Source of the DNA: a virus
IMG/VR virus record: IMGVR_UViG_3300035307_000002
Span: 1 to 24,880 of that record
Length of the DNA stretch: 24,880 nt
Strand: one strand, 5' to 3'
Shown here: piece after piece, positions 1-24,880 of the stretch
Position numbering within the stretch: position 1 is the stretch's first letter
Layout: each line of letters starts with the position of its first letter
Position numbers and translations under genes: made by a program
The notes under the pieces: model-generated
Seen by the model: the letters and a program-made list of their open reading frames with translations, nothing else
The model's database searches: none
What the model was told of the DNA's origin: nothing

Positions 1-11
1 CACGAAGGAAG

Positions 12-44
12 ACACTCTTTCCCTACACGACGCTCTTCCGATCT
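12..44 (+). other. Illumina TruSeq read-1 adapter sequence (artefact)
   Basis: These 33 bases, starting ACACTCTTTCCC and ending GCTCTTCCGATCT, match the standard Illumina read-1 sequencing-primer/adapter sequence as I know it. This is library DNA, not phage DNA. The 11 bases before it are therefore of doubtful origin, and phage sequence should be taken to begin at about base 45. An open frame on the opposite strand that crosses this segment is meaningless. Confidence 0.97.
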
Positions 45-142
45 AGTGGCAGCGCACGGCAGAGTCCTACAAGAAGGACACTCGTGAACGCGCTTACTGC
101 AAGTGCATCAAGACCAAGAGCACGCATTGCGTGCTCCCCTAG
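45..142 (+). CDS. C-terminal fragment of an unidentified protein (5' end missing)
   Basis: A frame open from the adapter junction (first full codon TGG at 47) reads about 31 codons to a TAG at 140-142. The peptide is basic and ends with a cysteine-containing stretch, YCKCIKTKSTHCVLP. The stop overlaps a good Shine-Dalgarno sequence (TAGGAGCC) for the next gene at 152, which is the tight packing seen throughout the window and the main reason to believe the fragment is coding. The C-x-C...H-C pattern could bind metal, but with so little sequence no family can be named. In phages of this layout the terminase genes often lie just upstream of the portal region, but nothing here identifies this tail as terminase. 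Confidence 0.5.
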
Positions 143-151
143 GAGCCAGCT

Positions 152-373
152 ATGCCCGACATCTTCAGGAAAACACTCAAGGATCGGATGAAAGAGGCCG
201 ACGAGCCCGAGGACACGAAGAAGGGCAGGGACTCCGGAGAACTGGGCAAGCCCTGGTCTGAGTCGTTTGAGCCGAGCCGCACCATGACGCAGTCTGAGTT
301 CTTCAAGTCTGACGGCAAGAAGCCCGCTGGCCCGCCCGCAGATCTGTTGAAGAAGCACTACGCAAAGCCGTGA
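152..373 (+). CDS. small hydrophilic phage protein, unknown function
   Basis: The frame encodes 73 residues starting at ATG 152, with GGAG about 7 nt upstream. The product is strongly charged (rich in Lys, Glu, Asp and Arg) with no membrane segment or signal peptide, and is probably cytoplasmic and partly disordered. I do not recognise a family. Its stop codon overlaps the GTG start of the next gene (GTGA), which suggests translational coupling with the HAD-like gene. Its position just before the HAD-like and portal genes places it in the packaging/head part of the operon. Confidence 0.6.
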   Translation: MPDIFRKTLKDRMKEADEPEDTKKGRDSGELGKPWSESFEPSRTMTQSEFFKSDGKKPAGPPADLLKKHYAKP

Positions 374-723
374 CAACAGATCCTCGCAAGGAAGGCGGTG
401 GGTGGATCGGCGTTGACCTGGACGGTACGCTGGCCCACTACGATCACTTCCGTGGCGTGGAGCATGTGGGCGCCCCTGTAGACCCGATGGTTAAGAGGGT
501 GCGTAAATGGATTGCCTCGGGCAAGGATGTCCGGTTGTTCACGGCTCGGCAGCCCAGTCCAGCAATCAAGCGGTGGATGCAGGAGCATCTCGGTAAGGTG
601 CTGCCAATCACCCATACCAAGGACAGATTCATGCAAGCCCTGTACGACGACCGCGCCGTGCAGGTAGAGCGTAATACGGGCAAGACGCACCCCGACCACG
701 AGAAGCAGGTTTGGGAGAAATAA
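370..723 (+). CDS. HAD-superfamily phosphatase-like protein
   Basis: The product has 117 residues and starts at GTG 370, overlapping the previous stop by 4 nt. HAD motif I is clear near the N-terminus: WIGVDLDGTLAHY, with nucleophile and acid Asp16 and Asp18. A motif II-like VRLFTARQ follows at about residues 54-61, and a late acidic LYDDRAVQV corresponds to the metal-binding Asp pair. The length is short for the superfamily, so there is no room for a large cap domain. It resembles stand-alone HAD proteins found beside packaging genes in many phages, and the fold is shared with the 3'-phosphatase part of polynucleotide kinases. Known HAD enzymes hydrolyse phosphomonoesters with Mg2+. The substrate here is unknown; a DNA 3'-phosphate or a nucleotide is possible but is inference. 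Confidence 0.8.
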   Translation: MTTDPRKEGGGWIGVDLDGTLAHYDHFRGVEHVGAPVDPMVKRVRKWIASGKDVRLFTARQPSPAIKRWMQEHLGKVLPITHTKDRFMQALYDDRAVQVERNTGKTHPDHEKQVWEK

Positions 724-724
724 G

Positions 725-2728
725 ATGCCGATGCAGATCGATCCTAAGAACCAGCCGTCCACCGCGCAGTCTGACACTGGCCAAACCGAGAACTCTGACG
801 AGAAGGACTGGATGAGACGCGCCCGTGCGGCGTATCGTTCCAGCACCTCATATACAGACAGCAACTTCCGCAAGCAGTGGGACGACAGCATCCGGGCATT
901 CAACAACCAGCACCCGTCAGATTCAAAGTACAGCCAGCCCGCGTACGACAAGCGGTCTAAGCTCTACCGACCGAAGATCAGAAGCGTGATCCGGAAGAAC
1001 GAGGCTGCGGCAGCAGCCGCGTTCTTCTCGAACATGGATGTGGTCAGCATTGCAGCGAGCGATCAGACAGACCAAGCACAGCTTGTCAGTGCTGAAGTGT
1101 GGAAGCAGGTCATTCAGTACAGGCTGACCCGCACGATCCCCTGGTTCCAGACCGTGCTGGGAGGCTTGCAGGATGCGCAAGTCACCGGGCTGGTGTGCGC
1201 GCACATTCAGTGGTTGTACGAAGCCGATGAAGAAGAGCAACCCGCACCAGATGAGATGACGGAGGGCATGGAAGCGGCCCAGCCCCCGCCGCAGAAACCC
1301 CCCAAGGTGGACAAGCCTGCGATTGACTTGATCCCCATTGAGAACATCCGGTTCGACCCGAGTGCGTCGTGGCTTGACGTGGTCAACACCAGCCCCTACT
1401 TCATCCATCTGTTGCCCATGTACGCCATGGACATCAAGTCCAAGATGGAGAGTGGCGAGTGGAAGGAACTAGCGGTTACGTCGGCAGCCACGGGCTCCGG
1501 CATGGACAGCACACGCATTGCGCGGTCTTCCAATAAGGAAGACCCACTGAGTTCAGAGTCCAGGGCGCTGGATGACTACGACATCGCCTGGGTGCAGCGG
1601 CACATCCACAGGCGTGATGGTCAGGAGTGGGTGTTCTATACTCTGGGAGAAGTTGGCCTATTAACCGAGCCCGTGCCACTGAAAGACATCGTTTTCCACG
1701 GTAAGCGGCCCTACGTCATCGGTTCATGCGTCCTAGAAACTCATAAAGCCCTGCCCGCTGGGGTGCCCATGCTGGCTAGGGGCCTGGAGGACGAAGCTAA
1801 TGAGATCGCTAATCAGCGCATTGACAACGTCAAGTTCGCACTGAACAAGAAGTGGTTCGCCAAGCGTGGCGTGGAGGTTGACCTTGCTGGCCTGACCCGG
1901 AATGTTCCGGGTGGCGTGGTCATGATGAACGACCCCGTAAACGATGTTCGGGAAATCACGTGGCCAGACGTCACTCAATCTTCGTACGAAGAACAGAATC
2001 GCATCAACCTGGACATGGATGAGTTGCTGGGCAACTTCAATCCAGCAGGCTTGATGACGAGTGGCGCTGGGCACGCGCCAGCTCGCAACATGGCGATGCT
2101 CAACCAAGCGAATGGGACGCTGGTCGAGTACTTGATCCGCACCTACGTTGAAACATTCGTCCAGCCGGTGCTGCGCCAGCTTGTTCAACTTGAACAAGCA
2201 TACGAAACGGACCGTGTGATTCTTGGCCTCGCTGCTAAGAACTCCAAGATGTTGCAGTCCTATGGGATTGACGAAGTCACTGATGAACTGCTGGATCAAG
2301 AGATAACGCTCAGTGTCAATGTTGGCATGGGCGCAACCGACCCCACGCAGAAGCTACAGAAGTTCATGACCGCCATCGGCAGCTACACCGGCATGCTGAA
2401 GAGCCCCACCCCCGGCATCAACATGGTGGAGGTCGGCAAAGAGATATTCGGTCACCTCGGCTACTCAGACGGCTCTCGGTTCTTCACCAATGACAACCCG
2501 CAGATCGACGCGCTCCAGCAGCAGGTTCGCGAGGCTGGTGCAATGATTCAGCAGTTGCAGGCGCAGTTGAAGGAGAAGAACACTACGCTCCAGGTTGGTC
2601 TGCAGAAAACCAGAGAGACCAACCAGACCAAGATCATTGACCGTAAGATCAGGGAAGAGAACGAGAACAAGCGGAACCTTGCCACGCACTTCGTGGCACT
2701 GACTAACGCACCCAAGAAAGCGGCATGA
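725..2728 (+). CDS. portal protein (head-tail connector)
   Basis: The product has 667 residues and starts at ATG 725, with a GGGAGA Shine-Dalgarno a few nt upstream. The size, the place before scaffold and capsid genes, and the architecture fit podovirus portal proteins of the P22/BPP-1-like type. The N-terminus is polar and disordered, followed by RKNEAAAAAAFFSN (about 96-109), where the ordered body begins. There is a long central body with a GLEDEANEIANQRIDNVKFAL segment. A C-terminal coiled coil rich in Gln, Glu and Lys runs from about 590 to 650 (QIDALQQQVREAG...). Portal proteins form the dodecameric ring at one capsid vertex through which DNA is packaged and ejected. Its stop overlaps the next start (ATGA). 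Assignment is by architecture and context; the specific family was not confirmed. Confidence 0.85.
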   Translation: MPMQIDPKNQPSTAQSDTGQTENSDEKDWMRRARAAYRSSTSYTDSNFRKQWDDSIRAFNNQHPSDSKYSQPAYDKRSKLYRPKIRSVIRKNEAAAAAAFFSNMDVVSIAASDQTDQAQLVSAEVWKQVIQYRLTRTIPWFQTVLGGLQDAQVTGLVCAHIQWLYEADEEEQPAPDEMTEGMEAAQPPPQKPPKVDKPAIDLIPIENIRFDPSASWLDVVNTSPYFIHLLPMYAMDIKSKMESGEWKELAVTSAATGSGMDSTRIARSSNKEDPLSSESRALDDYDIAWVQRHIHRRDGQEWVFYTLGEVGLLTEPVPLKDIVFHGKRPYVIGSCVLETHKALPAGVPMLARGLEDEANEIANQRIDNVKFALNKKWFAKRGVEVDLAGLTRNVPGGVVMMNDPVNDVREITWPDVTQSSYEEQNRINLDMDELLGNFNPAGLMTSGAGHAPARNMAMLNQANGTLVEYLIRTYVETFVQPVLRQLVQLEQAYETDRVILGLAAKNSKMLQSYGIDEVTDELLDQEITLSVNVGMGATDPTQKLQKFMTAIGSYTGMLKSPTPGINMVEVGKEIFGHLGYSDGSRFFTNDNPQIDALQQQVREAGAMIQQLQAQLKEKNTTLQVGLQKTRETNQTKIIDRKIREENENKRNLATHFVALTNAPKKAA

Positions 2729-3003
2729 TGGAAAACGATGAACTTTTGGAGCGAGCGCAGTTCGGTAGGCAGGTGGAATTATTTTGGGGTTCACAGCTTG
2801 GTGGGTACTTGCGCAACCGAGCACAGGACATGTACACTACAGCGCTAGAGGAACTCAAGAACTGTGACCCCACTGATTATCGCAAGGTGATGAAGGTTCA
2901 GAACGACGTTAAGGTCGCTGAATACTTCGAAACATGGCTGACAGAGGCAGTGATCGACGGGGCAAAATCTCTTGAACTTCTAGAGGACGACAATGAAAGT
3001 TAA
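2725..3003 (+). CDS. small protein between portal and scaffold, unknown function
   Basis: The frame encodes 92 residues starting at ATG 2725, overlapping the portal stop by 4 nt; a second ATG follows immediately at 2728. The product is acidic and predicted mostly helical (for example ELLERAQFGRQVELF and RKVMKVQNDVKVAEYFETWL), with no signal peptide or membrane segment. It overlaps the start of the scaffold-like gene by 11 nt. The position suggests a head-assembly accessory role, but I do not recognise a family. Confidence 0.65.
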   Translation: MMENDELLERAQFGRQVELFWGSQLGGYLRNRAQDMYTTALEELKNCDPTDYRKVMKVQNDVKVAEYFETWLTEAVIDGAKSLELLEDDNES

Positions 3004-4000
3004 ATTCCTTTCCCTTCGGCTCAGAAAAGACGACGCTGGAGAAGAAGCTGGCGGTGGCTCTGAGACCATTGGTACGAACAACGACGCTCGTGTCAAGTTG
3101 CTGAACCAGATTGGTGACAGCAACGATGGCGTTCGTGAAGACGAACTGGCCAACGTCAACGACGACGACACTACAGAGCCGTTCAAGGCCGAGAGATCGA
3201 AAGAAGATGAAGAGATTGTGCCAGAAGGCACGATTCAGACCGAGGACACCGTGCCGCCGGAGGACACTCCCCCTCCCGAGCCGGTTCAGAAGGTCAAGAT
3301 CAAAGTCAACGGCAAGGAGATGGAGCTCACCCAAGAAGAGCTCATCGCACGTGCCCAGAAGGTTGAGTCTGCTGATCAATACTTGGCCGAGGCCAAGAAA
3401 TCAGCCAAGCCGGTTGTGGCGGATCCGCCCACTGGCCCCTCAAAGGAAGAACTTCAGCGTCTCAGTGACGAGGAAGATCGAGCGCTGGTCCGCGCTATAC
3501 AAATGGGCACAGAGGAAGAGGCAACTGCGGCTATCAGGAAACTGAAGACGCAGGCGACAAGTGCGCGTCCATCCCTTACTCAGGACGACGTCTCCCGCAC
3601 CATCGATGAACGCCTTGCGTTTACACGAGCGATTGAAACCTATCGTTCAGAGTTCGAAGACATCGTGAAGGACCCATACCTCAACAAGCTGGCCCTTGAT
3701 CGGGACAGTGAGTTGCTGGCACAGGGAGACACCAGATCGTACATCGACCGCTACCGCGAAATCGGCAACGAACTTCGCACGTGGAAGGGTACCCTGGTGA
3801 AAGCCCCCGAAACTCCGACACCGACTACGACTACTCTGAAGGACAAGGAAACTCGCAAAGCGGCGGCGCCGAAGGTGCCCGTTACTGCATCCGCAAAGAC
3901 GACACCGCCAGCGCCGGAAGACGACGATGACGAGACCCCGCATGATGTGATCCAGTCGATGGCGAAGAGCCGTGGCGGGCCACAGTGGATGCGCGGTTAA
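2993..4000 (+). CDS. putative capsid scaffolding protein
   Basis: The product has 335 residues and starts at ATG 2993, preceded by GAGGACGAC. It is highly charged and low in aromatic residues. Residues 1-98 are acidic and apparently disordered. A compact segment KVKIKVNGKEMELTQEELI (about 100-118) follows, of a type often seen in podovirus scaffold-like proteins. The middle is helical, and the C-terminus is Pro/Thr/Lys-rich, ending in the basic KSRGGPQWMRG. Scaffolds bind capsid subunits through such short C-terminal basic helices and leave the prohead before DNA packaging. The gene lies directly before the major capsid gene, the usual place for a scaffold. No protease domain is visible. Confidence 0.7.
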   Translation: MKVKFLSLRLRKDDAGEEAGGGSETIGTNNDARVKLLNQIGDSNDGVREDELANVNDDDTTEPFKAERSKEDEEIVPEGTIQTEDTVPPEDTPPPEPVQKVKIKVNGKEMELTQEELIARAQKVESADQYLAEAKKSAKPVVADPPTGPSKEELQRLSDEEDRALVRAIQMGTEEEATAAIRKLKTQATSARPSLTQDDVSRTIDERLAFTRAIETYRSEFEDIVKDPYLNKLALDRDSELLAQGDTRSYIDRYREIGNELRTWKGTLVKAPETPTPTTTTLKDKETRKAAAPKVPVTASAKTTPPAPEDDDDETPHDVIQSMAKSRGGPQWMRG

Positions 4001-4011
4001 CCAAGGAGTAT
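3997..4011 (+). promoter_or_regulatory. strong ribosome-binding leader of the capsid gene (copy 1 of a repeated 15-mer)
   Basis: TTAACCAAGGAGTAT includes the upstream stop codon TAA and a near-perfect Shine-Dalgarno AAGGAG about 7-10 nt before the capsid ATG. The same 15 bases occur at 10239-10253 before another virion-type gene, again including the upstream TAA. This suggests a shared high-strength translation cassette or duplicated junction. Confidence 0.7.
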
Positions 4012-4015
4012 TGAG

Positions 4016-4987
4016 ATGGCCGGTCAGGTTTGGGCAGTCAACTCTCTTGGCGGGTACATGTACTCCCGCCAACTGAGCAACGTGCTTCGCATGGCGGTGC
4101 AACCGCTTGTGAAGTTCCGCCAATTTGCTGACGTGCGTGATGCAAGTCAGCAAGGCAAGAAGAAGGGTGACATCTTCACCTGGGACGTGTTCTCGGATGT
4201 GGCGACCGCTGGTGGCCTCATCGTGGAAACGAACACGATGCCGGAAAGCAACTTCACGATCACGCAGGGCACCCTGACGATGTCGGAAGCCGGTAACAGC
4301 GTTCCGTACTCGGGCAAGCTGGACAATCTGTCCAAGTTCCCGGTGATGGAGCTCATCCAGAAGGTTCTGAAGAACGATGCCGTCAAAGCATTCGACCGCT
4401 TTGCATGGAACCAGTTCAACCAGACCCCTCTGCGAGCGATCGCATCGTCGGGCACGGACACCGCCGCCATTCAGTTGTTCACGAACGGCACGGTCACTGG
4501 CACCAACACGATTGCCTATGGCAATGCGCATGCCAAGTCCATCGTCGACACGATGAAGGAGCGCAACATCCCGGCGTACCTGGGCGACGACTACTACGCT
4601 CTGGCGTGGCCGTCAACGCTACGGAGCTTCAAGAACAACTTGGAGACCATCCACCAGTACAGCGACACCGGCTTCAAGTTGATCATGAACGGCGAAATCG
4701 GGCGCTACGAGAACGTCCGCTACGTCGAACAGACCAACATCGCCAAGGGCACCGGCACGGACGGCATCACGCAGACTGTGTGGTCCCAAGGCAAGAGCGA
4801 CTGGATCTTCTTCTTCGGGAACGACACCGTTGCAGAAGCCATCGCGGTGCCGGAAGAGATGCGAGGTAAGATCCCCAGTGACTACGGGCGCTCAAAAGGC
4901 GTGGCGTGGTACTACCTCGGCGGGTTCGGAATCGTCCACACTCTCGCTGCGAACGCTCGCATCGTGAAGTGGGACAGCTTGGTCTAA
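4016..4987 (+). CDS. major capsid protein (N4-gp56-like, HK97 fold)
   Basis: The product has 323 residues and starts at ATG 4016 after the strong Shine-Dalgarno AAGGAG. The sequence has the look of the N4-gp56-type major capsid family: an N-terminal arm (VNSLGGYMYSRQLSNVLRMA), a QGKKKGDIFTWDVFSDV segment, then TLTMSEAGNSVPYSGKLDNLS. The spine-helix region (VLKNDAVKAFDRFAWNQF) and a late WSQGKSDWIFFFGNDTVAEA segment follow. These subunits form the icosahedral shell. The gene follows the scaffold-like gene and precedes a likely decoration gene, as expected for a head module. It was probably not cleaved from a longer precursor, because no prohead protease is seen. Its leader shares a 15-nt string with the gene at 10258. 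Confidence 0.88.
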   Translation: MAGQVWAVNSLGGYMYSRQLSNVLRMAVQPLVKFRQFADVRDASQQGKKKGDIFTWDVFSDVATAGGLIVETNTMPESNFTITQGTLTMSEAGNSVPYSGKLDNLSKFPVMELIQKVLKNDAVKAFDRFAWNQFNQTPLRAIASSGTDTAAIQLFTNGTVTGTNTIAYGNAHAKSIVDTMKERNIPAYLGDDYYALAWPSTLRSFKNNLETIHQYSDTGFKLIMNGEIGRYENVRYVEQTNIAKGTGTDGITQTVWSQGKSDWIFFFGNDTVAEAIAVPEEMRGKIPSDYGRSKGVAWYYLGGFGIVHTLAANARIVKWDSLV

Positions 4988-4999
4988 GGAGTAGCCAAC

Positions 5000-5536
5000 A
5001 TGGCCACGAAAAACATGATGTACGACCACCCCGCCTATCAGGCGGTGTATCATCTACCGCTGTGGGGCGGGGTTGGTGTCAGCACGCTGAGCTCCAGCGT
5101 TGCGGCGGTCATCACCGGCGCGAGCGCGCAATCGACCAAGTTCGTGGCTTTCACGAACATGCTGATCAAGTCGATTACCGCGTCCGCTTCCACGATCGGC
5201 ACGAGCAGCGTCGCGAGCAATAGCGGCTTGTTCTTCCGCGTCACCAACAACGGCACCACGGCGGTCAACACCGTCACGGCGACGTACACGTTGGTGCCGA
5301 CGGGCGTACCGGGACCGGCAGGTGTTGCGGTGACTACGGCTGCATACGTGGTGAACCACATCGGTGGTACCGGCATCAGCACGAGCGCGGCGACAGTCAA
5401 TGCGCTCGGCGGCGCAACGGGCATCCCACTGCTTCAGGGAGACATCGGGTACTTCCAGAAAGGCACGGACGCTACCGAGCAGGTCCTTGCCATCGCGGAG
5501 TGCCTGATCCAGCCGTTGTCCAACGTCACTCTGTAG
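5000..5536 (+). CDS. putative head decoration or minor structural protein
   Basis: The product has 178 residues and starts at ATG 5000, with TAAGGAG upstream overlapping the capsid stop. It is rich in Ala, Thr, Ser, Gly and Val with alternating beta-type patterning (TKFVAFTNMLIKSITASAS, NTVTATYTLVPTG) and few charges, typical of beta-sandwich virion decoration proteins. There is no signal peptide. It sits immediately after the major capsid gene, where decoration or stabilising proteins commonly lie. I do not recognise a specific family, so capsid decoration is a positional inference. Confidence 0.65.
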   Translation: MATKNMMYDHPAYQAVYHLPLWGGVGVSTLSSSVAAVITGASAQSTKFVAFTNMLIKSITASASTIGTSSVASNSGLFFRVTNNGTTAVNTVTATYTLVPTGVPGPAGVAVTTAAYVVNHIGGTGISTSAATVNALGGATGIPLLQGDIGYFQKGTDATEQVLAIAECLIQPLSNVTL

Positions 5537-5545
5537 GAGAAGGAA

Positions 5546-5962
5546 ATGGCAAACACCAGCACGAAGAAGAGCTACGGCGGGGTAAAGGCCCCGGTGGCGG
5601 GCAATGTGGGGCCGTCCCGCACTGCCGTGGTCCCCAATCAACCCGGAGCGAGCGCGGGACAAATGTCCGGCAAGGGTCAGCCGTTCGGCGAGCCAATGAA
5701 TGACGGAGCACCGGCAGCTATCAAGGGCCTTTCTGGGACGCACAACGACATCGGCGAGATGTCGGGGTTCATCACGGACGGGTACCTGGACAAGCAACGC
5801 ACCCCCTACGGGGAAGCCGCCAAGTTCAATTTCCTGCCCCCCGGCATGGAGATTGACAACCAGGAAAACGCCGAGATCAACATGATGCCCCTTCGCATCC
5901 TGGTCGCGGAGTCCTACCCTGGCGACGGGTGGAGCCCCGCGCCACGGGATGTCCCGGAGTAA
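5546..5962 (+). CDS. small virion-type protein with FNFLPPGMEI motif (copy A)
   Basis: The product has 138 residues and starts at ATG 5546, preceded by a strong AGGAGAAGGA. The N-terminal half is Gly/Pro/Ser/Ala-rich and probably disordered. The C-terminal half contains KFNFLPPGMEIDNQE (about 93-107), followed by MMPLRILVAESYPGDGW. The same 15-residue motif with one Asp/Glu change recurs in the protein at 10258-10623, so the two are probably paralogs or share a docking peptide. It is the last gene before the terminator, so it closes the capsid transcription segment. The function is unknown; a minor capsid or fiber-attachment role is conjecture. Confidence 0.65.
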   Translation: MANTSTKKSYGGVKAPVAGNVGPSRTAVVPNQPGASAGQMSGKGQPFGEPMNDGAPAAIKGLSGTHNDIGEMSGFITDGYLDKQRTPYGEAAKFNFLPPGMEIDNQENAEINMMPLRILVAESYPGDGWSPAPRDVPE

Positions 5963-5983
5963 GCTGACGGCTCAAGCCTCAAG

Positions 5984-6007
5984 ACTAGGCCCTTCGGGGC
6001 CTAGTTT
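5984..6007 (+). terminator. rho-independent terminator with UUCG tetraloop
   Basis: A perfect 9-bp inverted repeat, ACTAGGCCC (5984-5992) and GGGCCTAGT (5997-6005), encloses TTCG, the exceptionally stable UUCG loop. It is followed by TTTCT. The hairpin lies in the only gap of appreciable size in the window, between the capsid block and the fiber block. It probably attenuates or ends transcription of the abundant capsid messages. The T-run is short, so read-through is likely. Confidence 0.85.
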
Positions 6008-6020
6008 CTAAGGACGCACA

Positions 6021-6470
6021 GTGGCAGATCCCCTTTCCGCATATGTCCATCGCGGCACGCTTGTTGACCCTGATGGCTCGCAGTCGGAAGGGGTCAACAA
6101 GGTAGCGGGCTATGTGTGGGACACTGGCTCGCTATCTTGGGTTAAGTCTACAGGCGGTGGCGGCGGTGGCGGCGGCGCTGTAACTATCGTAGATGGTGGG
6201 GACGTAACGCAGGGCGCTCTAGCGGACGCTGCCGTTACGGGGAACACCGCAGGTTCTGTATCCGCGAAACTACGCGGCATCAATCAGAACATGGCGCTAT
6301 TGCCGGGTATCGGAATACCAATCTACGATTACGTTAGCCAAGCGCAGGCCACCCTGACGGATACGTGGTCGTTCAAGACTGGTGGGTCTGGAGGCACGTT
6401 GGTCGCCACGGTGACGATAACGTACACTGATTCCACCAAGGCCACCATAAGCACAGTCGCCAAGACGTGA
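6021..6470 (+). CDS. virion-associated protein with oligoglycine linker
   Basis: The product has 149 residues and starts at GTG 6021, about 8 nt after AAGGA; no better in-frame start lies nearby. A short N-terminal unit (VAGYVWDTGSLSWVKST) is followed by a run of eight glycines (about 45-52). After that comes VTIVDGGDVTQGALADAAV and a SVSAKLRGINQNM segment of a kind I associate with phage structural proteins. The C-terminus is beta-rich (TLVATVTITYTDST). It is the first gene after the terminator and opens the fiber array. Its stop is 1 nt before the next ATG. The exact role is unknown. Confidence 0.65.
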   Translation: MADPLSAYVHRGTLVDPDGSQSEGVNKVAGYVWDTGSLSWVKSTGGGGGGGGAVTIVDGGDVTQGALADAAVTGNTAGSVSAKLRGINQNMALLPGIGIPIYDYVSQAQATLTDTWSFKTGGSGGTLVATVTITYTDSTKATISTVAKT

Positions 6471-6471
6471 T

Positions 6472-7845
6472 ATGGCCTATACATTCAACCCCCTAACGGG
6501 GAAATTCGACTACTATCAGCCCAGTACGGGCACCCCTGGGCCGACTGGTCCGGCGGGGCCTGCGGGAGCCGTCGGCTTCGGAATGGATGGCGAGGACGGT
6601 GCTGACGGCTGGTCTATCCCAGGACCACGCGGTCAGCCTGCGACTCCAGGTGCGACGTCTTACGGCGAGATGGTAATTGAGAACGGGGTTACTGGCCTCG
6701 TTCTTACAACGATCAACGTATTCTATCAAATCACTGCTGGCTGGGCCGCTGGTGATTTGAATGGCGTCACCTATGCCTCTGGTGCGCTTACTGTTCAGAA
6801 TTCCGGGGCGTACTTTATGACGGCTTCGGTGTCGTTGAACAGTACGTCCTCAAACCAGATCTACAGTATTCAGATATTCCAGAATGGTGTGGCCATTCCT
6901 GGTCACGACGCTGAAATAAAGCTAACCAACAATACAGACGTCAATTCTTTGACTATCGCCGGTCTTAGAACTACTGTCAATGCCGGAGACGTGTTCACTC
7001 TATGGGCACAGAACCAGTCCAGCGGTGGACAGACCCTGTTGGTGACGGATGCCAACTTCTCTATCTTCGCAGTGTCTGGGGCCACTGGAGCCACGGGCGC
7101 CAGTGGCAGCACTGGGCCAGACGGGCAGGACGGGGAGGACGCTTGGTTCGGCCCGCAGGGTAACCAAGGCATACAGGGAATTCCGGGAACGAATGGCCTG
7201 ACCGTTGTCGGTCAGGATGGACAGGACGGCGAGGACGCGTGGCTAGGGCCTCAGGGGAATCAGGGCGTGCCGGGCACCCCTGGCTCTTCTGGCATCAATG
7301 GCTTGACTGGCGCAGTTGGCCAGGATGGCCAAGATGGAGAGGACGCGTGGTTCGGCCCACAGGGTAACCCAGGTGTCAATGGCATCATTGGCGTAAACGG
7401 AGCGACGGGCGCAGTTGGCCAGGACGGCCAGGATGGTGAGGACGCATGGTTCGGCCCACAGGGTAACCCAGGTGTCAATGGTACTATTGGCGTCAATGGA
7501 GCGATGGGCTCCCCTGGCCAGGACGGCCAGGATGGAGAAGAGGGCTCCATCTGGCTGGTGACCCCTCCGTCCACTGGCGGCGCGGGCGTGCCAGCCACCA
7601 CGGTAGTCAGCGGCACCACACCTGGGCTATCCCCAATAGTCGGCGTGCTGACGAGCTATGCCCGGGAAGACCATAGCCACGGCACACCCGCTGCGGGTGC
7701 CAGCGGACCGTGGACCATCGTACAGAATAGTACTCTGGTGACGGACACGCTTACGGTTACGGCAGGGTATCAGTTCCTTTGCGGCAGAACGTTCAATAAT
7801 GTGGGCGCAATCATTAACAACGGTGACTTCATAATCACTCACTGA
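6472..7845 (+). CDS. collagen-like fiber protein with C1q-like domain
   Basis: The product has 457 residues and starts at ATG 6472. An anchor-like N-terminus, AYTFNPLTGKFDYY, is followed by Gly-X-Y repeats (about 20-62). Residues about 64-201 look like a C1q/TNF-type jelly roll, with FYQITAGWAAGDLNG and GAYFMTASVSLNS strands. A second, longer collagen-like region follows (about 203-358), built from repeats of GQDGQDGEDAWFGPQGNxG. The C-terminus contains a SYAREDHSHGTP motif common in phage fibers and a final beta-rich segment. Collagen-like stretches form trimeric rods; C1q-like heads bind proteins or glycans. This fits a trimeric head or tail fiber exposed on the virion. The acidic QDGQDGED units differ from classic proline-rich collagen. 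Confidence 0.85.
   Translation: MAYTFNPLTGKFDYYQPSTGTPGPTGPAGPAGAVGFGMDGEDGADGWSIPGPRGQPATPGATSYGEMVIENGVTGLVLTTINVFYQITAGWAAGDLNGVTYASGALTVQNSGAYFMTASVSLNSTSSNQIYSIQIFQNGVAIPGHDAEIKLTNNTDVNSLTIAGLRTTVNAGDVFTLWAQNQSSGGQTLLVTDANFSIFAVSGATGATGASGSTGPDGQDGEDAWFGPQGNQGIQGIPGTNGLTVVGQDGQDGEDAWLGPQGNQGVPGTPGSSGINGLTGAVGQDGQDGEDAWFGPQGNPGVNGIIGVNGATGAVGQDGQDGEDAWFGPQGNPGVNGTIGVNGAMGSPGQDGQDGEEGSIWLVTPPSTGGAGVPATTVVSGTTPGLSPIVGVLTSYAREDHSHGTPAAGASGPWTIVQNSTLVTDTLTVTAGYQFLCGRTFNNVGAIINNGDFIITH
7114..7545 (+). repeat. tandem collagen-like repeat array (units of about 96-108 nt)
   Basis: Four units and a partial fifth start at 7114, 7210, 7318, 7417 and 7516, with lengths of 96, 108, 99 and 99 nt. Units 3 and 4 match at about 85 of 99 positions by my count, including an identical 35-nt core (7348-7382 and 7447-7481). 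The repeat keeps frame and encodes G(Q/P)DGQDGEDAW(F/L)GPQGN. Such near-identity favours recombination and length variation of the fiber, and could also cause assembly collapse. Confidence 0.9.
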
Positions 7846-7846
7846 C

Positions 7847-8041
7847 ATGTCAACACTTCAACAAACTGAGCAGACTACGCCATCCGTCCCCGCAGCGAGC
7901 ACGCAATTGCTGTACCCAAAGGTGGGGGGGCAGTTTATAATGGGCGCGGACGGGGTTGAGAAACAGATTCTTGACTCCAGATCATTTGCAGCGGCAACTG
8001 TTCAGTTGACCGCCTATCTTGACCTATACGGGGGATTATAA
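7847..8041 (+). CDS. small protein, probably fiber-associated
   Basis: The frame encodes 64 residues starting at ATG 7847, 1 nt after the upstream stop, and ends directly against the next ATG. The centre, QLLYPKVGGQFIMGADGVEKQILDSR, resembles short modules found in phage fiber proteins, where a L(Y/F)xKxGGxFYxxxxDGVE pattern is common; this is family memory, not a search result. There is no membrane segment. It may be a separate polypeptide that joins neighbouring fiber chains. The upstream ribosome-binding signal is weak, so expression probably depends on coupling. Confidence 0.6.
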   Translation: MSTLQQTEQTTPSVPAASTQLLYPKVGGQFIMGADGVEKQILDSRSFAAATVQLTAYLDLYGGL

Positions 8042-8488
8042 ATGGCCGTCACACCCAACAGCGTCATCAACCCGCAAGGGCCTGCGGTCTACAATCTGTC
8101 GCTGGCTGCGGTTACGGCATGCGCCACTCGGGCGCCCACCGCCACAGCGTCCTTGGCCGGTTCCAATATCTTCTTGCTGGTCCCCACCACGACGAACGGT
8201 GTTCGGGTAGACAAGATTCTCGCCAAGGGCTGCTCGAACTCGTTCACCGCAGCCACGGTGGCGCAGACCATCACCATTTGGGAGTGGGACGGCACTACTG
8301 CGTTCCCAGTGGACGAACTGTTGGTTACGGCGGTCACACCATCCACCACGGTAGCCAGCTACCAGGGGCAGACACTGTATTCCAACTTCGTCCTCCCGGC
8401 GACGCATGCGCTGTATGCTTCTACGTCTGTCACCACGACCGCTGCCACGACCGCGCTTTGCCTGACGGCATTCGGAGCCGTTTACTGA
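8042..8488 (+). CDS. virion-type beta-rich protein, unknown function
   Basis: The product has 148 residues and starts at ATG 8042, immediately after the TAA of the previous gene, with GGGGGA upstream. The sequence is rich in Thr, Ala and Val with alternating hydrophobics (SNIFLLVPTTTNGVRVDKILAKG and AQTITIWEWDGTTAFPVDELL). This is typical of small jelly-roll decoration or fiber-knob proteins. Several Cys residues are present without an obvious metal site. Its place inside the fiber array supports a virion surface role. It is similar in style to the 9624-9998 product, but I see no strong sequence match between them. Confidence 0.65.
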   Translation: MAVTPNSVINPQGPAVYNLSLAAVTACATRAPTATASLAGSNIFLLVPTTTNGVRVDKILAKGCSNSFTAATVAQTITIWEWDGTTAFPVDELLVTAVTPSTTVASYQGQTLYSNFVLPATHALYASTSVTTTAATTALCLTAFGAVY

Positions 8489-8489
8489 T

Positions 8490-9608
8490 ATGCAGCAGTT
8501 TGACCTCCCGCTTCAGTTAACGAAGGTCCCCTACACCAAGGGGTTCGACGGAGACTTGATCATTGTCAGCCAAGATGCGTCAGTGTTCAGAGAGGGAACG
8601 CACTCCAACTTGACAGGCGGGACTCGTAGCGCCCTGTACACTCTGGTTGGCAATCAGACGGTGATGAAGTATTGGTCGCACAATGTTGCGATTGATGCTA
8701 GCGGTAACTTCAATGGTCGTGACGCTACGGGCACCTGCGCGCTGATCTGCCTTACAGAATCGAACACGATGCTGTACTTCGGGGCTGTCACTGGCCCCAA
8801 GGGCTCTCTTCCCGTGTTCACTCTATCAATCACGGTTAACGTGAATACTGGGGCTGTCACGGTGCCTACGGCGGGGTTGAACATCCTCAATCCGGCAGGC
8901 ACGTTCGCGTACACTATCACTTCTGCGGCCATCGCTGCGGCGCGCATTCTGAATCTGCCACTGACTACGGCGACAGACACTCTGGCGTGTCTTGGCCTTG
9001 CCCAGACATTCACTGGCGCAAATTCGATGCTGATGGCTCAGGCGGGTTTGACCATTCAGAACCCGGCAGCAACATTCAACTACACGATCCAGAGCGCGGC
9101 TATCGCAGCGGCGCGCACGCTGAACCTCCCGCTTCTCGCTGCCAATGATACTCTGGCAGTTCTTGGCCTTGCCCAGACGTTTACCGCGCTACAGACGAAT
9201 TCAACGAACGGCGCGGCCATCTCGCTTACGGGCGCGGCTGGCTCCCTGTTGCTGAGCGGTGCGAGCGCGGCTATTGGGTTCGCCACGGGCGCGGGTGGAG
9301 CGGTCACCCAGGCCACGTCTAAGGTGACAGCGTTTACGCTGAGCAGGCCCACTGGCAACATCACATTCGCGGCGGATGCCTTGGCGGCAGATACTACGAC
9401 TGCGGGCGCAGTGTGGACGAACACCGTAATTGCGGCAACTGATTTGGTTGTGTTTACGCACGTCTCTGGTGGAACACTGGGGGCGTACACGATTGCCTGT
9501 ACTCCAGCGGCGGGGTCTGCTACAGTGTTCCTTAGAAACGTCACTCCGGGGTCGCTTACTGAGGCTCCGGTATTCAAGTTCGCGGTTATCAAGGCGGTCA
9601 TCGCTTAA
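8490..9608 (+). CDS. fiber protein with duplicated 57-residue module
   Basis: The product has 372 residues and starts at ATG 8490, 1 nt after the upstream stop. The N-terminal part is unique. Residues 129-176 and 186-233 are two copies of a GLxIxNPAxTFxYTIxSAAIAAAR motif followed by LNLPL and DTLAxLGLAQTFT, a pattern seen in shafts of phage fibers. The C-terminal ~100 residues (AVTQATSKVTAFTLSRPTG... to SLTEAPVFKFAVIKAVIA) resemble a domain I recall as common at the ends of phage and prophage fiber or head-fiber proteins. No enzymatic motif is seen. It is probably a trimeric adhesin or head fiber. Confidence 0.75.
   Translation: MQQFDLPLQLTKVPYTKGFDGDLIIVSQDASVFREGTHSNLTGGTRSALYTLVGNQTVMKYWSHNVAIDASGNFNGRDATGTCALICLTESNTMLYFGAVTGPKGSLPVFTLSITVNVNTGAVTVPTAGLNILNPAGTFAYTITSAAIAAARILNLPLTTATDTLACLGLAQTFTGANSMLMAQAGLTIQNPAATFNYTIQSAAIAAARTLNLPLLAANDTLAVLGLAQTFTALQTNSTNGAAISLTGAAGSLLLSGASAAIGFATGAGGAVTQATSKVTAFTLSRPTGNITFAADALAADTTTAGAVWTNTVIAATDLVVFTHVSGGTLGAYTIACTPAAGSATVFLRNVTPGSLTEAPVFKFAVIKAVIA
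8874..9188 (+). repeat. tandem duplication inside the fiber gene (171-nt period)
   Basis: Copy 1 spans 8874-9017 and copy 2 spans 9045-9188, in the same frame with an offset of exactly 171 nt. By eye, 37 of 48 residues are identical. The copies have diverged more at the DNA level than the collagen repeats, so this duplication is older. It lengthens the predicted fiber shaft. Confidence 0.85.
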
Positions 9609-9623
9609 TCCAGGAGAATCATC

Positions 9624-9998
9624 ATGGCTTCCAACAAAATCGTTAACATTCCTCCGGTCGCGTTGACGAATACACTGACCACGAACATCTTGAACTGCGG
9701 GGTCACGTCGATGGCTGGCCCGGTCGGTCTGACAATCGCGCAGCCGTACCTCATCCTGCGTCACATCCGCATCGTGAACAAGACCGGCACCGCCGCCACG
9801 TTCTCTCTGTGGAAGGGCGGCAGTGCGGGCAACGTGGCGGGAACGGAAATCGTCGGTACCGGATATAGTGTCGCGGCGAATAGTGCCTTCGACTGGTATG
9901 GCGCCATGAGGTGTGACTCCACCGACTTTATCGTCGGTGGCTCTGGCACCACGACCGCGCTGACGATCCAGTTCGAAGGCGAAATCGGCATCTCGTAA
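9624..9998 (+). CDS. small virion-type protein, probable beta-sandwich
   Basis: The product has 124 residues and starts at ATG 9624 after a strong CAGGAG. A stretch such as YLILRHIRIVNKTGTAATFSLWKGG followed by SAFDWYGAMRCDSTDFIVGGSGTTTALTIQFEGEIG gives a clear beta-sandwich pattern. I associate this style with small phage structural proteins. It is flanked by fiber genes on the left and tiny genes on the right. The function is not identified; decoration or fiber knob is an inference. Confidence 0.65.
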   Translation: MASNKIVNIPPVALTNTLTTNILNCGVTSMAGPVGLTIAQPYLILRHIRIVNKTGTAATFSLWKGGSAGNVAGTEIVGTGYSVAANSAFDWYGAMRCDSTDFIVGGSGTTTALTIQFEGEIGIS

Positions 9999-9999
9999 C

Positions 10000-10242
10000 A
10001 TGCACACTCTGCAGAAGCATGTGCTGCACATCTCGCGGCACTGGGACAACCCCAGTATCGCGGTGAAGGTGTACTCACAAGGGATCTCATTGGAGATTTC
10101 TGTCGAGGATTTTTGCAGGGCTCTGGCGGCTGAGATGCCCCACCCGTTGACTGTACTTTCTCGGTCCAAGATGGAGAGCAATCTGCTGTCCGTGGTGGAC
10201 GCTGTGCTGGGCAAGATAAAAGAGTCCTCTGCCCACGTTTAA
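10000..10242 (+). CDS. small phage protein, unknown function
   Basis: The frame encodes 80 residues starting at ATG 10000, 1 nt after the upstream stop. It is a mixed alpha/beta protein with no signal or membrane segment; residues 28-45 (QGISLEISVEDFCRALAA) and the end (NLLSVVDAVLGKIKESSAH) look helical. No family is recognised. Its TAA forms part of the repeated Shine-Dalgarno leader for the next gene. Confidence 0.6.
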   Translation: MHTLQKHVLHISRHWDNPSIAVKVYSQGISLEISVEDFCRALAAEMPHPLTVLSRSKMESNLLSVVDAVLGKIKESSAHV

Positions 10243-10253
10243 CCAAGGAGTAT
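10239..10253 (+). promoter_or_regulatory. strong ribosome-binding leader (copy 2 of a repeated 15-mer)
   Basis: TTAACCAAGGAGTAT is identical to 3997-4011 before the capsid gene. AAGGAG lies about 8 nt before the ATG at 10258. The match suggests that this small gene is translated at a level comparable to the capsid protein. Confidence 0.7.
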
Positions 10254-10257
10254 CATC

Positions 10258-10623
10258 ATGCATCCACTGCAAGAGAAGTTCCAGATCACCGTCCCCGCCA
10301 AGGAAGAAAAGGGCGAGGCTTGGGCGTCAGCGAAGAGCCAACGACACTTGAACGGCGCGGAGGAGGGCTGCGAAAAGTTCAACTTCCTGCCCCCAGGCAT
10401 GGAAATCGAAAACCAGGAACGGTCTCGCCAGGATAACATGGCGCTGAGCGTGGCTGGTGAGAGCGACGTGTCGGCCGACACGAATCCGGACTCGTTCCGT
10501 GACGGATTCAAGAAGCGTACCATGAAGGGCAGCGACGATCAGTACACCGGAGAACACGTTGATCACTTCTACGGCGACGCGGGTGGCTTCGCGGAGCGGA
10601 ACAACTACCTCGACCGAGAGTAA
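10258..10623 (+). CDS. small virion-type protein with FNFLPPGMEI motif (copy B)
   Basis: The product has 121 residues and starts at ATG 10258 after a strong AAGGAG. It is hydrophilic. Residues about 39-53 read KFNFLPPGMEIENQE, matching the protein at 5546-5962 except for one Asp/Glu exchange. The flanks differ: copy B continues with an acidic segment (ESDVSADTNPDSF) and then GEHVDHFYGDAGGFAERNNYLDRE. The conserved peptide in otherwise dissimilar proteins is best explained as a shared binding site on a common virion partner, or as the core of a diverged gene duplication. No known family is recognised. Confidence 0.65.
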   Translation: MHPLQEKFQITVPAKEEKGEAWASAKSQRHLNGAEEGCEKFNFLPPGMEIENQERSRQDNMALSVAGESDVSADTNPDSFRDGFKKRTMKGSDDQYTGEHVDHFYGDAGGFAERNNYLDRE

Positions 10624-10625
10624 CG

Positions 10626-10694
10626 ATGCACAAGCTGGTGTCGGACATAGTGTCCGAGGAGATGCCCTGCGGGAAGCCCCTAGTGAGATTCTGA
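10626..10694 (+). CDS. possible 22-residue leader-type mini-ORF
   Basis: ATG 10626 lies 2 nt after the previous stop, with GAGAG upstream, and reads 22 codons (MHKLVSDIVSEEM... to PLVRF) to TGA 10692-10694. That stop overlaps the ATG of the next gene by one base (TGATG), a classic termination-reinitiation junction. The next gene lacks a good Shine-Dalgarno of its own, which supports a coupling role. It could also be non-coding spacer, since a short frame alone proves little. Confidence 0.4.
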   Translation: MHKLVSDIVSEEMPCGKPLVRF

Positions 10695-11053
10695 TGAAAC
10701 TAGACAGAACCCGGTCGATCTGTGAAGTCTACGGGCCGGATGGGTTCTGGCTCGAGCAGGATGGGTTGCGGTTTGACCTTGCGGGGAACCTTGTTACCCC
10801 GCTGCCGCCGCCCCCACCTCCTCCCGTAGAGGACAGTAGGGTCATCTTGACAGATAGGCTTCATAGCGCGCTTGAGTTCCTCAAGCAAGTGCTGCGCCGC
10901 AGTCCTCTATCCAAGGCCACGGTGTACAAGACCGCTGAAACTAACAACCAGGAATGGCCTGAGGTCAAGCAGGCCGCTGAGTCTCTGAACGTTGTCAAGT
11001 TCAAGTACAACGGCGAAGAACTGTGGAAGTTGCCGGAAGACCACAGTGCTTGA
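10694..11053 (+). CDS. small protein with polyproline linker, unknown function
   Basis: From ATG 10694 the frame encodes 119 residues. A longer in-frame start at 10559 lies inside the preceding gene and would add a low-quality N-terminus, so I prefer 10694. Residues about 8-34 (ICEVYGPDGFWLEQDGLRFDLAGNLV) are beta-rich. A run of seven prolines follows (about 38-44), then a helical half ending VVKFKYNGEELWKLPED, which looks like a small winged-helix-type fold. Consecutive prolines normally slow ribosomes and call for EF-P. It lies next to the FkbM gene and overlaps that gene's proposed GTG start by 8 nt. No family is recognised. Confidence 0.6.
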   Translation: MKLDRTRSICEVYGPDGFWLEQDGLRFDLAGNLVTPLPPPPPPPVEDSRVILTDRLHSALEFLKQVLRRSPLSKATVYKTAETNNQEWPEVKQAAESLNVVKFKYNGEELWKLPEDHSA

Positions 11054-11804
11054 AGTTGTCAATAGCAGGCACGGCAGGATCATTGTCAGTCCTCTAGACA
11101 CCTACGTCGGCCGCAGCTTCTGCGAGTACGGGGAGTTTTCAGAGAGCGAGGTTGAGATCTTCGATAAGATTATCCAACCTGGAATGGTGGTGGCCGACGT
11201 GGGGGCCAACTTCGGAGCATTCACGATTTTCTTCGCAAAGAAAGCCGCCAAGGTCTATGCGATAGAACCGCAGCGCATGGTCTACAATGCCCTGTGTGGC
11301 ACCGTGGCGCTGAACGCATTGTGGAACGTCGTACCCGTAAACGCGGCAGTCGGTGCCACGCACGGCACTATCCAAGTTCCTGAACTCGCGCTAGACCATG
11401 AGAATAGCTGGGGCGGGGTAGAGATAGGGACGGGGGCCTATACGGTGCCGCTCACTCCCATCACCACGGCGTGCGACTTCCTCAAGATAGACGTGGAGGG
11501 CATGGAGCGCGAGGTTCTTCTCGGCGCTGCCGAGATGATCGCAGAGTGTAAGCCGGTAATGTACATCGAAAATGATAGAAAGGATAAGGCAGAGGCGCTA
11601 GTTCAAACGATCAGAGATTTGGGGTACAAGGCGTTCTGGCACGGAACGATGCTGTACAACAAGGACAACTTCAAGAAGAACCCCGTCAACGTATTTGAAG
11701 ACATTGTGTCCATCAATATCTTCTGCGTTCCCAGCCATGTGGAGGTTCCTTACATGGAGCCCGTCACGACGGCTACCCACCCCAATTTCATATATAAGAG
11801 ATAA
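11046..11804 (+). CDS. FkbM-type SAM-dependent methyltransferase
   Basis: From GTG 11046 (GGAAG just upstream) the product has 252 residues. The longer start at 10992 would lie mostly in the previous gene and adds a sequence without family character. SAM motif I is VADVGANFGAFT (about 49-60). Downstream, FLKIDVEGMEREVLLGA (about 146-162) is the signature FkbM-family segment, with acidic Asp149 and Glu151. FkbM-family enzymes are O-methyltransferases acting on sugars, polyketides or other small molecules, often in surface-glycan pathways. The next gene carries another methyltransferase joined to a glycosyltransferase, so a joint role in making or capping a methylated glycan is likely. Whether the target is a virion protein or a host surface molecule is unknown. 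Confidence 0.85.
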   Translation: MLEVVNSRHGRIIVSPLDTYVGRSFCEYGEFSESEVEIFDKIIQPGMVVADVGANFGAFTIFFAKKAAKVYAIEPQRMVYNALCGTVALNALWNVVPVNAAVGATHGTIQVPELALDHENSWGGVEIGTGAYTVPLTPITTACDFLKIDVEGMEREVLLGAAEMIAECKPVMYIENDRKDKAEALVQTIRDLGYKAFWHGTMLYNKDNFKKNPVNVFEDIVSINIFCVPSHVEVPYMEPVTTATHPNFIYKR

Positions 11805-11806
11805 TC

Positions 11807-13333
11807 ATGGTTTGGAAACGTGAAGATCCGTACATTGCGGAAAGCAAGAAAATCGTCTGGGAAGTAGCCCCGTACCTGCGCGGCAGGGGGGTCGACATCG
11901 GAGCTGGCGACTTCCGAGTCATGCCTCACGCTATGACTGTGGACAACTGGAACCATGCCCAGTTCGGGTTCACCCAGAAGCCTGACATCTTGGCAGAGGG
12001 CACTGACATCAGTATCCTCAGTAGCCAGACGATGGACTTCGTGTACAGCAGCCACACGCTGGAGCATATCGAGGATACAGCCAAGGCACTGAAGGAGTGG
12101 TGGCGGCTGGTCAAGGTGGGTGGGTACTTGGTCCTGTACCTCCCCCACGGGGACTTCTATCCCAAGGTGGGGGAGGACGGTGCCAACCCCGACCACAAGG
12201 TCAATCTCTGGCCCAAAACAATCATTGATGCCATGCCCGCTGGATGGGACTTAGTGGAGAACCAAGAGCGCAACGGCGGCAACGAGTACAGTTTCCTCCA
12301 AGTGTTTAAGAAGGTGAACGGCACTAGGAGAACAGAGTCGTGGAAGACCCCCAAGCCAGAGAAGACGGCTTGCGTGGTCAGATACGGAGCTTATGGAGAC
12401 ATGATGCAGGCCACCTCGGTGTGGGCCGCGCTGAAGAAGGAGGGTTATCATGTCACGGTTTTTGCTAGTCTTCCTGGGGCTAGTGTTATCGAGCATGATC
12501 CTAACATTGATCGACTGGTTCTGTTCGATAAAGACCAAGTTCCGAACGGCAATCTGCTGGATTTTTGGACGTGGCAGAAGAAGAAATTCGACCGATGGGT
12601 CAACCTGAGCGAGACGGTAGAGGGTACCCTGCTGGCCATGCCGGGGCGAACGCTCCACTGGTTCAATAAGGACGTCCGCCACTCGCTGATGAACCGGAAC
12701 TACGTGGAGTTTCAGCACCACGTGGCGGGGCTGGCGTATAGCAAACCCGAGGACATGCAGATCAAGTTCTACGCTACCGCCGTTGAGAAGGAAGAGGCGA
12801 TCAAGTTCAAGAAGAAGCAGGGTGGCGGCAAGCTAATCATGTGGTCGCTAGCTGGCAGTGCAGTCCACAAGACTTGGGCGGGCCTCGATAACGTGATGGC
12901 AGCTATCCTGCTGGAGTACCCAGACTGCCACATTATCCTTGTGGGTGGGGCAGAGTGTAAGGTGCTGGAGGCTGGATGGGAAAATGAGCCCAGAGTGATC
13001 AAAAGATCCGGCGTATGGACCATGCGGCAGACATTGTCTGTCCTGCCGCACTGTGATCTCATTATTGGCCCCGAGACAGGCGTGCTAAACGCCGCCGCGT
13101 GCATGCCAGTGCCCAAGGTTTGCATTTTAAGCCACTCTACGACGGAGAATCTGACGCGGGACTGGACTAATTGCACCCCGGTGTTCACCAAAGTCACCCC
13201 CTGCTACCCGTGCCACATGCTACACTATGGCTTCGAGCACTGTCATCAGGATAAAGAGTCTGGAACGGCTCAGTGCCAAGTGGACATCCCAATCTCTGAT
13301 GTGGTGGGCGCCGCTATGGAGTACCTGAAATGA
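11807..13333 (+). CDS. methyltransferase-GT9 glycosyltransferase fusion
   Basis: The product has 508 residues and starts at ATG 11807. Residues 1-~180 are a class I SAM methyltransferase: motif I GVDIGAGDFRV (about 28-38), SSHTLEHIED, then LKEWWRLVKVGGYLVLYLPHGD, as in Methyltransf_11 proteins. From about 185 a second domain begins, KTACVVRYGAYGDMMQATSVW, the N-terminal signature of GT9 (ADP-heptose/LPS heptosyltransferase-like) enzymes. The GT9 donor-site region is GPETGVLNAAACMPVPKVCIL (starting about 421). In classical members this is (D/E)(S/T)GxxHxAAA, so His is replaced by Asn here. A cysteine-rich tail (CYPCHML...HCHQ...QCQVDI) also matches GT9 C-termini. The domain order suggests glycan transfer coupled to methylation. 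Its stop overlaps the next start (ATGA), so it belongs to the late operon. Confidence 0.85.
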   Translation: MVWKREDPYIAESKKIVWEVAPYLRGRGVDIGAGDFRVMPHAMTVDNWNHAQFGFTQKPDILAEGTDISILSSQTMDFVYSSHTLEHIEDTAKALKEWWRLVKVGGYLVLYLPHGDFYPKVGEDGANPDHKVNLWPKTIIDAMPAGWDLVENQERNGGNEYSFLQVFKKVNGTRRTESWKTPKPEKTACVVRYGAYGDMMQATSVWAALKKEGYHVTVFASLPGASVIEHDPNIDRLVLFDKDQVPNGNLLDFWTWQKKKFDRWVNLSETVEGTLLAMPGRTLHWFNKDVRHSLMNRNYVEFQHHVAGLAYSKPEDMQIKFYATAVEKEEAIKFKKKQGGGKLIMWSLAGSAVHKTWAGLDNVMAAILLEYPDCHIILVGGAECKVLEAGWENEPRVIKRSGVWTMRQTLSVLPHCDLIIGPETGVLNAAACMPVPKVCILSHSTTENLTRDWTNCTPVFTKVTPCYPCHMLHYGFEHCHQDKESGTAQCQVDIPISDVVGAAMEYLK

Positions 13334-14286
13334 CTACCTCCGGGACCTACACATTCAGCGTATCGCGGGACGACATTATTCGTCAAGCGATGCTGAATAT
13401 CCAGAAGCTGGACCCAGACGAATCTCCAGGGGCAACGGAGACTACTGACTGCTCTCGTGTTTTGAACATGATGTGCAAGCAGTGGATGGCGAAGATCGAT
13501 TTTGCCCCCGGCTTGAAAGTATGGACACGGAAGCGGGGGCACCTTTTCTTATCCAGCACCACGGGCACACTGCCAATCGGCCCCTCAGCAGTGGGGTGGT
13601 CAAACTCCATTGAATACCCGGTGACCACGGTAGCGTCGGCAGCGGCTGCTACTGCCATTACGGTGTCTGCTATCGCGTCAGCCACCACGGGGTGGAACGT
13701 CGGCATTCAGTTGTCCAGCGGGGCGCTACAGTGGACCACTGTTGTTTCAGTGGTCGGGTTGGTGGTCAACCTGACGGCCCCTCTCGCGAGTTCGGTTAAT
13801 TCTGGCGCACAGATCTTTATGTACCAGACCGCCGCGCAGAATCCCCAGAACATTGAGACTGCCATCCTTCGTGACCAGGACATGTCGGACACGCCCCTGC
13901 GCCTCATGACGGTGCAGGACTACGACTACCTGCCCGAGAAGGCTGACCCCACGAACGCGGGTGACCCCACCGCCATCTACTTTGAACGCGGCATCTCTAG
14001 CTCGGTTGTCTACACCGATGTGGGCAGCGCTCAGGACGTCGCCAAGCACATTGTGCTCACGTATCTGGAGCCCATTCAGGATTTCGTCAACCCTCTGGAC
14101 ACTCCCTACTACCCGCAGGAGTGGTATCTGGCGCTGTGCTGGGGGTTGAGCGAGCAGATCTCCCCAATGTTCCGCTCCAAGTGGGGCGATAAGATGGAGG
14201 CGCTAAAGAACAACGCCATTGCTATCGCCCGAAACAGCAGCCCCGAGAGGTCTAGCTTGTACTTCCAGCCGGGAGCAGAAGATTGA
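13330..14286 (+). CDS. tail adaptor / P22 gp4-like head-completion protein
   Basis: The product has 318 residues and starts at ATG 13330, overlapping the previous stop by 4 nt. The N-terminus, SRDDIIRQAMLNIQKLDPDE...CSRVLNMMCKQWMAK, is the helical pattern typical of P22 gp4-type tail accessory factors that bind beneath the portal. A beta-rich Ser/Ala/Thr/Val insertion (about 95-165) follows, then YFERG...YPQEWYLALCWGLSEQISPMF and a helical end (KWGDKMEALKNNAIAIARNSS) that completes the family look. It would extend the portal and create the binding site for the next protein. The direct neighbour is a gp10-like gene, as in P22-type tails. The family assignment is by pattern and gene order. Confidence 0.78.
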   Translation: MTTSGTYTFSVSRDDIIRQAMLNIQKLDPDESPGATETTDCSRVLNMMCKQWMAKIDFAPGLKVWTRKRGHLFLSSTTGTLPIGPSAVGWSNSIEYPVTTVASAAAATAITVSAIASATTGWNVGIQLSSGALQWTTVVSVVGLVVNLTAPLASSVNSGAQIFMYQTAAQNPQNIETAILRDQDMSDTPLRLMTVQDYDYLPEKADPTNAGDPTAIYFERGISSSVVYTDVGSAQDVAKHIVLTYLEPIQDFVNPLDTPYYPQEWYLALCWGLSEQISPMFRSKWGDKMEALKNNAIAIARNSSPERSSLYFQPGAED

Positions 14287-15740
14287 AGACCATCCCCCTG
14301 TTCGGCACAGGGATCCGCAGCATCTCTGACATAGTGACCCGTCAGCGGAGGGTGAACTGTTTCTATCACCTTCGTGAAGACCAGGACAGAGCAGCAATAG
14401 TCATTCACGGTACCCCTGGGTTGTCGGTATTCGCAACTATTCCCGAATCTCCCATCTACGGAATGAGAGTCGTGGGGAACCTTCTTTATGTGGTGGCGGG
14501 GACTAGCCTGTACGCAGTCAGCACTATCGGGTCAGTCACTCATCTGGGTGGTCCCAGTGCCAAGATGCCAACAGTGTCTCGGTATGTGGGGATGAGTGAC
14601 AACGGGTTCCACTTGATGATAGTGGATGGGATAGCTGGGTATCTCTTCACGTTTGCCACTGGTGTTCTTTCTAAGATCGTTGATGCAAACTTCCCCAATG
14701 GGTGCATTTCTGTTGACTTTTTAGATGGTCGGTTCTACGTTGACAATCCAGTTGCTAGTGCGCTGACTCCGACACAGCGGCAATTCAATGCCAGTTCACT
14801 CGTAAGTGGAATTGGCGCCGAAACGTGGCCGGGTCTGGCATTCGGAACTAAGGAAAACTCATCTGATAGCTTGGTGCGAGTAAGCGTTCTAAACGGTGCG
14901 CTTGTCTTGTGGGGCACTACGTCAATCGAGTTTTGGCAGGACGTCGGCACTGTGCCACTGCCAGTTCAGCGCATTAACGGGGCCACCCAGTCGTGGGGGC
15001 TTGCCGCGTTCTACAGTTTGCAGTATCTGGGCAATACTGCGGTATTCCTAGGCACCAATCGCGGGAACGGCGTCCAGGTAATCAAGCTAAAGGGATACAA
15101 TCCCGAGCGAATCAGCACTGCGGACATTGAGGACGTTCTTTCCAACATCGGGTACTGGGCAGACATTACGTCGTTGACGTACATGGTGGACGGACACCTA
15201 ATGTATCAGTTCACCAGCCCCACGGCGAATCGTAGCTTCCTGTACGACGATAATACCGGGGTCTGGTCCGAGACTCAGACTGGCGCAGGAGACACTCCAG
15301 CCCGTCACATGGGGAACCTGTCTGTGGCGTTCTTCCAGAAGAACTACGTTACTGACCTGACGAGCGGTAATATCTACTTGGTAGATGATGAAGTGTTTAC
15401 AGATAACGGAATCACCATTCCCAGGCAGGTGGCCACTAAGCACATCCGGAATCAGGGTAACGAGGTGAGCATGTCTGAGCTGATGCTAGACTTTGAGACG
15501 GGGGTGGGCAATGCTGCAAGCCCCAATCCTAAAGTTGCTCTTAGACTCTCTAAGGACAGTGGTGCCACCTTTGGACCGGAGAAGTGGTTCACCCTCGGAG
15601 CCATCGGCAAGCCAAATACGCGAGTTATCGCTCGTCGTCTAGGGTCTGCAAGAGACTTCGTCGTGCAGATTACTGTAACGGATCCTGTTAAGTTCGTTAT
15701 CGCATCTGGCAGTGCCGAGATCGAGCTCTCTGAGGACTAG
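14283..15740 (+). CDS. P22 gp10-like packaged-DNA stabilisation protein
   Basis: The product has 485 residues. The start is TTG 14283, overlapping the previous stop (TTGA), with a strong GGGAGCAG Shine-Dalgarno just upstream; no ATG lies close enough to replace it. The N-terminus GIRSISDIVTRQRRVNCFYHLRED, followed by HGTPGLSVFATIPESPIYGMRVVGNLLYVVAGTSLYAV, is the beta-propeller-like pattern of phage stabilisation proteins of the P22 gp10 type. Repeated short beta blocks continue to the end. These proteins close the portal after packaging and join the tail needle or fibers to the adaptor. The position directly after the gp4-like gene is diagnostic. Confidence 0.82.
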   Translation: MKTIPLFGTGIRSISDIVTRQRRVNCFYHLREDQDRAAIVIHGTPGLSVFATIPESPIYGMRVVGNLLYVVAGTSLYAVSTIGSVTHLGGPSAKMPTVSRYVGMSDNGFHLMIVDGIAGYLFTFATGVLSKIVDANFPNGCISVDFLDGRFYVDNPVASALTPTQRQFNASSLVSGIGAETWPGLAFGTKENSSDSLVRVSVLNGALVLWGTTSIEFWQDVGTVPLPVQRINGATQSWGLAAFYSLQYLGNTAVFLGTNRGNGVQVIKLKGYNPERISTADIEDVLSNIGYWADITSLTYMVDGHLMYQFTSPTANRSFLYDDNTGVWSETQTGAGDTPARHMGNLSVAFFQKNYVTDLTSGNIYLVDDEVFTDNGITIPRQVATKHIRNQGNEVSMSELMLDFETGVGNAASPNPKVALRLSKDSGATFGPEKWFTLGAIGKPNTRVIARRLGSARDFVVQITVTDPVKFVIASGSAEIELSED

Positions 15741-15745
15741 GACTC

Positions 15746-16147
15746 GTGTCTTTTAGCCCGCCCCCAGTAAACGCCGACATCGGCAAGGACACCCCGCTCG
15801 GTGCTGGGTGGCTGCGGTGGATTAACGAACTGTGGGCTACGGTCATTGTGGCGCAGGGGGTGGTGGAGTATTACGCCCCAGGGGCTACGGGGTTCACGCA
15901 CACCATAGCGGACAATACGACCCTCCTCGTAATGCAGCCGGGGGGTGCCTACGCCACGGGTACGCTGACGCTCCCTGCGTCCCCTGCGGACGGCAACAGG
16001 GTGGCCATCAGCACTACTCAGGCAGTGACTGCGATTACCATTAGCGCATCCCACACGATTAACAATGCCCCCACGACGTTAGCGGCTGGACAGGGGTTTG
16101 CCCTAGTGTATCTCGCCGCTAATACAGCATGGTATCGTGTGTATTGA
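15746..16147 (+). CDS. small virion protein with fiber-type beta domain
   Basis: The product has 133 residues and starts at GTG 15746. A short N-terminal helix region (GWLRWINELWATVIVAQGVVEYY) precedes a beta-rich domain: TLLVMQPGGAYATGTLTLPASPADGNRVAISTTQAVTAITIS, ending FALVYLAANTAWYRVY. I recall this domain pattern from small proteins that follow tail-stabilisation genes in podovirus-like phages and from fiber proteins. It probably attaches to the tail hub. The biochemical role is unknown. Confidence 0.7.
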   Translation: MSFSPPPVNADIGKDTPLGAGWLRWINELWATVIVAQGVVEYYAPGATGFTHTIADNTTLLVMQPGGAYATGTLTLPASPADGNRVAISTTQAVTAITISASHTINNAPTTLAAGQGFALVYLAANTAWYRVY

Positions 16148-16167
16148 CGTGCTACACTGCCAAGGGT

Positions 16168-16590
16168 ATGGAACTCACCTCTTCTGAACTGAGAAATAAG
16201 GTCTGCGTTCTACAGTCGCAGATGATTCAGTTTCCCCAATTGGAGTTGGAGACGTTCCATTTCTGGGCCGACGGCATGTACGCCAGGATGATTCCTAGAC
16301 CCGCTGGAACGTTGATTGTGGGTAAGGTTCACAAGAAGGAACACTTCTACATTGTGATGAGCGGGAGAGTTCAGGTCACTACTGAACGGGGCTTAGAGGA
16401 CATCACGGCGCCAGCGGTAGTCGTATCGCAGCCGGGGACTAAGCGGGCCGTTCTGGCCCTTGAAGACAGTGTGTGCATGACCGTACACCGAGCAGAAGGC
16501 AAGACGATGGAGGAGATTGAGGAGGAACTGGTAGAACCAGATCCCTTGTCTCTGTTCGGCCCAGGCAATGCATTAAAGGAACTGACATGA
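16168..16590 (+). CDS. cupin-fold protein
   Basis: From ATG 16168 the product has 140 residues. An upstream in-frame ATG at 16129 lies inside the previous gene and lacks a Shine-Dalgarno, so the shorter form is preferred with moderate confidence. The single cupin core is visible: GTLIVGKVHKKEHFYIVMSG (about 48-66) with His55 and His59, then APAVVVSQPGTKRAVLALED and a final CMTVH with His107. These give a plausible metal site. Similar cupins occur in structural operons of many phages; whether they bind a ligand or are part of the virion is not settled to my knowledge. The 3' end overlaps the ejection-protein start by 4 nt. Confidence 0.75.
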   Translation: MELTSSELRNKVCVLQSQMIQFPQLELETFHFWADGMYARMIPRPAGTLIVGKVHKKEHFYIVMSGRVQVTTERGLEDITAPAVVVSQPGTKRAVLALEDSVCMTVHRAEGKTMEEIEEELVEPDPLSLFGPGNALKELT

Positions 16591-17486
16591 GCTTCATTGG
16601 TGCAGCGATAGGCGCGGTTGCCTCGATTGGTGGTGGTCTGTTGGCTCGGAGAGGAGCTAGCAAGGCGGCGCATGAGCAGCAGGACGCCTCAAAGGCGGCG
16701 GCAGCGGCCAATGCCGCTGAACGTAAGCCGTGGACCGATGCTGCCAAGGCTGTTCTGCCACAGTTGCAGGCGGGGGTTACGGCGGGTGGGCAATTCAACA
16801 AGCCGTTTACGATGGCAGACGCCGCCAATGCCCCAGCCATGCAGTTCGCACTCCAGCAGGGTCAAGAAGCCATTGGCAACACGGCTGCTGCCAAGGGCGG
16901 TCTGCTGAGTGGCAACGCCGTCGCGGATGCCACCAAGTTTGCAGAGGGCACCGCTGCGCAGTTCGAAAACCAAGCGTTCAATCAGAACATGGCCCAGAAT
17001 CAGTTGGCGCTGGGCGGTATGGAGTCCCTTAGCCAATCAGCCATCTCCACGGGGGTTAACCCGACGGCTGATGCCAATGCCAATGCCATTCTGGCATCCG
17101 GCGGCGCTCAGGCGGCGGGTACAGTCGCAGGAACAAACGCGATGACTCAAGGATTGTCCGGCGCGGCGAACGCTCTGGACAGAGGGGGCGCGTTTGACGC
17201 CCTGGGCAAGATCTTTGGTGGCGGTGACACGACAGCGTCGCCTGATGTCGGCAGCTATTCCTCAATCCCAGGCGCGGGGGTGGACTACTCTGACAAGCGA
17301 CTGAAGGAAGACATGGAACTGGTGGGGCACACCCACGACGGACTCCCAATCTACGTCTACCGCATGAAGAGCGGTGGACCCAAGAAGATGGGTGTCATGG
17401 CGCAGGATGTTGAGAAGGTGAACCCAGGTGCTGTTACCCAGGATCGCCAAGGGTACAAGATGGTTGACTACTCACGGGTGAGTTAA
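16587..17486 (+). CDS. DNA-ejection protein with C-terminal S74-type chaperone module
   Basis: The product has 299 residues and starts at ATG 16587, overlapping the cupin stop, with AAAGGA upstream. The N-terminus SFIGAAIGAVASIGGGLLA is glycine/alanine-rich and hydrophobic, as in ejection proteins that enter membranes. An Ala/Gln/Asn-rich helical body follows. From residue 235 comes SDKRLKEDMELVG, with HTHDGLPIYVYRM and GVMAQDVEKVNPGAV: the Peptidase_S74 / endosialidase intramolecular chaperone signature. Ser235 and Lys240 are spaced as in the known Ser-Lys dyad that releases the chaperone after trimerisation. Cleavage there would remove about 65 residues. The module is shorter than in tailspikes, so it may lack the long C-terminal helices. 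Confidence 0.8.
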   Translation: MSFIGAAIGAVASIGGGLLARRGASKAAHEQQDASKAAAAANAAERKPWTDAAKAVLPQLQAGVTAGGQFNKPFTMADAANAPAMQFALQQGQEAIGNTAAAKGGLLSGNAVADATKFAEGTAAQFENQAFNQNMAQNQLALGGMESLSQSAISTGVNPTADANANAILASGGAQAAGTVAGTNAMTQGLSGAANALDRGGAFDALGKIFGGGDTTASPDVGSYSSIPGAGVDYSDKRLKEDMELVGHTHDGLPIYVYRMKSGGPKKMGVMAQDVEKVNPGAVTQDRQGYKMVDYSRVS

Positions 17487-17487
17487 C

Positions 17488-19254
17488 ATGCCAGTTGACT
17501 TCAATCTCCTCAATTCCGATCAATTGCCGATGAAGGTTAAGCCCTTCGAGCCGATTGACGCCGTTGGCAACATGGAGGCCCGCTACACCCTGGCGGGCAA
17601 GGCCACTGACGTCAACGAGAAGATACGCGCACAGAAGGAAGCTGAGGCAGACCGGGCTGTTTTGTCTGAGGCCATGAAGACCCCGGACTTCAGCCTTGCC
17701 ACGCCCGACGGTGCGGCTAAGAGCGTGGAGTCTCTAAAGGGCAGGGTCAGCCCAGGCATGTTCATGAATCTGGAAAACCACGTCAACTCGTTGCGGACGG
17801 CTGACGTTAAGATGAAGGAAGCCACATCCCGCATGACTACCGAGGCAGTGGCTGCTAAAGCGGCCCAGACGGCACAGGGCGTCGAAGGGCTTCTACAATT
17901 AGAGGCCCGGTATGCTGACACAGCTAAGTCCAAGGGGCAGGTTCAGGCTGATGCAGATTTTGAGCAGGCCAAGCAACAACTCGCCCAACAACAGCAGGGA
18001 AATCCCGAGTTCGTAGCTAACTTGGCGAACATCAATCCACGTAACCTGCATGACTCCATCGCGGCCAGTAAGCACGGCGCTGACCACTATGCGAGGACTG
18101 CGCAGACTCGTCTGGAGGAAGAGAAGGCCAAGGCCCTCGCAGACCCGCAGAAGTGGAAGGCATATGTGGGGACAGATGGGGCGAACTACGAGGCGAACAT
18201 AGCCACGAATATGTGGCGGCAAGTCAATCCCGACGGCACTAGGACCGAGGTTCCTGGTGGTGCTCCACCGGGGGTGGTGGCCGTGGGCAGCGCGCAGCAG
18301 CAGAAAGCCGCTGCGCTGAAGGAAGCAGATCAGTACAAGCTCAATCCTGAGCAATCTGCATGGTACGCGGGCTGGGCGCAGTCGTACGGCAAGCCCCTGC
18401 CCGGTATCCCAGCCGGAGCGGGGAATACCGCAGCGCGGATGCACTACATTCAGTCGTACACGCAGCTTGCCATAGATAAGGGGTACAGCCCCGAAGAGGC
18501 GGCAACTAAGAACCTAGAGCGAGACGCGTCTCGGCTGGCACTTGCCAACCTGAAGAAACAGAATACCAATCTTGTGATGTCAGAAACCGAGCTCAGTACT
18601 CTGTTTAAGAACATGCAAGCGGAGGTTGACAAAATTGGCGGGGTACAGTCACCCGCCCTGCGGTCTGCCTGGAACACCGCAATGACACAGTTCGTTGGCA
18701 GCGACAAATTCAGTGAACTGAACATTGACTCCGCAGCGGCGACTGAAATCATTGGCCGAGTAGCATCCAACAACACGGGCGCGGCAGGCACGGCGGTCAA
18801 CTTCCTAAAGCTGGCGCAGGGGATGATCAACGGCAACATGAATGCTGATCAGGTCAAGGCTGCGAACTCCGCATTTGAAAAGTTGGTCAAGGCTAGACAC
18901 GAAGGTGTGACCGCAGCAGAGAAGCAGCTTTTAGAGGCTGGCCGGATGGACGCCAAGCCGGGATCCAAGGCCGCAGAAGGCGCTAGCGACGACAGCAAGG
19001 TGTCCCCAGCTACTCAGGCTGATCGGGACAAGGACCGAGTGAAAATCGTGCGTGACGAGTATGACAAGGCAGTGGCGGCAGTAAAGTCTGCCCCCACCCC
19101 CGAGGCTCGTGAGCGTGCCCTGGGGGATGCACGGGCATCCCGCGCAGAGCTCAAGAGACTGAAGGTAGATGTTCCGGAGCCTGGGGTGTCCATTGCAGGT
19201 CCTAAGGAAGTGACCAGCAAGAGCGGAAAGAAGTTCACTGTAACGGTGGAATAG
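17488..19254 (+). CDS. putative DNA-ejection (internal virion) protein
   Basis: The product has 588 residues and starts at ATG 17488, 1 nt after the upstream stop. It is highly polar, rich in Ala, Gln, Lys and Glu, and predicted almost entirely helical with coiled-coil stretches (for example FEQAKQQLAQQQQGNPEF and RLEEEKAKALADPQKW). There is no signal or membrane segment. The short C-terminal tail ITS-type end, SKSGKKFTVTVE, is beta-like. Size, composition and position between the first and third ejection-type genes match the three-protein ejection sets of P22-like phages (gp7, gp20, gp16 analogues). No enzyme motif is visible. Confidence 0.7.
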   Translation: MPVDFNLLNSDQLPMKVKPFEPIDAVGNMEARYTLAGKATDVNEKIRAQKEAEADRAVLSEAMKTPDFSLATPDGAAKSVESLKGRVSPGMFMNLENHVNSLRTADVKMKEATSRMTTEAVAAKAAQTAQGVEGLLQLEARYADTAKSKGQVQADADFEQAKQQLAQQQQGNPEFVANLANINPRNLHDSIAASKHGADHYARTAQTRLEEEKAKALADPQKWKAYVGTDGANYEANIATNMWRQVNPDGTRTEVPGGAPPGVVAVGSAQQQKAAALKEADQYKLNPEQSAWYAGWAQSYGKPLPGIPAGAGNTAARMHYIQSYTQLAIDKGYSPEEAATKNLERDASRLALANLKKQNTNLVMSETELSTLFKNMQAEVDKIGGVQSPALRSAWNTAMTQFVGSDKFSELNIDSAAATEIIGRVASNNTGAAGTAVNFLKLAQGMINGNMNADQVKAANSAFEKLVKARHEGVTAAEKQLLEAGRMDAKPGSKAAEGASDDSKVSPATQADRDKDRVKIVRDEYDKAVAAVKSAPTPEARERALGDARASRAELKRLKVDVPEPGVSIAGPKEVTSKSGKKFTVTVE

Positions 19255-19255
19255 C

Positions 19256-20932
19256 ATGCCCACGTACTCTGTCAAAGTCGGTGAAAAGACTCACAAGATT
19301 GAATCTGAGCAGTCGCTTTCCGACGCCGACATTTCCGAGTATGTAGACAGTCTCCCTGCCGGTGGTGAGCCCGCCCCCAAGCTAGGCCCCAGACGCGCCA
19401 CTCCCGGCTCCACCGAGGCTCCTGCCAAGCTACCGCAGACCGCCGGAGAGTACGCCACAGCCATAAAGCGCGGTCTACTGGGCGTTGGCGACACCGCACT
19501 TACGATGGCGGGCGGCATGGCGCGGGACGTCGCGGGGTCCTACGCTGGGCTGTACAAGGGCATCACCCAGGGGCGAGACGCTGCTGGGATGGCCCGAGCC
19601 AAGGAAGCCTGGACTAGCGGCGGCGGCGCGTCCACCCCTGAGGGTGAAAAGGGCGTGCAGGCCGTCGCATTCCCGATGCAGGAGGCGCAGAAAGTGTCCG
19701 GCGCAGCGGGGGAAGCTGCCGGGGGCCTGATTGGGGAGCCACAGAAGGGCCGCGTGCTGGGCGAGTTGTTGCCCGAAGCCGCCGCCTATGCCGGAGGACT
19801 GAAGCAACTATCCATGGCCAAGGGCGCGATGAAGGCTGGTGCTCCACTATCCCAGGCTCGTGAAGAGATTTCCGCTGCCCAGCGCAACGGCTTCCGCGCT
19901 GACCCAGCCGAGGCCAACCCCACTCTTAAGAATCAGATGCTTGAGGGGATGGCTGATCGTAGGCGAGTTCAGGATAAGATTGCTACTCATAATCAAGAGG
20001 TTGCAGCCGACCACATCCGCACGGACCTGGGTCTGCCGAAGGATGCCCGCATTGACCTTCCCACCCTTGAGGGTATCAGGCTCAAGGCTGGCAAGCCCTA
20101 TGAGGACATCAAGAACCTCAAGATGGACATCTCGGTCAACGATCCCACTTACCAAGCTGCGATAGCAAATCTTGACAAGGGGTTCGAGTCCATGAAGGAG
20201 TTCACCCCCGAGCTCTACAACCAGCCGAAGCTGGAGCGGGCACGGGGTGCGCTGGCACAGTCAGCCAGCCCAGGGCACCCCGAGGCATTCACCCCCAAGG
20301 CCATCCTGGAGATTTCCCAACGGCTGCGTGAAAAGGCATCGTTCGTGCTGAAGCAAGAGCGACCTGACCACGATGTGTTTCTGGAGGCCAAGGCGCTGAA
20401 GGAAGGCGCTACCGCGATGGAGGACTTGCTGGAGCGCCACCTGACGGCTGCTGGGTCTCCGCGCATGGTCAAAGAGTTCCGTGACGCACGGGAACTGATT
20501 GCGAAGACGTACGACGTTGAGGCCGCTACCAATCTTACGTCAGGTGCCATCGACCCGCAGGTTCTGCGCCGTATGTCCGAGAAGGGGCAGAAGCTCAGTG
20601 GCGGTCTGGAGAAGATTGCCCACGCTGCCTCCGCCATGCCCAACGTGATGAAGAGCGTTGAGCACTTAGACACCAGCTACGGCCCCCACATTGGGGACTG
20701 GGGCGCCGCAGCCCTTGCAGGCGGCGCGGCAGCTATGGGGCACCCTGCCCTACTGGCGGGCGCACTGGCCCGCCCAGCGGCCCGCGCAGCGGCATCGAGC
20801 GGGGCGTATCAAGCCTTAGCGGGGCAGGTAAAGCCTAACAAGCCCCGACAACAGTACAAGATGAAGGAAGTGGCCCGTGGCCTAGGTGCTGTGCAGCAGG
20901 CGACTCAACAAGATGAAACTCCTAATAATTGA
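19256..20932 (+). CDS. putative DNA-ejection (internal virion) protein
   Basis: The product has 558 residues and starts at ATG 19256, 1 nt after the upstream stop. A short N-terminal unit, YSVKVGEKTHKIESEQSLSDADISEYV, is typical of large phage virion proteins. A Gly/Ala-rich segment (about 75-170) with TAIKRGLLGVGDTALTMAGGMARDVAGSYAG follows, then a charged helical middle. A very Ala-rich near-C-terminal segment (WGAAALAGGAAAMGHPALLAGALA, about 478-501) could insert into a membrane. It is the third of three consecutive ejection-type proteins. Its last 20 nt overlap the start of the ATP-grasp gene. Confidence 0.7.
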   Translation: MPTYSVKVGEKTHKIESEQSLSDADISEYVDSLPAGGEPAPKLGPRRATPGSTEAPAKLPQTAGEYATAIKRGLLGVGDTALTMAGGMARDVAGSYAGLYKGITQGRDAAGMARAKEAWTSGGGASTPEGEKGVQAVAFPMQEAQKVSGAAGEAAGGLIGEPQKGRVLGELLPEAAAYAGGLKQLSMAKGAMKAGAPLSQAREEISAAQRNGFRADPAEANPTLKNQMLEGMADRRRVQDKIATHNQEVAADHIRTDLGLPKDARIDLPTLEGIRLKAGKPYEDIKNLKMDISVNDPTYQAAIANLDKGFESMKEFTPELYNQPKLERARGALAQSASPGHPEAFTPKAILEISQRLREKASFVLKQERPDHDVFLEAKALKEGATAMEDLLERHLTAAGSPRMVKEFRDARELIAKTYDVEAATNLTSGAIDPQVLRRMSEKGQKLSGGLEKIAHAASAMPNVMKSVEHLDTSYGPHIGDWGAAALAGGAAAMGHPALLAGALARPAARAAASSGAYQALAGQVKPNKPRQQYKMKEVARGLGAVQQATQQDETPNN

Positions 20933-22226
20933 TCAGGATGGGGTTGGCCTGTCGTTCGCTCTCAGGGCGAACGAGGCTGGGCATGCTGTGCGGTGGTTCG
21001 TCAAGCCTAAGCCGACGAACAGTAAGGACATCGGCAAGGGCTTCAAGGGCATTGAAAAGGTTGACAATTGGGTGACCCACGCTGGGTGGGCAGACCTAAT
21101 TTTCAGCACGTCGAACGACGACTACATCGATCGGCTGTCCTTCTTCGCCAAGAAGGGATACCCCGTGTTCGCCCCCTCTCCAGAGAGCGCGAAGTTGGAG
21201 ATCTCCCGCAAAGATGGGATGAAGTTGCTGGATTCTGTCGGCATTGAGTGCGTGCCGTACAAGACGTTCCCCAACATGAAGGCCGCTGAGGCGCACGTTA
21301 TCAAGACTGACGAGCGGTTCGTGTTCAAGACTCTGGGTGACAATGAGGACAAGGCACTGACCTACGTGTCTAAGTCCCCTGCCGACCTTGTGGCCTGGAT
21401 GCGCCGCACCCCACCCCCTAAGGGAGAGGTGATGCTACAGACGTTCGTCAAGGGCATTGAGATGGGCGTGTCCCGCTGGATGGGCAGTAAGGGCTGGGTG
21501 GGGCAGTGGAACGAGTCGTTTGAGCACAAAAAGCTGATGCCTGGGAACTACGGACCCAACACTGGCGAGATGGGCACCATTGCCTACTTCACCAAGAAGT
21601 CCAAGCTAGGCGACGAAACCCTGGCCAAGTGCGCCGACAAGTTGATGGCGCTGGGCCACCGTGGGGACACCGCTCTGGGCTTCATGATTGATGATAAGGG
21701 CAAGCCCTGGCCCACCGAGTGGACGTGCCGCCCAGGCTGGCCAATCTTCAACATGATGCTCGGTGCCACCAAGGGCGATCCAGTAGAATGGATGCGCGAT
21801 GCCTTGGGCGGCAAAGACACTACCTCCTTTTCGGAGGACATCGGGTGCTGCCTCGTGCTCGCCACGGGGGACTTTCCGCATGGCAACTTGACGAAGCAAG
21901 AGGTCGCGGGTATCCCCATCTACGGCGTGACGCGGGGCACGCGGCAGCACATCCACCCCCAGGGGGTTCAGCTAATGAAGCTCCCCGACTCAGGCAAGGA
22001 AGGCAAGGGCGTAGTGGAGCGCGAAATGTGGGCCACCAGCGGAGACTACGTGGCAGTGATCAATGGCTTCGGCAATAGTGTGAGCCAAGCGACTAAGCGG
22101 GCATACAGCACGATAGAGAAGTTGCATCTGGCCAACCCCATTGTCCGAGATGACATTGGCGAAACGCTCAAGAAGCAACTGCCAGAACTCCACGCTATGG
22201 GGTATGCTGCGGCATGCGCCTATTAA
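20913..22226 (+). CDS. PurD-like ATP-grasp ligase
   Basis: From ATG 20913 the product has 437 residues, close to cellular PurD (about 420-430). An upstream in-frame ATG at 20886 would add nine residues of poor character. The N-terminal alpha/beta domain begins MKLLIIDQDGVGLSFALRA. ATP-grasp features follow: KDGMKLLDSVGIECVPY, FVFKTLGDNEDKAL, VMLQTFVKGIEMGV, and GPNTGEMGT (214-222), which parallels the GPNTGGMG signature of glycinamide ribonucleotide synthetase. The metal site PTEWTCRPGWP has Glu269 and Arg273, but Thr271 replaces the usual Asn of E-x-N. It may therefore form an amide or peptide-like bond on another substrate. It sits among virion genes, not nucleotide genes. Confidence 0.78.
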   Translation: MKLLIIDQDGVGLSFALRANEAGHAVRWFVKPKPTNSKDIGKGFKGIEKVDNWVTHAGWADLIFSTSNDDYIDRLSFFAKKGYPVFAPSPESAKLEISRKDGMKLLDSVGIECVPYKTFPNMKAAEAHVIKTDERFVFKTLGDNEDKALTYVSKSPADLVAWMRRTPPPKGEVMLQTFVKGIEMGVSRWMGSKGWVGQWNESFEHKKLMPGNYGPNTGEMGTIAYFTKKSKLGDETLAKCADKLMALGHRGDTALGFMIDDKGKPWPTEWTCRPGWPIFNMMLGATKGDPVEWMRDALGGKDTTSFSEDIGCCLVLATGDFPHGNLTKQEVAGIPIYGVTRGTRQHIHPQGVQLMKLPDSGKEGKGVVEREMWATSGDYVAVINGFGNSVSQATKRAYSTIEKLHLANPIVRDDIGETLKKQLPELHAMGYAAACAY

Positions 22227-22235
22227 GGAACTAAG

Positions 22236-23228
22236 ATGTCTGTCTACCTATCCTCTGTATTCGGCGCTGGCGCGCAACTGTTCAGTAATCAGGGGGTGGT
22301 GCTGGCTGGTGGTAAGATCAATACGTACCTTGCTGGTACGACGACCCCCGCCACCACGTACACCACATCGGCCGGTAACGTGCCGAACTCCAACCCAATC
22401 GTGTTGGACTCGGCTGGTCGAGTGACGACAGCCATCTGGCTGACTGGCGGGGTGTCGTATAAGTTCATAGTTACTGATTCCGTCGGTGGCAGTGTAGGCC
22501 CCACGCTTGACAATATCTCTGGCGTGGGGGATCCCGGCCTCGGTGGCGGTCTGGCTCAGTGGCTCAGTTCTGGGTTTACCCCAGCATACAGCACGGGCTC
22601 ACAGTTCACAACGGTGGGGGACAGCACTAGCGTATTCACGGCGGGCAGGCGGCTTAAGAGCTCGGTTACGGCTGGTACAGCGTACAGCACGGTCATCTCC
22701 TCAACATTTGGAGCGGGATCTACGACAGTTGTTGTGGGGAACGACAGCACCCCACTGGATTCAGGAATGTCGGCCGTTCAGGTGGGGATAATCACCGCAT
22801 TGTCCGGATCAGGAACGATAGCGTTGCCATACAGACCGGCGTTCTATTTTACGACCGCTGCAACTATCACCGCCCCATCAACTAATGGCACGTTCACCAC
22901 TTATAGTGTCCAGTGGTACGACACTCTGGGTAACTTCAACAATACCACGGGTACCTTCACGGCTACGATTCCGGGAATTTACCTGTTCGTGGCGCGAGTC
23001 ACGTACATCAACGGGTCTGCGAATCAGGGTACTTTTTCTCTCAATGCTGGCAGCTATGGCAATCGTGTTGCGTCGCCCAACCCCACAGTCGCATCAACTC
23101 AATATGAGATGGTGACTACGGTCTTGGCTAAGATGCAGGCGGGAGAGGGGGCGTCTGTCATCTATCAAGTGGGGGCGGGCACTCCGACAGCGATCTGCTC
23201 TTCATTCGGTGGCCTCTTAGTGGGGTAG
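22236..23228 (+). CDS. tail fiber protein with C-terminal C1q-like domain
   Basis: The product has 330 residues and starts at ATG 22236, with AAGGAAC upstream. Residues 12-95 (LFSNQGVVLAGGKINTYLAGTTTPATTY...NPIVLDSAGRV...YKFIVTDSVG) form a widespread phage fiber N-terminal domain. Residues about 105-187 (WLSSGFTPAYSTGSQFTTVGDSTSVFTAGRRLKSSVTAG) match a second common fiber unit. Residues about 200-330 look like a C1q/TNF jelly roll (PAFYFTTAATI, FNNTTGTFTATIPGIYLFVARVTYI), probably the receptor-binding head. It is likely trimeric. It differs from the collagen-like protein at 6472 in lacking Gly-X-Y repeats. Confidence 0.82.
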   Translation: MSVYLSSVFGAGAQLFSNQGVVLAGGKINTYLAGTTTPATTYTTSAGNVPNSNPIVLDSAGRVTTAIWLTGGVSYKFIVTDSVGGSVGPTLDNISGVGDPGLGGGLAQWLSSGFTPAYSTGSQFTTVGDSTSVFTAGRRLKSSVTAGTAYSTVISSTFGAGSTTVVVGNDSTPLDSGMSAVQVGIITALSGSGTIALPYRPAFYFTTAATITAPSTNGTFTTYSVQWYDTLGNFNNTTGTFTATIPGIYLFVARVTYINGSANQGTFSLNAGSYGNRVASPNPTVASTQYEMVTTVLAKMQAGEGASVIYQVGAGTPTAICSSFGGLLVG

Positions 23229-23234
23229 TGTGAC

Positions 23235-23465
23235 ATGGTAGAAGAATTTAGCGCCCGAGATTTCGGCCGCCTGGAGGCCGAAGTGGAAGGATTGACGGAT
23301 ATGGTCAAGGCACAAGGCGTCAAGATTGACGCTCAAGGTGTGAAGATTGACCATCTGCTTGAACTCGCAGCCCGCAGTAAGGGGGCCAACACCGTACTGA
23401 TTTCCTTGGCCAGCATAGCCGGTGCGCTCATGTCGTGGATGGTAGATCACCTAGTACATAGGTAG
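23235..23465 (+). CDS. small coiled-coil membrane protein, holin/XhlA-like
   Basis: The frame encodes 76 residues from ATG 23235. Residues about 10-45 form a charged amphipathic coiled coil containing an exact duplication, AQGVKID AQGVKID (26-39). One hydrophobic segment follows at about 52-70 (NTVLISLASIAGALMSWMV), and the tail is short (DHLVHR). This layout is that of XhlA-type lysis accessory or single-span holin-like proteins, which permeabilise or anchor to the inner membrane late in infection. No endolysin or second holin gene adjoins it, so the lysis call is tentative. An ejection or tail-anchoring membrane role is an alternative. Confidence 0.6.
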   Translation: MVEEFSARDFGRLEAEVEGLTDMVKAQGVKIDAQGVKIDHLLELAARSKGANTVLISLASIAGALMSWMVDHLVHR

Positions 23466-23471
23466 GACACC

Positions 23472-24880
23472 GTGCCCGGTGCATACCTAGACCCCGAAAC
23501 CCCCAAGTACCCGATGGCGTCTTGGCTGGGGGAGAAGGCGCTGCCCGCCGTAAGTGAATTCATGTCTAAGCCGTTCGGTTACGACAACCCCCCAGGCCGA
23601 ATGATGGCCGAAGCGTTTGTTGGCCCCGTGGCCCGCACAGCTACGCGCATCGGTTACGGTGAAGACCCCGTAACCGAGGGCACAGGGCAGACTCGTCGTA
23701 TCCGTGAAGACGTGCTGAACCTCCCCAACCCACTGAAGGGCCTGGGCGCTGGCAAGGCGATGTTCATGGGCATCAGGGCTCTGAATACAGATAAGCGTGC
23801 GTTGGCGCTGGCTCAGAAGATGGAGGCGGCTGGGCACGACCCGGAGAAGATCTGGACAGACACTGGGTTCTTTAAATCTCCCGACGGGCACTGGAAATGG
23901 GAAGCTACCGACCACAACACTGCGTTCAAGGGCATTGACGAGTTAAAGAAGCAGAGGCAGTTTGAATTCGACAAGATAAAGACTATTGAGGACGCCCAGG
24001 TCATACAGCACTTTACGGGTAAGGGGCTGCCACTCCTACAAGCTACTGAGGAAGCCGAGAGGTATCTGGGGCACTCCGTTTCTAATCAGTCTCACCAATA
24101 CGCCATGAATTATTCTGGTCAAGAGCTGATTGATCGTTACCACGACTATAATAACAAGATATGGAAGGACCCGCTGCGTTCTGATCTGAATACGATGATG
24201 CCTCACGTCGGGTTGGCGAACAACTACCCCGATATGAAATATATGGGGGTCAGGCTTGAGGATCAGGAAGAGGGGGTTGCGGGTAGTTTCCATGCGGGGT
24301 TGGCGGGCACCCCCGGCACAGTAACAATGAGGCATGAGTATGTGCTCCCCAATGGCGACGGCGCCCCCTATGGCCGCAGCCACGTATTGCACGAGTTGCA
24401 GCACGCCGTGGCTGCGGCGGAGGGTCACGACCCAGGTGCGAATGTCGCACACACGTATAAACAGAGGAATGCGAAGGCCAATGAATACATGCAGCTACAG
24501 GACAACTTTCTGACCACAAGAGCAGCCCTGGGCGTTATGAAAGAGAACCCGGGCATGACCCCGGAGATCGCGCTTAAGGAAATCATTGACTCAGCGAACC
24601 ACTACGGCAGGGCACCCACCGCCAGTGACCGGGAAATCATACTGAGGATGCTGGGTGATCCTAAGAATTACCCAGAGGATAGGTTGGCCGCTTACGCCAG
24701 TGCAGCTAGGGGCACTGCTCAGAATCACGGGATGATCACTAGAGATCAAGGATTAGAGCTCTACAGGAAAAACATCGGGGAGACCGAGGCGCGTGCCACC
24801 CAGAAGCGCATGGACATGACCCCGGACCAGCGCCGCGCCCGCTTCCCCATGAAGGACTACGATCCAGGTCCGTACTATAC
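23472..24880 (+). CDS. large polyvalent virion protein with HELQH metallopeptidase domain (3' end missing)
   Basis: The frame is open from GTG 23472 (7 nt after the previous stop, GTAGGAC upstream) to the right edge, at least 469 codons. The N-terminal 75 residues are basic/neutral and unrecognised. TGFFKSPDGHWKWEATD (about 129-145) and a LNTMMPHVGLANNYPDMKYMGV segment match parts of phage large polyvalent proteins. Residues 307-311 are HELQH, with Glu317 at HExxHxxxxxE spacing and an upstream YVLPNGDGAPYGRSHVL. ETEARATQKRMDMTPDQRRARFP near the edge is a typical end of that domain. These proteins are huge multidomain factors thought to be injected with DNA; the zinc-protease domain could cleave host or virion proteins. 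Confidence 0.8.
   Translation, partial: MPGAYLDPETPKYPMASWLGEKALPAVSEFMSKPFGYDNPPGRMMAEAFVGPVARTATRIGYGEDPVTEGTGQTRRIREDVLNLPNPLKGLGAGKAMFMGIRALNTDKRALALAQKMEAAGHDPEKIWTDTGFFKSPDGHWKWEATDHNTAFKGIDELKKQRQFEFDKIKTIEDAQVIQHFTGKGLPLLQATEEAERYLGHSVSNQSHQYAMNYSGQELIDRYHDYNNKIWKDPLRSDLNTMMPHVGLANNYPDMKYMGVRLEDQEEGVAGSFHAGLAGTPGTVTMRHEYVLPNGDGAPYGRSHVLHELQHAVAAAEGHDPGANVAHTYKQRNAKANEYMQLQDNFLTTRAALGVMKENPGMTPEIALKEIIDSANHYGRAPTASDREIILRMLGDPKNYPEDRLAAYASAARGTAQNHGMITRDQGLELYRKNIGETEARATQKRMDMTPDQRRARFPMKDYDPGPYY

Follow-up and report, generated by a model that had tools for sequence, protein, structure and literature searches.

Phage-encoded glycosyltransferases are usually read as accessory genes that modify the host. 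Glycosylation of the virion itself by phage enzymes is already known from mycobacteriophages, where Freeman et al. 2023 are cited for phage-encoded glycosyltransferases that act on capsid and tail-tube proteins. That system operates in different hosts and, in Maravista (an F1 relative), the glycosyltransferase genes are located near the 3′ end of the genome, outside the virion operon; neither a GT9-methyltransferase fusion nor a heptose cassette is described in the passages citing that study. The glycans of Acinetobacter phages (PMC8402811, accessible part) are host-derived and lipid-linked and were set aside as a parallel.

Two groups of described enzymes are close to the glycosyltransferase studied here. 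The LPS heptosyltransferases of family GT9 (WaaF, 1psw; WaaC; 3tov) have the same GT-B fold and the same positions of the catalytic Asp and Lys, and host enzymes of the WaaF type likewise carry a four-cysteine finger, which we therefore rejected as a TibC-specific mark. The phage domain differs from them in having E-x-G-x-x-N rather than D-x-G-x-x-H, in falling on a separate branch of the tree, in its fused methyltransferase and in its location in a phage virion operon. TibC and AAH (accessible part of PMC4358343) have in common with the phage domain the GT-B heptosyltransferase fold, a four-cysteine finger and a conserved base, and the donor of TibC, ADP-D,D-heptose, is the expected product of a gene cassette found in relatives of the phage. 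However, their N-terminal beta-barrel is absent from the phage protein, which has a class I methyltransferase at this place, and the cysteines are spaced x2-x15-x11, compared to x2-x9-x10 in the phage domain. No autotransporter gene, which would encode a TibC/AAH-type substrate, was found among those genes of the window that were run against Pfam or PHROGs.

The window, i.e., the whole analyzed stretch of DNA, is a 24,880-base virus record in which the portal, capsid, fibre, adaptor and head-closure genes are all co-directional (Table 1). A preliminary description of this DNA had placed two enzyme genes, one for an FkbM methyltransferase and one for a methyltransferase-GT9 fusion, between fibre and tail-adaptor genes. 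The downstream part of this arrangement stands, including the ATGA overlap that joins the fusion gene to the tail-adaptor gene (a label taken from the position before Hc3, phrog_12985 itself being a family of unknown function). The upstream part does not: the immediate neighbours there are small unknown ORFs (10258-10623 and 10559-11053) with homologues in most relatives, and the collagen-like fibre gene is located 3.2 kb upstream of the enzyme genes.

Table 1. Features of the window that are discussed in the text.
Feature	Position	Strand	Basis and remarks
Major capsid protein gene	4016..4987	+	phrog_1357; fixed upstream anchor of GT9
Small Ser/Thr-rich protein gene after capsid gene	5000..5536	+	Predicted all-beta; candidate acceptor (speculative)
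Collagen-like fibre gene	6472..7845	+	Collagen, 79.3 bits; excluded as required acceptor
FkbM-family methyltransferase gene, 252 aa, accessory	11046..11804	+	PF05050, TIGR01444; conserved domain about 11196-11630
Methyltransferase-GT9 fusion gene, 508 aa, core element	11807..13333	+	Profiles, AlphaFold2 model, 71 IMG/VR relatives
Class I SAM methyltransferase domain, residues 1-172	11807..12322	+	Methyltransf_11; 3dli, Z 16.1
GT9-like (heptosyltransferase fold) domain, residues 186-508	12362..13330	+	3tov, Z 24.5; 1psw, Z 23.3
D198, predicted catalytic base	12398..12400	+	80/80 GT9 domains; aligns with GD of 3tov/1psw
K355, predicted donor-phosphate lysine	12869..12871	+	80/80; aligns with K of 1psw
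Donor motif E-T-G-V-L-N (E423-N428), replacing D-[ST]-G-x-x-H	13073..13090	+	80-domain alignment
Four-cysteine finger C466/C469/C479/C490	13202..13276	+	Each position in 76-79/80
ATGA overlap, fusion ORF/tail-adaptor gene	13330..13333	+	Sequence
Tail-adaptor gene	13330..14286	+	phrog_12985 and synteny; fixed downstream neighbour
Head-closure Hc3 gene	14283..15740	+	phrog_578, E 3e-79; fixed downstream neighbour

A comparison of capsid proteins places Vibrio and E. coli phages (~52% identity) closest among annotated phages. Two of these capsid relatives, Bas95 and D279, were checked over the whole of each record and GT9 was absent. Annotated phage records gave no match to the fused protein and none to a marine GT9; with Paraburkholderia and FkbM-GT9 queries, the methyltransferase parts alone were matched, among the matches listed.

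The N-terminal half of the fusion protein passes the Methyltransf_11 model (36.2 bits, cut-off 21.2), and residues G26, D30, G32, G34, D46 and D77 of this domain are invariant in 45 aligned sequences. Against Glyco_transf_9 (PF01075) the protein alone scores 19.3 bits, below the cut-off of 22; its GT9 identity is supported by the family, in which 30 of the 45 aligned relatives match this profile at E ≤ 0.01 (best 2.5e-10). An AlphaFold2 model of the protein (pLDDT 91.8) was compared with solved structures. Residues 184-508 match GT9 structures, with 3tov and WaaF (1psw) giving the scores listed in Table 1 (Z up to 24.5) and WaaC (Z 20.4) and TibC (Z 19.7) matching about the same region, while residues 1-172 match class I methyltransferases. 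The structural model thus confirms a GT9-fold glycosyltransferase in the second half of the gene, and the proposed fusion of a class I methyltransferase with a GT-B enzyme of the WaaC/WaaF type in one chain is borne out. Among 40 close pairs of relatives, the fused gene has a median dN/dS of 0.07 and is thus under purifying selection.

Residue counts were made over 80 non-redundant GT9 domains, in which both predicted catalytic positions are invariant (Table 1); D198 was equated with the WaaC/TibC base by alignment. At position 423, E is present in 69 and D in 11 domains; at position 428, N is present in 65, W in 9 (the FkbM-linked set) and H in 2. The D-[ST]-G-x-x-H motif, which is typical of the host GT9s examined and is no formal GT9 criterion, was read in 21 out of 29 host GT9 loci, the ORF chosen in the other eight having no readable motif, and is not present in the window protein. 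In the tree built from 80 phage-type GT9 rows and 21 from hosts, the latter picked for D-[ST]-G-x-x-H from eight genomes and including several long branches, the branch that divides phage from host rows has 100/99 support. The preliminary description had noticed Asn in place of the usual His in the donor motif; the residue is indeed there (N428), but it is no local oddity. Given its presence in 65 of 80 family members and the split between host and phage branches, Asn-for-His, together with Glu-for-Asp, reads in these alignments as a fixed signature of the phage family and not as a lesion in the window gene. Since this signature replaces the host motif, the donor could differ from that of host GT9s; altered donor use is thus possible, and the cassettes encoded by relatives, described below, point to ADP-heptose.

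A search of IMG/VR with the fused protein retrieved 71 relatives. Loci for the analysis of gene order were fetched by capsid protein, since a search with GT9 itself would have biased the sample. Three sets were used, each made up of the best 80 loci: near relatives, a marine branch (~64% identical) and loci retrieved with the capsid of a Polaromonas prophage, the last consisting partly of the same contigs, so that 50 were newly fetched and analyzed. A locus was considered complete when it contained the capsid gene plus a downstream adaptor or Hc3 gene; nearly all others end at contig edges. GT9 is located between the capsid and adaptor/Hc3 genes in 40/40 near-relative, 46/46 marine and 29/29 Polaromonas-set complete loci, i.e., in all 115 pooled loci, 85 of which are distinct by capsid sequence. 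Four other loci (L086, L113 and L139 of the first set, and L089) reach at least 4 kb past the capsid gene, and both adaptor and GT9 are absent in that stretch. The one long locus without GT9 in the later sets, L364, shares the contig of L008, where GT9 is found further downstream; L115 of the first set is also on the L008 contig.

A methyltransferase accompanies GT9 in all 40 near-relative loci (32 fused, 8 split) and in all 29 loci of the Polaromonas set (28 fused); the 46 complete marine loci have no methyltransferase of this family. The fused methyltransferase is therefore a lineage trait, and methylation is not essential. Pairwise distances of the methyltransferase-GT9 protein correlate with those of the adaptor (r 0.72), Hc3 (r 0.74) and capsid (r 0.64) proteins, each value being unmatched in 1000 permutations; over the same 35 loci, the adaptor-Hc3 correlation (0.77) is about level with the first two. 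We conclude that GT9 belongs to the core of the virion module, occupies a fixed position in it and is inherited together with it.

The same family was found at 27 loci in bacterial genomes taken one per species. Since 23 of these adjoin a capsid homologue, the GT9 family travels with these phages. All 23 are in phyla of Gram-negative type, as judged by titles, and genome loci with the GT9 gene beside a capsid gene include those of cultured Paraburkholderia, Aromatoleum and Pseudothauera strains. Several of the bacterial loci are presumably prophages or prophage remnants.

The ORF upstream of the fusion gene begins with a GTG codon at 11046, within the stop of the preceding gene (GTGCTTGA), and its own stop is at 11804. 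Its assignment as an FkbM methyltransferase is correct: the product scores 57.6 bits against Pfam Methyltransf_21 (PF05050; cut-off 22.7) and 89.9 bits against NCBIfam fkbM_fam (TIGR01444; cut-off 37.7), and the SAM-site and KIDVEGME motifs are conserved in an alignment of 36 sequences. What sets it apart from the FkbM family at large is its virion-operon setting and the repeated linkage or fusion to GT9 among relatives. Among near-relative loci fetched by capsid protein, FkbM is found in only 1 of 80, and among complete marine loci in 0/46; it is therefore an optional add-on. The pair formed by FkbM and the fusion gene, taken together in the preliminary description, is not the unit, which is GT9. 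When 80 loci were anchored on FkbM, 14 had a phage-type GT9 within 1.5 kb, 5 had FkbM and GT9 fused in a single ORF, 1 had GT9 elsewhere in the locus and 60 had none. The link of FkbM to phage-type GT9 is thus recurrent, sometimes as a fusion. Locus L152 has the same gene order as the window, with an FkbM protein that is 51% identical.

An HldC-like adenylyltransferase is encoded on 10 of 50 GT9-bearing contigs and a GmhA-like isomerase on 8, all among those 10; since contigs are fragments, 10/50 is a lower bound. In five contigs read in detail, kinase, GmhA, HldC and GmhB genes lie side by side, mostly overlapping. The best NCBIfam match of each cassette gene scanned is the corresponding ADP-heptose enzyme, with all scores below the equivalog cut-offs. 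Two pairs of contigs have identical GmhA proteins; for other pairs, identity goes down to 42%, so the cassette does not stem from one recent event in one clone. The epimerase family PF01370, which contains the HldD epimerase, was found on 0/10 cassette contigs. By established pathway knowledge, a kinase-GmhA-HldC-GmhB set ends at ADP-D-glycero-D-manno-heptose; the cassette without an epimerase therefore points to ADP-D,D-heptose. According to the accessible part of PMC4358343, TibC, which modifies Ser, uses this form and not ADP-L,D-heptose, and its relative AAH accepts both. Judging from these gene sets, the donor of the phage GT9 is likely ADP-heptose, probably ADP-D-glycero-D-manno-heptose. 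Among the scanned genes of the window record, which covers mainly the virion operon, heptose genes are absent.

HldC was not significantly enriched over FkbM-bearing contigs of similar size (p 0.26, computed with 1/18; the comparison set shows 17 viral contigs ≤116 kb with 1 match, and one of the 17, G031, is also in the test set). In the FkbM comparison set, 3 of the 4 HldC matches are on contigs >245 kb. GmhA-like matches were found by tblastn in 13 of 50,697 phage records; as this comparison with isolate phages sets tblastn results against those of profile searches, the small p values that it gives are indicative only. Among 12 relatives, neither the Epimerase family nor GT2 was found.

The preliminary description had proposed virion glycosylation with the collagen-like fibre protein as a special partner. 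No collagen-like ORF (regular expression, at least 8 G-x-y repeats) is present between the capsid and adaptor genes in any of 40 complete relatives, a set that did not include the window itself, and this protein was rejected as a required acceptor. The acceptor would have to be a core protein. The capsid protein and the small protein encoded after it are tentative candidates. The Ser/Thr content of the small protein is 0.21 and 0.19, compared to 0.16 for the capsid protein, in a rough count in which a few rows are wrong-frame ORFs. A model of the small protein (pLDDT 69) has no PDB match at E ≤ 0.001; its candidacy, a speculation, stems from Ser/Thr content.

The other part of that proposal, glycosylation of the virion, is favoured by the fixed core position of GT9, by co-inheritance and by the cassettes of relatives. 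A gene may lie in a virion operon without its product acting on a virion protein. Virion heptosylation is, in our view, the best reading, and it may proceed as follows. The fused enzyme would be expressed late, from the virion operon, and would attach heptose to Ser/Thr-type sites of a putative core virion protein, as TibC does with its substrate; the donor would be ADP-heptose, probably ADP-D-glycero-D-manno-heptose. The fused methyltransferase domain, and in the window phage possibly also the neighbouring FkbM enzyme, would then O-methylate the sugar. We give even chances to this scheme of an active phage-specific heptosyltransferase with a methylated product.

The main rival is that GT9 adds heptose to Kdo or heptose of the host LPS core late in infection, blocking superinfection or the loss of progeny to debris, with methyltransferases capping the sugar. 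The closest solved folds are indeed of the LPS heptosyltransferase type (3tov, WaaF) and not TibC, the hosts suggested by capsid-adjoining genome loci are all of Gram-negative type, and a phage-encoded supply of ADP-heptose would serve LPS equally well. However, the LPS core normally uses L,D-heptose and the cassette has no epimerase, though the host could supply one; moreover, the gene is fixed in and co-inherited with the virion module, and phage GT9s are separated from the 21 host GT9s by a fully supported branch. We consider LPS modification unlikely, yet well worth keeping in mind.

It is less probable still that GT9 uses another host nucleotide sugar, through its E/N or D/W site, and that the cassettes serve a change of the host surface or counter-defence. 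Such a donor would be in line with the E-x-G-x-x-N signature and with heptose cassettes being present on only 10 of 50 contigs; with neither Epimerase nor GT2 in 12 relatives, the host would have to feed it. Against this, GT9 co-occurs with the genes for ADP-heptose synthesis, the pathway that canonically supplies the donor to enzymes of this fold, and GmhA-like matches are rare in phage records overall, as found by a different method (tblastn). Finally, the universal presence of GT9 at a fixed site between capsid and adaptor genes would also be expected of a protein that is now mainly structural or acts in assembly of the head-tail region. We deem this very improbable, since the catalytic positions are invariant in 80/80 domains, the methyltransferase occurs both attached and detached, and the GT9 fold appears retained in the predicted structure.

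Databases already contain predicted structures of proteins from uncultured phages under RfaF-type and Aah/TibC-type names, which means that GT9s are not in themselves new to phages. In the literature searched, with subscription journals mostly outside the search, neither a fusion of GT9 with a methyltransferase nor a heptose cassette was found described for virion operons of phages. What is apparently new is the fusion as a universal gene of the virion module and its occurrence together with a phage-encoded pathway to ADP-heptose.

Virion heptosylation would extend beyond the window phage: there may be a large, ecologically widespread, mostly uncultured podovirus-type lineage in which it is obligate, with a dedicated GT9 as a hallmark core gene between the capsid and tail-adaptor genes, a product diversified by fused or adjacent methyltransferases and, in several members, their own ADP-D,D-heptose pathway, a generalization to which we give slightly less than even odds. 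Here, a glycosyltransferase behaves as part of the core virion module, and in some relatives a donor pathway can be recognized alongside it. If the generalization is true, glycosylation of the particle would be standard in a major lineage of phages of Gram-negative bacteria, and sugar methylation would be its variable layer.

Five loci of relatives compared with the window carry phage-encoded clusters of ADP-heptose synthesis genes in the arrangement kinase-GmhA-HldC-GmhB, assigned by best profile matches to the pathway enzymes that fall below equivalog cut-offs. No epimerase was found when one was looked for alongside these five clusters. As judged by eye, thymidylate-synthase-like genes lie close to these clusters, and an additional glycosyltransferase-like ORF is located in L393 (9065-10213), close to the HldC and kinase genes of the same contig.

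Phage-encoded kinase-GmhA-HldC-GmhB clusters
Locus	Coordinates
L391	7196-9571
L413	3048-5370
L414	1690-4115
L415	2525-4998
L416	1734-4095

Consecutive GT9, methyltransferase and second GT9 are flanked by the capsid and adaptor genes in L053 (2034-4608). In L070 (1493-7711) an enlarged gene cluster takes the place of the single gene; its several members include GT9 genes and, as identified by eye, methyltransferase-like and GT2-like ones. In L034 (5260-7608), the N-terminus of the fused protein is longer by ca. 250 residues.

The capsid gene is broken by an insert of ca. 0.9 kb in L238 (7091-9097) and L250 (2471-4482), and in both a group I intron was detected at the insert 3′ end (Rfam, 62-63 bits). 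The capsid ORF is also split in L252 and L016; the search in L016 gave no intron. Two small ORFs of the window, 10258-10623 and 10559-11053, have homologues in 32 and 28, respectively, of the 40 complete relatives (loci spanning capsid gene to tail adaptor).

Follow-up and report, generated by a model that had tools for sequence, protein, structure and literature searches.

The closest described relative of the enzyme examined here is PurD, or GAR synthetase (TIGR00877; PF01071 and PF02843; structures 2yw2, 3mjf and 1gso), in which residues have been assigned to Mg (E100), ATP (K103, K143, E185, E192 and K214) and glycine (D212, R287 and E292) (PMC8880213); PRA binding to PurD itself is unresolved. 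In viral surveys, phosphoribosylamine-glycine ligase was reported as a virus-enriched purine auxiliary metabolic gene (AMG), with an enrichment of more than 2.8-fold (PMC11360552), and it is treated as a purine AMG also in PMC11097641 and PMC12043954. PurK, PurT and biotin carboxylase share the ATP-grasp core and acyl-phosphate chemistry. Phage-encoded ATP-dependent amide-bond chemistry has also been proposed for modules of phiEco32, PhiRIO-1 and PhiM6, which, in the accounts of Iyer et al. 2009 given in PMC6256558 and PMC10580990, consist of an amidoligase and a GATase.

We analyzed a window of 24,880 nt, a virus fragment from IMG/VR, that carries a PurD-like ligase gene in its late region (Table 1). 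The ligase resembles PurD in its full-length fold, domain order, ATP/acyl-phosphate residues and carboxylate Arg, but is only ~20% identical to it and differs from it at the GGREHA loop, the metal-site Asn, GDPE and GGMG, as well as in lacking the purine context and the above-cut-off score of PurD. Compared with the amidoligase modules, it is of the PurD type and has ejection, hydroxylase, GNAT and GT genes as neighbors; a Pfam scan of the proteins of the window fragment and of part of the neighbor proteins found no amidoligase (PF12224) or GATase. ATP-grasp ligase chemistry is of a known kind, while a ligase family with this signature, context and size is not described in the libraries and literature searched.

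Table 1. Positions in the window of the ligase gene, its neighbors and its active-site segments.
Feature	Position	Strand	Basis
First ejection-cassette gene; phrog_598 DNA ejection match and C-terminal Peptidase_S74 domain	16587..17486	+	Profile matches
Second ejection-cassette gene, cluster c1 (70 loci)	17488..19254	+	ORF clustering
Third ejection-cassette gene, 558 aa, cluster c9	19256..20932	+	ORF clustering
PurD-like ATP-grasp ligase, 437 aa	20913..22226	+	Profile, PDB and Foldseek matches; 91-member alignment
20-nt overlap of the ligase with the upstream ejection-cassette gene	20913..20932	+	Likely translational coupling
Residues 7-16, DQDGVGLSFA, where PurD has the GxGGREHA loop	20931..20960	+	Loop absent in alignment
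E96 (PurD E100, Mg)	21198..21200	+	Invariant in 91/91; role from PMC8880213
K139 (PurD K143, ATP)	21327..21329	+	Invariant in 91/91; role from PMC8880213
E204-H-K206 (PurD D212, glycine; K214, ATP)	21522..21530	+	E204 and K206 invariant in 91/91
GPNTGEMG loop (PurD GPNTGGMG), new E219	21552..21575	+	E219 invariant in 91/91
E269-W-T271-C-R273-P-G-W276-P-I278 (PurD E-F-N-x-R-x-G-D-P-E)	21717..21746	+	Glu and Arg kept; Asn and Asp/Glu pair replaced
C1q-domain fiber-like gene, cluster c5, downstream of the ligase	22236..23228	+	ORF clustering, domain match

Gene order around the ligase

The late region of the window reads portal, scaffold-like gene, capsid, fibers, adaptor, gp10-like closure protein, three ejection-cassette genes, ligase and fiber, an order resembling that of P22-like podoviruses. 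Across 89 ligase loci, ORF clustering recovered the order adaptor, gp10-like gene, one or more accessory slots, three ejection genes, ligase and fiber, often with a lysozyme. An earlier note on this DNA had placed the ligase between an ejection protein, which it overlaps by 20 nt, and a tail fiber, and had proposed a survey of gene neighborhoods. Both the overlap and the fiber-like C1q gene were found, and the survey revealed a conserved position: in 73 of the 83 scorable loci, the large gene directly upstream of the ligase belongs to the third-ejection-gene clusters. That upstream gene, however, has no family match of its own, and is called an ejection gene because it stands third in a cassette whose first gene matches phrog_598, and because of its equivalents in other phages.

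The ligase gene is complete, with an ATG start at 20913 that lies within the final 20 nt of the preceding 558-aa gene. Junctions of this type are common in the family, with a 4-nt overlap in 48 of 85 loci and a 20-nt overlap in 6 (54/85 together), so that expression of the ligase looks tied to that of the last ejection gene. A promoter and terminator scan of positions 16000-24000 returned no more than expected by chance, and no terminator on the + strand. Rhodoferax phage P26218, phage DSL-LC05 and MW202557 have the same module but no ligase, so the ligase is an addition to the module and not a core virion part.

Several further features were observed at these loci. The Peptidase_S74 chaperone domain on an ejection-type N-terminus (16587-17486) is an odd pairing for an ejection protein. 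Two separate small genes of the window (5546-5962 and 10258-10623) have the peptide KFNFLPPGMEI[DE]NQE in common, and a collagen-repeat fiber protein (6472-7845) contains near-identical blocks of the GPxGQDGQDGEDAW type. One locus (L071) is rearranged: the adaptor and gp10-like genes come after the ligase and fiber. The C-terminal residues of the third ejection protein are biased toward Q, K and E and were considered as a modification site; this was rejected, since the bias is explained by the ATGA stop-start overlap, in which the last codon is NNA.

Fold, active site and family

The likeness of the window protein to PurD is not due to chance. TIGR00877 matched it with E = 5e-20 and 71.7 bits, and its relatives with 65-115 bits; given the curated cut-off of 288, this model does not call the window protein PurD. 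Pfam GARS_A and GARS_C fell just under or below the cut-off in a single-sequence search, whereas PurD chains in the PDB matched with E = 1.7e-14 for the single sequence and 2.7e-37 for the family profile, the latter matching PurD chains only. An AF2 model built on 53 sequences (pLDDT 94.2, pTM 0.92) has the PurD fold and domain order: its 15 best PDB matches were all PurD (TM 0.68-0.75; Foldseek E = 4e-31), followed by PurK and biotin carboxylase with E ~1e-17. The initial assignment to PurD-type ATP-grasp enzymes, made from overall length and a single motif, therefore extends to the full fold. Family members measure ~430-468 aa, and fusion of the ligase to other domains was looked for and not seen.

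Residue roles were transferred from PurD through an alignment to the Aquifex enzyme. In 91 members, the counterparts E96, R99, K139, Q176, E183, K206, E204 and R273 are invariant, as is E269, and the fold together with invariant E96, K139, E183, K206 and E269 places the protein in the ATP-grasp superfamily. Other PurD hallmarks are replaced. The GxGGREHA loop, present in 8/8 host PurDs, is absent from the window protein and from the family alignment; the metal-site Asn (PurD N285) is T271 in 91/91 members; the GDPE acid pair (D290, E292) has become GWPx, with W276 in 88/91 and mostly A, I or Y at position 278; GGMG is a GE[MA]G-type loop in 91/91; and the glycine-rich loop GLAAGKG reads GDNEDK in the ligase. 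At the PurD glycine site, D212 is changed to E and E292 is replaced, while R287 is kept in 91/91. By comparison, PNTGGMG and E[FY]NxRxGDPE are retained in 8/8 host PurDs and in 19/19 viral canonical PurDs.

The two motifs that the earlier note had picked out, GPNTGEMG and E-W-T, lie at residues 214-221 and 269-271. Its altered metal site is real, T271 being universal in the alignment, but does not point to lost activity, as the catalytic Glu, Arg and Lys are kept; the PurD substrate residues, whose full conservation, along with complementation of a purD mutant, it would have taken as pointing to ordinary purine synthesis, proved not to be fully kept, the PurD-specific ones being replaced across the family. 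With the ATP/acyl-phosphate charges retained and the residues on the amine side replaced, the most plausible reading is a working ligase whose substrate differs from that of PurD; the protein is predicted, with high confidence, to be an active ATP-grasp ligase other than PurD.

Searches with the protein and then with its alignment recovered 421 relatives in IMG/VR viral contigs; another 6 came from species-representative genomes, among them prophages of Paraburkholderia and Rhodanobacteraceae. A PurD-derived ligase adjoining DNA-ejection genes is thus carried by hundreds of uncultivated bacterial viruses. Prophages with a family member belong to Burkholderiaceae and Lysobacterales. A member was found in 5 of 300 Burkholderiaceae genomes; in the order of the Rhodanobacteraceae host, 8 of 250 genomes have a ligase-type gene, 7 of these scoring much lower, and the low scorers whose surroundings were read are chromosomal relatives. 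Among 50,697 phage records searched by tblastn with four divergent members, the sole true relative is MW202796 (38-43% identity); the other matches were rejected, being only ~20-27% identical and in several cases annotated as PurD. MW202796 also has a small gene annotated as “ubiquitin”, a conceivable partner of the ligase. No PHROG was found for the family, and BFVD contained no close model of the ligase (best matches with TM ~0.4). With dN/dS values of 0.03-0.10, and a high dS in several pairs, the family is under strong purifying selection.

In a maximum likelihood (ML) tree, a long branch with 100/100 support sets all phage members, together with a small cellular clade, apart from the PurDs of the hosts, E. 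coli, Bacillus and Aquifex, so the phylogeny proposed at the outset separates the ligase family deeply from PurD. The root was set on PurD; recent acquisition of the ligase from a host purD finds no support in the tree. The cellular clade, made up of Lysobacterales chromosomes and a Halarchaeum plasmid, shares the GEMG/E-x-T signature with the phage ligases. These cellular proteins (such as WP_123078225, “phosphoribosylglycinamide synthetase C domain-containing protein”) lie on the same side of the tree, but are 26-33% identical, chromosomal or plasmid-borne, and have GNAT, Mur-ligase or other neighbors. GNAT genes adjoin them at three loci (L137, L139 and L140), and a bacterial cluster (L135, 5737-16742) combines Mur-ligase, PurD-like ligase, S51 peptidase, esterase and further ATP-grasp genes, forming a possible pathway for a peptide-like metabolite. 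Such neighbors suggest peptide-like chemistry.

Candidate targets of the ligase

Our leading, though tentative, reading is that the protein is an active carboxylate-amine ligase that descends from PurD, has given up the synthesis of glycinamide ribonucleotide and most likely acts on a virion or ejection protein. In the proposed mechanism, ATP would phosphorylate a carboxylate held by R273/E204, and the resulting acyl phosphate would be passed to an amine near the new E219 and W276, putative amine-side residues, to give an amide. As a product of the late operon, the enzyme would appear alongside the last ejection protein, and would most likely modify that or another virion protein. We regard a virion or late protein as the target with slightly less than even confidence; the narrower proposal, in which the ligase attaches an amine, such as an amino acid, to an ejection protein or to another protein of the virion through an acyl phosphate, in hundreds of uncultivated podovirus-like phages, is possible but more doubtful.

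The accessory genes of the ligase operons bear on this reading. An Asp/Asn hydroxylase is present in 17 of 57 ligase loci, while GNAT and cupin-like genes occur in 20/57 each, never together (0/57), and share one operon slot (16129-16590 in the window and its equivalents elsewhere; clusters c10 and c11). Late timing combined with such genes in the same operons leans toward a virion-protein target. The earlier note had offered a virion protein, a signaling molecule or a modified nucleotide as candidate substrates; the conserved position favors a target tied to virion assembly or late infection. Against it, the existence of the tail module without the ligase in other phages means that no virion protein in general needs the enzyme. 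In Pseudomonas phage PfAn1 (L179, 11001-16808), moreover, an Asp/Asn hydroxylase-like gene and an acetyltransferase stand directly before internal virion genes in the absence of a ligase, and a single obligate pathway of ligase with hydroxylase or GNAT was rejected on this ground. The PfAn1 arrangement would fit a modification theme around ejection proteins and not one pathway; as an isolated phage, PfAn1 offers an accessible system for ejection-protein modification.

The same chemistry might instead be directed at a small molecule or host surface component, such as a peptide-like metabolite or a cell-wall or LPS precursor, for example to block superinfection, the late position being one of convenient expression. 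We consider this possible, though clearly short of probable. The gene neighborhoods of the GEMG/E-x-T cellular relatives fit a small-molecule target equally well, a methyltransferase fused to a GT9-like domain (11807-13333 in the window) is present in 43 of 57 phage loci, and cell-wall modification has been proposed for amidoligase modules of other phages. The methyltransferase-GT9 gene had no tblastn match in the phage collection. However, late expression would not call for so constant a place, or for a start-stop overlap with the third ejection gene, and no cell-wall substrate gene is tied to the ligase.

Purine synthesis and remaining alternatives

A genuine PurD boosting purine synthesis as an AMG would agree with the full PurD architecture, with best matches to PurD only and with the survey annotations, yet is very unlikely. 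Besides the TIGR00877 score far under the cut-off, the signature replaced in 91/91 members and the deep separate branch, most hosts have a PurD of their own: a canonical copy (535-584 bits, TIGR00877) was found in 8 of 10 genomes checked that carry a prophage copy or chromosomal relative. The exceptions were the small G006 genome and G005, Rhodanobacteraceae ZG21-1 (L095), where the prophage ligase copy is present and TIGR00877 found no canonical PurD, which may reflect an assembly gap or a real loss. AIRS_C (PF02769, purM/purL) was detected in 0 of 36 carrier contigs compared with 11 of 19 viral contigs with canonical PurD (Fisher p = 6e-7), a contrast drawn within one collection and with many contigs being fragments, so that absence is incomplete. 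The ligase was thus not seen together with these purine genes, and no nucleotide-modifying genes were seen in the late cassette, in line with the earlier note's remark on missing nucleotide-metabolism neighbors. Residue conservation, the tree, the host PurD copies and the absent purine genes lend good support to the central proposal of that note, a ligase repurposed away from purine synthesis.

Phage DNA hypermodification exists, and PurD ancestry, with its ribonucleotide amine, could point to a nucleotide, tRNA or DNA precursor (an amide-bearing base) as the target in place of a protein. This too is highly improbable: the PurD-conserved GGREHA loop is absent, the late cassette showed no nucleotide-modifying neighbors, and annotation of the circular genome MW202796 shows only RNR and a cytosine methyltransferase. 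Least credible is a catalytically dead relative serving as a structural or ejection component, to which the fixed position beside ejection genes and the changed metal-site Asn and glycine-rich loop might be attributed, but against which stand catalytic charges invariant in 91 diverse members at ATP, Mg and substrate positions.

Overall, the sequence comparisons suggest that the ligase does not belong among purine genes and that the amide bond it forms late in infection is probably a different one. In IMG/VR, the altered family outnumbers canonical PurD by 421 to 19, a rough, pattern-based ratio. Many “purD” calls in viral surveys could be the altered ligase and be silent on purines. The family provides a testable amide ligase embedded in an ejection-protein operon, and its prophage copies in the genomes of Paraburkholderia isolates are open to deletion.
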